55,479 bases of DNA from an uncultured Alphaproteobacteria bacterium (GTDB taxonomy: Bacteria > Pseudomonadota > Alphaproteobacteria > RF32 > CAG-239): assembly GCA_944393235.1 (NCBI GenBank), contig CALXZJ010000008.1:1-55479 (forward strand), read 5' to 3'. Position numbers and translations under genes: made by a program. Below the pieces are notes generated by a model. It worked only from the letters and a program-made list of their open reading frames with translations. It was not told the DNA's origin and searched no databases. Positions 1-55,479 of this stretch are shown here, in pieces. Positions within the stretch are counted from its first letter, which is position 1; each line of letters opens with the position of its first letter.

Positions 1-21
1 AGTTCAAATCTCCCTGTTATT

Positions 22-52
22 TAAAAAACATAAGCCCCGTTACAAACGGGGC
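22..52 (-). terminator. Rho-independent terminator after tRNA-Ser
   Basis: On the minus strand GCCCCGTT-TGTA-AACGGGGC forms a strong stem (34-52) followed by TTATGTTTTTT. It lies directly downstream of the tRNA-Ser gene and fits its 3' processing and termination. Confidence 0.85.
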
Positions 53-58
53 GCTCAT

Positions 59-148
59 TGGCGGAGAGAGGGAGATTCGAACTCCCGGTGGACTCGCGCC
101 CACGACGGTTTTCAAGACCGCTGCATTAAACCGCTCTGCCATCTCTCC
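59..148 (-). tRNA. tRNA-Ser(TGA)
   Basis: Read on the minus strand this is a complete 90-nt class II tRNA. The acceptor strands GGAGAGA (142-148) and TCTCTCC (63-69) pair, the discriminator is G and the 3' CCA is encoded (59-61). The anticodon loop CTTGAAA carries anticodon TGA, and a long variable arm plus a GTTCGAA T-loop are present. The length, the variable arm and the anticodon all indicate serine. A strong terminator follows at once. The 5' half and the upstream promoter region are tandemly duplicated just upstream. Confidence 0.96.
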
Positions 149-345
149 ATATCCACTCTTTTATAACTTTTTTCCAACTCTCAAAATTGAAAACCGTCAA
201 ACGCTTTAACAAGCGTTCCCACGACGGTTTAGGCCTGCGGCCATCTGCGATTCCAAGACCGCTGCATTAAACCGCTCTGCCATCTCTCCATATCCACTCT
301 TTTATAACTTCTTTCCAACTCTCTAAAGCTGAAAACCGTCAAACA
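103..345. repeat. Imperfect tandem duplication of tRNA-Ser 5' half and promoter region
   Basis: The segment from the anticodon arm through the upstream sequence up to GAAAACCGTCAAAC (about 103-205) recurs at about 220-345. Only a few substitutions separate the copies, apart from the roughly 22-nt insertion in the anticodon loop. Both copies keep TTATAAAAGAGTGGATAT just upstream of the tRNA start, a plausible -10 region. Confidence 0.8.
220..289 (-). pseudogene. Broken tRNA-Ser copy with enlarged anticodon loop
   Basis: The minus strand repeats the 5' part of the neighbouring tRNA-Ser exactly: acceptor GGAGAGA, D-arm and the 5' side of the anticodon stem. The anticodon loop then carries about 22 extra bases, including GGCCGCAGGCC, before the 3' anticodon strand ACCGT resumes. 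After CGTGGG the variable arm, T-arm and CCA are missing; a hairpin AACGCTT-GTT-AAAGCGTT takes their place. It cannot fold as a functional serine tRNA. Its upstream sequence is copied from the true gene, so it may still be transcribed, running into the intact tRNA. Confidence 0.8.
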
Positions 346-475
346 ATTTTCATGCCTTTTAAGCGTTGTGAATTGTATTTACACGATGCAAACCCAAACG
401 TCAAGAAAATTTTTATTGCCAACACATTGTTTTTAACGCTATGATACCAAAGACTAATATTTAAAGGAAAATAAA

Positions 476-1303
476 ATGCGTAAAAACCTTATCCCGATGG
501 CTATTTGTTATGATTTTGACGGCACCTTATCGCCGGGAAACATGCAAGAATACAGTTTTATCAAAAAACTCGGCATGACTGCCGATGAGTTTTGGAAAAC
601 CGCCAACGGATTAGCCAAACAAAAAAAGATGGATGATATTCTAGCCTACATGAAAGTCACAATTGATGAATCCCGCAAACGCAAGCTGCCGATTACACGG
701 GAAGATTTTATGGCTTACGGCCACAACATCAAACTTTATAAAGGCGTGGAACTATGGTTTGACCGCATCAACGCTTATGCGCTTTCCTGCGGCGTCAACC
801 TGCAGCATTACATCATATCATCCGGCTTAAAAGAAATGCTTGAAGGCACCGCTATTGCCGACAAATTCACTGAGATTTTCGCCTCAAGTTTTTTATACGA
901 TGAAAACGGCGCCGCGGTCTGGCCGGCAATCATCTTAAACTACACCTCCAAAACCCAATACCTGTTTCGCATCAACAAAGGCTGCCTGGACGTTACCGAC
1001 ACCGAAGGCGTCAACCGCCATGTAGACAAAGCTTGCCGCCCGATGCCGTTTGAAAATATGATTTATATAGGCGACGGCAGCACGGATATTCCCTGCATGG
1101 CCATGCTGAACAAAGCCGGCGGCCACACATTGGCAGTTTATAAAACCGGAACCAAAGAAAGGGCAAGCGCCTTAAACCGCGACGGTCGGGCACATATGAT
1201 TGCTCCGGCAGATTATTCCGAAAACAAAGCCATAGACCGTTTTGTTAAAGCCGTGATTGACAAGGTCGTCGCCGATAACCGCCTCAAGCGCGTCCGGCCA
1301 TAA
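476..1303 (+). CDS. HAD-superfamily hydrolase (phosphoserine phosphatase-like)
   Basis: A soluble 275-aa protein with the HAD fold signature. Motif I is DFDGT (residues 13-17; Asp13 nucleophile and Asp15 acid/base expected), motif II is SSG near residue 119, and motif IV is IGDGSTDIP near 200. An SD-like AAAGGA precedes the ATG by about 7 nt. A second, clearly homologous HAD protein is encoded at 14998-15852. The two share motif spacing, a WFDRINAY segment and the ending ADYSE, so they are paralogues. The family acts on small phosphomonoesters; the substrate cannot be told from sequence. Monocistronic as far as can be seen. Confidence 0.85.
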   Translation: MRKNLIPMAICYDFDGTLSPGNMQEYSFIKKLGMTADEFWKTANGLAKQKKMDDILAYMKVTIDESRKRKLPITREDFMAYGHNIKLYKGVELWFDRINAYALSCGVNLQHYIISSGLKEMLEGTAIADKFTEIFASSFLYDENGAAVWPAIILNYTSKTQYLFRINKGCLDVTDTEGVNRHVDKACRPMPFENMIYIGDGSTDIPCMAMLNKAGGHTLAVYKTGTKERASALNRDGRAHMIAPADYSENKAIDRFVKAVIDKVVADNRLKRVRP

Positions 1304-1412
1304 GGTCGCGGATACCACCCGACTTATGCAAATCTTAAAAAAAAAACACTTGTAATTTGCACCTGCCGTCTTATAACATAAGGCAATGCTGAATTAGTTA
1401 TGGATATAAAAA

Positions 1413-1979
1413 ATGTCAAAAAAAATATGGACGATTGTGTTGTTATTGTTATGCTTTCCTTTCATGGCGTTTGCTGATGAAACCGCCGAAGCCGACGATA
1501 TGGACTGGAAAGAAAAAATCAAAAACACCTTAAGCGAAACATGGCACGGCGGTCAATATGACCTTTATGTACCGCTTTATGCCTGGCACAACCGCCTGAC
1601 TTACGATGACGAACATATTGATAAATACAATGAAAACCCCTGGGGCGCCGGGCTTGGCGTTTCGCGTTATGATGCCGATGGCGATTGGCACGCCTTATAT
1701 GCCATGGCTTTTATTGATTCCAACGATTATGTGGAAACCATGTTCGGCTACGCTTTCATGAAAAACTGGTATTTCGGGCAGAAAAAGGATTTCCGCGCCG
1801 GCGTCGGCTTTACGGTGGGCTTGACCCAACGGCACGAATACGCCTACATTCCGGTTCCGCTGCCGTTGCCGATGTTTGGTTTCGGCTACAAAAACTTAGA
1901 CGTGCAGGCGGCTTATGTCCCCGGTGTTGAAAACGACGGCAACGTCCTGTTCGTCTGGACAAAGATCCAGTTAAATTAA
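1413..1979 (+). CDS. pagP: Lipid A palmitoyltransferase PagP
   Basis: A 188-aa outer-membrane protein with a signal peptide (hydrophobic 6-20, cleavage after AFA at 21). The mature part follows E. coli PagP closely in pattern: ETW near the start, then YDLYVPLYAWHNR, YNENPWG, SRYDADGDWHALYAMAF, IDS and a terminal aromatic beta-strand. The family's catalytic residues His, Asp and Ser appear as His59, Asp102 and Ser103. PagP moves palmitate from phospholipid to lipid A in the outer leaflet, usually in response to envelope stress. The SD is weak (GGAT). A terminator follows at once, so it is a single-gene unit. Confidence 0.93.
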   Translation: MSKKIWTIVLLLLCFPFMAFADETAEADDMDWKEKIKNTLSETWHGGQYDLYVPLYAWHNRLTYDDEHIDKYNENPWGAGLGVSRYDADGDWHALYAMAFIDSNDYVETMFGYAFMKNWYFGQKKDFRAGVGFTVGLTQRHEYAYIPVPLPLPMFGFGYKNLDVQAAYVPGVENDGNVLFVWTKIQLN

Positions 1980-1996
1980 AAGGACTGCATACTTTA

Positions 1997-2031
1997 CCCC
2001 CGTTGCAACAATCCGCAACGGGGGATTTTTG
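1997..2031 (+). terminator. Terminator of pagP
   Basis: CCCCCGTTGC (1997-2006) pairs perfectly with GCAACGGGGG (2015-2024) around an 8-nt loop and is followed by ATTTTT. Confidence 0.9.
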
Positions 2032-2082
2032 TAGTCTGAAAACCACGCGCTAGGCGCGTGGTTCCAAAGAGCTTATAGCTAT

Positions 2083-2163
2083 GCGTCTAAAAAACTCCTT
2101 TGCTATTATGTGAGAGACGGTCTGGCAACTGTCTTAATAAAAGCAAAGGAGTTTTTTAGACGC
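2083..2163 (+). promoter_or_regulatory. Long inverted repeat occluding the transposase SD
   Basis: A perfect 22-bp inverted repeat: the left arm 2083-2104 begins GCGTCTAAAAAACTCC and the right arm 2142-2163 ends GGAGTTTTTTAGACGC. The right arm contains AAAGGAG, the only good Shine-Dalgarno before tnpA. In the mRNA the SD would be buried in the stem. IS200 elements are known to limit transposase translation with such a 5' leader structure. Confidence 0.75.
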
Positions 2164-2170
2164 ATATACA

Positions 2171-2605
2171 ATAGCACACACGAGTTGGAATTGTAAATAT
2201 CATGTTGTATTCGCCCCAAAATATCGCAGGAAGGCGTTTTATGGAGGGCGTCGTCTGGAAATCGGAGCAATACTTAGGGAACTATGCCGATGGAAAGGCA
2301 TAGGCATTCTTGAAGCCGAAGTCTGTCCTGACCATGTTCATATGTTACTGGAGATACCGCCAAAGTATTCCGTAAGTTCCATCATGGGATATCTCAAGGG
2401 TAAAAGCAGTCTCGCGATATATGAACGGTGGGGAAATGCAAAGTTTCGATATCGCAACAGAGAATTTTGGTGTAAGGGATACTATGTGGATACCGCAGGA
2501 AAGAATACTCAAAAAATAGCAGAGTATATACGGAATCAGTTAAAAGAAGATGCGGAACAAAGTCAACTAACATTGGATTTAGACCCGTTTACGGGTAGCA
2601 AGTAA
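2171..2605 (+). CDS. tnpA: IS200-type transposase TnpA (start codon degraded or non-standard)
   Basis: The frame is open from 2141 to 2605 and matches the whole IS200 TnpA family: AHTSWNCKYHVVFAPKYRR at the N-terminus, the HUH motif HVH (DHVHM), MGYLKGKSS, REFWCKGYYVDT with the candidate catalytic Tyr, and a C-terminal PFTGSK. Family members normally begin with ATG just after the SD stem. Here that position reads ATATACAATA and there is no ATG, GTG or TTG in frame before 2342. The coordinate given assumes an ATA start. An ATG start at 2342 would lose the N-terminal strand and part of the HUH site. The element is therefore probably inactive or very poorly expressed. Confidence 0.75.
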   Translation: MAHTSWNCKYHVVFAPKYRRKAFYGGRRLEIGAILRELCRWKGIGILEAEVCPDHVHMLLEIPPKYSVSSIMGYLKGKSSLAIYERWGNAKFRYRNREFWCKGYYVDTAGKNTQKIAEYIRNQLKEDAEQSQLTLDLDPFTGSK

Positions 2606-2741
2606 TTCTCGCACCGTCAGACCGTCATACGCCCTTAAGGCGTTCGCTAGTACCTTTAGGGTTATACCCGCATATGAAGAACCCCACCTTTTACGTGGGG
2701 GTTCCTTTTTTAGATAAATAATTATTTTCACTTCCTTTTTT

Positions 2742-5700
2742 CTAAAGCAATACTTTGTCGTCAACCAACATTTCCTGTAAATTATCAAGAGAGCGTTTTC
2801 TAAGTTTCTCTTGTAATTTTTTCATTTCATTGCATTTTTTTTCATACTCTTGATTGGTAATAAAAATAGCTTGTTTTATAGCATCAAAAAAATTATCGTT
2901 TGTATCATATAGGATACTATTTTCTGTTGTAAAATAATGAACTCGTGAAAATTTATTAGCTAGAATAATTGGCTTTGCAAAGCTATATGCTAATCCAAAA
3001 GTCCCCCTGGTCCCTGTGGTAATATATCGATCGTGATCCACATTATCCGGATCCAACAAACCCAATATAAAATCAGAATTATTAATAATCTTATACATTT
3101 CTGGATACGTAAGTTCTCCTTTAAAATCGACAAAATTTTCAATATCTTTAGCCAATTCTGGTTTTGCCCCTTTTCCTATAACCACAACTTTGAAATTTTC
3201 AATTTTTTCAGCTACAAGTTTTCGAACTGTACCAAATAACAAAGCGTGATTTTTACGAACATTTTCTACAGCTCCTACCACAACAAAAGTTCTTCTTAAA
3301 TTCAACAAATGAGGTTCAAAGATGTCTCCCGCATAAGTAACAAAAGCTGACGTTGTTTTTTTATCAGATGGATATTGAATATCTGAAATAACCACTAATT
3401 TATTACGATGAGCTTTATGCAACAATTCCATTCGATGTTCTATTGAAATAACTTTATTTTCTGGCATATTTATTTTATTATAGAAAAATTCATAAATATT
3501 AGGCCACCCTGGCATAGTTGTTCCTTTAATTCTATACAATGTATTAGAATTAAATAATATGTACTTGTATTTATGTAATAAATCTGATTGTAATAACATC
3601 CTAATAACTGGTTCTGAAGCATATACAACCCTGTACAAATATTTATTAACACAAACCAAATCTTGCATAATTTCGTGATTAGTATCTAACAATAAATCCA
3701 CGGAAAAACCAAGTTCATAAAAGTATTTAATAAATGAGGGCAACACTTCACCATGAACAGGATTTACTTCCACGATAAGAATTGCATTACTGCCACATGT
3801 ACCAAACATCAATTTACCATCAATACATTGATTTTCCAAAATGAGGGTATTTATCTCACACCGTTGAATATCTACAGACCGCTTTATATTAAGCAACGAC
3901 TTCTTAGAAATTGTAGTATGCTTAATACCACAAAACCGTCTCTCCTTATAAACTTCAGCATCATATAAAGAATATACTTCCTTTCCAAAAATAAAATATT
4001 TTATATAATTCTCAGATTTTTCTTTTAAGAAAAATCCAAATATGTATTTTTTAACTATTTTCTCTGTAGAAAATGTTTTACTCCATACTGGTAAATTAAA
4101 CAATTTAATAGAGCGAGAGTTTGTTGTTTCTTCTTTTAAAAAACATATTATATTTAAAAAAGAAACACTAATAAGTTCACATTCTTTACAACATATTTGA
4201 AAGCCAAGACAGAATAAAATTTTTCTATTATCAATAAAATTTTCTTTTAAAAGAGGAATACCAAAAAAATAAAATTTTTTCCAACTTTCAGCATGAGATA
4301 ATCCAAATAATTTCCATTTACATACATCTATATATTGAATTTTATGATCTTTTAATGGTGTTTGATAATAATATTTTGCCCATATATCAGATCCCGACAT
4401 GTATTTCTTTTTCCAAACCTTATCTTTCCCTGCATAATGTATAATATCTGCTTTATTTGATGCTAATAACTTATATTCTTCCTTAGTAATATGAAAAAAA
4501 CTCATTATTTTTTCTCTAGAATATTTTCTCCATGAATATGGAATATAATTATAAGTTGGAGATAGAAGAATAATATTTTCAGAAAAAATGCAATTAAAAG
4601 CATCTTGATCCATATATTTTCCTTCTGGAAAATTTAACTTGTAATCTATCAACTTAGAAGATATATCATCTTCACGCATTTTTTTAAGATTTAACAACAT
4701 CATTCCAGAATTAAAATAATATCTTAACTTATTTCTACGATGATCTTTATTAGAGAGGACACATTGTATATCTTGTACAACCGCGGCATAAGCATCTCTC
4801 AATTGAATATTATATAACGGTGTTAAATCCTTTTGCACAATCATATCCACATCCAGATACAATATTTTATCATAATTTTTAAAAATCTTAGGTAAATTAA
4901 ATTTAAATAATGCAGCAGATGAAACATACAAATGTGTATGATTAAATTGTTCAAATTCATCTTTTACATACACTAACTCCACATTATATTTACTAAGTAG
5001 CAATATATTTTCAGTAGATAAAGATGAACAAACAATATGTATGGAATATTCTGTTTGTTCCTCTTTATTTTTTAACAATGATTCTATTAAAGTTATCGTT
5101 TGAGGCACGTAATTATCATCTGTAATTAAAGCTATTTCAATCGGTTCTCTATACTTAGAAATATCTTTTACGATATGATTACAAATTGATTTAACGCTTT
5201 TTTCCCAAGAAAATTGTTTAGCTCTCTCTAATCCTTTTTGAGCCATTTTATCCCTAAATTTTTTATCAAAATAATATTTTTCATAAGCTCTAATATGCTG
5301 CTCATCACTATCCCAGTCAATCATAATTCCAGCATCGCCCACCACTTCCGGCAATGATGAATTGTTGCTTGTAATTACCGGACAACCACAGGCCATTGCC
5401 TCTAACGGCGGCAAGCCAAAACCTTCATATTGAGAAGTATAAACAAACCATTCAGCACCCGAATACAATGTTGGTAAATCTTCATCATCGACATAACCAG
5501 TTTGTATAATATTTTTTCTAGCATTTCCTAATCTGGATAAAACTCTCTCAAGTTTTGATTTATAATCACGACGTTCTGCTCCAGATAAAACATAATAACA
5601 ATTTTCAATTTTATGTTTTTTAATAAATTCTATAAAACATCTAAATCCTCTCAATACATTTTTTCTTGATTCTATTGTTCCGACACTTAAAACATATTTT

Positions 5701-6431
5701 CCGTTCCTTGGAATACCATACTTTTCTTTTACCAATAGCAGTTTTTTCTTATCTTTAATTTTGTAAAATTTAGAAGACACTGCAAGTGGAGTAACCAAAA
5801 ATTGTTCTTCTGATAACTTCGGAAAATATCTAAGAAAATCTTTTTTAGTATTATTAGAAATAGAAAAATAAAAATCGGTTTCATTTAAAGATACTACCAA
5901 TTCATTATACCAATCCACATATTTATTAAAAATCACAGGAATGGCATCATATAATAAAACATATTTTTGAATTTTAGAATATTGCTGAATAACTTTTGGC
6001 ACACAATATTTAGGGGAAAAATACACATCATATGAGGATAGTATTCTATTATTATATTTTACCATTCTATATTTTGAAAAATTTTTCAACACAGTCATAA
6101 ACAGCAACACAAATTTAATCAACAATAATTTAAATACTTTTTTTTGAATACGGTAATTATCTTTTTTTTGCTTTAATTTTATATATAAATCATATATAAA
6201 ACTACTTTCTTTTAAAGATACTATATTAATATTTTTATATTCAGAGAATTCTCTTAAAAACTTTTTCAATTCACTTTTTAAGGGTAGCACACAATATAAA
6301 TCTACTTTAATTCTTTCATCAGTTAACATATTTTTTAAAATAGAATCAGCTGTAACAAATATCCCCGTTCTCCCTGTATTATTTTTATTCCCATTAATTA
6401 AAATTGTCCCATCATATAAAATCTTAATCAT
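2742..6431 (-). CDS. Multidomain glycosyltransferase (GT4 - GT8 - C-terminal GT-B domain)
   Basis: A 1229-aa protein with three transferase modules. Residues about 1-415 are GT4-like, with the family motif [20 protein letters not shown] near 330 and [11 protein letters not shown]. About 430-690 is GT8/LgtC-like: [14 protein letters not shown] and the metal-binding DxD in [10 protein letters not shown] near 526, followed by an [10 protein letters not shown] motif. About 880-1220 is another GT-B-like region with [22 protein letters not shown] and a [11 protein letters not shown] segment. No signal peptide or clear membrane segment is seen, so it is cytoplasmic. It overlaps the upstream glycosyltransferase stop by one base (TAATG), which suggests translational coupling. 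It is very AT-rich compared with flanking genes, which suggests horizontal origin. It likely adds several sugars in sequence to a surface polysaccharide. Confidence 0.88.
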
Positions 6432-7666
6432 TACAAAAACTCCAACAATGATTTATTTTCCCAAGAAAATTGTTTAGCTCTCTCCAATCCTTTTTGAGCC
6501 ATTTTGTTTCTGAATTTTTTATCAAAATAATATTTTTCATAGGCTTTTACGTGTTCTTCACAACTCATACAATCAATCAAAATTCCGGCATCCCCGACCA
6601 CTTCCGGCAACGAGGAATTATTACTCGTAATCACCGGACAACCGCAGGCCATTGCCTCTAACGGCGGCAAACCAAAACCTTCATATTGTGATGTATAAAC
6701 AAACCACTCGGCATTACTATACAGCTGAGCCATGAGCCTATCTTCCACATAACCTATTAATTGTATATGCTCCATTAGCTCATCATCAAAAACCATATGC
6801 TTAAACAACTTCTGATTACATCCCCCGACAACAAACACCAAATCTTTAACATTGTTTCTTTCAACAAAGCTGTTAAATGATTTCACCATCATCTCTAAAT
6901 TTTTACGAGGTTCTGTATTACAAATAGTCAGCACATATTTTCCGTTTATATTTAACGCTTGGCGAAAATCCTGTCTTTTATCAGGTTTATATATTTCTGA
7001 AGCTGCTAACGGAAACAAATGCATATCAGCATTTTTTAATTTTGGAAAATATTTAATAAACTCTCTTTTACTAAATTTCGAAATAACAAAATAATGATAA
7101 TCAGGATTAAGATCTTTGCATAAAAGACTAAACCAACTTGTATCACTTTCTTTATATTCAGGGCATGCAAGCGGTATAACGTCATATAATACAATAAATT
7201 TTTTAATTTTTTTAAAATGCTTTATGCTTTCAGGAACAGCATAACAAGGCGAAAAAAATATATCTATTGACGTCAAAGCAAATGAATATCCCTTATTATG
7301 ATACAAATCACAGAATTTTTTCAAAACATTCAAAATAGTTTTTTTTAACTTGATTATATTAAGTTTAAATAATCTACGCTTTTTACGTGCCATTGATTCT
7401 TTAAAATCAAAATACAATCCATAAGCATGAAGTCTTTCATAAAATGTATCATTAATAATTGGAATATTATGAAAATCATATAATTCTGTCTTTAGCTTTT
7501 TTTTAAGATCAATTAATTTATCAGAAGAACAATAAAATTTTAAATTTATATTATCTTTCTGCATCAATAATTTCAATATTTCATATGCCACATTATAAAT
7601 GCCACAGCGATAAGGCAGGCTCAATACTGTCGCATCAAACAGCAGGTTGATTTTCTTTTTAGCCAT
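6431..7666 (-). CDS. GT4-family glycosyltransferase, shortened C-terminus
   Basis: A 411-aa GT-B transferase with [14 protein letters not shown], the sugar-nucleotide motif [20 protein letters not shown] near 325, and [15 protein letters not shown]. The last third is nearly identical to the GT4 module of the next gene, down to [20 protein letters not shown]. After FSWE it ends abruptly in NKSLLEFL, where its neighbour continues [11 protein letters not shown]. The usual final helix is therefore lost, either by frameshift or by recombination. It is AT-rich like its partner. Transcribed with gmd upstream (50-nt gap) and coupled to the downstream gene by a one-base overlap. Probable role: sugar transfer in capsule or O-antigen synthesis. 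Confidence 0.87.
6461..6725 (-). repeat. Direct repeat shared with the downstream glycosyltransferase gene (copy at about 5211-5475)
   Basis: About 265 bases coding for the C-terminal donor-binding part of the GT4 fold are highly similar in the two adjacent genes, while the flanking parts diverge. The similarity fits a past duplication kept alike by gene conversion, or a recombination joint. It offers a substrate for deletion fusing the two genes. Confidence 0.7.
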
Positions 7667-7716
7667 TTTTATAAAAGTCCTTATCTTTCAGTCCCGATAT
7701 TCTTTCATCTCAAATT

Positions 7717-8754
7717 TTACAATTCCCCGTTTTTGGCGCGCTCAAGATCTTTTTCCATCATCATCTTGCACAAACCTTTGTAATCAACCTTGCGTTTCCA
7801 GCCCAAAACTTTTTCGGCTTTCGACGGATCACCGATAAGCAGTTCCACTTCCGCCGGCCGGAAAAATTTCGGGTTGACTTTAACCACAACTTTGCCGCTG
7901 TTTTGATCAATGCCGACTTCATTTTCGTTTTCGCCCTGCCACTTGATGTCAAAACCGGCAACCCTGCCCGCTTCTTCCACAAAGTCGCGTATCGGATGCG
8001 TCTCACCGGTAGCAATTACATACGTATCCGGCTTGTCCTGCTGCAGCATCAGCCACATCATTTCCACATAATCACCAGCAAAGCCCCAGTCGCGTTTAGC
8101 ATTCAGGTTTCCGAGTTCCAGAGGTTTATCCGTCAAACCGGTTGCAAGTCTGGCAAAATGCGCCGTAATTTTACGGGTGACAAATTCCTTGCCGCGCATC
8201 GGGCTTTCGTGATTAAACAATATCCCAGAGGTTGCAAACACATTAAAACTTTCCCGATAATTCACACACATCCAATGCGCCATAAGCTTTGCCACCCCAT
8301 AAGGCGAACGCGGATAAAACGGCGTTGTTTCCTTTTGCGGAATCTCCTGCACCTTGCCGAACATCTCGGAAGTGGATGCCTGATAAAGCCGTGTATGCGG
8401 CGAAAATTCTCTGATTGCCTCCAAAATATACAGCACGCCCATGCCGTCGGCCTGCGCCGTATAAATCGGTTCTTCCCACGAGGCCGCGACAAAGCTCTGC
8501 GCCGCCAGATTATAAAATTCATCCGGTTGATAATTTTTCATCAAGCGGCAGATATTGGAAAATTCCAGCAAATCAAAATCTTTCAATTCCACTTTGTCAA
8601 AAATGCCGTGTTCTTTAAGGCGTGAAAACGTATCCGTCGCCCCACGTCGGTATAAACCGATGACTCTGTACCCTTTTTCCAATAAAAACTTCGCCAGATA
8701 ACCGCCGTCCTGGCCGGTGATACCCGATATCATTGCAATTTTTTGTTTCGTCAT
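7717..8754 (-). CDS. gmd: GDP-mannose 4,6-dehydratase
   Basis: A 345-aa extended SDR enzyme. The nucleotide-binding GxxGxxG is in SGITGQDGGYLAKFL (G11, G14, G17), the active-site Ser/Thr region is STSEMFG near 128, and the catalytic YxxxK is in SPYGVAKL near 151. NHESPMRG, RDWGFAGDYVEMMW and FRPAEV are typical Gmd signatures. It converts GDP-mannose to GDP-4-keto-6-deoxymannose, the precursor of GDP-fucose, GDP-rhamnose or GDP-perosamine. No reductase or aminotransferase for the next step lies in the window, so the final sugar is unknown. Its start overlaps the stop of the upstream GT4 gene (ATGA). Confidence 0.96.
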   Translation of the reverse strand: MTKQKIAMISGITGQDGGYLAKFLLEKGYRVIGLYRRGATDTFSRLKEHGIFDKVELKDFDLLEFSNICRLMKNYQPDEFYNLAAQSFVAASWEEPIYTAQADGMGVLYILEAIREFSPHTRLYQASTSEMFGKVQEIPQKETTPFYPRSPYGVAKLMAHWMCVNYRESFNVFATSGILFNHESPMRGKEFVTRKITAHFARLATGLTDKPLELGNLNAKRDWGFAGDYVEMMWLMLQQDKPDTYVIATGETHPIRDFVEEAGRVAGFDIKWQGENENEVGIDQNSGKVVVKVNPKFFRPAEVELLIGDPSKAEKVLGWKRKVDYKGLCKMMMEKDLERAKNGEL

Positions 8755-9959
8755 TTTATATTCTCCAAAATCGTTTTGATCACATTTTCATTAAACTTCT
8801 GCCAGCCAAACTTTTGCACCTGACGGACGGATTTTTGTTTCAATTCCGCCCGAAAAGCATCGTTTAAGCAGATTTCATACAAAGCATCAGCCGTTTCCCC
8901 CACATCGCGGCCGCTGACATAACACGCCGCTTTGCCGCCCACTTCCGGCAGCGAGCTGTTCTCGGCACATATCACCGGAACGCCGCATTGCATCGCCTCC
9001 AGAACCGGCAAGCCAAATCCTTCATACAAACTCGGATAAACAAAAACTTCCGCCCCGCCGTAAAGCGCCGGCATATCCGCGTCATCGACAAATCCGGTCT
9101 GTACAATCATGTCTTGATATTTTTTCAAATTTTTGATTTTTTCTGCCACGGCGGAAAAACCTTCCCGCACCGGTCCCGCCAGTACCAAAGAGATTTTTCC
9201 TTTCCTCAGCCGTTCGGCAAAAGCGACAAACGCCTCCAGCAAATGCCCGAAATTTTTGCGCGGCGAAATCTCCGACACCGCCAGAATATATTTTTCCGTC
9301 CGAATGCCGTATTTTTTCCGCACGGCGGATATCGCCGCCGCATCCGTAACCGGCCGGAACACCGCATCTGCTCCCAAATAAACCACCTTAATCTTATCTG
9401 CTTTCATATCCGGCCGAAACGAGAGCAAATCCTTTTTCGTCGATTCGGAAATGACAAACACCTGATCTGCCGCCAGATGTTCCAGCCATTGCCGATACTT
9501 CCGCGCAAACTTGGCATCGCAAAATTCGGGGTGATTTATCGGAATCAAATCATGCACAAAGGCAAACGTCTTGAGCCCGCTTGCATAAACCACGGGTGAA
9601 ACCGGACTGAACACCGACAAATACGCGTCATAAGTTTTAAGCGCTTCGCCGTATTTCAAACGGCAGCAAGCGCTTAAAAATTTTGAAACCAAAGCTTTAT
9701 ACGGATTATCCCATTTGCAGGTTTTGCGTAAATACGGCATATAAACAATTTTTTTTGCCAAATCCTGAAACCCGGCACGCTCAAGATAAGCCGCCGCATC
9801 GCCGCGCGTTGAAGTTACCAGCGGAAAAAGCTCAATTTCGGCACAATCCTTGAGGCCGTGCAACAACGCCGCCGCCACGCGCGCGATGCCCGTGCCGCGA
9901 CCGTCGGAAACCGCCAGTTGCTCCATGTCAAACAACAATTTCAGCTTACGCCGCTTCAA
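8751..9959 (-). CDS. GT4-family glycosyltransferase
   Basis: About 402 aa. It begins in typical style with KLLFDMEQL and GRGTGIARV, then FVHDLIPINHP, KYILAVSEISPRKNFGHLLEA, and the donor-site motif SLYEGFGLPVLEAMQCGVPV near 310. The start used is TTG at 9959, preceded by AAAGGTGG and giving the usual family N-terminus. ATG at 9926 is the alternative and would remove KRRKLKLLFD. The gene overlaps the 3' end of the nucleotidyltransferase upstream and the start of gmd downstream, so it is inside one operon. Base composition is normal for the genome, unlike the two AT-rich glycosyltransferases further on. Likely mannosyl- or similar transferase for a surface glycan. Confidence 0.88.
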   Translation of the reverse strand: MKRRKLKLLFDMEQLAVSDGRGTGIARVAAALLHGLKDCAEIELFPLVTSTRGDAAAYLERAGFQDLAKKIVYMPYLRKTCKWDNPYKALVSKFLSACCRLKYGEALKTYDAYLSVFSPVSPVVYASGLKTFAFVHDLIPINHPEFCDAKFARKYRQWLEHLAADQVFVISESTKKDLLSFRPDMKADKIKVVYLGADAVFRPVTDAAAISAVRKKYGIRTEKYILAVSEISPRKNFGHLLEAFVAFAERLRKGKISLVLAGPVREGFSAVAEKIKNLKKYQDMIVQTGFVDDADMPALYGGAEVFVYPSLYEGFGLPVLEAMQCGVPVICAENSSLPEVGGKAACYVSGRDVGETADALYEICLNDAFRAELKQKSVRQVQKFGWQKFNENVIKTILENIK

Positions 9960-10389
9960 AGCTGTGCCACCTTTCCAAGATCCAGGAAGAAGAATTGGCC
10001 TTATTTTCGCCGCCGACGCCGAATGCCAAATCAACATGACATTCTTTGCATACCGGAACTTCCGGAATGTTGTCTTTGCCGCGGTCGCCCCCGTTGGCAA
10101 ACACCAAATGCGCGTCTGGATATTTTGCCCGCGCTTTGCGGATACCGTCCGAAGCCGAATTGTCGTCATCGTTAAATTCCAAAACGTCGATAACGCCTTT
10201 TAAGTTTTCCAAAATCGCTTTGCGGGTTTTCATATTATGAAAGTTTTTGCCTTTCTTGCGGCACAGCCACGTGTCGGAATTCGCCAGCACAATCACTCCG
10301 TCGCTGGCCTCTGCCGAAGCTTTTATCATCTCGATATGTCCCTCGTGTATCGGGTCAAACCCGCCGCTTACAATGTAATATGTCGCCAT
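9946..10389 (-). CDS. Cytidylyltransferase-like nucleotidyltransferase
   Basis: A 147-aa Rossmann-like nucleotidyltransferase. SGGFDPIHEGHIEMI contains the (H/T)xGH motif of the superfamily, and ANGGDRGKDNIPE is the usual second motif. ATG at 10389 is chosen because GGAG lies 8 nt upstream. The closest family resemblance is to the RfaE C-terminal/glycerol-3-phosphate cytidylyltransferase group, which activates a sugar- or polyol-phosphate with ATP or CTP. No cognate kinase is visible nearby. It lies between a GT2 gene (11-nt gap) and a GT4 gene (overlap), so a role in making an activated building block for the same glycan is likely. Confidence 0.8.
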   Translation of the reverse strand: MATYYIVSGGFDPIHEGHIEMIKASAEASDGVIVLANSDTWLCRKKGKNFHNMKTRKAILENLKGVIDVLEFNDDDNSASDGIRKARAKYPDAHLVFANGGDRGKDNIPEVPVCKECHVDLAFGVGGENKANSSSWILERWHSFEAA

Positions 10390-10400
10390 CTTATTTTCTC

Positions 10401-11381
10401 CTATATTAAATTTGACCACACCCGGCATGGCTCCGGCGTGTGGCAATGCAACAATAAAAACAATCTGATTTTGTGTTTTAGTTTTAAACCCTCATAAGAC
10501 AGCATCTTTTCATGATACATTTCTCTGACATTTTGCTGCACAAGAGCAAAAATCCGCCGCTGCACGGCTTTGTCTTTCTGCCGCCGTACCGCCTGATTGG
10601 TCAGCATCTTAAACCGGCTGTTTAAAATATAGCGCCTGACATCCGCCGCCCTTTGCGGACAATTCTGTTGGCAATATGCCCACACCAAGCGCATCACCTT
10701 AAAATAATCCGCCGCTTTTTCTTCGCTGAAAGGCTGATGAATGAACGATTCCGAATGCTGGCAGTAAACATAAAGCGGCACATACACAAGCACCAGACTT
10801 TTGGCTTTGTTCATCACCTGCACGGCAAACGGAATGTCCTCATAACGGGTGTTCGGCTCAAAGTAAATGCCGTCCAAAATTTCTTTTTTATATAATCTGG
10901 CATAAGAACCCGTTTGTATCCGCCGGTTTTTCATAAAAGCTTCCAACGGGTCGGCAAACACCCGCGTTTTGATTTTATCCGCCCGCCGCAGCTGAAAAGC
11001 AATAACCTCTTCGGCGCTTGTTTTGACAATCAGACAATTGGCGATATCAGCTTTTGCCTTTTCCATCACCTCAATCAGGCAGGAAAGCATCTCCGGATGC
11101 GCATAATCGTCAGCATCGACAAAACAAACGTAAGGCGCATCAGCTGCCCGCAAACCGACGTTCCTTGCCGCGGAAACACCGCGATTCTCTTGTGTGATGA
11201 TTTTTATCCGGGCGTCTTTTTCGGCATAAGTTTGTAGAACCTGCCCGCTACCGTCGGTTGAACCGTCATTGACGCAAATCACTTCAAAATCGGCAAATGT
11301 CTGCGCCAGCAATGAATCCAAACACCGCGAAAGATATTTTTCCACATTGTAAACCGGTATGATAACGGACACCTGCGCCAT
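10401..11381 (-). CDS. GT2-family glycosyltransferase
   Basis: A 326-aa GT-A enzyme. It starts with QVSVIIPVYNVEKYLSRCLD, has VNDGSTDGS for nucleotide binding, the ENRGVSAARN segment, and DADD as the metal-binding DxD near residue 90, followed by YEDIPF. ATG at 11381 gives the standard N-terminus of the family. The longer frame upstream would add an unlikely hydrophobic leader. It is the first gene of the minus-strand glycan operon; the lpxA terminator lies upstream, so a promoter is expected between 11382 and 11523. Likely adds a sugar to a lipid-linked or LPS acceptor at the inner face of the membrane. Confidence 0.88.
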   Translation of the reverse strand: MAQVSVIIPVYNVEKYLSRCLDSLLAQTFADFEVICVNDGSTDGSGQVLQTYAEKDARIKIITQENRGVSAARNVGLRAADAPYVCFVDADDYAHPEMLSCLIEVMEKAKADIANCLIVKTSAEEVIAFQLRRADKIKTRVFADPLEAFMKNRRIQTGSYARLYKKEILDGIYFEPNTRYEDIPFAVQVMNKAKSLVLVYVPLYVYCQHSESFIHQPFSEEKAADYFKVMRLVWAYCQQNCPQRAADVRRYILNSRFKMLTNQAVRRQKDKAVQRRIFALVQQNVREMYHEKMLSYEGLKLKHKIRLFLLLHCHTPEPCRVWSNLI

Positions 11382-11523
11382 TGAACAATTTCCGAATTGT
11401 GTTAAACTTAAACATAGGTTATAAATATACAGAATAATACTCAAATAAAACGATATTGCAACCTTTATTTTATCTTTTGTATTACCGATGCCGTAATGTT
11501 CATAATCGGTTATATAAAAAGCA

Positions 11524-11556
11524 CAAAAAAACACCCTGCATCAAACTGATACAGGG
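11524..11556 (-). terminator. Terminator of lpxA
   Basis: On the minus strand CCCTGTATCA and TGATGCAGGG pair around GTT (stem 11534-11556), then GTGTTTTTTT. This separates lpxA from the downstream glycan operon. Confidence 0.85.
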
Positions 11557-11582
11557 CTTAATCAAAACAATCCGCAGAAGTT

Positions 11583-12380
11583 TTATTCCGCCGTCATCAA
11601 ATTGCGCCGGCTTTCCAGAGCCTCGTCAATAAATTTAATTTGCTCCATAACCATTTCATTGTCTTTATACTTTTCGCGGGCTTCTGCCAGACGCTCTTCA
11701 AACGTGCCGTTTTTGCCCTTAAACAAAAACATGTAAGCACGCGTAACCGCCTTAACCGCCGATTCGTCAATGCCGCTGCGCTTTAAGCCGATAACATTTA
11801 AGCCGCGCAATTTGCCGCGGTCGCCGGTTACCATACCAAACGGAATAACGTCGCGCGCCACGCCACTCATACCGCCGATCATTGCTTTGCGGCCGATTCG
11901 GCAAAATTGGTGCACGGCAGAGTTGCCGCCGATGATAACCCCGTCGCCCAAACGGACATGTCCGCCGATAACCGCGTTGTTGGTCATAATCACATTGTTG
12001 CCGACCACACAGTCATGCGCCACATGTGAATTAACCATAAACATGCCGTTGTTGCCCACCGTGGTGGTAAAGTGTTCTTTCGGCGTGCCGCATTGCATTG
12101 TCACGTTTTCGCGAATAATATTGTGCTTGCCGATAATCAACTTGGCTTCTTCCTGAAATTCATTGCCGTGATCCTGTGGCCCGCCGCCCAGACAAGCCCC
12201 CGGAAACACGATTGTCCCCTCACCGATGGTGGTATTTCCCATCACGCTGATACGCGCCAACAACTTAACGTTTTCACCGATTTTTGCCCGTGAGCTAATC
12301 CAACAAAAAGGACCGATTTCCGCGCTATCAGCGATTTGTGCACCGTCTTCGACAACGGCCGAGGGATGAATTTTTGCCAT
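11583..12380 (-). CDS. lpxA: Acyl-[ACP]-UDP-N-acetylglucosamine O-acyltransferase
   Basis: A 265-aa left-handed beta-helix protein built of hexapeptide repeats, with the LpxA-specific GGPQD near 67-70 and NSHVAHDC containing the catalytic His (His122, equivalent to His125 of E. coli), then GG(N/H)SAVHQFCRIG. LpxA catalyses the first committed step of lipid A synthesis in the cytoplasm. The length matches the family (about 260). An SD GAAAGGAAT precedes the ATG. Unusually it stands alone rather than beside lpxD, fabZ and lpxB, and has its own terminator. Confidence 0.97.
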   Translation of the reverse strand: MAKIHPSAVVEDGAQIADSAEIGPFCWISSRAKIGENVKLLARISVMGNTTIGEGTIVFPGACLGGGPQDHGNEFQEEAKLIIGKHNIIRENVTMQCGTPKEHFTTTVGNNGMFMVNSHVAHDCVVGNNVIMTNNAVIGGHVRLGDGVIIGGNSAVHQFCRIGRKAMIGGMSGVARDVIPFGMVTGDRGKLRGLNVIGLKRSGIDESAVKAVTRAYMFLFKGKNGTFEERLAEAREKYKDNEMVMEQIKFIDEALESRRNLMTAE

Positions 12381-12594
12381 GTTTTTATTCCTTTCATATT
12401 AAATTCTTCTGGTCAAAAAAGTAACACAACCCGCAAGAAAAAGTCTATACACGAATAATTACAAAAAATTTCACGCCTACCGGTAGAAACTTATCCCCAC
12501 CAGACTCTTTAAAATTGCAAAAAAAAACGGTTTAGAATACCGCGTAAATATATGTTCTTTTGCTTTTCTTAGGAGTTTTTTATGATACAAAGAA

Positions 12595-12948
12595 ATGACC
12601 ATTGATGATAAAGGTTACTTATATGATCCGTTCAATAATAAAGTGCTTATTGCCTGGGAAGGTGATTCGTCTGGCGGATTTTTCAAAATTTCCATTGATA
12701 TTAACGATGCAGAAAGTTGCCAAAACATCTGGAATTTCAGCAAGGAGCTACACAACATCTTGTGGCAGACACATTATTATACCACTGACGATGCAGATAG
12801 TGGTTCCTTTTTCAGCCGCACATATGGTGATGCTTATTGTTCATCAGAAAAACCCTGTCTAAAAGACTTAAATGTTGCTCAGATTCACAATTTTTGTGAA
12901 AATTGTCTTAAAGGCAATTCTTGCACAATCCGTGTTCTATGGAAATAA
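12595..12948 (+). CDS. Hypothetical small Cys-rich protein
   Basis: A 117-aa acidic protein of unknown function. It has no signal peptide or membrane segment; seven cysteines are present, six of them clustered in the C-terminal third (YCSSEKPC, FCENCLKGNSC). The best SD (AGGAG at 12570) actually serves an ATG at 12582 whose frame reads MIQRNDH and stops at 12603. The ATG at 12595 overlaps this mini-frame. A one-base deletion early in a longer original gene, or start-stop coupling, could explain this. The frame has the codon use of a real gene. It converges on the rRNA methyltransferase gene with a 3-nt gap. Confidence 0.5.
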   Translation: MTIDDKGYLYDPFNNKVLIAWEGDSSGGFFKISIDINDAESCQNIWNFSKELHNILWQTHYYTTDDADSGSFFSRTYGDAYCSSEKPCLKDLNVAQIHNFCENCLKGNSCTIRVLWK

Positions 12949-12951
12949 GAA

Positions 12952-14163
12952 CTATACTTTTGTCATCATGCAAAAGAAGAACCCGTCCGTGTTGGTGGCA
13001 AGCGGCGAAAATCTGATAAATCTTTTTTCATGAAACGGATACGGCATATCCAACCGCTTTTGCCACAACGCCGCATGGTCGGCAAACGTCAAATCCGCAT
13101 GCCGTGCGGCAAACGCCTCAACCATATTTTCATTTTCATCTTTTAAAATTGAACAGGTCATATAAACAATCCGCCCGCCTTTTTTGGTATGCCGATAAGC
13201 CGTTTCCAAAATTTCGGTCTGCACATTGTTCAAATCTTGCAATTTTTCCGGCGTTAAACGAAACTTGGCATCCGGCGACCGCCGCCATGTGCCGCTACCC
13301 GAACACGGCGCGTCCAAAATAAAGCAATCATAATCCGTATCTTCAACATTTTTCAACAACTTGATATTACGGATACCGAGCCGCGCCGCCCGTTCCTTAA
13401 TCGCATCCATGCGGTTCCAATCGGCATCGTGCGCATAAATCACGCCTTCGTTGCGGTTATACGCGGCAATAGCCAGGCTTTTACCGCCGGCGCCGGCGCA
13501 ATAATCCACCACCTTTTCATCGGGTGTTACCGAACATAAAAACGCCGCCAGTTGCGAAGCCTCATCTTGCACCTCAATCAGCCCTTCCTGATAGCTCATG
13601 CAATTATTAAGATTTATCCGTTCTTCCGACCGCAGCCCGAACGGTGAATATGGCGTTGTAGAAAAAAACAACCCCTCACCTTGCAATCGGTTTTTTACCA
13701 TTTGCCGATCCGCCATATTCACCCGCAAATCCGCCGGCGCGGTTTGGTTCAAACTTTGCACCAAAGCCGGATGATTGATTTTTTCATAAAGCCATTTCGG
13801 GCATTCATCTTCAACATAATCCGGATAAACTTTGTCATCTGGCAGATTTTCAAGCCATACTTTTTCTTCTTTGCTCAACGCTGCCAAGCCGTATTCCGAA
13901 CCGTCGGCAACGATGTCCAAATCTTCATCTTTTAAATACAAAAGCAAAATCTGCCGCGCGTCATGGCTTTGGGCTTCAAAAGCAAGCCTTAAACGCCGAC
14001 GGATAATATTCCATACCGTATCAACAATAAAGCGCCGATCTTTGGAACCGATGTATTTTCGTTTGCGGACATAGTCATTGATGATATGATCAGCCGGTCT
14101 TTCATCTTTAAATACCTCGCTTAATATTTCAAAAACCGCCTGATAACGCGCGCTGATTTGCAT
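12952..14163 (-). CDS. rRNA cytosine-C5 methyltransferase (RsmB/NSUN family)
   Basis: A 403-aa SAM-dependent methyltransferase. The N-terminal about 130 residues are helical, like the NusB-type domain of RsmB proteins. The catalytic domain shows motif I VVDYCAGAGGKSLA, motif IV DAPCSGSGTWRRSPD with the conserved Cys near 287, and motif VI TCSIL with the catalytic Cys near 340, ending FFFCMMTKV. It should methylate a cytosine in 16S rRNA (C967 in E. coli for RsmB), though the target cannot be proven here. ATG has a good SD (GAAAGGAAAAAATC). Located at the end of a minus-strand unit with the hypothetical gene at 14257 separated by a terminator. Confidence 0.9.
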   Translation of the reverse strand: MQISARYQAVFEILSEVFKDERPADHIINDYVRKRKYIGSKDRRFIVDTVWNIIRRRLRLAFEAQSHDARQILLLYLKDEDLDIVADGSEYGLAALSKEEKVWLENLPDDKVYPDYVEDECPKWLYEKINHPALVQSLNQTAPADLRVNMADRQMVKNRLQGEGLFFSTTPYSPFGLRSEERINLNNCMSYQEGLIEVQDEASQLAAFLCSVTPDEKVVDYCAGAGGKSLAIAAYNRNEGVIYAHDADWNRMDAIKERAARLGIRNIKLLKNVEDTDYDCFILDAPCSGSGTWRRSPDAKFRLTPEKLQDLNNVQTEILETAYRHTKKGGRIVYMTCSILKDENENMVEAFAARHADLTFADHAALWQKRLDMPYPFHEKRFIRFSPLATNTDGFFFCMMTKV

Positions 14164-14212
14164 GATTTTTTCCTTTCGGCATTAATATAACGGGCAAAAA
14201 AAATTAAGGCAA

Positions 14213-14243
14213 CAAAAAAGGGAGCTGTTATTGCTCCCTTTTC
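14213..14243 (-). terminator. Terminator after the 205-aa hypothetical gene
   Basis: The minus strand reads AAAAGGGAGC-AATAACA-GCTCCCTTTTTTG, a strong GC stem with flanking A/T runs. It lies 14 nt after the stop of the gene at 14257-14874 and just upstream of the methyltransferase gene. Confidence 0.85.
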
Positions 14244-14256
14244 TAATTTTTTTACT

Positions 14257-14874
14257 TTACGCTTTCTGTTTTAGCTCTTCATGCATTTGCAGCAGCTCCT
14301 TAGCAGTTGGAACTTTTGCATAGACAAAGTGCAGAGGTTCAAAATATATCCAACACATATTTGTTTGTGTAACTCGGCAAGACGCTATATCGCAACATGC
14401 TTGCAACTTGTTTCCTCTTACAAGAAACCTACGGCTTATTTTAACGCCGTCTTTTTCAAACAAAGGATACTCCATCCGCATACATTTTCTGCGCCACCAA
14501 GGCCAAACTGTTTCAAGCTTTGCTATCCGTGCCGGAAAGACATAAGCTTCTTCGCTTAGAGGCTCATAGTAGAACAAAAAGTCATTCTCCCAATCTGTCA
14601 ACCATTTTCCATCTGCACAATACTGCAACCGAGCCGGATATACAAAACCGATACGGTTATGCATGGCTTGCAAATTTTGGTCAATAAGCGGATACATCTC
14701 TGGAAGAATTTTGACAACAGCATACTTACCTCTATCATCAAAAACTATTCTTCTTCCGCGCTCTAACGAAAGTTTAATATCTTTCCAACATTTTCCGACA
14801 CTTGACGGGGTTAAAACTTCACACCCCAACATTCGACGGGAAATCCCTTTCACATTAACTTTATCCAACTTCAT
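14257..14874 (-). CDS. Hypothetical protein, 205 aa
   Basis: Not recognised. The protein is soluble-looking and basic, with many Trp, Tyr and Cys residues (WPWWRRKCMRM, ACCDIASC, NMCWIYFEP). It has no signal peptide, membrane helix or nucleotide-binding motif. It ends in a short charged helix (TAKELLQMHEELKQK). It has a terminator of its own and sits in an AT-rich intergenic setting, so it is probably a single-gene unit. The start is ATG at 14874 in an AT-rich leader with no strong SD. Confidence 0.65.
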   Translation of the reverse strand: MKLDKVNVKGISRRMLGCEVLTPSSVGKCWKDIKLSLERGRRIVFDDRGKYAVVKILPEMYPLIDQNLQAMHNRIGFVYPARLQYCADGKWLTDWENDFLFYYEPLSEEAYVFPARIAKLETVWPWWRRKCMRMEYPLFEKDGVKISRRFLVRGNKLQACCDIASCRVTQTNMCWIYFEPLHFVYAKVPTAKELLQMHEELKQKA

Positions 14875-14997
14875 AATTAAAAAATTAAAATAATTAACAA
14901 CATTATGTATAAGATACTCTTATGATACACAATTTGGCTAATATGTCAATATTTTTTGTACCAAACTATGTTTATCGAAAACAGGCTTATATAACCG

Positions 14998-15852
14998 TCA
15001 GACAATTTGTTTTTTCTTTTCTTCGCGCTGCTTTAAGACTTCCAAATCACGTTCAGTGGCGATTTTGTTCAAGATGGTTTTAACCACGTTGTCAATGTCT
15101 TTGCCTTCGGAATAATCCGCCGGCAGGGCAAAATTAACGCGGTCGTCACGCAAAAGATTGATAGCCTTGTCTTTGCTGTGTTTGCTTTTAGGCTTATATA
15201 CGGCAATGGCATTGCCGTTGCGGTCTTTGACCATCTTCATGGAAGGGATGTCGGTCAAACCGTCACCAAAATAAATGATGCGGCGGAACGGAATGCGCCG
15301 CTTGTTATCGGGGGTAAATTCGTTGACCAGTTTGTCATCGGTTTTTTTCAAGCCTTTATTGATTTTAGACAAATATTGCACTTTGGTAGAATAATTAATC
15401 ACTCTTGCCGGCCAGACCGGATAACCATCTTCATCAAAGGCAAAGGAACAGCCGAAAACATCTTTAAAATACCGACGAATACTGCACCCTTCAATAATTT
15501 CCTCATAGCCGGAAGAAATAATATAATGTTCAATATCCAAATCCAAATGCTTACCATAAGCATTGATGCGGTCAAACCAGGTTTTGACGCCTTCAAAATA
15601 CTCAATCAACGCGCCGCAGCAATAAAGATTATCTCGCCCGAGTTTAATTTTTTTCTCACGGGCAACCTTGGTAAAGTAGTACATGCTGCCGGTAACCTGA
15701 TCAGCCGAGTTGTCCACCGACCACTGGTTGGCTTTTTTCCAAAAAGTTTCGGGCTTCATACCAAGCTCGGGGATTAAAACATAATCCTGCATATAGGTTG
15801 TGCTTAACGTTTCATCAAAGTCATAAACGAGCGCCACTTTGGTTTTTTTCAT
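14998..15852 (-). CDS. HAD-superfamily hydrolase, paralogue of the 476-1303 gene
   Basis: A 284-aa protein with motif I DFDET (Asp11 nucleophile, Asp13), SSG near residue 118, WPARVINYSTKVQYL and motif IV YFGDGLTDIPSMKM near 195. The motif I residue after the second Asp is Glu here and Gly in the paralogue. Long shared segments (TFWKKAN, WFDRINAYG, YIISSG, PADYSE) show it to be a duplicate of the gene at 476-1303. It ends in a lysine-rich tail (REEKKKQIV). It is divergent from the glycyl-tRNA synthetase gene, 91 nt apart, and the SD is GGAGATAAC. Substrate unknown; phosphomonoesterase activity is the family expectation. Confidence 0.85.
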   Translation of the reverse strand: MKKTKVALVYDFDETLSTTYMQDYVLIPELGMKPETFWKKANQWSVDNSADQVTGSMYYFTKVAREKKIKLGRDNLYCCGALIEYFEGVKTWFDRINAYGKHLDLDIEHYIISSGYEEIIEGCSIRRYFKDVFGCSFAFDEDGYPVWPARVINYSTKVQYLSKINKGLKKTDDKLVNEFTPDNKRRIPFRRIIYFGDGLTDIPSMKMVKDRNGNAIAVYKPKSKHSKDKAINLLRDDRVNFALPADYSEGKDIDNVVKTILNKIATERDLEVLKQREEKKKQIV

Positions 15853-15943
15853 TTTTTGTTATCTCCTCTTGCTTTTTGGAATAGTATAATATAAAACAAA
15901 TAAGTTAAGAATTAATCAATTTTATAAAAAGGATTTGAGTAAA

Positions 15944-17311
15944 ATGGTTGCAACAACAATGGATCAGTTGGTATCTTTATGCAAACGGCGCGGGTTTATT
16001 TTTCAAAACGCCGATATTTACGGCGGTATGCAAGGCGTGTATGATTACGGGCCATTGGGTGTAGAGCTGAAAAATAATTTAAAAGCCGCGTGGTGGCGGG
16101 CAATGGTCTATGAGCGCGACGATGTGGAAGGATTGGACGCAGCCATTTTGACGAATCGCAAAGTGTTAAAATATTCCGGCCATGAAGATACTTTTTCCGA
16201 CCCAATGGTTGATTGCAAAAAATGCAAAGGACGTTTCAGAGCCGACCATTTAAAAGATGGCAAATGCCCGAACTGCGGTTCAACTGATTTAACTGAGCCC
16301 AGGCCGTTTAACCTGATGTTTAAAACCCAGGTCGGTCCGGTCGAGAGCGATGAAAATTTGGCTTATCTGCGACCTGAAACCGCGCAGGCGATTTTTACCC
16401 AATTCAAAAACGTGATTGATTCCACTTCACGCAAGCTGCCGTTCGGGATTGCGCAAATCGGTAAATCTTTCCGTAACGAAATTACGCCGCGCAACTTTAT
16501 TTTCCGCGTGCGGGAATTTGAACAGGCCGAACTTGAATATTTCGTACTGCCGGGGGAAGATGAAAAATGGCACGAGTTTTGGAAAGAAGAACGGATTAAA
16601 TGGTGGGAAAAACAAGGTCTGGTGCGTGAACATATGAACATTTACACCACACCTAAAGAAGATTTGGCGCATTATGCCAAAGCCTGTTATGATATAGAAT
16701 ATCAATTTCCGCACGGCATGGAGGAGCTTGAAGGCATCGCCAACCGCCGCGATTATGATTTGGGCAACCATACCAAAGGACAAGATGAATTTCAGCTGGA
16801 GGCGCATTGCCATGAAAATCCGGATTCAACCACCAAAATGTGCATCCGTGATGAAGATAACAACCGTTGGATTATCCCGTTTGTAATTGAACCTTCCATG
16901 GGCGTTGACCGCGGCGTGTTGGCAGTGATGACGGAAGCCTACACCGAAGAAGATTTGGGTGAAGGCAACAGCCGGATTGTTTTGAAACTCAAAAAACATT
17001 TGGCGCCGATTAAAGTGGCGGTTATTCCGTTGAAGAAAAACAATGAAGAAATTATGCAAAAATGCCATGAAATCAAAAACAATCTGTTAAAACTCGGTAT
17101 CGGCCGCGTGGCATTAGAAAACACCGGCAATATCGGCAAGGCTTACCGCCGGCATGACGAAATCGGCACGCCTTTGTGTTTAACGGTTGATTTTGAAACC
17201 ATAGAACAATCGCCGGCCTCGGTGACTGTGCGCGACCGCGACACCATGGCGCAAACCCGAGTTAACATTGCCGATTTGCCGAATTATTTAAGAGAATATT
17301 TCTTGAGTTAA
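15944..17311 (+). CDS. glyS: Glycyl-tRNA synthetase, alpha2 (single-chain) type
   Basis: About 455 aa, class II aaRS of the homodimeric type. Motifs: [15 protein letters not shown] at the N-terminus, a zinc-ribbon insert (CKKC...CPNC), [17 protein letters not shown], motif 2 [21 protein letters not shown], motif 3 [13 protein letters not shown] and a C-terminal anticodon-binding domain. It charges tRNA-Gly. ATG at 15944 is preferred (AAGGA 10 nt upstream); a TTG at 15935 would lie too close to the SD. Most proteobacteria instead use the unrelated alpha2beta2 enzyme (GlyQ and GlyS), so this copy is noteworthy. Confidence 0.95.
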
Positions 17312-17348
17312 TTAAAAACAGAGCAAGAAAAATCAAAACAATATAAAA

Positions 17349-17392
17349 GCGCCCGTTAAAAACAACATGCAAAAGTTATTCACGGGCGCATT
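17349..17392. terminator. Possible terminator between glyS and kdsB
   Basis: GCGCCCGT (17349-17356) and ACGGGCGC (17382-17389) pair around a 25-nt loop. The genes on both sides converge here. No long T-run follows, so assignment is tentative. Confidence 0.4.
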
Positions 17393-17436
17393 ATTAATTT
17401 GATATCACACCATACGGACAAGTATCTTTAAAACAC

Positions 17437-18216
17437 TTATTTAATCCATGGTAAAGAAGCTTCCAAATCTTCCGGCGTATTAATATCAGCCGGCGCTTCT
17501 TTAACCAATTTGATATCATCAACCACACAAGCGCGGATAACCATACCATTTTCCAACGCGCGCAATTGTTCCAACGCTTCACGTTTTTCCAAAACGCCTG
17601 ACGGCAGCGAAACCATTTTTTGCAAAGACGCCGCCTTAAACACATAAATACCGATATGATGATACAAATCCTGATTTTTGCATTTTTCCGGGTTACGCGT
17701 ATAAGGTGCCGTTGCGCGGGTAAAATACAAGCAACGAGCTTCTTTTTCGCCTTCTTTTAAGCCCATGACAATTTTAACAATATTCGGATTGTTTTTATCT
17801 TCCTCGTTTTTAATAATCATACCGCAAGTCGCAATATCGCAATCCGTTTTTTTGACCATTTCCACCAAAGGCAAACACACAGCCGGATCAACGTTTAAGT
17901 TATCACCCTGGAAATCAACCACAATATCATATTTGTCCCCTTTCGGATCCAACACCTTCAAAGCGGCGGCAATTCTGTCTGTACCACTGGGAAGATCAGG
18001 ATCCGTCAAAACTGCCGTTGCACCAAACTTGTTACATTCATCCACGATGGCTTGATCCCCCGCGGCAATGGCGATATCACTATAATTGCCTAAAGCTTTA
18101 ACAACATTTTCATACACACGTTGCACCAACGTTTTGCCGTTCACATCCAACAAAGGTTTGTTTGGCAGACGGGTTGCTGCCAGTCGCACCGGCATTAAAG
18201 TAATGACTTTGGTCAT
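17437..18216 (-). CDS. kdsB: 3-deoxy-manno-octulosonate (KDO) cytidylyltransferase
   Basis: A 259-aa enzyme. Signatures are PVRLAATRLPNKPLLDVNGK near the N-terminus (nucleotide-binding RLxxxRLPxKPL), TDPDLPSGTDR, VDFQGDNLNVDP and YHHIGIYVFK. It activates KDO as CMP-KDO for the LPS inner core, in the cytoplasm. ATG at 18216 follows AAGGAA by 7 nt; the 10-codon upstream extension is rejected. Compared with the usual VNVQGDEP the binding loop reads VDFQGDNL, so it is somewhat divergent. It converges with glyS. Confidence 0.93.
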   Translation of the reverse strand: MTKVITLMPVRLAATRLPNKPLLDVNGKTLVQRVYENVVKALGNYSDIAIAAGDQAIVDECNKFGATAVLTDPDLPSGTDRIAAALKVLDPKGDKYDIVVDFQGDNLNVDPAVCLPLVEMVKKTDCDIATCGMIIKNEEDKNNPNIVKIVMGLKEGEKEARCLYFTRATAPYTRNPEKCKNQDLYHHIGIYVFKAASLQKMVSLPSGVLEKREALEQLRALENGMVIRACVVDDIKLVKEAPADINTPEDLEASLPWIK

Positions 18217-18305
18217 GAATTTATTCCTTATATTAACATCTTGCAATAATTAGCAACATACACATTCTTATACATATAAACAAGTATTTTAACATGCCTA
18301 TACAC

Positions 18306-18343
18306 AAAGAAGCGCTTCGTTTGTAACGAAGCGCTTCTTTTAA
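18306..18343. terminator. Bidirectional terminator between the 87-aa gene and kdsB
   Basis: A perfect 16-bp stem (18306-18321 with 18325-18340) around TGT, A-rich on the left and T-rich on the right. It ends the minus-strand gene at 18363-18626 and lies upstream of kdsB. Confidence 0.85.
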
Positions 18344-18362
18344 AGAATTGTCATCAACAATT

Positions 18363-18626
18363 TCAAAGAATTTCTGAAAAGCTTTTAGCTTTTTTTATAA
18401 GCGATTCATCGCCCGACTGTTCAATTTTTTTAATCAATTGGACATAACCGTCACGGCATCCTTCAACATATTGTTTCTTTTGAAACAACACTATAATTCT
18501 TACTTTATCAGCTTCATCAAAACTTGTCTTTGCGACAAGCTCATTAATGGCATGACTTCTCTGTGCCGAGCGAACAATAAGCGCTCTAAACGCTGCTGCG
18601 CGTTTGTGTTTCTCTGTTTTTTCCAT
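18363..18626 (-). CDS. Hypothetical small protein, 87 aa
   Basis: A small, basic, probably all-helical protein (EKTEKHKRAAAFRALIVRSA, then two more helices and SLIKKAKSFSEIL). No recognised domain, signal peptide or Cys. It is followed by a perfect terminator. The upstream region is AT-rich and could hold its promoter. The regular codon use and own terminator support a real gene; the role is unknown. Confidence 0.6.
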   Translation of the reverse strand: MEKTEKHKRAAAFRALIVRSAQRSHAINELVAKTSFDEADKVRIIVLFQKKQYVEGCRDGYVQLIKKIEQSGDESLIKKAKSFSEIL

Positions 18627-18699
18627 AAAATAATATTATTAATTATAAAAAGTGTTCTTATAATATACCTTACAAAATTCCAAAAAACAATATAAAAAA

Positions 18700-19407
18700 T
18701 TAAATTTTTTTCATTTTGTAAGCAACCGCCTGCAAAATTTGTAAATAATCGTCGCTGTTGAAAGAAAAATCAGCCGGATACGGATGTTCAATCAAATGTC
18801 GCACATCTTCATCAACCGGCACAATCTGCGGCATATAATGCCGGCAAAATGCCCATTTTGCCGCCGTCAGGTCAGTTATATCATATCCGATGGCGCTTAA
18901 AAGCTTTTTTTCATCCGTTTCTTTTACCTGTTGACAGTCGCGCAAATCATACCAAACGCCGATGCCGTGTTGTGCCAGATATTGCCACGGGAAACACGCC
19001 CCCGGATCGGCCTTGCGGCTTGGAGCAATATCCGAATGCCCGAGAACATTTTCTTTATTGATATGATATTTTTTCATCAAATGCTTGCATAAACGCAATA
19101 ACGCAAAAATCTGCCTTTTGTCGTACGCCTTTTGCCCTAACGAAAGGTTGCAAACTTCAATGCCGACAGAATTATTATTTAAACCGGTTCTTCCCTGCCA
19201 AAAGCTTTTGCCGGCATGCCACGCACGTTTGTCTTCATCAACCAAACGGATAATCTGCCCGTTCAAATCAATGATATAATGCGCCGAAACTTCCGCCTGT
19301 TCATATGTTTTAATCGCTTTATCCGCCGCAAACGCGCTGCTGTGAATAATGATGGCATCAATCGGCGCCGTACGCTCGTCAAAAAAGGAAAGTTTGTGTT
19401 CTCGCAT
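18700..19407 (-). CDS. N-acetylmuramoyl-L-alanine amidase (Amidase_2/AmpD-like)
   Basis: A 235-aa zinc amidase. Zn ligands and catalytic residues expected for the family are in IIIHSSAF (His), AHYIIDLNGQI, AWHAGKS, NNSVGIEVCN and VLGHSDIAPSRKADPGACF (His and Asp). It removes the stem peptide from muramic acid during cell-wall recycling. No signal peptide is present, so it is cytoplasmic like AmpD. A C-terminal extension of about 70 aa may be a peptidoglycan-binding region (LLSAIGYD, LQILQAVAYKM). ATG at 19407 follows GAGGT; a longer upstream frame lacks an SD. Seven nt after pgeF, last gene of the deoB-pgeF-amidase unit. Confidence 0.9.
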   Translation of the reverse strand: MREHKLSFFDERTAPIDAIIIHSSAFAADKAIKTYEQAEVSAHYIIDLNGQIIRLVDEDKRAWHAGKSFWQGRTGLNNNSVGIEVCNLSLGQKAYDKRQIFALLRLCKHLMKKYHINKENVLGHSDIAPSRKADPGACFPWQYLAQHGIGVWYDLRDCQQVKETDEKKLLSAIGYDITDLTAAKWAFCRHYMPQIVPVDEDVRHLIEHPYPADFSFNSDDYLQILQAVAYKMKKI

Positions 19408-19414
19408 ATTTACC

Positions 19415-20176
19415 TCACAACATAATGCACGAATATTGCGTCGGATAATCAAACGACGCTTTAATTAATCCCTGATGCGTGTTGCGCCGAAAGCTGAAAT
19501 AGCCGTTTGCTTCCGGATAGGTGTCAATTCGGGAATTAATAACGTTTTCAACGCCCAAACGCCGCAGTCTATCCTCAACAAATCCGCTCAAATCAAATTG
19601 GAAATGTGTTTCATTTCTACCGGGAGCGAATAATTTTTCGCTATCTGGAGAATTTGAACAGACTTCCGCACGCATATCATCCCCGACTTCAAAAGAAATC
19701 GGCTGAATGCACGGACCGATAGCGGCGGCAATATTTTCAAGCCGTGCCCCTTTTTGTAACATCAGGTTAACGACATTTTCCACCACGCCCTTATAAGCGC
19801 CGCGCCAGCCGGCATGCGCCGCCCCGATGACCCTGTTTTGATAATCAGCCAGCAAGACCGGTGCGCAATCAGCTGTTTTAAGACAAAGCAAAATATCCGG
19901 TTTATCCGTTACGACACCATCGGCAAACACCTCAAAATGCGCCGCCTTTTCAACATAGACAACCTGAGCCGAAACCCCTTGTTTCATCGTATACATATTA
20001 TCATATTTCAACCCGAAACAGCCGGCAATAACAGCAAGATTTTTTAAAATGTTTTCACGTTTGTCCCGGCTTTTCAAATTGGTGTTAAGCGACGCGTACA
20101 TCCCTTCGGAAGCACCGCCCTCACGCCCGAAAAAGCAATGCTTGTCAGCCGGCAGATTTGACGCGCGATAACTCAT
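19415..20176 (-). CDS. pgeF: Peptidoglycan editing factor / multicopper-oxidase-like YfiH family protein
   Basis: A 253-aa YfiH/LACC1-fold protein. Zinc-site motifs are [38 protein letters not shown] and [11 protein letters not shown], with [10 protein letters not shown] at the C-terminus. Family members show purine nucleoside phosphorylase/adenosine deaminase activity in some studies, and in E. coli PgeF removes L-Ser wrongly built into peptidoglycan precursors. Here it sits between a phosphopentomutase and an amidase gene, compatible with either role. Overlaps deoB by 4 nt. Confidence 0.92.
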
Positions 20177-21360
20177 AAAAAACTCTCCCCGTACGGCATT
20201 TTGTTAAGCCCGAAATACGCCGCAATCGTCTGAGCAATATCGGCATATGTGTTCCTCTGCCCGATATCTTCTGCTTTAACATTTAAACCGAACATCAAAA
20301 CCGGAACTTGCTCACGGGTATGATCGGTGCCTTTATACGTCGGGTCGCAACCATGATCGGCGGTAATAAACACCAAATCATCCGGTTGTAGAATATCCGC
20401 CAGTTCCGGCAGGCGCTTGTCAAAATATTCCAAACCTTGCGCATAGCCTTTCACATCGCGCCGATGCCCCCACATCATGTCAAAATCCACAAAATTGGTA
20501 AAGACAATTGAACGATTTGGCGCTGATTTGACCGCATCCAAAGTCACATTCCAAAGTTCTTCCAAGCCGCTGGCTTTTAACACTTCGGTTATGCCGCAAC
20601 CGGCGTAAATGTCATTGATTTTGCCAATGGCAACCACATTGCCGCCGGCGTTTTTAAGCGCATCCAACACCGTCGGTGCCGGCGGCATCACCGAATAATC
20701 ATGACGGTTTTTGGTGCGTTTAAACTCGCCTTTTTTCTCACCTTCAAACGGGCGGGCGATAATCCGCGCGATATTATAAGGTTTAACCTCTTCAAAAGCG
20801 ATTTGGCACAAATCATACAAACGCTGCAACCCGAAATATTTTTCATGAGCGGCAATCTGTAAAACACTGTCGGCGGAGGTATAAAAAATCGGCTTACCGC
20901 TTTTAATATGTTCTTCGCCCAAACGCTCGATAATCTCCGTTCCGGACGCCGCCTCGTTACCCAAAATCCCCGGAATTTGACCGCGACGAACAATATTTTG
21001 CACCAGTCCTTCCGGAAAAGAAGGATAGTCTTTTTTAAAATATCCCCATTCAAACAATACCGGCACGCCGGCCATTTCCCAGTGTCCGGAAGACGTGTCT
21101 TTACCATGGCTGATTTCGCGCATATGGCCATATTTTGCCCCGATATTTATTTGCGCTTTGCCGATAATATTCGGTTTTGTGCCGCTGGCTTCAAACGCTG
21201 CCGTGCCAAGCCCCAACGCCGCCATATTGGGAACTTCAAGACCGTTAACCGCCGCGGCGATATGTCCCAAAGTGTTTGCACCCTCATCACCGAATTTAGC
21301 TGCATCCGGTGCGCCGCCGATGCCGAACGAATCAAGCATTAAAATAATCACGCGCTTCAT
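20173..21360 (-). CDS. deoB: Phosphopentomutase
   Basis: A 395-aa member of the alkaline-phosphatase superfamily with the DeoB signatures [14 protein letters not shown] (metal Asp), [10 protein letters not shown] (Thr for phosphorylation), [16 protein letters not shown] and [19 protein letters not shown] (metal ligands). It interconverts ribose-1- and ribose-5-phosphate (and deoxy forms) in nucleoside catabolism. Full length for the family (about 400). First gene of a minus-strand unit with pgeF and the amidase. Coupling with pgeF (4-nt overlap) suggests linked nucleoside metabolism. Confidence 0.97.
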
Positions 21361-21468
21361 TTCTTTTTTCTCCTCATATAAATATGAGCTTATGCAAAAA
21401 AATTTAAATTTTTATAAAGAAGTTTTTGTTATCATACAGCTAAAGTAATTTTAAAAGGAATGTAAAAT

Positions 21469-22155
21469 ATGACAAAACATCCTGTTATTGACGGCCTTAA
21501 ACTCGGCATGGCTTTGCAATTTGGCGGCATGGGTCCCATTTGTTTGTTACTGTTTCAACTCTCATCTCTATTGCCTCTCAAAACAGTACTTGGAGGTGTT
21601 TGGGCCGTAACATTTGTTGATGGTATATACATCGCCATTTCCGTACTCGGGATTATGCAGCTCATCCGCCAAGTAAAAGAATTTTCAGATATCTATAAAA
21701 AAATAGTCGGTGTCATTATAGCGCTTATCGGCCTATCATTTTGTTTAATGGTTTTTTCACAAGACGACAACAATTATATATCCCAATTTGCCTGGACGCC
21801 GGATAACACCTTCATAACCTTGTTTATTCTCAATTTGTTAAATCCGGTAGCTATCGTATGCTATACCGGAGTATTTACGGCAAAAGTTATCAGCACCAAG
21901 CTAAGCCACAAAAATTTGGTTTTATTTGCTTTTGGAACATTGCTTTCGACGCCGATATTCCTTTCTGCCGTTGTTATTATCGGCCATTTGGGAGCAAGCT
22001 TTTTCCCGGCATTTATCGTTTTAGCTTTAAACTTAATGATTGGCCTGGCATTAATTTACTGGGGAATAATCCATATCTTTCCCTCACTCAGTTTACGCAG
22101 ACACATTGTGCGTTTCAAACAAACTGTTCAAAAATGTCTAAAAAAGGATTCATAA
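21469..22155 (+). CDS. LysE-like membrane transporter
   Basis: A 228-aa inner-membrane protein with about six hydrophobic helices (residues about 8-36, 42-64, 77-96, 112-134, 148-175, 179-200). Features of the LysE/RhtB fold are the N-terminal G...PGP-like loop (GGMGPICLLLF), the NLLNPVAIVCYTGVF motif in mid-protein and GLALIYWGI near the end. Such proteins export amino acids or other small metabolites; the substrate is unknown. Divergent from deoB by 108 nt, SD AAAAGGAATG, terminated by a perfect hairpin. Confidence 0.8.
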   Translation: MTKHPVIDGLKLGMALQFGGMGPICLLLFQLSSLLPLKTVLGGVWAVTFVDGIYIAISVLGIMQLIRQVKEFSDIYKKIVGVIIALIGLSFCLMVFSQDDNNYISQFAWTPDNTFITLFILNLLNPVAIVCYTGVFTAKVISTKLSHKNLVLFAFGTLLSTPIFLSAVVIIGHLGASFFPAFIVLALNLMIGLALIYWGIIHIFPSLSLRRHIVRFKQTVQKCLKKDS

Positions 22156-22167
22156 CCTTTATAAAAC

Positions 22168-22209
22168 AAAAAAAAATATGTCTGAAACCAAGTTCAGACA
22201 TATTTTTTT
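22168..22209. terminator. Bidirectional terminator
   Basis: AAATATGTCTGAA (22174-22186) pairs perfectly with TTCAGACATATTT (22193-22205), with A-run before and T-run after. It serves the converging LysE-like gene and the gene at 22213-23091. Confidence 0.9.
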
Positions 22210-22212
22210 AAC

Positions 22213-23091
22213 CTAATTCAACCGGCCGAAAAACAACGCGGCTTTTTGCTTAAAAGAGCCGTGATGCCTGATAAACCTTTTCATGGCTCTGGGATTGCTC
22301 CGATACAGATTGCGCAAATCCTCCATTGTCAACGCCTTAACTTTTGCCAGACGCCGACAACCGTTTTGAGTATCATTATAGAAAAATTTTATGTACCCCA
22401 AACGGACAAGCTCACCATCAGCCCTGTTATCCTGAAGCGCATACAAAGCTTCAGCACCGCCGTGATATTTCAAGATCCCGTTAATCCACTCGGAATTTCT
22501 TGTTAAGGCTGCCCCGACATTAAAGCTGCAGTCAAACCACAACATGCTAAAATCCCCTCTTTCATATAAGAATTCATAGGGAAGTGCACGCCGGACATCG
22601 GCAAGATAAACTTCTTTGTTCTGAACCGTCGCATATACGGTATCGGCACCAAATTTTTCAATCACTTTTTGCCAACAGTCATTTTGGTGTGCCGCTGCCA
22701 TCAGTTCCGGCGTCAAGCCGGATTGAAGCAAGCTTTCAAACGCCTCTTGCTTGCGTTTTTTCTCATCTTCCCATTTTTGTTGCATTTGAGAACGTTCAGA
22801 ATCTTCTCTGGCTTTTTGGCGTGATTGAATCTCATTTTTCAGAGTTTTCGGATCGCTAATATCAAAAAGGGTATTATACGCCGAAGGCTCTGCTTTAACG
22901 GCCACCTGCAAAAGTTTTTTGATAACATCCTTCTGACCCAGTCGATACAAGCTTTCAAGCAAACGGTCGGTAAGCGGATACCCTTCTTCGACCATTTGTA
23001 CAATCTGGTCATATTGCTCTTTACAGAGCATCAGCTTCACAATTTCCCATCTGGTTTCATCCGAGAAGCTTTCAATATAATTTTTAACCAT
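22213..23091 (-). CDS. Hypothetical protein, 292 aa
   Basis: Not recognised. The N-terminal part (1-90) is helical and repeat-like (KLMLCKEQYDQIVQMVEEGY, LESLYRLGQKDVIKKLL), weakly resembling ankyrin- or TPR-type helical pairs. A charged segment at about 85-115 (RQKAREDSERSQMQQKWEDE) is a likely coiled coil or single helix. The rest is mixed, ending in a basic tail (RAMKRFIRHHGSFKQKA). No signal peptide or membrane helix. Isolated minus-strand gene with its own terminator. Confidence 0.65.
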   Translation of the reverse strand: MVKNYIESFSDETRWEIVKLMLCKEQYDQIVQMVEEGYPLTDRLLESLYRLGQKDVIKKLLQVAVKAEPSAYNTLFDISDPKTLKNEIQSRQKAREDSERSQMQQKWEDEKKRKQEAFESLLQSGLTPELMAAAHQNDCWQKVIEKFGADTVYATVQNKEVYLADVRRALPYEFLYERGDFSMLWFDCSFNVGAALTRNSEWINGILKYHGGAEALYALQDNRADGELVRLGYIKFFYNDTQNGCRRLAKVKALTMEDLRNLYRSNPRAMKRFIRHHGSFKQKAALFFGRLN

Positions 23092-23175
23092 AATAAGAAA
23101 ATTTAATTAATAATTCAAAATTTCTTTGTTTATAAAAGAATTGAAGATTTTTGTCAAATGGTATTTCCGGTAAAA

Positions 23176-23931
23176 TCAGCCCATATTTTTCTTAACCCAC
23201 GGATATTTTCTGATAGCTTCTTCATTCAATTCGGTGCATTTTGTCTCAATTCGTTTTTCAAGTTCATCCATGAAAGCTTTTTTATCAACGCCTTTTTTTG
23301 CTTTCATTGGCTCCAAAAACTCAAACACTGCTGTCCCCGGATACCTTAAAAAAGAAGCCTTTTGCCAAAACAATCCCGTATTTAAGGCTACCGGAATAAT
23401 ATTAACATCCAGATTTTCTGCCATAAATAAAAAGCCTGGTTTATAGCCTTTTGTTGTTCCGGGCTTACAACGCGTCCCTTCGGGGAAAATCACCACCGGA
23501 CGGTTATCATCAATTTTCTTTTTAACCTCTTTGAGCATATTTTTCATTGCCGCCGCCCCGCCTTTGCGATCAACCGGCACCATACCGTAAAAATGCTGTG
23601 ACCAACCAAAAAACGGAATATAAGTCAATTCCTTTTTCAAGACATATGAAATTGTCGGCACGGCTTGTGTAAAAGCATAAGTTTCCAATGCCGATTCATG
23701 CTTACAAGCATAAAGCGCCGGTTTTTTAGAAATATTTTCCACGCCTCTGAACTCAATTTTCAATCCGGCAAATATTTTCAAAAACCAAAAAGCCGCCGGC
23801 ATCATTATTTTATCCCAAAAATACATCGTACATTTATGCGGCAACAAAGCAATAAAGGGCGACACCAAACTGCCGACAACAATAACCCCGAAGAAAAACA
23901 CATTGGCTAACAACGAGCGAACATAAATCAT
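23176..23931 (-). CDS. plsC: 1-acyl-sn-glycerol-3-phosphate acyltransferase
   Basis: A 251-aa acyltransferase with an N-terminal membrane segment (residues about 8-30). The HX4D-type motif appears as KHESALET (His-X4-Glu), a variant common in alphaproteobacteria. FPEGTR carries the glycerol-phosphate-binding block and NTGLFW follows. It makes phosphatidic acid at the inner membrane. Last of the ftsE-ftsX-DUF218-plsC operon; the start is 1 nt after the DUF218 stop. Confidence 0.93.
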   Translation of the reverse strand: MIYVRSLLANVFFFGVIVVGSLVSPFIALLPHKCTMYFWDKIMMPAAFWFLKIFAGLKIEFRGVENISKKPALYACKHESALETYAFTQAVPTISYVLKKELTYIPFFGWSQHFYGMVPVDRKGGAAAMKNMLKEVKKKIDDNRPVVIFPEGTRCKPGTTKGYKPGFLFMAENLDVNIIPVALNTGLFWQKASFLRYPGTAVFEFLEPMKAKKGVDKKAFMDELEKRIETKCTELNEEAIRKYPWVKKNMG

Positions 23932-23932
23932 A

Positions 23933-24529
23933 TCAATCCCTTTCCGTTAATTTAAGAATGAAATTTTTGACATACACAAACATAAACTTATTATATTCCA
24001 TAGCAATAAGATAAAAACTTCCCCAACGTTTCCACCATTTATCCGAAACATTTTCCGAATACACGGGATGATAAACAATTTTCACATCTGGGTTCATCGC
24101 CATAATTTCTTGTTCACTGCGCGGCATATGATAATACGACGTAACCAAACGAACGGAAGCGGCATTGTTGCGCCGAATGGCCTCACTGACTTCAATAGCG
24201 TTTTCAATTGTATTGGTTGCTTCATCGCCCAAAATAACCTGTTCCGTTTGACGCTCAATAACAACACGATTTTCTTTTTCCAGTTGTTCAAGTGTAATAT
24301 TTTTTCCGACACCCGATATAATCAAAATTTTGGCCAACCCGTGATTATATAATTTCATAGCCTCGGCCAAGCGGTTTTTTCCGCCGGTCAAAACCACGAT
24401 AGCATCGGTTGCATCAAGCTTATCATCAGGATAACTGCGTATTTTTTGATGAAAAGCAACAAACCCGCCCAACCAGACAAGAATAAAAAACATGATAGAT
24501 ATTAAAACACAAAAGCTCAGACGTTGCAT
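23933..24529 (-). CDS. YdcF/SanA-like DUF218 membrane protein
   Basis: A 198-aa protein with one N-terminal membrane segment (LSFCVLISIMFFILVWLGGF) and the DUF218 domain: DAIVVLTGGKNRLAEAMKL, ILIISGVG, EATNTIENA and SYYHMPRSEQE. Relatives (ElyC, SanA, YdcF) affect envelope and peptidoglycan integrity by an unclear mechanism. Abuts ftsX (start directly after its stop) and plsC. Gene order is the one usual in alphaproteobacteria. Confidence 0.88.
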   Translation of the reverse strand: MQRLSFCVLISIMFFILVWLGGFVAFHQKIRSYPDDKLDATDAIVVLTGGKNRLAEAMKLYNHGLAKILIISGVGKNITLEQLEKENRVVIERQTEQVILGDEATNTIENAIEVSEAIRRNNAASVRLVTSYYHMPRSEQEIMAMNPDVKIVYHPVYSENVSDKWWKRWGSFYLIAMEYNKFMFVYVKNFILKLTERD

Positions 24530-25435
24530 TTACATAATCTTTCTTAACGTACGGCGAACTGCCCAATAAGAAGTCGCCATCGACAACAGAGCCGACCACA
24601 AAGGCAAAGACAACAGCCAGACCCATCCTTGAGCAGAAATATCCATATGCGCAAACATTCCATCATCCAAATACATGGCTGAAGAATAAAGCCATCCGAA
24701 AGCAAGCATGGTAATGACCGTTCCGGCTGCCCCGGAAGCAAGCCCGAGCCAAAACCCGCGCCTTGCATATTGCCGGGCGATATAGTCATCTTGAGCACCC
24801 ATAATATGCAAAATTTCAATAATTTGACTATGAATTCCCAAACTTGTGCAAGCCGCATAAAAAATTGAAAGAATGCCGGCTGCCAACACCATACACAAAA
24901 CAGAAAGCGCCAAAGTTTGCAAAGCACCGGCCAATCTTAAAAGTCTGTGCAACCATACATTATGGTTGTCTATAGATGCATAAGGTGCAATTTCTTTCAA
25001 AGTATCTTCCATTTTATCATAATCAAGATTCGTCCCTTTTTTCAAATACACATCCAAAAGTTCTGGTATCGGCAACGTATTTATATCAATTTCATCACCA
25101 AGCCATGGGCTCATCAATTGCTCTTTTTGTTTTTGGCTCATCAAAAGCACTCTTTCCACAGCCGGTTGATTTTCAAAAAAGGTAATAACTTTATTTAAGC
25201 GCAAAGTTTTTTCTTGTTCGGTCAGTGTTTCTTCAGCAGGCATAATTTGCACGGTCATACTTCCGGAGATACCGTTTTGCCAACTTTCAGCCATAGAATT
25301 AATCAAATAATATCCGGCCAACGTCACGGAAAACAAAAACACCATAATTGCCGTTACAATTTCCAAAAACAAATTAGCTTGGTCTTTTTTAAGCGGAAGT
25401 TCAGATTCGTGATTTAGTTTAATTCTATTTTTCAT
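24530..25435 (-). CDS. ftsX: Cell division protein FtsX
   Basis: A 301-aa integral membrane protein with one N-terminal helix (about 27-50), a periplasmic domain of about 110 residues, then three helices (about 168-198, 220-245, 265-290), as in FtsX. It forms an ABC-type complex with FtsE at the septum that controls peptidoglycan hydrolases. ATG at 25435 (MKNRIK) lies inside the 3' end of ftsE, so the two are translationally coupled. A start at 25444 is possible but less likely. Confidence 0.92.
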   Translation of the reverse strand: MKNRIKLNHESELPLKKDQANLFLEIVTAIMVFLFSVTLAGYYLINSMAESWQNGISGSMTVQIMPAEETLTEQEKTLRLNKVITFFENQPAVERVLLMSQKQKEQLMSPWLGDEIDINTLPIPELLDVYLKKGTNLDYDKMEDTLKEIAPYASIDNHNVWLHRLLRLAGALQTLALSVLCMVLAAGILSIFYAACTSLGIHSQIIEILHIMGAQDDYIARQYARRGFWLGLASGAAGTVITMLAFGWLYSSAMYLDDGMFAHMDISAQGWVWLLSLPLWSALLSMATSYWAVRRTLRKIM

Positions 25436-26144
25436 GCAAAACACTCCTCAATGCCGGAAAAACTCTAAGCGATTTATTTTCCAGATGTATCCGCGGATAA
25501 TTGTAACGACCGATCAATTCTTGACTATGAGTCGCAATAACTACGGTCGTGCCGAGTCTATTTAACTCAATAAACAATTTCATTAGTTTTTGGGCAATAT
25601 CATCATCAACATTGCCGGTAGGTTCATCAGCCAACAAAATTTCGGGTTGGTTAATCACCGCGCGAGCAATAGCAATACGTTGCTTTTCGCCACCTGATAG
25701 CGTCGAGCAAATTTTATTCATACTGTTTTCCAATTCCACCCAGCGCAACAACTCCTTAACACGCTTATCAATTTCCCCTTCTTTCATGCCACGCACCCGA
25801 AGCGGCACGGCAACATTATCATAAGCCGACAAATGTTCCAACAGACGGAAATCTTGAAAAACCACCCCAATGCGCCGACGCATTAACGCCATGGTATCGC
25901 GGCTGGCAAAACCGATATTTGTGCCAAAAACGGTAACGGTACCCCGACTTGGTTTTAATGCCAAATACATCATGCTTAAAAGCGATGTTTTACCTGCACC
26001 GCTCTTACCGGTTAAAAAATGGAAGGATCCTTTATCAAGACTAAGTTTAATATCACTTAAAACTTCCGGATCTGAGCCATAACGGATACTAACATTTAAC
26101 ATATCCACAACAGGCTCTTTAATGCCGTTCTGAGCTGCGGCCAT
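25425..26144 (-). CDS. ftsE: Cell division ATP-binding protein FtsE
   Basis: A 239-aa ABC ATPase: Walker A GKSGAGKTSLL, Q-loop VFQDFRLL, signature LSGGEKQRIAIARA, Walker B ILLADEPTGNVD and H-loop ATHS. It powers FtsX at the division site. First gene of the operon, with SD GGAGG. The 154-nt upstream region is shared with the divergent zinc-ribbon gene and should contain both promoters. Confidence 0.96.
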   Translation of the reverse strand: MAAAQNGIKEPVVDMLNVSIRYGSDPEVLSDIKLSLDKGSFHFLTGKSGAGKTSLLSMMYLALKPSRGTVTVFGTNIGFASRDTMALMRRRIGVVFQDFRLLEHLSAYDNVAVPLRVRGMKEGEIDKRVKELLRWVELENSMNKICSTLSGGEKQRIAIARAVINQPEILLADEPTGNVDDDIAQKLMKLFIELNRLGTTVVIATHSQELIGRYNYPRIHLENKSLRVFPALRSVLHEK

Positions 26145-26298
26145 AAAACCTCCTTATTATAATGCCATCCCTACACAACACATCCATACGATATAACAAA
26201 TATATATTTAATAAAATACTTTTTTTCTTGGATTCTATGCTTTTTTATGCATAATATAAGGAAATTAAGGCAAAATTTTAATTTTAACCAGAGGAAAA

Positions 26299-26994
26299 AT
26301 GTTAATAAAATGCCCAAAATGCCATTCGGTATATGATATTCCCGACAATTTGGTTTCAGACGAAGGTCGGGTGCTTCGCTGCGCGGAATGCGGCGAAATC
26401 TGGACAGCCACGACCAAAGATACCATAAAAAAGAGAAAATCTTCTTCTAAAGATATTCAAAAAATGTTTGAGCGTGTTTCCAAAGAAACCGAAAATCTAT
26501 TTACCTCACCGGAAATTAAAACGGTTGAAAAAATCCGTGTTGTCAACGTCACGCGCTACAAACACACCATCAACATAATCTTAGTGCTGATTGCCCTGGC
26601 CTGCATTGCCGCCGTGCTGTATTACATGCGTTATGACATTGTTCGGCTGGTACCCGAGGCTGAAAAGCTATACGATAAGATAGAAATTTCCAGCATACCC
26701 TACGGCAGCGGTCTGGAATTTAAAGACATTGCAACCAAAGAATTTACAGAAAACAACATGGCAAAAATAGAAATCAGTGGTTCCATTGTTAACACCGGTC
26801 AATATCAAACCAAAATACCTCCGGTTAAAGTAGAAATATACGACAAATCCGGAAAGCTGATTTTAGACACCACGCACTATCTGCCGTTTCCGCGTTTAGA
26901 ACCCAAATACAATTTGCTGTTCAACATCGTGGTCACCAACCCGACACCGTACGGCAAATCCATTTATCTAACTTTTAATGACAAATTACAATAA
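26299..26994 (+). CDS. MJ0042-type zinc-ribbon membrane protein (DUF3426-like)
   Basis: A 231-aa protein with an N-terminal zinc ribbon (CPKCHSVYDIPDNL then CAECGEIW, residues 4-34), a linker, a single membrane helix at about 90-112 (INIILVLIALACIAAVLYYM) and a C-terminal periplasmic-side beta domain of the DUF3426/FxLYD kind (EISGSIVNTGQYQTKIP, VKVEIYDKSGKL). Function unknown. It is found divergently beside ftsEX in alphaproteobacteria, which supports both identity and a cell-envelope role. SD GAGGAAAA. Followed by yqeY with a 16-nt gap. Confidence 0.88.
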   Translation: MLIKCPKCHSVYDIPDNLVSDEGRVLRCAECGEIWTATTKDTIKKRKSSSKDIQKMFERVSKETENLFTSPEIKTVEKIRVVNVTRYKHTINIILVLIALACIAAVLYYMRYDIVRLVPEAEKLYDKIEISSIPYGSGLEFKDIATKEFTENNMAKIEISGSIVNTGQYQTKIPPVKVEIYDKSGKLILDTTHYLPFPRLEPKYNLLFNIVVTNPTPYGKSIYLTFNDKLQ

Positions 26995-27010
26995 AAAACA
27001 GGAGAAAAAG

Positions 27011-27463
27011 ATGTTACGTGAAGATTTGCAAAATGCCTTAAAAGAGGCGATGAAAGAAAAAAACATGCTTGAGGTCAATGCCGTGCGCATGATTATTGCC
27101 GGCTTAAAAGAAAAGGACGTCGAAGCCCGTGGCAAAGGCAAAAAGCAAGCCGAAGACGCCGAGCTGTTATCCATGATGCAAACCATGATTAAACAAAGAA
27201 ACGAGTCCATCAAACTTTATAACGACGGTCACCGTCCGGAACTGGCAGAAAAAGAACAGGCAGAAATCAAAATTATAGAACGCTTTTTACCCAAACAGCT
27301 TTCGGTTGAAGAAACCACGGATGCCATCAAAAATATCATTGCCCAAACTGGCGCCCAATCCATCAAAGACATGGGTAAAGTCATGGCTGCGCTGCGCGGT
27401 CAATATGCCGGTCAGATGGATTTTGGCAAAGCCTCTGAAATCATCAAACAGCTTTTGGGTTAA
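27011..27463 (+). CDS. GatB/YqeY domain protein
   Basis: A 150-aa all-helical protein with YqeY hallmarks: LREDLQNALKEAMKEKN, VRMIIAGLKEKDVEARG, an ERFLPKQLS segment and KDMGKVMAALRGQYAGQMDF. It resembles the tRNA-binding tail of GatB; its exact role is unsettled, perhaps tRNA-dependent amidation or stress. ATG at 27011 has GGAG 6 nt upstream. Immediately before dnaG, as in many bacteria. Confidence 0.93.
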   Translation: MLREDLQNALKEAMKEKNMLEVNAVRMIIAGLKEKDVEARGKGKKQAEDAELLSMMQTMIKQRNESIKLYNDGHRPELAEKEQAEIKIIERFLPKQLSVEETTDAIKNIIAQTGAQSIKDMGKVMAALRGQYAGQMDFGKASEIIKQLLG

Positions 27464-27478
27464 GAACCGTCATAAACC

Positions 27479-29257
27479 ATGGAAGGCGATTTACAAAAAT
27501 TCATTGAGGAATTGCGCAGCCGTGTTTCGGTGGCAGACGTTGTTGCCGAGCGGGTAAAGCTCACCCGCAAGGGACGCGAATATCTGGGTTTATGCCCGTT
27601 TCATAATGAAAAGACACCTTCTTTTACCGTCAACGAAGCCAAGGGCTTTTACCATTGTTTCGGCTGCGGCGCACACGGCGACATCATCAAATTTGAGATG
27701 GAAGCCAACAACCTGCCGTTTATGGATGCTCTGGAAAAACTTTCGCACAAAGCGGGAATTCCGCTACCGAAATTTTCCCGCGAACATTCGGCTGAACAGG
27801 AAAAGCGCCAATCGTTGTTTGAGATTATGGAACTTGCCGCCGCTTTTTATGAAAAAACACTTTACTTGCGTGAAGGCGCCAAAGGTTTGGATTATTTTTA
27901 CCGCCGCGGCTTGGACGACGAGCTGATAAAAAAGTTTCGTTTAGGCTACGCGCCATCGGGCAATGCCTTAAAAGCTTATTTAAATAGCAAAGGCGTCAGC
28001 GAACACGATATGGTGGAACTTGGGCTTGTGGCGATTCCCGAAGACCGCACGCGTTCTCCGCACGACTTTTTCCGCGACCGGGTTATGATTCCGATTCGCG
28101 ACAAACAAAATCGGGTGATTGCTTTCGGCGGCCGTATCATGGGCGACGGCCAGCCCAAATACTTAAACTCACCGGAAACGCCGGTGTTTAATAAACGCAA
28201 AATGCTCTACAACATCAATTTTGCCCGCGATAAAGGTTTCGCCGAACGCAATTTTATTATTTGCGAAGGTTACATGGATGTGATTGCGCTGGATAAATAC
28301 GGGTTCGGCTATGCCGCGGCGCCGATGGGTACAGCCTTAACCGAAGACCAGATAACGGAAGCCTGGAAAATCGTCCCCGAGCCGATTTTGTGTTTTGACG
28401 GCGACAACGCCGGCATCAAAGCGGCTTTGCGTTCGGTTGACCGCGCTTTACCGATTTTAAAAGCCGGCTATTCGCTCAAATTTATGTTTCTGCCTGATAA
28501 AATGGATCCGGATGAATTCTTAAAAGCCAAAGGCCGTGATGAGTTTTCAAAATTGATGCAGCAAACAACGCCGCTCATGCAGTTGCTATGGGATAAAAAC
28601 ACCCGAAGCGCACCGGCGCAAACGCCTGAACAAAAAGCCCTGATAGAAAAAAACATTATGGAAGAAGTTTCAAAAATTCAAGACGAAAAAGTCCGCGGCT
28701 ATTACGTTCAGGAAATGCAAAAACGGATTTACGAAACCTATGGCCGCGGTTCACTACGTCCGCAACGCGGCAAACAAACATTCAAAAAACCCGCGCGCAT
28801 CGGCCTGCCCATCCGCGATGTTGATTTGCGCTTTATTTTAGCCGGCATTCTGCTGTTTCCTGATTTGATTAATGATTTTGAAGAAAGGCTTTTGACTTTC
28901 GATATTTCAAAATTCACGCTTTTCAACCTGTTGCATGCGGCAATTGACTCATTTCATGAAGATGAAAACATAAGTTCCGCAGTTTTATTGGAAAAGCTGA
29001 AAAACAGCGGCTATGAAAAACAAATAAACGATTTGTGGGAAATCAGCATGTTAAAATCGCAAAAACCGTTTATTAATGACATCAAACGACAGATAAACAC
29101 CCTGCTTGCTGCCGTTCAGGTCAAACAACTCAATCAGGATATTAATGAATATAAACTTAAACTGAACAAAGACACTTCTACTGATGAAGACTATCAGCGC
29201 TACCTTGCTTTAACCGCTGAACGAAACCAACTTTTAGCCGAATATAATTTGGATTAA
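27479..29257 (+). CDS. dnaG: DNA primase
   Basis: 592 aa with the DnaG order of domains. The N-terminal CHC2 zinc finger is CPFHNEKTPSF ... YHCFGCGAHGD (about 40-65). The catalytic core has FGGRIMGDGQPKYLNSPETP, EGYMDVIAL (TOPRIM Glu) and FDGDNAG (TOPRIM DxD). The C-terminal about 170 residues form the helicase-binding region. It makes RNA primers at the replication fork. It starts 15 nt after yqeY; no rpoD follows, unlike the common dnaG-rpoD order. Confidence 0.97.
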   Translation: MEGDLQKFIEELRSRVSVADVVAERVKLTRKGREYLGLCPFHNEKTPSFTVNEAKGFYHCFGCGAHGDIIKFEMEANNLPFMDALEKLSHKAGIPLPKFSREHSAEQEKRQSLFEIMELAAAFYEKTLYLREGAKGLDYFYRRGLDDELIKKFRLGYAPSGNALKAYLNSKGVSEHDMVELGLVAIPEDRTRSPHDFFRDRVMIPIRDKQNRVIAFGGRIMGDGQPKYLNSPETPVFNKRKMLYNINFARDKGFAERNFIICEGYMDVIALDKYGFGYAAAPMGTALTEDQITEAWKIVPEPILCFDGDNAGIKAALRSVDRALPILKAGYSLKFMFLPDKMDPDEFLKAKGRDEFSKLMQQTTPLMQLLWDKNTRSAPAQTPEQKALIEKNIMEEVSKIQDEKVRGYYVQEMQKRIYETYGRGSLRPQRGKQTFKKPARIGLPIRDVDLRFILAGILLFPDLINDFEERLLTFDISKFTLFNLLHAAIDSFHEDENISSAVLLEKLKNSGYEKQINDLWEISMLKSQKPFINDIKRQINTLLAAVQVKQLNQDINEYKLKLNKDTSTDEDYQRYLALTAERNQLLAEYNLD

Positions 29258-29261
29258 CTTT

Positions 29262-30308
29262 TTGTTTTTTATCCTTTTTTCTTTTTACCCATTAAATGCA
29301 TATTCCGCCCTCTGTGTTGAGAATAACATCTTAAAATGCGACAATTTAGGCTATACCAAAAGTACCTGTCCTTACGGCGGTATAGCTTGCCCTTTTGATA
29401 TCTCTCGTTGGTATTGCGCTGAGTGGACCTGCCAAGACGGCAGATACAAAAATAAAGCCGGAATTAATGACGACTGCCTCGAAGTCGAATACAAAGATAT
29501 ATCCTGCTTAGACTGTGTCCCGGCTGTCTGCGAAATCGGCTCCGTTTATTATGCTGACGGAACTTGCGGCTTTGCCCAAAATTATGACGGATCCAAAATT
29601 CCCGTCGGTATTGTCTTTGAGGCTGATGAAGAAGGTAAACACGGTAAAATCATTGCCCTAAAAGATTTAACCGTTAACAGTACAACTAAAAAATTCAATC
29701 CGGAAAATCCTTTTGGCGAAAACAGTAAAGCCATAAAATGGGGATTATACGGCCTAGACATCGCTAACATAACCAACTATGAACGCGGCAATATTGTTAC
29801 CGCCCTTAAAAGTTATGAGCCGGAACTTTTTGACGGAAAATCAAACACTACCGCCATAATTGCCACTCAACCAACAAATCAAAACTGTAAAAACGGCACT
29901 TATGAAGAAGGAACGGATAATTATGCACGCTATTGTTTTCCACCGGCGGCAGCAGCAAGTACGGAATTTTACCCTCACCCGGATCTCAAAAGCGATTCCG
30001 TCCTCGGCGCCGGCCATTGGTACCTGCCCGCTTTCGGAGAATTTCTGAATATTATTGGTTATAACATGGAAGCCATAACATCATACTTTGGCACCAGCGG
30101 CTCCACCAAAACAACCATAACGGCCATAAATCAGGCTTTAACAACATTAAAAAACCAAGGAGCCGATGCCGATACACTTGCAAATGCTTACTACGCTACT
30201 TCTTCCGAGCAAGGTCCAACCATGGTTTGGCTTGTACAATCTAACGGTTACCGACGTTATAACAGTAAAAACGATTCAGTTTATGTTCGGCCGATTACCG
30301 CTTTTTAA
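29262..30308 (+). CDS. Secreted Cys-rich protein with DUF1566-like C-terminal domain
   Basis: About 348 aa. The start is uncertain: TTG at 29262 overlaps nothing but lies only 4 nt after dnaG and yields a hydrophobic leader FFILFSFYPLNAYSA, a plausible signal peptide lacking basic residues. The next part is Cys-rich (about residues 18-95; paired CPYG, CPFD, CAEW, SCLDC). The C-terminal half shows WYLPAFGEFLNI, a YYATSSEQGP segment and VRPITAF, the pattern of DUF1566/Fibrobacter paralogous-family domains found on exported proteins. Function unknown; a surface or periplasmic role is likely. Confidence 0.65.
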   Translation: MFFILFSFYPLNAYSALCVENNILKCDNLGYTKSTCPYGGIACPFDISRWYCAEWTCQDGRYKNKAGINDDCLEVEYKDISCLDCVPAVCEIGSVYYADGTCGFAQNYDGSKIPVGIVFEADEEGKHGKIIALKDLTVNSTTKKFNPENPFGENSKAIKWGLYGLDIANITNYERGNIVTALKSYEPELFDGKSNTTAIIATQPTNQNCKNGTYEEGTDNYARYCFPPAAAASTEFYPHPDLKSDSVLGAGHWYLPAFGEFLNIIGYNMEAITSYFGTSGSTKTTITAINQALTTLKNQGADADTLANAYYATSSEQGPTMVWLVQSNGYRRYNSKNDSVYVRPITAF

Positions 30309-30315
30309 GCAAATT

Positions 30316-31146
30316 TTATGCTGCTATCACACCTGCCGGATAACTTCCCAAAACATGGATGGTATCGCACACGCCTTTTAGGCTTGTCAAAGCTTGCTTA
30401 AATTCTTCTTGCTCCTGATGCGCTTCCACTTCGGCATAAAATTGCGCCGCCACGAAACCGCCATCAACCAAATAGCTTTCCAGTTTGGTCAGATTAAGCC
30501 TTTCCCGAGCGAAACACCCCAAAGCCCAAAACAAAGCGGACGGAATGTTTTTAACCCTGAAAACCATTGCCGTCTTATATTTTTTTCCTTCTTGCGGATT
30601 TTCTTTCAGGGCTTCCCGACTCATAACCAGAAAACGCGTTGTGTTGTGTTCGGAATCTTCAATATCCGCAGCCAGTTTTTCCAATCCGTAGAGTTTTCCG
30701 GCGGCCTCGGAAGCGATTGCCGCTGCCGTCAAGTCTTTCATCTCGGCAATTTGCTTGCAGGATAACGCCGTATCCTGCGTTGAAAAGGGTTTAATATCAT
30801 ATTTGTTCAAAAATCCGGCACATTGCGCCAAAGCCTGCGGATGCGAATAAGCCTCGCTGATTCTTTCAAGCTTTGCACCCGGCAAACCCCACAACTGATG
30901 ACGCACGCGCAAATAATATTCCCCGATAACAAACAACCCGGTTCCGGGCAGCAGAAAATGAATATCGGCAACCCGTCCCGCCTTGGAGTTTTCAATCGGC
31001 ACCACCGCACGGTCAGCCACACCGGCGGCAGTCAATTCCAAAACTTTGGCAAAGGTTTCACAACCGATATATTCGGCATCGGGATAGATATTTTGTGCCG
31101 CCTGATGAGAATACGCGCCCAACACGCCTTGAAAAGCTACTTTCAT
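30316..31146 (-). CDS. pheA: Prephenate dehydratase
   Basis: 276 aa. The catalytic periplasmic-binding-like fold has FQGVLGAYSHQAA, VVPIENSKAGRV, SHPQALAQC, DTALSCKQIA and the catalytic TRF in EHNTTRFLVM (about 165-175). The C-terminal ACT domain (about 190-276) carries NLTKLESYLVDGGFVAAQF, the LESY form seen in alphaproteobacterial PheA. It converts prephenate to phenylpyruvate for phenylalanine synthesis, with feedback by phenylalanine at the ACT domain. No chorismate mutase domain. It lies 40 nt downstream of polA on the same strand. Confidence 0.95.
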   Translation of the reverse strand: MKVAFQGVLGAYSHQAAQNIYPDAEYIGCETFAKVLELTAAGVADRAVVPIENSKAGRVADIHFLLPGTGLFVIGEYYLRVRHQLWGLPGAKLERISEAYSHPQALAQCAGFLNKYDIKPFSTQDTALSCKQIAEMKDLTAAAIASEAAGKLYGLEKLAADIEDSEHNTTRFLVMSREALKENPQEGKKYKTAMVFRVKNIPSALFWALGCFARERLNLTKLESYLVDGGFVAAQFYAEVEAHQEQEEFKQALTSLKGVCDTIHVLGSYPAGVIAA

Positions 31147-31186
31147 CTTTAATTCCTTCTAAGTATTGATAAAAAGTTTATTAAAT

Positions 31187-33937
31187 CTAGTGCGCTTCCG
31201 TCCAGTTATCGCCGACACCGACCTCCGCCACAAACGGAATGTCGAAATCAACAACACTTTCCATCGCTTCTTTAATTAAAACTTTAACTTTTTCCACCTC
31301 GCCAACCGGCGCTTCAAACACCAGTTCGTCATGAACTTGCAACAACATCCGCGTTTTGAAACCGCCGTCTTGCAAAAGATGCCAAACCTTTTGCATCGCC
31401 AGCTTAATAATATCCGCCGCCCCGCCTTGAATCGGCGCATTTATCGCCGCCCGCTCGGCAAAAGAAACTATGCGTTTGTTTTTGTCATTAATTCCCATAA
31501 CCGAACATTTACGCCCGTAAGGCGTTAAGACATAGCCGTTTTTATGGGCAAAAGCGATGGTTTTTTCCATATAATCTTTGATTTCCGGCATGGTGGCAAA
31601 ATAAGAGTCGATATATCGCTTGGCAACCTCGGGCGTGGTGTCTATCTGCCGCGCCAAACCATATTGGGATATGCCGTAAACAATCCCGAAATTGATAGCC
31701 TTGGCGTGACGCCTTAAGTTTGCGTCAACCGCCTCCAAAGGCACGCCGAACACACGCGAAGCGGTTGAAGCATGCACATCAACGCCGTGGCGAAAAGCCT
31801 CTTTTAAGGCTTTGACATCAGCCACCGCCGCCAGCAAACGCAGCTCCACCTGACTGTAATCGGCTGAAATCAGCTTGCAACCCGGTTTAGCAACAAAACA
31901 ACGGCGGATAAGCCTGCCTTCATCGGTACGCACCGGAATGTTCTGTAAATTCGGATTGGATGAGGCCAACCGGCCGGTATTAACCACCGTTTGGCTAAAC
32001 GTGGTATGCACCCGATTGTTCTTATCCATCAATGCCAAAAGCGCGCTGGTATAAGTAGACTTCAACTTGGCAAAACCGCGCCATTCCAAAATTTTTGCCG
32101 GCAATTCATGTTCTTCGGCCAGCTGTTCCAAAACATCGGCACCGGTCTGAAAACTCCCCGAAGCGTTTTTCTTGCCTTTCAAACCTTTTTTGACATACAA
32201 AATCTCGCCGATTTGCTTGGGCGAACCCAAATTAAACTCTTCGCCTGCCAAAGCATAAACTTCTTGTTCCACGGCTTTAAGCTTTTGATCAAATTCTGCA
32301 TCAAGCTGCATCAAAGCCTTGGTATCCAGCATAATACCGGCATCTTCCATATTTTTTAAAATGCCAATCAGCGGGCGGTCAAAATCTTCATAAACCGACG
32401 TTTTCTTTTCCATCGTCAAGCGTGGTTTCAAGACATCATAAAGCCGCAAAGTAATGTCGGCATCTTCGGCGGCATAATCCAACGCCTTATCAAGCGGTAC
32501 TTGGTCAAAAGTAATTTTATTGCGCCCGCTGCCGCAAACTTCTTCATATTTGATGGTCTGATAATCCAAAAACAACGCCGCCAACTCGTCCAAACCGTGC
32601 CCGTGTTCCGAACTGTCCAACACGTAAGAAAGCACCGCCGTATCTTCAATCGGAAAAATTTCCGTTTCCGCACCGACAACTTGCGCCAAAAAATGCATAT
32701 CAAATTTGATATTATGCCCAATCTTTAAAATTGATTTTGAATTAAACAGTTCTTTCAAATAGTTGAATACGATATCTTTATGTAATTGTTTAACCTTTAC
32801 ACCCGTCGGTTCGGCAAATAAATCAGCTTTATTCTCCGCCGTTTGATGCGCCAAAGGCACATAACAGGCCACCCCGGGCGCCACCGCCAGCGAAAAACCG
32901 ACAATTTTATCATGAAACGGATCAAGCCCCGTTGTTTCCGTGTCCAAAGCAAACCGTCCGGCTGATTTAGCCATATCGCACCAGCGTTTTAAGCTTGCCT
33001 CATCTTGCACCAATTCATATTTTTTAACCACTTCTGCCGATTTGCGCACAGCCTGCCCGCCGCAGCGTTCGGTTTGTTCAATGACCCACTTTTCAACTCT
33101 CGGTCGAATACTTTTAAGCTCATATTTATCGGCAAACGCCAAAACTTTATCCAAATCCGGCGCCTTGCAGGTGTAATCTTTAAGTTCGTGCAACACATTA
33201 ACATCGTCTTTTAACTTAACGAGTTGTAACGATATTTTTGCATTTTCAATATTGGCGAGCAGCGTCTCCCGACGTTTGTTTTGTTTGATTTCGCCGGCGT
33301 GGTTTAACACCTCGTCCAATGAACCGAACTGATTAACCAACTCGGCTGCCGTTTTAAGTCCGATGCCCGGAACCCCGGGTACATTATCGGTCGCATCACC
33401 GGCCAAAGCCTGTACATCCACAACCCTGTCCGGATAAACGCCGAATTTCTCTTTAACATCTTCAGGCGTGAAAAATTTGTCTTTCATACTGTCATAAAAT
33501 TCCACCCCCGGCCGAATGAGCTGCATCAAATCTTTATCGGCGGAAACCACAACCACCTCATCGCCTTCTTCCAGAGCCTTACGGGCGTAAGTGGCAATCA
33601 GGTCATCCGCCTCAAAACCCTCCATTTCCAAATGGTTAAGGTTCAAAACCTCAACCGCTTGATGAATAATCGGAAACTGCGGAATCAGCTCTTCGGGAAT
33701 TTCTTTGCGTGTGCCTTTGTAATCGGCAAAAATCTCATTGCGATAATTTTGCCGTTTGGCATCAAACAGCACCAAACAATAATCGCATTTAATTTTGGCG
33801 GTTAAGCGCATAAACATGTTCATAAAACCCAAAACCGCGTTCACCGGCGTGCCGTCCTGCGTATTAAGCGGCGGCAGTGCGTAAAAGGCTCTGAAAATAT
33901 ATCCCGACCCATCAATCAGACAAACTTTTTTGGCCAT
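31187..33937 (-). CDS. polA: DNA polymerase I
   Basis: 916 aa with all three domains. The 5' nuclease (1-290) has DGSGYIFRAFYALP and DATDNVPGVPGIG. The 3'-5' exonuclease (about 310-500) begins with FALDTETTGLDP, so catalytic Asp and Glu are kept. The polymerase (about 530-916) has motif A ISADYSQVELRLLA, the O-helix RRHAKAINFGIVYG and motif C LLQVHDELVFE. It functions in Okazaki-fragment maturation and repair. SD GAAAGGGAACC. It is transcribed with pheA. Confidence 0.98.
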   Translation of the reverse strand: MAKKVCLIDGSGYIFRAFYALPPLNTQDGTPVNAVLGFMNMFMRLTAKIKCDYCLVLFDAKRQNYRNEIFADYKGTRKEIPEELIPQFPIIHQAVEVLNLNHLEMEGFEADDLIATYARKALEEGDEVVVVSADKDLMQLIRPGVEFYDSMKDKFFTPEDVKEKFGVYPDRVVDVQALAGDATDNVPGVPGIGLKTAAELVNQFGSLDEVLNHAGEIKQNKRRETLLANIENAKISLQLVKLKDDVNVLHELKDYTCKAPDLDKVLAFADKYELKSIRPRVEKWVIEQTERCGGQAVRKSAEVVKKYELVQDEASLKRWCDMAKSAGRFALDTETTGLDPFHDKIVGFSLAVAPGVACYVPLAHQTAENKADLFAEPTGVKVKQLHKDIVFNYLKELFNSKSILKIGHNIKFDMHFLAQVVGAETEIFPIEDTAVLSYVLDSSEHGHGLDELAALFLDYQTIKYEEVCGSGRNKITFDQVPLDKALDYAAEDADITLRLYDVLKPRLTMEKKTSVYEDFDRPLIGILKNMEDAGIMLDTKALMQLDAEFDQKLKAVEQEVYALAGEEFNLGSPKQIGEILYVKKGLKGKKNASGSFQTGADVLEQLAEEHELPAKILEWRGFAKLKSTYTSALLALMDKNNRVHTTFSQTVVNTGRLASSNPNLQNIPVRTDEGRLIRRCFVAKPGCKLISADYSQVELRLLAAVADVKALKEAFRHGVDVHASTASRVFGVPLEAVDANLRRHAKAINFGIVYGISQYGLARQIDTTPEVAKRYIDSYFATMPEIKDYMEKTIAFAHKNGYVLTPYGRKCSVMGINDKNKRIVSFAERAAINAPIQGGAADIIKLAMQKVWHLLQDGGFKTRMLLQVHDELVFEAPVGEVEKVKVLIKEAMESVVDFDIPFVAEVGVGDNWTEAH

Positions 33938-34080
33938 TGGTTCCCTTTCATTTTTCCGTTCAATACCCCAATATAGTCTGATTTTTTATTGCCGCCAAGC
34001 AAATAAAAATTTTATGCCGTATATTTTTTTTTAACCGAATACCTATAAAATATCACAAAATTAACATACGGAAGACTGCC

Positions 34081-35922
34081 ATGGTCAAGAAAACTACAAA
34101 AAAAATACGCAAAAAAAGCCACCGCAAAAAATCAACCAAGCACTTTTGGCTCAAGTTTATTTTTATTGCCGGAGGATGTATCGCCGCCGTTTTAGCGGTT
34201 TATATCGGTTATTGCGCCCTCACGCTGCCGGATATGGAAACTGCCGTTTCGCACACGCGGCGTCCATCCACCACGATTATTGCCGAAAACGGCAATGAAA
34301 TCACCACCTACGGCAACAGTTTTGCCGAAGTGGTTTACCTAAAAGATTTGCCGTATTATGTGCCGGCGGCAGTGGTTGATGTTGAAGACCATCGTTTTTA
34401 TTCGCATTTCGGTTTTGATATCATTGCTTTTACCCGCGCCATGGCCATAAATTTAATCAAGCAGCGCTATGCCCAAGGCGCCAGCACCATCACCCAGCAA
34501 GTCGCCAAAAACATCTTCCTTACGCCCGAAAAAAGCATCAAACGCAAGGTTCAGGAGCTGTTGATCGCCTTTTGGCTGGAATACAAGTTCAGCAAAGAAC
34601 AGATTTTGACTCTGTACATCAACCGTGTTTATTTAGGCTCGGGCGTTTACGGCATTGAAGCCGCCGCCAACAAATATTTCGGCAAAAGCTCGCGTGATTT
34701 AAGCTTAAAAGAAGCCGCTCTCATTGCCGGCATGCTCAAAGCGCCGTCGCGTTACAATCCGTCTGCCAATCCTGAAAAAGCGTTGGAACGCGCCAAAGTT
34801 GTCTTACGGTTGATGTATGAACACGGCACCATCAGCAAACAAGAAATGGAACAAGCCGCCGCCGAACCATTGGAAAACATCACAAAATACAAAGTTGAAG
34901 GCGCACATCATTTTGCCGACATGGTTTATAATGAGGTCAACGCCTACATCGGCGAGCGCGATCAAGACATATACGTCAGCACCACGCTTGACCAAGATTT
35001 GCAGCAAAAAGCCGAACAAATCCTGCAAGAAATGATTGCACAATACAAAGACCGCCATGTCAGCGAAGGCGCCGTTGTCGTTTTGGATCGCCGCGGCGCC
35101 GTTAAAGCTCTGGTCGGCGGCGTTGATTATGAAAACAGCCATTTCAACCGCGCCACGCAGGCGCTGCGCCAACCGGGGTCTGCATTCAAACCGTTTATTT
35201 ACATTACCGCGCTGCAGCAAGGTTGGAAACCGGAAGATTTGATTGACGATATTCCGCTCAAAATCGGCAAATGGCAGCCGCAAAACGCCGACGGGAAAAC
35301 CCACGGCCAAGTCAGCTTAACCGAAGCGCTCGCCCATTCTTACAATCTGGCAACAATTAATCTTGCCGAACGCTTAAACCGACGTGACATTATCCGCAAC
35401 GCCCGCCGCATGGGCATCACCACAAACATTCCGAACGCTCCGTCTTTAGCGCTCGGTACGGCGGAAGTCAAAGTTTTGGACATGGCGGCGGCTTATGCTT
35501 CCATTGCCAACGGCGGATATGCCGCGTGGCCGTATTCCATCAGTGAAGTATATTCTAAAGACGGCATGCAGCTTTACCAACGCGACATGGCTGAACCGAT
35601 GCGGATTTTGGATAAAGATGTGGTTGAAAACATTACCGCCATGTTGGAAGCCGTTATAACAAACGGCACGGGACGGCGCGCCAGACTGCCGTTTTTTGCC
35701 GCCGGCAAAACCGGAACTTCGCAAGATTTCCGCGACGCATGGTTTGTCGGTTGGACGGATCAATACATTGCCGCCATCTGGGTCGGCAACGATGACAATT
35801 CGCCAATGGATAAAATCGGCGGCAGCACGCTTCCGGCCTTGATTTGGCAAAAAATCATGCTGGCGGCGGACGAACTTTCCCCGCAAAAAGAAAGTCTTAC
35901 CGAACGTTTTTTTAATTGGTAA
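34081..35922 (+). CDS. Class A penicillin-binding protein (bifunctional transglycosylase/transpeptidase)
   Basis: 613 aa. It starts with a very basic cytoplasmic tail (Lys/Arg-rich 1-25) and a membrane helix (27-49). The GT51 domain has EDHRFYSHFGFD (catalytic Glu), GASTITQQVAKN, INRVYLG and EAALIAGMLKAPS. The transpeptidase has GSAFKPF (Ser-x-x-Lys), SYN and KTGT. It polymerises and crosslinks peptidoglycan in the periplasm. It is shorter than E. coli PBP1a and lacks its outer-membrane docking insert, so closer to PbpC/PBP1-like small forms without a C-terminal extension. Single-gene unit with terminator. Confidence 0.95.
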   Translation: MVKKTTKKIRKKSHRKKSTKHFWLKFIFIAGGCIAAVLAVYIGYCALTLPDMETAVSHTRRPSTTIIAENGNEITTYGNSFAEVVYLKDLPYYVPAAVVDVEDHRFYSHFGFDIIAFTRAMAINLIKQRYAQGASTITQQVAKNIFLTPEKSIKRKVQELLIAFWLEYKFSKEQILTLYINRVYLGSGVYGIEAAANKYFGKSSRDLSLKEAALIAGMLKAPSRYNPSANPEKALERAKVVLRLMYEHGTISKQEMEQAAAEPLENITKYKVEGAHHFADMVYNEVNAYIGERDQDIYVSTTLDQDLQQKAEQILQEMIAQYKDRHVSEGAVVVLDRRGAVKALVGGVDYENSHFNRATQALRQPGSAFKPFIYITALQQGWKPEDLIDDIPLKIGKWQPQNADGKTHGQVSLTEALAHSYNLATINLAERLNRRDIIRNARRMGITTNIPNAPSLALGTAEVKVLDMAAAYASIANGGYAAWPYSISEVYSKDGMQLYQRDMAEPMRILDKDVVENITAMLEAVITNGTGRRARLPFFAAGKTGTSQDFRDAWFVGWTDQYIAAIWVGNDDNSPMDKIGGSTLPALIWQKIMLAADELSPQKESLTERFFNW

Positions 35923-35926
35923 TATA

Positions 35927-35957
35927 AAAGAGGGAGGAAAACACATCCTCCCTTTTT
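35927..35957 (+). terminator. Terminator of the class A PBP gene
   Basis: GGGAGGA (35932-35938) pairs with TCCTCCC (35946-35952), followed by TTTTT. Confidence 0.88.
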
Positions 35958-36175
35958 AAAAACACCCAAATTGCATTTTCCGCAAAAGCAACATTTAATT
36001 TCTTCTGCCATACAATAACAAAGTGTTTTATTTAACATCTTCAAGACATTGGCTTAAGAAATTAAAAGTTGACTTTTATTTTCATAAATCCTCTATCTTT
36101 CCGACAATAACCATATAAGCTCTAAATAGTGTTTTTTCAGCGCTTACAAAACCAAAGGATATAAAAAATTTTTTA

Positions 36176-36204
36176 TTGACAATCAAAAAACCTTCCATTA
36201 TAAG
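36176..36204 (+). promoter_or_regulatory. Promoter of tRNA-Thr
   Basis: TTGACA (36176-36181), 17-nt spacer, TATAAG (36199-36204). It ends 12 nt before the mature tRNA 5' end. The remaining 35958-36175 stretch is AT-rich with nothing recognisable. Confidence 0.8.
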
Positions 36205-36216
36205 AAAATCCGTTAT

Positions 36217-36292
36217 GCCGACATAGCTCAGTTGGTAGAGCAGCTGATTTGTAATCAGCGGGTCGGGAGTTCAAGTCTCTCTGTCGGCACCA
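36217..36292 (+). tRNA. tRNA-Thr(TGT)
   Basis: 76 nt. The acceptor strands GCCGACA and TGTCGGC pair, the D-loop is AGCTCAGTTGGTAGAGC, the anticodon stem-loop CTGATTTGTAATCAG carries TGT, the T-arm is GGGAGTTCAAGTCTCT, and CCA is encoded. Strong promoter just upstream. Confidence 0.97.
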
Positions 36293-36369
36293 TTAAAAAC
36301 AAAATGCGTCTTTATTTTGCATATGTAAATCTTTCATAAAATAATTATACTAAAACTGCCGCTGAAAAT

Positions 36370-36798
36370 TTAATCATCAACCACGATATACCACCCTTCC
36401 CCATACGGATTGTTCGGACTGTCTGCACGAAAACGACTGCCGGCACCATGTGGATTGTTGATACTGTCAGGCGAATATTTGCTGCCATAACGGCCGTAAG
36501 GGTTGGAAATTGAATCCGGGTCATAACGGTTGGTTGAAAGCCGGCCGCGGTAATTTCCCTCACTGTCGTAAAGTTTCGGCGCATTGGTCGCATATGGATT
36601 ATTTGCCGAGGTATTGCTGTATCGACTGCCATATTCCCCGTGCGGGTTATTGATGCTGTCTGCATCATAGCGGCTGCCGGCACCGTATGGGTTAGACGTC
36701 GAATCGGCATCATAACGGTTCGCCGAAAGCCGCCCAATAACGCGGGATTGCGCCGGCAAAGCCACACATATAAATAACAAAAACAATATATAACGCAT
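36370..36798 (-). CDS. Secreted NPYG-repeat protein
   Basis: 142 aa. A signal peptide (RYILFLLFICVALPAQS) precedes about seven imperfect repeats of roughly 16-18 residues of the form SxYxxDSxxNPYGxxG (for example RYDADSINNPHGEYGS, KYSPDSINNPHGAGS). Such repeat proteins of unknown function occur in diverse proteobacteria and are probably periplasmic or surface-bound. ATG at 36798 has AGAAAGG 7 nt upstream; the longer frame with MSERFV is not needed. Isolated minus-strand gene. Confidence 0.75.
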   Translation of the reverse strand: MRYILFLLFICVALPAQSRVIGRLSANRYDADSTSNPYGAGSRYDADSINNPHGEYGSRYSNTSANNPYATNAPKLYDSEGNYRGRLSTNRYDPDSISNPYGRYGSKYSPDSINNPHGAGSRFRADSPNNPYGEGWYIVVDD

Positions 36799-36979
36799 GA
36801 CAAACCTTTCTGACAAATATTTTACGTTTTATCATAAAATATGTTTTGACCGTTTACAATCAAAAACTTAGTTTGCTCAAAATATCCCCTCAATCAGCCA
36901 AAGATAAAACTTTTTATAAGTGATTTATTTGCTTGCAAAAAAGATTCAAAACCGTATGTTAAAAAAAAGGAGAAAAAAT

Positions 36980-37924
36980 ATGGCTGAATACAAAACAAAA
37001 GTACTTATCATCGGCTCCGGCCCCGCCGGATACACCGCCGGTATTTACGCCGCCCGCGCCGGCTTAAATCCGGTTTTGGTTTCCGGTCCGCAAATCGGCG
37101 GCCAGTTGACCATGACCACCGATATTGAAAACTTCCCCGGCTTTGCCGAACCGATTTCCGGTCCGCAACTGATGGAAAACATGCGCACCCAGGCACAAAA
37201 CGTCGGCGTACGCATGGTTGATGACAAAATCACCGAGGTTGATTTCAACACCCGCCCGTTTGTCTGCAGTTCCGAAAACGGCAATGAGTTCACTGCCGAC
37301 ACTGTAATAGTTTCAACCGGTTCTTCTGCTCGTTGGCTCAATCTTCCTTCCGAGAAAAAATACATCGGTTTCGGGGTTTCCGCCTGCGCCACTTGTGACG
37401 GTTTCTTTTATCGCGGCAAGAATGTGGCTGTGGTCGGCGGCGGCAATACGGCAGCCGAAGAAGCGCTTTATTTAACCGGTTTTGCCGCCAAGGTTTATTT
37501 AATTCACCGCCGTGATGCCCTGCGTGCCGATGCCGTTATGCAAAAACGGGTCAAAGAAAATCCGAAAATTGAAATTGTCTGGGACAGCGTGGTTGATGAG
37601 GTTTTGGGCAGTGAACAGCCCTTGGGCGTTAACGGTGTCAAAATCCGCAACGTTAAAACCGATGCCGTGAGCGAACTTATGATAGACGGTTTGTTTGTCG
37701 CCATCGGTCATCATCCGAACACCGAGGTGTTCAAAAATTTTCTCAAACTCGACGACAACGGTTACATCATGACCGCACCGAACGGCACCGCCACCAACAT
37801 CGCCGGTGTTTTTGCCGCCGGCGACGTGCAGGATGCCAAGTTTCGTCAGGCAATAACTTCTGCCGCCAGCGGTGCCATGGCTGCCATGGAAGCAGAAAAA
37901 TTCTTGCAGATGCAGAATTCGTAG
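36980..37924 (+). CDS. trxB: Thioredoxin reductase
   Basis: 314 aa. The FAD-binding GxGxxG is in IIGSGPAGYTAGIYAARAG, the redox pair is Cys136 and Cys139 in ACATCDGFFY, the NADPH-binding site is VVGGGNTAAEEALYL, and the C-terminal FAD site is GVFAAGDVQDAKFRQ. It keeps thioredoxin reduced with NADPH. ATG at 36980 follows AAGGAG by 8 nt. The next genes (NAD salvage) are separated by a terminator and have their own promoter. Confidence 0.97.
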   Translation: MAEYKTKVLIIGSGPAGYTAGIYAARAGLNPVLVSGPQIGGQLTMTTDIENFPGFAEPISGPQLMENMRTQAQNVGVRMVDDKITEVDFNTRPFVCSSENGNEFTADTVIVSTGSSARWLNLPSEKKYIGFGVSACATCDGFFYRGKNVAVVGGGNTAAEEALYLTGFAAKVYLIHRRDALRADAVMQKRVKENPKIEIVWDSVVDEVLGSEQPLGVNGVKIRNVKTDAVSELMIDGLFVAIGHHPNTEVFKNFLKLDDNGYIMTAPNGTATNIAGVFAAGDVQDAKFRQAITSAASGAMAAMEAEKFLQMQNS

Positions 37925-37945
37925 TGGTTTTATCACATTCACCGG

Positions 37946-37983
37946 CACCGCTTACACCTTCATAGGCAAGCGGTGTTTTTTTT
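37946..37983 (+). terminator. Terminator of trxB
   Basis: CACCGCTT (37946-37953) pairs with AAGCGGTG (37968-37975), followed by TTTTTTTT. Confidence 0.85.
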
Positions 37984-37987
37984 ATGC

Positions 37988-38015
37988 TTGACATTTTTTC
38001 CAAATATTATATCTT
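37988..38015 (+). promoter_or_regulatory. Promoter of the NAD salvage operon
   Basis: TTGACA (37988-37993), 16-nt spacer, TATCTT (38010-38015). It predicts a transcript start at about 38021, exactly at the 5' edge of the first structured RNA element. Confidence 0.7.
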
Positions 38016-38021
38016 AAAATT

Positions 38022-38137
38022 GTTCTTGGAGCTTGCAGGGCTTATAAGCTCAAGGACGTTAACCCGAGCCAGGTTGTTTAATCAGGGAAGATTTTATACC
38101 CTTTTTATATGCCGGCTCCTTTGTAAGGAGTTTTTTT
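38022..38137 (+). ncRNA. Candidate riboswitch, copy 1 (GCAGGGCUUAU kissing-loop motif)
   Basis: P1 is formed by GTTCTT (38022-38027), a bulged G and GAGCTT (38029-38034) pairing with AAGCTC-AAGGAC (38046-38057). The 11-nt loop GCAGGGCTTAT is 38035-38045. P2 is AACC (38061-38064) with GGTT (38072-38075), and its loop CGAGCCA can pair with GGCT of loop 1. Expression platform: CTCCTT-TGT-AAGGAG (38116-38130) buries the SD and is followed by T7, so it can also terminate. GAGCC (38066-38070) is complementary to GGCTC (38114-38118), an apparent anti-terminator. A second copy with the same loop lies at 38706-38779. I do not recognise it as a known class; the ligand is unknown. Confidence 0.65.
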
Positions 38138-38138
38138 A

Positions 38139-38681
38139 ATGTCTGATTTCAAATATCGTCACGGTTTAAGCATCATGCGGGCGCAGCCTTTTCACATCGG
38201 ACACGCCATGCTGATTGACCGTATGTTAAAAGAGTGCGAACGCGTCACCATCATTTTGGGTTCCATTCAGGAACAGGGAACATCCCGCAATCCATTTAAC
38301 TACACCACCCGCAAAAAAATGATTCAAAACGTCTACCGCCACCGGCCGGAATATGAACGCTTAAAAATCATCGGCTTGTTTGACATCAACAACCCCGCCG
38401 AATGGGGCGAATACGTTTTGGATTTCATCAGCGAAACTTTTCCGGATCTGCCCAAACCCGATGTTTATTACGCCGGCAGTGCTTACGACGCCCATTGGTT
38501 TAAGGAATGTTTTGAACATATTGAGCTGGTGGATCGCACCGACCCTTCTTTTCCGTTTGTCAGCGGCTCCATGATTCGCGACATGATAAAATACGGCGAT
38601 GAACGCTGGAAAAATTTTGTGCATCCGGAAAATTGCCACATCATTGAAGATTATTTTTATCGGAAAAAAGCAATTATTTAA
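38139..38681 (+). CDS. Nicotinamide/nicotinate mononucleotide adenylyltransferase (NadM-like)
   Basis: 180 aa. The N-terminal (H/T)xGH motif is in RAQPFHIGHAML (His19, His22), followed by LGSIQEQGTSRNPFNYTTRK, a NadM-type GS-x-x-S-R-NPF loop. SGSMIRDMI near 141 matches the family's ISxTxIR motif. It joins NMN or NaMN with ATP to give NAD or NaAD. First gene of the salvage operon. The SD AAGGAG is buried in the leader hairpin, so translation or transcription is likely controlled by the upstream RNA element. Confidence 0.88.
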   Translation: MSDFKYRHGLSIMRAQPFHIGHAMLIDRMLKECERVTIILGSIQEQGTSRNPFNYTTRKKMIQNVYRHRPEYERLKIIGLFDINNPAEWGEYVLDFISETFPDLPKPDVYYAGSAYDAHWFKECFEHIELVDRTDPSFPFVSGSMIRDMIKYGDERWKNFVHPENCHIIEDYFYRKKAII

Positions 38682-38705
38682 TCTTTAATTTTAGCGCACA
38701 ATGCG

Positions 38706-38779
38706 CCGCCCGCCTGTGTCTTCCGCAGGGCTTATGGAAGACAGACGGTCATTTTAACCCTTAAATAAGCCTGAAAGGG
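38706..38779 (+). ncRNA. Candidate riboswitch, copy 2 (GCAGGGCUUAU kissing-loop motif)
   Basis: P1 is GTCTTCC (38718-38724) paired with GGAAGAC (38736-38742), with partial extension CCGCCT/AGACGG. The loop GCAGGGCTTAT (38725-38735) is identical to copy 1 although the stem is unrelated. P2 is CCCTT (38758-38762) with AAGGG (38775-38779). Its loop contains ATAAGCC (38765-38771), complementary to GGCTTAT of loop 1 over 7 bp. The 3' arm of P2 is the SD of the next gene (8 nt before ATG 38788). A loop-loop contact should therefore stabilise SD masking. Lies between the adenylyltransferase and the nicotinamidase genes. Confidence 0.65.
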
Positions 38780-38787
38780 AAAATATC

Positions 38788-39417
38788 ATGAACAACCGTA
38801 TCTTAATGCGGATAGATTTTCAAAACGATTTCGTTCACCCGAACGGAAAACTTTCCGTCGCCGCACCGGAGTTGATTGAACGTCATCAAAAATTCGCCGC
38901 CAACCTCCAGCGTGGTATGTTTGATGCCGTCATAGATTCATACGACACGCATTTTTTGGAAACCTATCTCAACACCAACGAGGCCAAATCTTATCCGCCG
39001 CATTGCATTTTCGGCACCAAAGGCTGGCAATCGGCAGCGCCGTTTAAGGACAATATAGAACTCATCAAAATCTTTAAGGGCACCACCAACATCTGGCATG
39101 AAAAACACAACGACGCAATTTTAAGCGCTGAATGGCAAAACAAAAAAGTTTATCTTTGCGGCGTGTTAAGCGACGTGTGCGTTAAAGAAGCCATGGACGG
39201 CCTTCTCAAACGCGGTGCCGAAGTTTGCGTTTTGGAAGATTTATGTTTGGGCTTAAACCGCCAAATCGGCGACATCTTGAACGACGAAGTTTACCGTCCG
39301 TTCATCAACGCCGGCAAATTGCACAGCATCACCAGCGCTCAATTTTTTCGCACCTGCCTTTTAGAAAAAAAGGCACAACACAATTTGGTTCATTTTAACA
39401 AGGGGAACAACCAATGA
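38788..39417 (+). CDS. pncA: Nicotinamidase / isochorismatase-family hydrolase
   Basis: 209 aa. RIDFQNDFV holds the catalytic Asp10, YPPHCIFGTKGWQ is the region before the catalytic Lys segment, and CGVLSDVCVKEAMDGLLKRG contains the nucleophile Cys131. These match PncA-type cysteine hydrolases, which deamidate nicotinamide to nicotinate. The neighbours pncB and nadE support this substrate. SD AAAGGG is inside the P2 hairpin of the second RNA element. Overlaps pncB by 4 nt. Confidence 0.85.
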   Translation: MNNRILMRIDFQNDFVHPNGKLSVAAPELIERHQKFAANLQRGMFDAVIDSYDTHFLETYLNTNEAKSYPPHCIFGTKGWQSAAPFKDNIELIKIFKGTTNIWHEKHNDAILSAEWQNKKVYLCGVLSDVCVKEAMDGLLKRGAEVCVLEDLCLGLNRQIGDILNDEVYRPFINAGKLHSITSAQFFRTCLLEKKAQHNLVHFNKGNNQ

Positions 39418-40883
39418 GAAACGATATTTTACAATCCGGAACACCTTTTTTCTGCGACTTATACCATTTAACCATGGCGCAGGCCTGGTTCAAAGACGGC
39501 AAACATCTGGAACCCAAAACTTCCGAAGCCTTTTTCCGCAAATGCCCGTTCGGCGGCAGTTATCTTTTAAGCGCCGGCTTAGGCGAATTTTTACAATGGG
39601 CGGAAAACTGGCAAATCAAACCGGAAGATATTGACTATCTGGCGTCATTAAAAAACCGCGACGGCAACCGTTTGTTTGCCAAAGACTTCCTGCAATTTTT
39701 AAACGGACAACGCTTGCAGCTTGACATCCGTGCCGTTCCCGAAGGCGAAATCGTTTTCCCCAACGAGCCGGTATTAAGCACCAGCGGTCCCTGTTGGCAA
39801 GTAGATATGATTGAATCGGCTTTTTTAAATGCGTTTAACGCCCAAAGCCTGATTGCCACCAAAGCCTCCCGCATGGTCACTGCCGCCGCTGCCGACGGAA
39901 TCAAACGTCCGGTAATGGAATTCGGTCTTCGCCGTGCGCAGGATTTCGGCTGTTTTCTGCCCACGCGCGCCGCTTTTATCGGCGGCTGCTGTGGCACTTC
40001 AAATGTTAAAGCGGCACAATATTACGGCATTCCGCCCAAAGGCACCATGGCGCACTCGTTTGTCATGAGCTACGCCGATGAGCTTGATGCTTTCAAAGCG
40101 TATATGCGCGCCTCCGTCGGCAATACCATTTTATTGGTAGATACGTATGACACCCGCCAAGGTGTTAAAAACGCCATCCGTGCCGCGCAGGAAACCGGCA
40201 TTGAACTTCAGGGCATCCGCATAGATTCCGGCGATCTGGCTTATTGGGCAAAAGAGGCAAAAGCCATGTTGGAAGCCGCCGGCATGCCCAATGTTCAGCT
40301 ATTGGCATCCAACGATTTGGATGAGCACTTGATAGAAAATCTTGTCATGGTGCAACGGGCGCCGTATGACGCCTTTGCCGCCGGCACTAAACTGGTGACT
40401 GCTTATGACACGCCGGCTTTGGGCGGGGTTTATAAAACCAAACAGTATAACGGTGTGCCGAAAATCAAAATTGCCGAAGGCAAAACCACTATCCCCGGCG
40501 CCACAAACGTTATTCGTATTATCAAAAACGGCATGTTTGAAGGCGATATCATCACCCGACAAAACGATGAACTGATAAAAGACGGACGTCTGACCCGCAC
40601 GCTCACTTCATGGCGTTTGAACAGCACCACCGGCGAGCGCGTTGCGTTTACGCAAAATCAGGAAGCTTATGGCCTCTTAAAACCGGTGATGGCAAACGGC
40701 AAAGTGATTGCCGATGACATCAACCGTTCTTTAACTGACATTCAAGCCGCCGCGACGCAAAACCTCAACCGTTTGGATAAAGCCTACAAACGCCTTGCCA
40801 ACCCGCATCTTTACGGCGTAGGATTAGAGCAGAATTTAAATGATTTGCGGCAAAACTTAATTAAACAACATCAGGAGCGTTAA
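39414..40883 (+). CDS. pncB: Nicotinate phosphoribosyltransferase
   Basis: 489 aa, type II/III PRTase. DLYHLTMAQAWFKDG is near the N-terminus, EFGLRRAQDFG is the substrate loop, GTMAHSFVMSYADE carries the His phosphorylated during ATP-coupled catalysis (near 213), then VDTYDTRQGVKNAI, IRIDSGDLAYWAKEA, LLASNDLDEH and FAAGTKLVTAYDTPALGGVYK. It forms NaMN from nicotinate and PRPP. Full length for the family. Coupled upstream to pncA and 3 nt from nadE. Confidence 0.95.
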   Translation: MRNDILQSGTPFFCDLYHLTMAQAWFKDGKHLEPKTSEAFFRKCPFGGSYLLSAGLGEFLQWAENWQIKPEDIDYLASLKNRDGNRLFAKDFLQFLNGQRLQLDIRAVPEGEIVFPNEPVLSTSGPCWQVDMIESAFLNAFNAQSLIATKASRMVTAAAADGIKRPVMEFGLRRAQDFGCFLPTRAAFIGGCCGTSNVKAAQYYGIPPKGTMAHSFVMSYADELDAFKAYMRASVGNTILLVDTYDTRQGVKNAIRAAQETGIELQGIRIDSGDLAYWAKEAKAMLEAAGMPNVQLLASNDLDEHLIENLVMVQRAPYDAFAAGTKLVTAYDTPALGGVYKTKQYNGVPKIKIAEGKTTIPGATNVIRIIKNGMFEGDIITRQNDELIKDGRLTRTLTSWRLNSTTGERVAFTQNQEAYGLLKPVMANGKVIADDINRSLTDIQAAATQNLNRLDKAYKRLANPHLYGVGLEQNLNDLRQNLIKQHQER

Positions 40884-40886
40884 ACC

Positions 40887-41669
40887 ATGCATGAACAAAT
40901 TTGGGAAAAATTAAAAGACGGTCTGCGGCAATACTGTCGGCAAAACAACTTTCAAAACGTTATTTTAGGGCTTTCCGGCGGTATTGATTCCGCTTTGACG
41001 GCGGTGCTTGCCGCCGACGCTTTGGGCGGACAAAACGTAACCGCAATCATGATGCGCACCAAATACACCTCGCCGTTAAGTTTGGAAATCGCCCGCGAGA
41101 TTTCCCGCCTGAATCAACTGCAGTATCACGGGTTGGACATAGATGCGCTGATTGCCGCCGAAACCGACTTCTTACGTCAAGCATTCGGTGAACAACCCAA
41201 AGGCATCGTGCTGGAAAATCTGCAGGCGCGCGCCCGCGGCAAAATCCTGATGGCATGGTCCAACCAGTTCGGCGGGTTGGTGTTGGCTTGCGGCAACCGC
41301 TCCGAAATCGCCACCGGTTATTGCACCTTGTACGGCGATACCTGCGGTGGACTGGCGCCAATCGGAAGCTTATACAAAACCCAGGTTTTTGAACTTGCCA
41401 AATGGCGCAACAATCTAAACCGCGTACTGCCAAGCGAAGTAATTGTACGAGCCCCGAGCGCCGAACTTGCGCTCAATCAAAAAGACGAGAACACGCTGCC
41501 GCCTTATTCGGTGTTGGATAATATTTTGACACTTTATCTTGATAAACATTTGTCAAAAGAAGAAATCATCGCCGCCGGTACGGAGGAAAAAACCGTTGAC
41601 TGGGTCATAAACCGCTACCACGCCATGGCGTTCAAACGCATCCAGCTTCCCCCACCGCTGGAGATTTAA
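40887..41669 (+). CDS. nadE: NAD synthetase
   Basis: 260 aa. The PP-loop ATP pyrophosphatase signature is LGLSGGIDSALTAVLAADAL (about 29-48), and EIATGYCTLYGDTCGGLAPI and KTQVFELA are typical NadE segments. It lacks the N-terminal glutaminase domain, so it must use ammonia directly or a separate amidotransferase. It converts NaAD to NAD, completing the nicotinamide to NAD route encoded by this operon. Last gene, followed by a strong terminator. Confidence 0.94.
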   Translation: MHEQIWEKLKDGLRQYCRQNNFQNVILGLSGGIDSALTAVLAADALGGQNVTAIMMRTKYTSPLSLEIAREISRLNQLQYHGLDIDALIAAETDFLRQAFGEQPKGIVLENLQARARGKILMAWSNQFGGLVLACGNRSEIATGYCTLYGDTCGGLAPIGSLYKTQVFELAKWRNNLNRVLPSEVIVRAPSAELALNQKDENTLPPYSVLDNILTLYLDKHLSKEEIIAAGTEEKTVDWVINRYHAMAFKRIQLPPPLEI

Positions 41670-41678
41670 ATTTTTATA

Positions 41679-41715
41679 CAAAACGGCCGTTGTTTAAAAA
41701 AGCAACGGTCGTTTT
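41679..41715. terminator. Terminator between nadE and the sensor kinase gene
   Basis: AAAACGGCCGTTGTTT and AGCAACGGTCGTTTT pair around AAAAA; T-rich tail on the right and A-rich on the left. It serves converging genes. Confidence 0.85.
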
Positions 41716-41734
41716 AATATTTTTTCATATCCGC

Positions 41735-43081
41735 TCAAATGCGTTCAACTTCAACGCAAAAGCCTTGTTCCGTATTCTTAAATGACAAAGCGCAGCCGTA
41801 ATATTCTGCAATCAATTTCACGATGGAAAGCCCTAACCCGCTGCCCTTTTCATTTTGTCCGGACGGACGGTAAAAACGCTGCCCGAGTTTGGAAAGATGC
41901 TCTTCATCCACCTTAACGCCGCTGTTGATAACACTCAATCTACCGTTTGTTGTTTTAAGCGACACCGCCGCACCTTCCGGACTGTATTTGACGGCGTTTT
42001 CAACCAGATTGCGCACGATTGTCGCCGCCAACGCCGGATTACCTTCGTCAATCGGTCCCTCTTTGCCGACTTCGCAAACAAATTTGATATTCTTTTCAGC
42101 CGCCGCTTCGGCATATTCATCGCAAATTGAACGACAGATTTTGCCCCACTCCAAAACTTCTTTTTTCTGCTCATCGGCAGCCAACGACGCATCCAACCTT
42201 GACAACGCCAACAACTGCTCCACCAAATGCGCAGCGCGTTTTAAGCCTTGTGATAAATTTTGCACCGCTTTTTCCCTGCTTTTTTGGTCATCGGCTGACA
42301 TTTCTAAAACTTCCAACTGCACATTTAAGGCTGTCAAAGGCGTGCGCAATTCATGCGCTGCATCAGCCACAAAACGCCTTTCTCGTTGAAATGTGTTTTC
42401 AATCTTGAACAACAAACCGTTGACCGCCCCCACCAAAGGCGTAATTTCCGTCGGCAGACCGTCGGCGGCAAGCGGCGATAAATCTTCCGGCCGACGCTGC
42501 TTAATATCGCCCACCAAACGCCGCAAAGGCCGAAACTCGCGCACAATCACCAGCAGCATCAAAATCAAGAGCGCCGCCAGTCCCCACAGCCACGGCGTCA
42601 TAAATTCTTCAATCATATCCCAGGCAATGTCGCTGCGGTATTCCAACTCCTGTCCGACCGCGATGATAAAATTTCCGTCGGCGGACTTTACCCGTATTAC
42701 CCGCCACAAATCATCATCGTTCATCTCATTAAAAAATGCGCCCGTTTGCGTGTTAAACGAAAACTCCTTGCCCTCTTCGTTATCATCAAAAATCCGCCGC
42801 CCTTGATTATCAAACACGGCAAAACCGATGGCATCGTCATCATCATCGGCATCGCGGATATCTTTTAAGGCTCTGTGTGTCTGCGCCCTGATTTCAGAGT
42901 TGACATGGCTCCAATCGGCGGAAGCCAGACTGCGTGCCAAAGCCATCTGATAAGAATCAAAAAACTCATCAACGCTTTCTTTGGTTTCCTTCCATGACAA
43001 AGCGCCGGCAGCAGCGCCGATAAGCACAAACACCACCGTAAACATAAGCATCAACCGAGTTTTCAGGCTAAACTTTTTCAT
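41735..43081 (-). CDS. qseC: Sensor histidine kinase (QseC/PmrB-like)
   Basis: 448 aa. Helices at about 10-30 and 168-188 flank a periplasmic domain of about 135 residues with a striking acidic run (DADDDDD, later DDNEEGKE and NEMNDDD). HAMP-like linker follows, then H-box VADAAHELRTPLTAL (His near 243), N-box RNLVENAVKYS, and G-box GSGLGLSIVK. It should phosphorylate the response regulator 46 nt upstream. Naming rests on the ygiW-qseBC gene order. Metal or cationic-peptide sensing is conceivable from the acidic patch. ATG 43081 has GGGAAG 8 nt upstream. Confidence 0.9.
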   Translation of the reverse strand: MKKFSLKTRLMLMFTVVFVLIGAAAGALSWKETKESVDEFFDSYQMALARSLASADWSHVNSEIRAQTHRALKDIRDADDDDDAIGFAVFDNQGRRIFDDNEEGKEFSFNTQTGAFFNEMNDDDLWRVIRVKSADGNFIIAVGQELEYRSDIAWDMIEEFMTPWLWGLAALLILMLLVIVREFRPLRRLVGDIKQRRPEDLSPLAADGLPTEITPLVGAVNGLLFKIENTFQRERRFVADAAHELRTPLTALNVQLEVLEMSADDQKSREKAVQNLSQGLKRAAHLVEQLLALSRLDASLAADEQKKEVLEWGKICRSICDEYAEAAAEKNIKFVCEVGKEGPIDEGNPALAATIVRNLVENAVKYSPEGAAVSLKTTNGRLSVINSGVKVDEEHLSKLGQRFYRPSGQNEKGSGLGLSIVKLIAEYYGCALSFKNTEQGFCVEVERI

Positions 43082-43127
43082 ATGACACACTTCCCGCAGC
43101 CGCCGTTAAAACAAGACGCCGCAATAG

Positions 43128-43784
43128 TTACTCCTCCATCACATAGCCGATTTTGTTGATGGTCTTGACCACATCTTTGCCCAATTTTTTGCGCAGATGA
43201 TGCACATGCACTTCCACGGCGTTGCTTTGCACGTCATCATCCCAAGAATAAAGTTTCTCCTCAATAACGGCTTTGGACAACACCCGATTTTTATTAAGCA
43301 GCAAAAGCTCCAACAACGCAACTTCCCGCGGCGCCAATTCCACCAAAGCACCGTTTTTGCTGACCTGCTTGGTCGCCGGATTAAAACGGATGTCCTTAAA
43401 CGCCAACTCCGCCGCGGCATAACCGCTTTGCCGGCGGATAAGCGCGTTTAAGCGGGCAATAACTTCTTTTAAAGAAAAAGGCTTTGCCAGATAATCATCC
43501 GCCCCTTTGTTTAAGCCTAAAATCCGGCTGTCCACATCGCCTCTGGCGGTCAAAATCAAAACCGGCTCGGTTTTGTTGTGGTCGCGCCAATGTTTCAAAA
43601 TTGTCAAACCATCCACTTCCGGCAGCCCCAAATCAAGGATGACAGCGGCGTAAGGCGCTTGAAAAAGCGCCTCTTCGCCATCGGTTCCGTTATCAAACCA
43701 ATCCACTTGAAAACCGCTTTTTTCAAGTCCGGTTTTAATCCCGTCGCCGATTAAATTGTCATCCTCAATCAGGAGTATTCTCAT
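43128..43784 (-). CDS. qseB: OmpR-family response regulator (QseB/PmrA-like)
   Basis: 218 aa. The receiver domain has EDD near residue 7, the phospho-acceptor Asp51 in VILDLGLPEVDG, LTARGD and KPFSLKEV. The C-terminal winged helix has LAPREVALLELLLLNKNRVL, the recognition-helix region AVEVHVHHLRKKLG and IGYVMEE. It is a DNA-binding regulator acting with the adjacent kinase. A PmrA-type direct repeat upstream of ygiW suggests autoregulation of the ygiW-qseB-qseC operon. 12 nt downstream of ygiW. Confidence 0.93.
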   Translation of the reverse strand: MRILLIEDDNLIGDGIKTGLEKSGFQVDWFDNGTDGEEALFQAPYAAVILDLGLPEVDGLTILKHWRDHNKTEPVLILTARGDVDSRILGLNKGADDYLAKPFSLKEVIARLNALIRRQSGYAAAELAFKDIRFNPATKQVSKNGALVELAPREVALLELLLLNKNRVLSKAVIEEKLYSWDDDVQSNAVEVHVHHLRKKLGKDVVKTINKIGYVMEE

Positions 43785-43796
43785 GAACTTTTCACC

Positions 43797-44171
43797 TTAT
43801 TTTTTAAGTTCAATCGCATCCACGTCAATTTCGGTCTTGAAGAAATCTTTTTCAACTTCGCCGCGGATGATAACCGTGTCATTCGGGGTAACCGTCACAC
43901 CGCGCCAGTCATCATTATCAATTTCAATCGTAACCGAACCGGTGGCATCCGAAAACATATATTGTTCTTTACCAAGGCTCTTTTCAATTTTGCCTTCCAA
44001 AACCACGGCCGTATCATCACCCATTTTCAAAGCTTCGGCCACCGTGGTGGAAGACAAGCCCGGTCCCTGAAAACCGCCGGCCTGAACCGGACCGTTAAAG
44101 CCTTGTGCCATGGAGGCGGAAGCAAAACCTAAAACAACAGCCATTGCCGCAACTGATAAAACATTTTTCAT
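43797..44171 (-). CDS. ygiW: YgiW/YdeI-family periplasmic OB-fold protein
   Basis: 124 aa. A signal peptide (1-22, ending ASMA) precedes a bacterial OB-fold domain: VAEALKMGDDTAVVLEGKI, a YMFSDATGSVTIEIDNDDW core, VIIRGEVEKDFFKTEIDVD and IELKK. Family members are induced by stress (peroxide, cations) and in enterobacteria sit before qseBC, as here. Likely binds a small ligand or ion in the periplasm. First gene of the operon; SD TAGGAGAAAAG. Confidence 0.92.
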   Translation of the reverse strand: MKNVLSVAAMAVVLGFASASMAQGFNGPVQAGGFQGPGLSSTTVAEALKMGDDTAVVLEGKIEKSLGKEQYMFSDATGSVTIEIDNDDWRGVTVTPNDTVIIRGEVEKDFFKTEIDVDAIELKK

Positions 44172-44235
44172 AACTTTTCTCCTAAAAAATAAAATTAATG
44201 TTGTTTTGTTTACATCTTCAATTCAACATTACAAA

Positions 44236-44252
44236 CTTAAGGAACGCTTAAG
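44236..44252 (-). promoter_or_regulatory. PmrA/QseB-type box upstream of ygiW
   Basis: CTTAAG (44236-44241) and CTTAAG (44247-44252) form a direct repeat with 5-nt spacing and 11-bp period, the form bound by PmrA/QseB-like OmpR regulators. It lies about 65 nt before the ygiW start, so the operon is probably autoregulated. Confidence 0.7.
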
Positions 44253-44297
44253 GAAAATATTTTTTTTGTTTTTCCCCTGATTTTTTCTTTTTCAAAA

Positions 44298-44330
44298 TTA
44301 AAAAAACAGCGGAAAACCGCCGTTTTTTTT
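44298..44330 (-). terminator. Terminator of the MerR gene
   Basis: The minus strand reads AACGGCGG-TTTT-CCGCTGTT followed by TTTTT; one G-U pair makes the stem better on this strand than on the other. Confidence 0.8.
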
Positions 44331-44344
44331 TATCATAAAAAAAT

Positions 44345-44797
44345 TTAAGCTTTGGTAACGGCTTTAATCTCTGAACCGAAAATCCGTTCTTTTTCCGCTT
44401 TGAGATAAGCGTTGCTCTTCGCCTTATCAATACTGCCCTTTTTAACCGCCTCCGTATAATAAGCGATTTTATAATCCACTTTTTCCATATGTTTCTTAAG
44501 CTGCGCCAACTGCTCTTCCAAATGTTCTTTCTGTTTTTTAAACATTTCCAGTCTTTCGGCAAGAGTAGCGTCCCCTTCGCGGCACATATCAATATAATGC
44601 TTAATGTCTTTTAAGTGCATACCGCAGCCTTTCAAACATTCAATGATAATCAGCCATTCAATGTCTTCGGCGGTAAAAACCCGCAAACCGGAACTGCTTT
44701 TGCGCATGGTCGGCAACAACCCTTCTTTGTCGTAATATCTCAAAGTATGAGCCGTCAGCCCCATTCTCTTGGCAACCTGCCCGATTGTGTAACCCAT
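44345..44797 (-). CDS. MerR-family transcriptional regulator
   Basis: 150 aa. The winged-helix N-terminus YTIGQVAKRMGLTAHTLRYY-DKEGLLP is typical, followed by EDIEWLIIIECLKGCGMHLK and a long dimerisation helix with a coiled coil (about 85-120, KKQEHLEEQLAQLKKHMEKV). Cysteines at CLKGC and MCREGD are few, so metal sensing is unlikely. The sequence resembles the NmlR/AdhR-like group that answers electrophile or aldehyde stress. It is divergent from the exported flavodoxin gene, whose promoter has the 19-bp spacer expected for MerR control. SD AAGGAGGAG. Confidence 0.92.
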   Translation of the reverse strand: MGYTIGQVAKRMGLTAHTLRYYDKEGLLPTMRKSSSGLRVFTAEDIEWLIIIECLKGCGMHLKDIKHYIDMCREGDATLAERLEMFKKQKEHLEEQLAQLKKHMEKVDYKIAYYTEAVKKGSIDKAKSNAYLKAEKERIFGSEIKAVTKA

Positions 44798-44817
44798 TTT
44801 CTCCTCCTTGAGAGAAA

Positions 44818-44846
44818 GATATAACGCGATTCGCCCTTATTGTCAA
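44818..44846 (-). promoter_or_regulatory. Promoter of the MerR gene
   Basis: On the minus strand TTGACA (44841-44846), 17-nt spacer and TATATC (44818-44823), the last 21 nt upstream of the ATG. Just upstream lies TTGGAGTTGGCTTTAAGTTAA, a degenerate version of the operator in the divergent flavodoxin promoter. Confidence 0.65.
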
Positions 44847-44922
44847 CGCCTGTTTAACTTAAAGCCAACTCCAATCTTTTTTTATCCGATTCAAGATTTA
44901 TATACAGAGTATGAAAAAACTC

Positions 44923-44953
44923 TTGACTTAAAGTCAACTCTAAAGATTAGAGT
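44923..44953 (+). promoter_or_regulatory. MerR-controlled promoter of the secreted flavodoxin gene
   Basis: -35 TTGACT (44923-44928), 19-nt spacer, -10 TAGAGT (44948-44953). The spacer region holds a dyad centred on AGTCAACT (CTTAAAGT and ACTCTAAAG), and TTGACTTAAAGTCAA is itself a palindrome. Over-long 19-nt spacing with an operator in between is the hallmark of MerR-activated promoters. The same arrangement occurs at 48990-49020. Confidence 0.75.
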
Positions 44954-45006
44954 AAAACAAAATAATAATAAAAAACGCAATATAAACTGATATAAAGGAG
45001 AAAAAT

Positions 45007-45597
45007 ATGAAAAAAATTATGGCTCTGTTTTGCGCCCTGCTGGCTTCCGCCGCCGCCCAAGCCGCCGAAACCGGCAACGCAAACACCGCAACCGCAACGG
45101 AGGATTTAACAATGACCCAAAACGCACCCAAAATTTTAATCGCTTATTATTCATGGTCGGGCAACACCAAAGAAGTTGCCGAAAAAATCCAAGAAGAAGT
45201 CGGCGGCGACATTTTCCGGATTGAAACCGTACAGCCTTATCCGGAAGAATACCACGCCACCACCACTCAAGCCAAACAAGAAATCAACGAAGGTTTCAAG
45301 CCCGAGCTGAAAAGCAAGGTTGACAACATCGCTCAATATGACGTGGTTTTCATCGGCTCGCCGAATTGGTGGGGCACCATCGCACCGGCTGTCAGTTCAT
45401 TTTTGGCTGAAAATGACTTATCGGGAAAAACCGTTGTACCGTTCATCACCCACGGCGGCGGAGGCGTCCAGAACACGGTCAAAGACTTGACCGCTCAATG
45501 CAACGGCTGCAAAGTTTCCGACAATCCGTGGACAGGCTACGGCAGCCGCACCATGGGCATCGGCAGCTGGTTGGAAGATTTGGGTTATGCCCGATAA
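45007..45597 (+). CDS. Exported flavodoxin
   Basis: 196 aa. A signal peptide (KKIMALFCALLASAAAQA, cleavage near 19-20) and a short Ala/Thr-rich linker precede a flavodoxin fold: FMN phosphate loop YYSWSGNTKEVA (49-54 SWSGNT), VFIGSPNWWGTIAPAVSSFL and THGGGGVQNTVKDL. FMN carrier in a periplasmic setting is unusual; flavodoxin_4-type proteins may act as quinone or flavin reductases. An internal ATG at codon 36 (MTQNAPK, without a clear SD) could give a cytoplasmic form. MerR-type promoter upstream; SD AAAGGAG. Confidence 0.88.
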   Translation: MKKIMALFCALLASAAAQAAETGNANTATATEDLTMTQNAPKILIAYYSWSGNTKEVAEKIQEEVGGDIFRIETVQPYPEEYHATTTQAKQEINEGFKPELKSKVDNIAQYDVVFIGSPNWWGTIAPAVSSFLAENDLSGKTVVPFITHGGGGVQNTVKDLTAQCNGCKVSDNPWTGYGSRTMGIGSWLEDLGYAR

Positions 45598-45614
45598 CTC
45601 CGCCGTGGCAATTA

Positions 45615-45648
45615 TAAAAAAACCGGAAGCAACTTCCGGTTTTTTTTT
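45615..45648. terminator. Bidirectional terminator between the two flavodoxin genes
   Basis: AAAAAACCGGAAG-CAA-CTTCCGGTTTTTT, perfect stem with A and T runs. The two flavodoxin genes converge on it. Confidence 0.9.
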
Positions 45649-45649
45649 A

Positions 45650-46273
45650 TTACTCAAGCAGATTGTTCAACCACACGGCAATTTTGTTATCCACCGCCGC
45701 ATCATATTTATCCGGCAGATTATTAAACGATTCGGCCGGTTGAATATCGGCGTTTTTCGCCCGTGCGGTAAAATCCTTCAAAAACGTTCCCGCATTGCTG
45801 CCTTGGGTTGAAAACGGCACCACCTTTTTGCCTTGAAAATCGGCTTCTTGTAAAAAAGCCAGCCCCGGAGTCGCCGCCGTATACCACCATACCGGAAAAC
45901 CGACAAAAACCCAATCATATTTGGAAAAATCCGGCACCGCACCGGCCAAAGCCGGATATTTTCCTTCTTTAAGCTGTGCCCGTACTTTAAGATAAAACCA
46001 CGGATTTGTCTTGATTTCTTCCGCCGTTTTGATTTCATAAACATCAGCTTGGGTTTTCTTTTGTATCCGCTCGGCAATATCTTTGGTGTTGCCGGTCAAT
46101 GAATAATACACCACCAAAACTTTCCCGAAATCGCCTTTAAGCGCAATCGGCGCTCCTTGATACGGCGCCATTTCTTTTTTGTTTCTTTGTGCCACCCGAT
46201 ACAAATGAAACCCGCCGGAAAGCAACCCGACAACCGCAACAATAACAACTATGTACAATAAATATTTAAACAT
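45650..46273 (-). CDS. Membrane-anchored flavodoxin
   Basis: 207 aa. An N-terminal membrane helix (about 3-22, KYLLYIVVIVAVVGLLSGGF) precedes the flavodoxin domain with FMN loop YYSLTGNTKDIA (58-63), VFVGFPVWWYTAATPGLAFL and STQGSNAG. The basic residues after the helix (RVAQRNKK) favour an N-out, C-in anchor with the domain cytoplasmic, but a periplasmic domain is possible. Distantly related to the exported flavodoxin opposite. SD AAGGAG; promoter with an operator-like palindrome upstream. Confidence 0.87.
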   Translation of the reverse strand: MFKYLLYIVVIVAVVGLLSGGFHLYRVAQRNKKEMAPYQGAPIALKGDFGKVLVVYYSLTGNTKDIAERIQKKTQADVYEIKTAEEIKTNPWFYLKVRAQLKEGKYPALAGAVPDFSKYDWVFVGFPVWWYTAATPGLAFLQEADFQGKKVVPFSTQGSNAGTFLKDFTARAKNADIQPAESFNNLPDKYDAAVDNKIAVWLNNLLE

Positions 46274-46302
46274 CTCCGTCTCCTTAACTTAACACCCATC
46301 TT

Positions 46303-46340
46303 CTATTTTGCAAAATAGGACATTGTTTTCTTTTTTTCAA
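46303..46340 (-). promoter_or_regulatory. Promoter and operator palindrome of the membrane-anchored flavodoxin
   Basis: On the minus strand TTGAAA (46335-46340), 17-nt spacer, TATTTT (46312-46317). The -10 lies within the perfect 16-bp palindrome CTATTTTGCAAAATAG (46303-46318), so a bound dimeric repressor would block initiation. No MerR-type operator is present here. Confidence 0.6.
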
Positions 46341-46363
46341 CTTGTTTCAACTTATCAAGCACA

Positions 46364-46957
46364 TTAATATTGTTTTTTTAAAAAACAATATAAGGTAACT
46401 CTGGATATTCCGAGCATTTGCGCAATTTTTACCTTCGGCATTTTTTGTGCAAGCATCTGCCGTATCCACGCTTCTTTACCGCTGATTTTTTTGTTAACAA
46501 TACGCGTCCCCTCTTTCCGCCCGAGTTTTTTACCTTCAGCTTTTAGACGAGCCAAAGCCTCTTTGGTACGCTGAGAGATAAGGTTGCGTTCAATTTCCGC
46601 CGAAAGCCCGAAAGCAAACGCCAATACTTTGCTCTGAATATCCGCGCCCAGCCGATAATTGTCTTTAATCGTCCACACTTGCACTTCCTTTTGCATGCAT
46701 ATGTTTAAAATTGTCATGATTTGTAAAAGATTGCGCCCCAACCGCGAAAGCTCCGAGCACAAAAGAACATCTCCTTTTTTCAATCCCTTAAGCAATTTAC
46801 CTAATTTTCTTTCTTCAAAATTTTTTACCCCGCTTATCACTTCATGCACCCAATGGTCAACCTGTAACTCATTTTTTTTAATAAATTCATTAATCTCAAA
46901 ACGTTGGTTTTCAACCGTTTGTTTATCAGAGCTGACGCGAATATATCCATATATCAT
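46364..46957 (-). CDS. Serine recombinase (resolvase/invertase family)
   Basis: 197 aa. The N-terminal resolvase domain starts YGYIRVSSDKQTVENQR (catalytic Ser9), with LLCSELSRLGRNLLQ and FAFGLSAEIERNLISQRTKEAL. The C-terminal about 50 residues hold a helix-turn-helix (KVKIAQMLGISRVTLYCFL). Length matches small DNA invertases and resolvases. No transposase or clear inverted site is adjacent. It may be an orphan or a remnant of a mobile element. ATG 46957 has AAAGGA 7 nt upstream. Confidence 0.9.
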   Translation of the reverse strand: MIYGYIRVSSDKQTVENQRFEINEFIKKNELQVDHWVHEVISGVKNFEERKLGKLLKGLKKGDVLLCSELSRLGRNLLQIMTILNICMQKEVQVWTIKDNYRLGADIQSKVLAFAFGLSAEIERNLISQRTKEALARLKAEGKKLGRKEGTRIVNKKISGKEAWIRQMLAQKMPKVKIAQMLGISRVTLYCFLKKQY

Positions 46958-47073
46958 CTGTTTTCCTTTCATCTTAAAAATTAAAAAAACAGATGTTAGT
47001 CTATGCTGTATATTTATTGATTTTGCTCCGAAGATAGAATAAAAAAGAAATAATGTAAATTAAAGGAGAAAAA

Positions 47074-47796
47074 ATGAAAAAACTGCTTGCTTTTATTTTT
47101 GTCGCTGCTGCAATTTTAATTGGCGTTAACATTCGTAACGGCAATGCCGCCATTGATGTCCTTGCCGACATTCCGGAAAATCCGCAGAACGCTCTGGTAT
47201 TTATTCACGGCTTCGGTCAAGACGGTGCCGCCATGCAAAAAATTGCTGCTTCATTTAAAGATAAACTGCCCGACACCGCCATCTTTTACCCGACAGCCCC
47301 CGACCATGCCCCGCATCAAGGCTACCAATGGTTTGTTATTCCGGCTTTCGGAGCTCAAATGGCAGATATTAAGGTATATGAACAAATGCTGGATGACGCC
47401 GTTGACAATGTGGACGTTTTGCACAAACTGATTGATGAGATTCACAACGAATATGCCATCCCTTATGAAAACATCCATGTTGCCGGCTTTTCCCAAGGTG
47501 GCTTAATGACTGTGTTGATAGCCTTAACAAACCCCAACCCGCTTGGTCGTTCCGTTTCATTTTCCGGCGTGCCGTTTATTATCACGGAAGATTTTGACAC
47601 CGATTTGATTGTTTCAAAACCGGAACTCATGTTAATCCAGGGTGATAACGACAGTGTTATTCCGCCTGACAGCATTCAAATGACGCAGCATACATTAGAA
47701 AATTTGGGATTATCGCCGCAAATTGTAATCATCAATCGCATGCGCCATGAAGTATCGCCGACGGCTCAGCAAAAAATGCTGGAATTTTTGGAATAA
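47074..47796 (+). CDS. Exported alpha/beta-hydrolase (carboxylesterase/YpfH-like)
   Basis: 240 aa. A signal peptide (KKLLAFIFVAAAILIGVNI, cleaved near NGNAA) precedes the fold of phospholipase/carboxylesterases: VFIHGFGQDGAAM oxyanion loop, nucleophile Ser140 in GFSQGG, acid in GDNDSVIP near 192 and His in MRHEVSP near 226. It likely hydrolyses an acyl ester in the periplasm. SD AAAGGAG. Single-gene unit closed by a bidirectional terminator. Confidence 0.88.
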   Translation: MKKLLAFIFVAAAILIGVNIRNGNAAIDVLADIPENPQNALVFIHGFGQDGAAMQKIAASFKDKLPDTAIFYPTAPDHAPHQGYQWFVIPAFGAQMADIKVYEQMLDDAVDNVDVLHKLIDEIHNEYAIPYENIHVAGFSQGGLMTVLIALTNPNPLGRSVSFSGVPFIITEDFDTDLIVSKPELMLIQGDNDSVIPPDSIQMTQHTLENLGLSPQIVIINRMRHEVSPTAQQKMLEFLE

Positions 47797-47808
47797 AAAC
47801 ACAAGCAT

Positions 47809-47846
47809 TAAAAAAGGCGAACTTAAAAAAACAGTTCGCCTTTTTT
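47809..47846. terminator. Bidirectional terminator between the two hydrolase genes
   Basis: AAAAAAGGCGAACT and AGTTCGCCTTTTTT pair around a 9-nt loop. Converging genes on both sides. Confidence 0.9.
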
Positions 47847-47859
47847 ACCCGAATGCGAA

Positions 47860-48951
47860 TTACTTCAAATTATCTCTGAAAAATTGCTCCATCTTGTCAA
47901 ACGGAATCACGTCCGCTTTATAATACAAATCCGTGTGATTTGCATCCGGCACAATCAGCAGCTCTTTATTATCGCCCGTTAGTTTTTTAAACGCATCTTC
48001 CGAAAAATAACGGCTGTGCGCTTTTTCACCGTGAATCATCAACACTGGATTTTTAATGCTGTAGCTGTAAGCCAAAATCGGCTGTGTAATCAAAGACAAA
48101 GCCGATGTTGCGTTCCACGCCCCGTTGGAACCGATGGAACGTTTGTGAAAACCCAACGGCGTTTTATAAAAATTGACATAGTCTTTTACAAACTGCGGTT
48201 CATCACCGGTCAATTTATCCGGCAACGGCGCCGCTTTGGCAAAAGTGCCGGTTTTGGCGTCTTGCGTGCGCTGATTGTTCAAATCCTCACGCATTTTATA
48301 TAAGTCTTCATCCGACATGGAATCATTATAGCCGTGTGCTGACACCCGCGTCATGTCATACATGGTGGAAGTAACCGTCGCTTTTATGCGCGTATCTTGC
48401 GCGGCGGCGTTCAAACCGAAACCACCGAAACCGCAAATACCGATAATGCCGATTGCATCGGCATTAACCTCCGGCAACGTGGTCAGATAGTCAACCGCGG
48501 CACTGAAATCATCGGTATTGATATCCGGCGAGGCGACATCACGAACAACACCGCCGCTTTCACCGGTAAACGACGGATCAAAAGCCAACGTTACAAAACC
48601 GCGTTCGGCCAATGTCTGGGCATAACGGCCGGAAACCTGTTCTTTAACCGCACCGAACGGACCGGTCACCGCAATTGCCGCTAACGGCTCGTTTCCTCTG
48701 TCTTTGGGCATATACAAATCGCCGACCAACGGCACGCCGAAACGATTTTTAAACACAACTTTGTGCGTATCCACCTTGTCGCTTTTTGCAAAGGTCTTGT
48801 CCCAATCGTTATTCAAAACAATCTCATTCGGATTCGCTTTAACCGGCTGCGATTTTATTTCCGCCTTTTTACCCGGGCAAAAATAATAAAAAGCAGCGCT
48901 CGCCGCCAAAGCGCCAATAATAAACGAACTTAAAATTCCAATCATTTTCAT
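47860..48951 (-). CDS. Membrane-anchored alpha/beta-hydrolase (dienelactone-hydrolase-like)
   Basis: 363 aa. An N-terminal signal anchor (IGILSSFIIGALAASAAFYYF) with Cys25 shortly after it, not in a clear lipobox. The hydrolase domain has AVTGPFGAVKEQ, FDPSFTGESGG, nucleophile elbow GICGFGG with Cys where Ser is usual, PVLMIHGEKAHSRYFSEDA and PDANHTDLY with the expected His. Related YcjY-type proteins also have a Cys-containing elbow. Substrate unknown; stress-linked detoxification fits its MerR-type promoter. Confidence 0.88.
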   Translation of the reverse strand: MKMIGILSSFIIGALAASAAFYYFCPGKKAEIKSQPVKANPNEIVLNNDWDKTFAKSDKVDTHKVVFKNRFGVPLVGDLYMPKDRGNEPLAAIAVTGPFGAVKEQVSGRYAQTLAERGFVTLAFDPSFTGESGGVVRDVASPDINTDDFSAAVDYLTTLPEVNADAIGIIGICGFGGFGLNAAAQDTRIKATVTSTMYDMTRVSAHGYNDSMSDEDLYKMREDLNNQRTQDAKTGTFAKAAPLPDKLTGDEPQFVKDYVNFYKTPLGFHKRSIGSNGAWNATSALSLITQPILAYSYSIKNPVLMIHGEKAHSRYFSEDAFKKLTGDNKELLIVPDANHTDLYYKADVIPFDKMEQFFRDNLK

Positions 48952-48989
48952 ACAAACCTCGCTAAAATGTTATCATTAAGACATATACA

Positions 48990-49020
48990 TGTATAAATAT
49001 TGGAGTTAACTCGAAGTCAA
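48990..49020 (-). promoter_or_regulatory. MerR-type promoter of the membrane-anchored hydrolase
   Basis: On the minus strand -35 TTGACT (49015-49020), 19-nt spacer, -10 TATACA (48990-48995). The spacer contains GAGTTAACTC, and CTCTTGACTTCGAGTTAACTC aligns with CTCTTGACTTAAAGTCAACTC in the flavodoxin promoter, so the same regulator probably acts on both. Confidence 0.72.
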
Positions 49021-49129
49021 GAGTTTTTATTGGTTTGTGGAAAATTAAGCAAATACAGTTTCCGCACCAAATACCTCGACCTTAATATCTTCCAGATTAC
49101 CGTGTTTTTGCAAATTTGACAAAATTTAG

Positions 49130-49158
49130 TTGATGTTTATACAAATCTTTGTTATAAT
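49130..49158 (+). promoter_or_regulatory. Promoter of the 584-aa gene
   Basis: TTGATG (49130-49135), 17-nt spacer, TATAAT (49153-49158), about 48 nt before the ATG at 49206. Confidence 0.65.
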
Positions 49159-49205
49159 GCACTTATAAAAAGATTGAATGCATTTTAAGCGATAAGGGCT
49201 AAACC

Positions 49206-50960
49206 ATGGCAACATTCGGATATATAATAGAAGATGTAGATGCGGCACAAATAAGCCAAATTATGGACATGGCAGGGAAAAAAGTAAACGAGAACCAGCA
49301 GCCCATTAATGTCAGCTTATCTTTATCCTTAAAAGAAAAAGCAGATAAAACAAATATTATCAAAAGTCTTTTAGAAGAGTTAAAGCAACAAAATTTATGG
49401 GGAAAAGTTGATATTTCTTTTCCAGAAACCAAATTTTCAAGCGATGAAATCCGGCAAATCACCGCGGAAATGAGCAAATACAAAGACAAAGCCGTCAATT
49501 TTTCTTTTGATTCGATAGCCAATAACTTCTCTAAAGAAGATACAGCCGAAATATTACGCGCCTGCAACAACAGCATGTCGACCACCTACCCATTTACGGC
49601 TATGGCGCGCGACGGCATTCCTGATGCATTGCGGGAAAAATTTTTGGAAAACAACCCGAATATTATTTACACCGGCGGCAGCAACCCCAATTTCACCAAA
49701 TTAAAAAAACTGTTAGGTCTTGAAAGCAACGACATACGAGGTGAAATTATTTCAAATGCCGACAAACGTCATATGTCGGCGGCACAATATGCCCGTTATC
49801 TGGTTTCAACCATGGATGCCAGCCGGTTAAACGAGATAAAAAAATATACATCGGCACTGGACAGATTATCCATGGAATACAATTCATTGAGTTTAGCCAA
49901 TTTGCAAAAAAACAGATATGATGATGTAAATGTATTTTTCAAAACCGTTAAAAGCTCAATGGAAGAAAAAATTCAATCACAAGAAAAGACTAATTCCACA
50001 GAACAAGCACCATCTTTTGCCGGGATAGATTCTGAAAAATATTTCGAAATTTTGGAATCAAGAGACGTTCCTGCCGCCACCCTGTGGGAAGCCGCCAAAG
50101 CAATGGAAAAAAATAATCCGGAAGGCCGGTATACCAGTTATGCCGTAAGCGAAGTCATCAACAGAGACCCAAAATTCAATCCGCATGAAATGCTGGCAAA
50201 AATCAATGACGATGTAACAAGGGGTTATTTTGAAACTGATGGCGGCAGACGGGATGAGATAACGGAAATAGCGGATTACCGCGCTGCTGCCCGCGACATT
50301 GAACGACTCGTTGCAAACAACCCGGACATCAGCAACACCCGGGCACTTTTAACATTAAACAGAATATCAAAAGACATCTTAGGATACAATACATCCGAAG
50401 ACTTCGAGTTAGAAGATACGCAACGTAATGCCATTATACAAACAATCAGCGCTTATCAGCAATGTTCTTATCAGACGCCGTCTCTGGCGGTAACAGCCAT
50501 AAACAATATCGGGAAACTAAGCAAAGCCGGTAAGCTTTACGGAGTAATATACGATACACTTGGCACAATTAATGCCGTACATGCAATTTTTAATAAATCA
50601 AAGCCCGACAAAGACATTGCCCGGGCAAGCTTGAGGGTTTTAAAAGATGCTGTCCCGATGTCATTTGACGAAGCTAAAAAAATGTTGTCCGTATACCATA
50701 GAATCGGCAGGGAGAACCCGGAAATGGGCGATATGGTTGCCATGAATATATTAAAAACATTCAAACAATGTCCGGAAGAAAATATCAAAAAAGAATGCCT
50801 GAAGACACTGACAATTTTAAATACTTTCCGGGGCCGTGATTTTGAGGCAGACATCCAACAAAAAATGAACCAGTATTGCCAATATATGAAACGACAGATG
50901 AATATAAATGCCGGCAAACCGACAAATACCCCAAACCCGCAAAGCCGTACTGGCAGGTAA
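49206..50960 (+). CDS. Hypothetical protein, 584 aa
   Basis: Not recognised. No signal peptide or membrane helix. The first about 120 residues alternate short strands and helices (VDISFPETKFSSDEIRQITA, VNFSFDSIANNFSKEDTAEI), a spacing that recalls ribonuclease-inhibitor-type leucine-rich repeats. The remainder is helical, with a Gln-rich segment about 255-275 and a Pro/Asn-rich tail (GKPTNTPNPQSRTGR). Own promoter, weak SD. It could be an effector or scaffold, but this is speculation. Length and codon use support a real gene. Confidence 0.7.
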   Translation: MATFGYIIEDVDAAQISQIMDMAGKKVNENQQPINVSLSLSLKEKADKTNIIKSLLEELKQQNLWGKVDISFPETKFSSDEIRQITAEMSKYKDKAVNFSFDSIANNFSKEDTAEILRACNNSMSTTYPFTAMARDGIPDALREKFLENNPNIIYTGGSNPNFTKLKKLLGLESNDIRGEIISNADKRHMSAAQYARYLVSTMDASRLNEIKKYTSALDRLSMEYNSLSLANLQKNRYDDVNVFFKTVKSSMEEKIQSQEKTNSTEQAPSFAGIDSEKYFEILESRDVPAATLWEAAKAMEKNNPEGRYTSYAVSEVINRDPKFNPHEMLAKINDDVTRGYFETDGGRRDEITEIADYRAAARDIERLVANNPDISNTRALLTLNRISKDILGYNTSEDFELEDTQRNAIIQTISAYQQCSYQTPSLAVTAINNIGKLSKAGKLYGVIYDTLGTINAVHAIFNKSKPDKDIARASLRVLKDAVPMSFDEAKKMLSVYHRIGRENPEMGDMVAMNILKTFKQCPEENIKKECLKTLTILNTFRGRDFEADIQQKMNQYCQYMKRQMNINAGKPTNTPNPQSRTGR

Positions 50961-51071
50961 CAAACCGACAATACAAATCCGTAAGGAAAGCAATCATAAA
51001 TTTTAAAAATCAAAAATATTTCTGCGCCGCAAATTTTACTCATTCAAGGCGATAATGACAAGGCTGATTAT

Positions 51072-51575
51072 TTATTTTTCCAAAAATAATAAGATGCTAT
51101 TTAAGGTTTCCGATGGCGTTTGCCGGCTGTTATCAACAATCAAATCTGCAAATTGCGGATTTTGATAGCCTTCTTTGTACATTTCTTTTATCCGCCGAAT
51201 CTCCCATGTATCAAGCTTGCGGCTTCCTCTGTTTTTCAGGCAAACATCCAATGCGGGAGATAATGTTATGTTAATAAAAGTTGTCTTGCCGTCTTCAAAC
51301 TCTTTCCATTCCGAATAAAGATTTTTTGTTATCGGATAAGCAAAAACAATATTGTTGTATACGCCTTTTAATTTCTCTTGATTAATCTTATCGGCAAGCC
51401 TTTTCGTCCGTTCCTGCCAACCTTCCTGCATGGACAGACCGAGTTTTTCCTGCTCGGCATCAGATAACAAATCATCCACCTCAATAAACAAAGCTTGAGG
51501 CAAAGCCGCACACAACAGTTTTGAAATCGTTGTCTTGCCGGAATTAATCGGCCCGTTGATATTGATAATGCGCAT
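51072..51575 (-). CDS. P-loop kinase-like protein
   Basis: 167 aa. Walker A is GPINSGKTT (8-16), followed by FIEVDDLLSDAEQ where shikimate and gluconate kinase relatives have DxD. A later NRGSRKLDTWEIRRIKEMY resembles an arginine-rich lid, and FADLIVDNSRQTPSE is the usual end motif of nucleoside-phosphotransferase-like AAA kinases. Likely phosphorylates a small molecule. ATG 51575 has AAGGAG 8 nt upstream; the longer frame lacks an SD. Confidence 0.82.
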   Translation of the reverse strand: MRIININGPINSGKTTISKLLCAALPQALFIEVDDLLSDAEQEKLGLSMQEGWQERTKRLADKINQEKLKGVYNNIVFAYPITKNLYSEWKEFEDGKTTFINITLSPALDVCLKNRGSRKLDTWEIRRIKEMYKEGYQNPQFADLIVDNSRQTPSETLNSILLFLEK

Positions 51576-51698
51576 GGCATAACTCCTTTTCTTAAAACAT
51601 TGCCACAGCAAAATACAAATTGTCAAACAAAAACCATCAAAACGTAATTTTTGAAAAGTCGGCGCTCTCACCGACTATTTTATTTAAACCGGATTTTA

Positions 51699-52142
51699 TT
51701 AATCCCTTTTCATATATAACAACGGATACGGATTTCCCTGCTCGTCTAATTCCGTTCTTTTATAAACCGTAAACCCCATATGCTCGTAAAAACCTTTGGC
51801 AAGAGGATTTTGTTCATTGACGGTAAGTTCGCTTACGGCATAATTTTTAACACCGTATTGCAGCAATTGTTTTCCTATCCCTTGCCCTCTGTTTTCATTT
51901 GCAATAAATAACATCTCAAGCATTTGGCCGGAAATTCCCATAAAACCTACCGGCTCTCCTTTTTCATTTTCCGCAACCACCAGAACCGAAACACCATTTA
52001 AAGCTTGCGGCACATACGGCTTAATGTTGTTTATTTCATTATCGGATAAAAACAAATGCGTCGCTTTAACCGAATTTTCCCAAACACATAACAATTTCTC
52101 AAGCAACAACGGTGTTCTTTCTTCTATTTCAATAATTTTCAT
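51699..52142 (-). CDS. GNAT-family N-acetyltransferase
   Basis: 147 aa. The acetyl-CoA motif is ANENRGQGIGKQLL (R/Q-x-x-G-x-G/A), with MLFIANENRGQ and FYEHMGF as further GNAT landmarks. Overall it resembles YjaB/YjbC-type small acetyltransferases. Substrate unknown, perhaps an amine, amino acid or ribosomal protein. ATG 52142 gives the standard start; upstream extension MLRKCHN is possible. Confidence 0.9.
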   Translation of the reverse strand: MKIIEIEERTPLLLEKLLCVWENSVKATHLFLSDNEINNIKPYVPQALNGVSVLVVAENEKGEPVGFMGISGQMLEMLFIANENRGQGIGKQLLQYGVKNYAVSELTVNEQNPLAKGFYEHMGFTVYKRTELDEQGNPYPLLYMKRD

Positions 52143-52249
52143 ATTATGACATTTCCTTAACATTCACACATACATTATCGGTATTCAATTTATCATAAGT
52201 CAAAAATATAATATCAAAGCTTATATGTTGTATTTTGTTAAATTAATTA

Positions 52250-52708
52250 TTAAAAGCCATATATGGTCGTGTTTCCAAAAGAATCTCTGGAAGAACGTGT
52301 GTTTATAAAATCATCACCTATTGTGCCAAACGTATTGGTGTTTCCAAAAGAATCTCTGGAAGAACGCGTATCTATAAAGTCATCGCCTATTGTGCCAAAT
52401 GTATTGGTGTTTCCAAAAGAATCTCTGGAAGAACGCGTATCTATAAAGTCATCACCTATTGTGCCAAATGTATTGATATTTCCAAAAGAATCTCTGGAAG
52501 AACGCGTATCTATAAAGTCATCGCCTATTGTGCCAAACGTATCGGTATTTCCAAAAGAATCAGTGGAGGAACGAATATTTACGAAGTCCCCGTCAGAATT
52601 CGTTCCGTAACAATTCCTATTTCCATAACCATCTTCATAACAATTAACATAGGCATGAGCTTGAGAAGCAATGATGCAACAAAATAAAATAAAAAATATT
52701 TTTTTCAT
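52250..52708 (-). CDS. Secreted protein with 23-residue tandem repeats
   Basis: 152 aa. A signal peptide (KKIFFILFCCIIASQAHA) is followed by NCYEDGYGNRNCYG and then five copies of a 23-aa repeat such as DSFGNTNTFGTIGDDFIDTR-SSR. The repeats are nearly identical, so recently expanded and prone to slippage. Short Gly/Asp/Thr-rich repeats suggest a beta-solenoid or flexible surface protein. Function unknown. ATG 52708 has AAGGAG 7 nt upstream. Confidence 0.78.
   Translation of the reverse strand: MKKIFFILFCCIIASQAHAYVNCYEDGYGNRNCYGTNSDGDFVNIRSSTDSFGNTDTFGTIGDDFIDTRSSRDSFGNINTFGTIGDDFIDTRSSRDSFGNTNTFGTIGDDFIDTRSSRDSFGNTNTFGTIGDDFINTRSSRDSFGNTTIYGF
52271..52610. repeat. 69-nt tandem coding repeats
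   Basis: Units begin at 52271, 52340, 52409, 52478 and 52547 (at the GTTTCC/ATTTCC site), exactly 69 nt apart and in frame. Adjacent units differ by only a few substitutions; the fifth is partly diverged. Confidence 0.9.
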
Positions 52709-52852
52709 ATCCAACTCCTTGGTTTACATCGTATGGAATTTATTTCAACAAATCAAGTTTAATATTAGGGTTGACCGGCATCACCAAAAGAAAAAAACTA
52801 AATCAATCAACGGATTTCAACCTTACATCAATTTAACAACCCCTTGATTTAT

Positions 52853-52889
52853 AAAAGTAACCCCCACGTAAAACGTGGGGGTTACTTTT
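52853..52889. terminator. Perfect hairpin resembling an IS200 right-end palindrome
   Basis: A 17-bp perfect stem (52853-52869 with 52873-52889) around AAA, containing AACCCCCACGT / ACGTGGGGGTT, followed by T. It can end transcription of the converging region, but the core also resembles the right-end hairpin of the IS200-type element at 2679-2705. It may be a leftover end or a dispersed REP-like hairpin. Confidence 0.6.
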
Positions 52890-53007
52890 TTGTAGATTGA
52901 CGTTAAGATTATCCGGCATTTCATTTAATTCAATATCCGTAACAAAATTTTGAGTTTTTGTTACTCTATCAATTAAGCTAAAATAAACTTTTCAAATCCA
53001 AACAAAA

Positions 53008-53631
53008 TCAATCAAATTCGGGAATCCAATCGGGATTGGTGCAAGCCTTAAAACACATTTCAATTTGTTCTTTTGTGTTTTTTTCTTCGGCAAGGCCGGG
53101 AAGTTCATCAAGAGAAAAAAATCCGCTTTCTATGGTTTCCGTATTTTTTTTGAAATAACCGCCTATCACTTCGCACAGAATAAAAAATTTGCAGACATTA
53201 TAAGCATAGGGCGGTTTATTATGTTTGTTTCGGTCGTGAACGGCCAAAATTTTGACAGCTTTGACATCTAGACCGGCTTCTTCTTTGACTTCTTTTTCCG
53301 TATTGGTCTTGATGGTCTGATCAAAATCCACCCATCCGCCGGGCAAAGACCAACGTCCGTCGTTTTCCTTCACGAGCAGAATTTTATCACCTTCAAAAAT
53401 AACGGCTCTGGTATCCAGTTTAGGTGTTTGAAAACCAACCTCGTTACAAAATAAATTTTTAACGGTCTTAATGGGAAGTCCACTGTAACAGCTCATAATT
53501 TCTGCGGATATTTCTCTTAATCTTTCAAAACGCTCTTTGTCAAAAACATCTTTGGTATATGTCAGTCCGTTTTGAGCTATTGATTGAATTTCTTTGGCCC
53601 AAGCCAGCCATTTTTCAGAAGTTTTCTGCAT
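53008..53631 (-). CDS. NUDIX hydrolase
   Basis: 207 aa. An N-terminal helical domain (about 1-60) of the kind found before NUDIX domains in ADP-ribose pyrophosphatase-like proteins, then the NUDIX fold. The NUDIX box reads GWVDFDQTIKTNTE-KEVKEEAGL: the metal-binding EE pair is kept, but the first Glu is Gln and the Arg is Lys, so activity or specificity may differ. Possible substrates are nucleoside diphosphate-X compounds. Confidence 0.9.
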   Translation of the reverse strand: MQKTSEKWLAWAKEIQSIAQNGLTYTKDVFDKERFERLREISAEIMSCYSGLPIKTVKNLFCNEVGFQTPKLDTRAVIFEGDKILLVKENDGRWSLPGGWVDFDQTIKTNTEKEVKEEAGLDVKAVKILAVHDRNKHNKPPYAYNVCKFFILCEVIGGYFKKNTETIESGFFSLDELPGLAEEKNTKEQIEMCFKACTNPDWIPEFD

Positions 53632-53827
53632 TATTTTCCTTTAGTTCAAGTGTATACTGCTTTAACAATAGTCCATCTTATAAAACATATCAATAAAAAT
53701 GATAATCAGTGATTCGGATACATCATTTTTTGAAAACAAACCACCCGAACTCAAGATAAGCCTTGGAAATAAAAGAAAAAGCAGCCATTTTACCGACTAC
53801 CGCTTGCATTGATAATGCTCAATTCAC

Positions 53828-53839
53828 GGTTTGCAAACC
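53828..53839. promoter_or_regulatory. Operator-like palindrome GGTTTGCAAACC
   Basis: A perfect 12-bp palindrome 56 nt upstream of the ATG at 53896, in a 264-nt non-coding interval otherwise without recognisable features. Confidence 0.35.
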
Positions 53840-53895
53840 AATTCAATAGACTAAACTATATTTTTATGTTATTATCAACTTAAAGGAAAGACGAT

Positions 53896-54576
53896 ATGGA
53901 CAATGCGCAACAATACGACAAATTAGAAACCCTACCCTCTCTGAAAAAAGGATGGGTTCGTTTGGTGCATCGCTGTCGATATAAAGATCATGTAAACAGT
54001 ATCAAAAAAAACGGTCTTGTTTTTAATAGAAACGCCGCACAATTATCTTCATTACAAAAAGGCGGTTCTTATTCCAATATTACTTCAATGGTCTCCGTTT
54101 ATGATGAAACTTCGTTTTGGGAAAGCATGCGTCATGATGATTTTTCATGTTATGATAATGCGCGGTATGCCGACACAAAAATCGTTTTTGACATACCGAT
54201 GGATGAATTTTGTTTGCTGAAAAAATATGGTAATCTCATAAAAGGAACGGTAGATAGCAAATACATTGTTGGCTGTATCCCTAATGTGAATGGCGGAAAT
54301 AAAAACCTAACTTTACCGGAAGAAAAAATAACGCAAGCCGCCGACAAATCAAGAAACAATCCTCCGCCACCCGTCCGACCAAATAATGTTGACGACATGG
54401 TGGAAAAATTACTGCTAAAATGCAAATCTGATAAAAAAGAAGAATTGCGCACCAATATTTATGAGAGAATAAAACAGTGTAAAGCAGATTTGCTGTTTGA
54501 ATTAAACGAACGAAAGAAAGCACCAAATAAAAGGACAATACCTTTAACGGCAATAATCCGAAAACATTGCCGTTAG
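53896..54576 (+). CDS. Hypothetical protein, possible ADP-ribosyltransferase-like fold
   Basis: 226 aa, no signal peptide. The order of elements RLVHRCRYKDHVNSIKKNGL (strand-helix-Gly-Leu), SMVSVYDET, KIVFDIPMDEF and KYIVGCIPN recalls ART-like domains such as DarT or RNA 2'-phosphotransferase-like toxins. No catalytic triad can be named with certainty. A Pro-rich linker (NNPPPPVRPN) leads to a basic helical tail. SD AAAGGAAAG. A second, weakly similar protein is encoded next to it on the other strand. Confidence 0.6.
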   Translation: MDNAQQYDKLETLPSLKKGWVRLVHRCRYKDHVNSIKKNGLVFNRNAAQLSSLQKGGSYSNITSMVSVYDETSFWESMRHDDFSCYDNARYADTKIVFDIPMDEFCLLKKYGNLIKGTVDSKYIVGCIPNVNGGNKNLTLPEEKITQAADKSRNNPPPPVRPNNVDDMVEKLLLKCKSDKKEELRTNIYERIKQCKADLLFELNERKKAPNKRTIPLTAIIRKHCR

Positions 54577-54632
54577 CATCTAAAAACCTGTCTTTAAAAG
54601 TGATGCTTATCTCACGGTTTCCGAGCTGAAAT

Positions 54633-55133
54633 CTAATTTTCTTTTTTTATATATTTTGCCGGAATAAATCCATCTTTTAACACTAACATATAATGTCTGA
54701 CAACGGCAAATAATAAATCTTTTGAACTATCACACTTTTCCCATGTCAAAGGTGAACAATCAACTTCATCTAATTCCACTTTTTTAAACTTTTCATTATA
54801 ACCACCTGCATCAGAACCATCTTTACACCAAATAGCCGTAACTATGCCGTCTTTTACCAATTGCTCTAAATCAAATGAAAATAAGTCGCACCCGTCAACA
54901 ATTGTTCTAAGAATTTTATCATTTCCTTGCCATACAATTTTTTCAGTTAAACAAGATACCGAATTGCTTCTTCCTTGAAAAGTAGTATCAAGCCATTCAT
55001 AAATTTTCTCCGACTCATCTGTTCCGGCTCTATGTACATATGGTATCATACTTCTCCCACTTTTTCTAATACCAAACAATCCGTCTTTTAAAACCGTATT
55101 TCCGTGTTTTGAATAATGATACATTTTTAACAT
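54633..55133 (-). CDS. Hypothetical protein, possible ADP-ribosyltransferase-like fold
   Basis: 166 aa. It starts with YHYSKHGNTVLKDGLFGIRK, then LFSFDLEQLVKDG and ends KDGFIPAKYIKKE, a similar arrangement to the neighbour: YH at the first strand, a helix with DGL/NGL, an FD-x-x-x-L strand and a P-x-KYI end. This is consistent with a small ART-like or related toxin-type fold, but unproven. ATG 55133 has AGGA 8 nt upstream. It converges with the 53896 gene. Confidence 0.55.
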   Translation of the reverse strand: MLKMYHYSKHGNTVLKDGLFGIRKSGRSMIPYVHRAGTDESEKIYEWLDTTFQGRSNSVSCLTEKIVWQGNDKILRTIVDGCDLFSFDLEQLVKDGIVTAIWCKDGSDAGGYNEKFKKVELDEVDCSPLTWEKCDSSKDLLFAVVRHYMLVLKDGFIPAKYIKKEN

Positions 55134-55479
55134 TTATTATTCCTAAAAGCATTATGTGATTTTATTTTACCAAAAATTTATAAATATAAATTTAAAAAGT
55201 CCCGTAATATCTAAAAGCAAAAAACAGAATAGCCTGTTGAAAAATAAAGGATTATCATCAAACGAGTTCGGAAAATTCTCCCAAAATGCAATTTTCAAAA
55301 AACAAACATTCGAACTCGATTAAGTACTTGATTCATAAGAGAAAAACTGCAGTTTTTATACCTGCCGTTTGAAATGGTGATGCTTAACTGGCGGTTTTCA
55401 AACCTTTTGAGCATTTACTGTAATAAAAATTAAAATTCCATAATCTCATTATCTTCCGGAACAAGAACATTATTTAGTT
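55134..55479. other. Non-coding, AT-rich end of window with inverted repeats
   Basis: No reading frame of note. It contains the inverted repeat CGAGTTCG / CGAACTCG (55263-55270, 55311-55318) with GAAAATT / AATTTTC inside it, and the palindrome AAAAACTGCAGTTTTT (55342-55357). The segment around 55377-55386 (GTGATGCTTA) resembles the sequence just after the gene at 53896, at 54600-54609. Confidence 0.4.

Follow-up and report, generated by a model that had tools for sequence, protein, structure and literature searches.

A kissing-hairpin RNA element before NAD salvage genes of alphaproteobacteria, suspected to be a new class of cofactor-sensing riboswitch

Two leaders within one NAD salvage operon of an uncultured, gut-type alphaproteobacterium each carry a small RNA element in which a bulged hairpin, P1, and a second hairpin can meet through a loop-loop (kissing) helix. 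A new class of cofactor-sensing riboswitch is suspected, because the element recurs in dozens of related species and because both its stems and the loop-loop contact co-vary. On the evidence here, the element appears to be an RNA class not described before, and comparison supports it strongly: a conserved fold, covariation, mutually exclusive pairings, and a gene association are all evident in the sequences compared. It is judged probable that both copies are aptamers of a cis-acting riboswitch class outside Rfam 15, with NAD+ or a close relative as the most likely ligand; binding, ligand identity, and the direction of control are inferred. There are no binding or expression data, and the distribution of the element is narrow.

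The operon and its two leaders

The window, that is, the whole stretch of DNA that was analysed (55,479 nucleotides), contains an operon with the gene order adenylyltransferase, probable nicotinamidase, pncB, nadE (Table 1). The adenylyltransferase does not reach the cut-offs that NCBIfam sets for named equivalogs, and the NCBIfam nicotinamidase match of the second product is weak. Since the thioredoxin reductase gene upstream ends in a hairpin and a U-run, the operon looks like its own transcription unit. A promoter-like site lies just upstream of copy 1, from which transcription would begin at or near the first base of P1. About 1.5 sites of equal quality are expected by chance in the region; the position of the site relative to P1 is a supporting argument for reading it as a promoter.

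No nadA match was found in the organism's own genome (stated completeness, 98.3%) by a search that detected nadA in 12 of 14 known genomes used as a control. The sole nadD-like match in this genome is below cut-off. Consequently, niacin salvage is probably the main path to NAD in this organism.

The 11-nt loop GCAGGGCUUAU is present exactly in both leaders. As an earlier note made from the window alone had claimed, it is carried on inner stems that differ from each other and are fully paired, and the second hairpins that the note described, whose loops contain GAGCC and AUAAGCC, are indeed there and could pair with the GGCUU(AU) of loop 1. Throughout the genome (1.43 Mb), GCAGGGCTTAT occurs exactly only at these two positions, and a reversed control pattern does not occur at all. 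Considered only within the window, a pair of such 11-mers lacks significance, since 15 of 100 shuffles also produce two if one mismatch is tolerated. The folding of the single sequences is likewise unremarkable (z of -0.70 for copy 1 and -1.01 for copy 2). The proof of the element is therefore comparative.

Table 1. Features of the NAD salvage operon and its leaders in the window
Feature	Position	Strand	Details and basis
Hairpin and U-run ending the thioredoxin reductase gene	37945..37983	+	Direct sequence reading
Sigma-70-like promoter	37988..38015	+	TTGACA, 16 nt, TATCTT; 10/12 matches
Copy 1, whole	38022-38075		
Copy 1 P1 hairpin	38022..38057	+	Sequence reading, fold, covariation
Copy 1 P1 outer stem	38022-38027 with 38052-38057	+	GUUCUU/AAGGAC
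Copy 1 P1 bulged G	38028	+	
Copy 1 P1 inner stem	38029-38034 with 38046-38051	+	GAGCUU/AAGCUC
Copy 1 loop 1	38035-38045		11 nt
Copy 1 hairpin 2	38061..38075	+	AACC/GGUU, loop CGAGCCA
Copy 1 possible kiss	38066-38070 with 38039-38043		GAGCC with GGCUU
Copy 1 expression platform	38114..38137	+	Folding, homologue comparison
Copy 1 anti-sequestor strand	38114-38118	+	GGCUC, can pair with GAGCC of hairpin 2
Copy 1 SD sequestor (alternative pairing)	C38116-U38121 with A38125-G38130	+	Contains SD GGAG
Copy 1 U7 after the SD hairpin	38131-38137	+	Terminator-like
NMN adenylyltransferase-like gene	38139..38681	+	Cytidylyltransferase-like, 180 aa; Pfam CTP_transf_like over cut-off
Copy 2, whole	38710-38779		
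Copy 2 P1 hairpin	38710..38748	+	Sequence reading, fold, covariation
Copy 2 P1 outer stem	38710-38715 with 38743-38748	+	CCGCCU/AGACGG, one mismatch
Copy 2 P1 bulge	between outer and inner stems		GU
Copy 2 P1 inner stem	38718-38724 with 38736-38742	+	GUCUUCC/GGAAGAC
Copy 2 loop 1	38725-38735		11 nt
Copy 2 hairpin 2	38758..38780	+	CCCUU/AAGGG, AUAAGCC in loop
Copy 2 possible kiss, 7 bp	38765-38771 with 38729-38735		AUAAGCC with GGCUUAU
Isochorismatase-family gene, probable nicotinamidase	38788..39417	+	Pfam Isochorismatase over cut-off
Nicotinate phosphoribosyltransferase (pncB)	39414..40883	+	Over equivalog cut-off
NAD synthase (nadE)	40887..41669	+	

Three other features of the window lie outside the operon. 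A TIGR00482 adenylyltransferase family match (10081-10371, - strand) is below cut-off, with an E value of 6e-6. At 2041-2149 (+ strand) there is a match over the gathering score (67.7 bits) to Rfam STnc490 (RF01405), which is described as an Hfq-binding RNA and is unexpected for this organism. Finally, an open frame at 36370-36816 (- strand), which adjoins a tRNA gene, contains RYDADSINNPHG/NNPYG-type repeats.

Homologues and covariation

A search of public genomes with the adenylyltransferase as query yielded 58 loci, all from alphaproteobacterial or proteobacterial metagenome assemblies and many from animal guts. Most of these loci have both copies; the copy before the adenylyltransferase is referred to as type 1 and that before the nicotinamidase as type 2. 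Homologues of the element are present in more than 50 related genomes, and compensatory changes among them affect all P1 pairs as well as the loop-loop helix. Among 70 homologues, 92.7% of the P1 cells are paired, versus 69.5% after shuffling and 44-51% with a slid partner. Changes on both sides occur at 12 of the 12 pairs, with 278 double-changed cells in all, and the covariation score is 0.840 versus 0.378 for shuffled alignments. The supposition that base changes in the stems are compensated is thus borne out. The earlier note had also held that its proposal would fall if NAD genes elsewhere were not preceded by homologues or if an alignment failed to covary; homologues sought in related genomes proved abundant, the stems covary strongly, and covariation is also seen in the kissing helix. 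A clear Rfam hit, the remaining condition named there, was not obtained either.

Kissing pairs were counted separately for type 2 (alignment A2) and for a variant, 1b (alignment A6), because hairpin 2 was misaligned when both copy types were put into one alignment. The type 2 kiss, GGCUUAU/AUAAGCC, is paired in 98.9% of cells (39 sequences). In four type 2 homologues (L069, L070, L084, and L085), GGCCUAU faces AGGCC or UGGCC, so that a U-A pair has become C-G; the step from GGCUUAU/AUAAGCC to GGCCUAU/AUAGGCC is a double change at one pair. Type 1 loops are nearly invariant as GGCUU/GAGCC, with GAGCC unchanged in 42 homologues. The kissing loops of type 1a, which hardly vary, are uninformative by themselves, and support for the contact comes from the 1b variant and from the termite-gut homologue L085, whose type 1 loops have changed in a compensatory manner to GGCUA/UAGCC. 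Given that the helix is down to about three Watson-Crick pairs in L082 and in most 1b members, the minimal kiss is taken to be GGC/GCC.

Expression platforms

In the type 1 leaders that were compared, the SD is preceded by a distal strand, mostly GGCUCC, and followed by 6-9 U and then the start codon. Being complementary to both, the distal strand could pair with either loop 2 or the SD. Leaders were folded from hairpin 2 to the U-run, with five loop 2 nucleotides masked to mimic the kiss or with random masks as controls. The SD was paired over at least 4 nt in 26 of 65 leaders when they folded freely, in all 65 when loop 2 was masked, and in 346 of 650 folds with control masks. Of 57 leaders, 43 have loop 2 paired with the distal strand when folded freely, whereas this anti-sequestor pairing is missing from the free minimum-energy structure of the other 14. 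Furthermore, the distal strand changes together with both of its partners. The combinations of distal strand, loop 2, and SD include GGCUCC/GAGCC/GGAG, GGGCUCUUUC/UAGCC/GAAAGGG, and GGCCUUUC/GGCC, the last with an SD of GAGAGG or AAAGG.

The masked folding and the joint change of the three strands together support two exclusive states: an anti-sequestor state, in which loop 2 is bound by the distal strand and the SD is free, and a kissing state, in which the SD is hidden and a terminator-like hairpin with U7 is formed. As far as sequence and an energy model can tell, the leaders thus have pairings that exclude one another and that involve the SD or a terminator. In copy 2, hairpin 2 itself uses the SD of the nicotinamidase gene, AAGGGA, as its 3' arm. 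Since the kissing fold hides the SD in each case, both copies are read as OFF switches. Three features go beyond the earlier note: the alternative pairing of the copy 1 SD, the fact that hairpin 2 of copy 2 contains the SD of its gene, and the variant linked with PnuC that is described below.

Distribution and the 1b variant

A covariance model had been suggested as the means of finding relatives, and one built from the aligned homologues (R1) matched 54 of 153 genomes of the organism's own order, a set nearly identical to its family. Within the family, 80 genomes encode the adenylyltransferase and 72 do not; R1 matched 54 of the former and none of the latter (Fisher p 1e-21, uncorrected for relatedness). 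In a sample of the class (385 genomes), accepted R1 matches were confined to the family and to a termite-gut genome (G182), the source of L085, and in a sample of the phylum (299 genomes) only the organism's own genome was matched. A second order, that of genome G441 and its relatives, also has types 1 and 2, since L084 and L089 both belong to a single assembly of it (SIG53).

Several weaker candidates in the class were discarded. Weak matches of R1 (G180, G406, G432, G452) and of R2 (G372, G487, G119, G059) were set aside on reading, as the arrangement of hairpin 2 and SD was unmatched or the sequence was coding-like; the matches in G336, G508, G529, and G832 were weak and were not accepted.

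The 1b variant was found by reading the leaders of adenylyltransferase paralogues. Its loop has 9 nt, mostly GAGGGC[A/U]AU, its hairpin is GAC[U/G]UGGCC[A/G]GUC, its distal strand is usually GGCCUUU, and its P1 likewise shows compensatory changes. It occurs in six genomes of the organism's own family and in ten of the second order. Thus, the element is found before adenylyltransferase and nicotinamidase genes and, as 1b, before the adenylyltransferase paralogue. In 1b operons, the paralogue is followed by a protein of the F420-ligase family, and a PnuC-like gene is present in several of those that were read further (PF04973, E 6e-37, in the one operon scanned). In genome G821, the 1b operon adjoins nadE, pncB, adenylyltransferase, and a nicotinamidase-like gene, as judged by similarity to the genes of the window. 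Without binding data, it can only be said that 1b may carry a shifted ligand preference.

Some neighbouring genes also deserve mention. In L168-L172 and L202-L205, a protein of ~400 aa from the F420-0:gamma-glutamyl ligase family (PF01996) comes right after the adenylyltransferase paralogue. A nearly intact 1b leader in L187 (G441:C1:38500-43655, - strand) stands before an adenylyltransferase gene with stops and frameshifts, and since that gene is broken, the leader has outlived it. In L041, the gene after the controlled adenylyltransferase (4561-5385) resembles by eye an inorganic pyrophosphatase, an enzyme that would pull the adenylyltransferase reaction forward. In L083, from a reindeer-gut genome, an open frame downstream of the NAD genes (7007-8521) starts with MKYRLGLDLGVGSIGSAIVELDEKNNVQ and looks by eye like a Cas9 N-terminus.

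Comparison with known RNAs

The element could not be placed in NAD+-I, NAD+-II, or another known class when the earlier note was made, and comparison with the 4227 families of Rfam 15 gave no match either. In the window, no riboswitch was matched at the gathering score or, around the motif, at E values up to 10, and none was matched in 12 homologous loci at the gathering score or in two further relaxed scans. The Rfam covariance models gave no match to NAD+-II, with the reservation that the presence of an NAD+-II model in the library was unchecked. Matches to MESTIT1_1, sR38, and MAT2A_A, at gathering and relaxed thresholds, were chance-like and were rejected. Searches of the open-access literature on riboswitches of NAD genes found no account of the element; subscription papers and bioRxiv were outside their coverage. 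The literature found describes only two NAD riboswitch classes, both rare.

The closest of these in biology is NAD+-II (the pnuC motif), a pseudoknotted OFF switch over the SD that consists of P1, P1a, an A5 strand, and a pseudoknot using the SD itself (PMC7749635, PMC10085692). Like the present element, it is a leader RNA associated with genes for NAD salvage or uptake (PnuC); both contain a pseudoknot and are predicted to exert OFF control by hiding the SD. However, where NAD+-II has P1/P1a, an A-rich triplex strand, and the SD as pseudoknot strand, the present element has two separate hairpins that kiss through a strand (GAGCC or AUAAGCC) apart from the SD, which is hidden instead either in hairpin 2 or in a distal hairpin of its own. 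NAD+-I (the nadA motif) has two tandem bulged domains in one leader, with a ACANCCCC bulge (PMC7297122, PMC7708056, PMC10702441), and has been reported only from Acidobacteria (PMC7749635). The likeness lies in two copies of one aptamer linked with NAD genes, the second of them involved in SD control, but the copies here are about 690 nt apart and belong to two leaders of one operon, and the ACANCCCC bulge is absent from the aligned homologues, which also gave no Rfam match. In general design, the element resembles OFF riboswitches with competing pairings, having mutually exclusive anti-sequestor and sequestor helices and a U-run after the SD hairpin; it differs in an aptamer whose sequence and fold are not in Rfam 15. 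The general marks of a riboswitch that can be judged from sequence are all there: a structured, covarying leader, a platform of exclusive pairings, and association with the genes of a single pathway.

Alternative explanations

The main rival is that the leaders are sites for an RNA-binding protein, such as the adenylyltransferase or another NAD enzyme, which would act as autoregulatory operators through the same switch architecture without direct binding of a metabolite. The tie to one enzyme family fits protein autoregulation too, given that R1 matches only genomes encoding this adenylyltransferase and that the element stays with the gene whatever its operon partners. Even so, the element also precedes the nicotinamidase gene of the same operon, and 26 of the 80 family genomes with the adenylyltransferase have no R1 match, many of the leaders concerned showing no trace of the element. 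In addition, a kissing fold that controls the SD is typical of known riboswitches. A protein operator is therefore considered unlikely. That a riboswitch controls these genes in response to a metabolite outside the NAD core, such as PRPP, glutamine, ATP, or a pyridine catabolite, is quite unlikely as well. The ligand has been inferred from gene context alone, and 1b operons also encode the F420-ligase-like protein and further products whose function is unknown, but what the operon types have in common is NAD salvage (adenylyltransferase, nicotinamidase, pncB, nadE, PnuC).

A divergent member of NAD+-II or NAD+-I would account for the same biology, including, for NAD+-II, the pseudoknotted OFF control over the SD noted above; the lack of Rfam matches to either class in the window or the homologous loci, together with the different strands that kiss, renders it highly improbable. 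It is scarcely credible that the two palindromic copies, with their identical centre, are inverted repeats bound as DNA by a transcription factor, with the RNA structure being incidental. P1 begins at about the transcript start, copy 2 lies within the operon, 56 of the 840 stem cells are G-U, the arms vary freely while pairing is kept, and covariation between loops would be meaningless for a DNA site.

Model and implications

A metabolite-sensing riboswitch thus remains the preferred reading. In this model, P1 presents the conserved loop G[C/A]AGGGCUUAU, which would form a kissing helix with the loop of the second hairpin, and a ligand, most likely NAD+ or a relative (NMN, NaMN, NaAD), would stabilise that fold. 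That the kiss is ligand driven, and that NAD+ or a near relative drives it, is inferred from the pathway and from general knowledge of riboswitches. In copy 1, the kiss would withdraw GAGCC from its alternative partner GGCUC, leaving CUCC to pair with the SD GGAG; the resulting hairpin would hide the ribosome site and, with U7 directly after it, might act as a transcription terminator too. In copy 2, the stabilised hairpin 2, which contains the SD, would block translation of the nicotinamidase directly. High NAD would then turn salvage off in an organism without detectable nadA. With somewhat more reserve, it is considered likely that the element adds a third structural class to the riboswitches of the NAD pathway, one based on kissing hairpins, with two platforms in one operon and with a 1b variant whose ligand preference is possibly shifted.

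If so, a third class with an independent fold would be another RNA solution to the recognition of the cofactor or its precursors. The element offers natural variants and two readable switching mechanisms, and because the aptamer is small (about 55-70 nt), it is suited to direct probing and crystallography. If the model is true, it would also explain how the supply of NAD is controlled in uncultured, probably niacin-dependent alphaproteobacteria of the gut.
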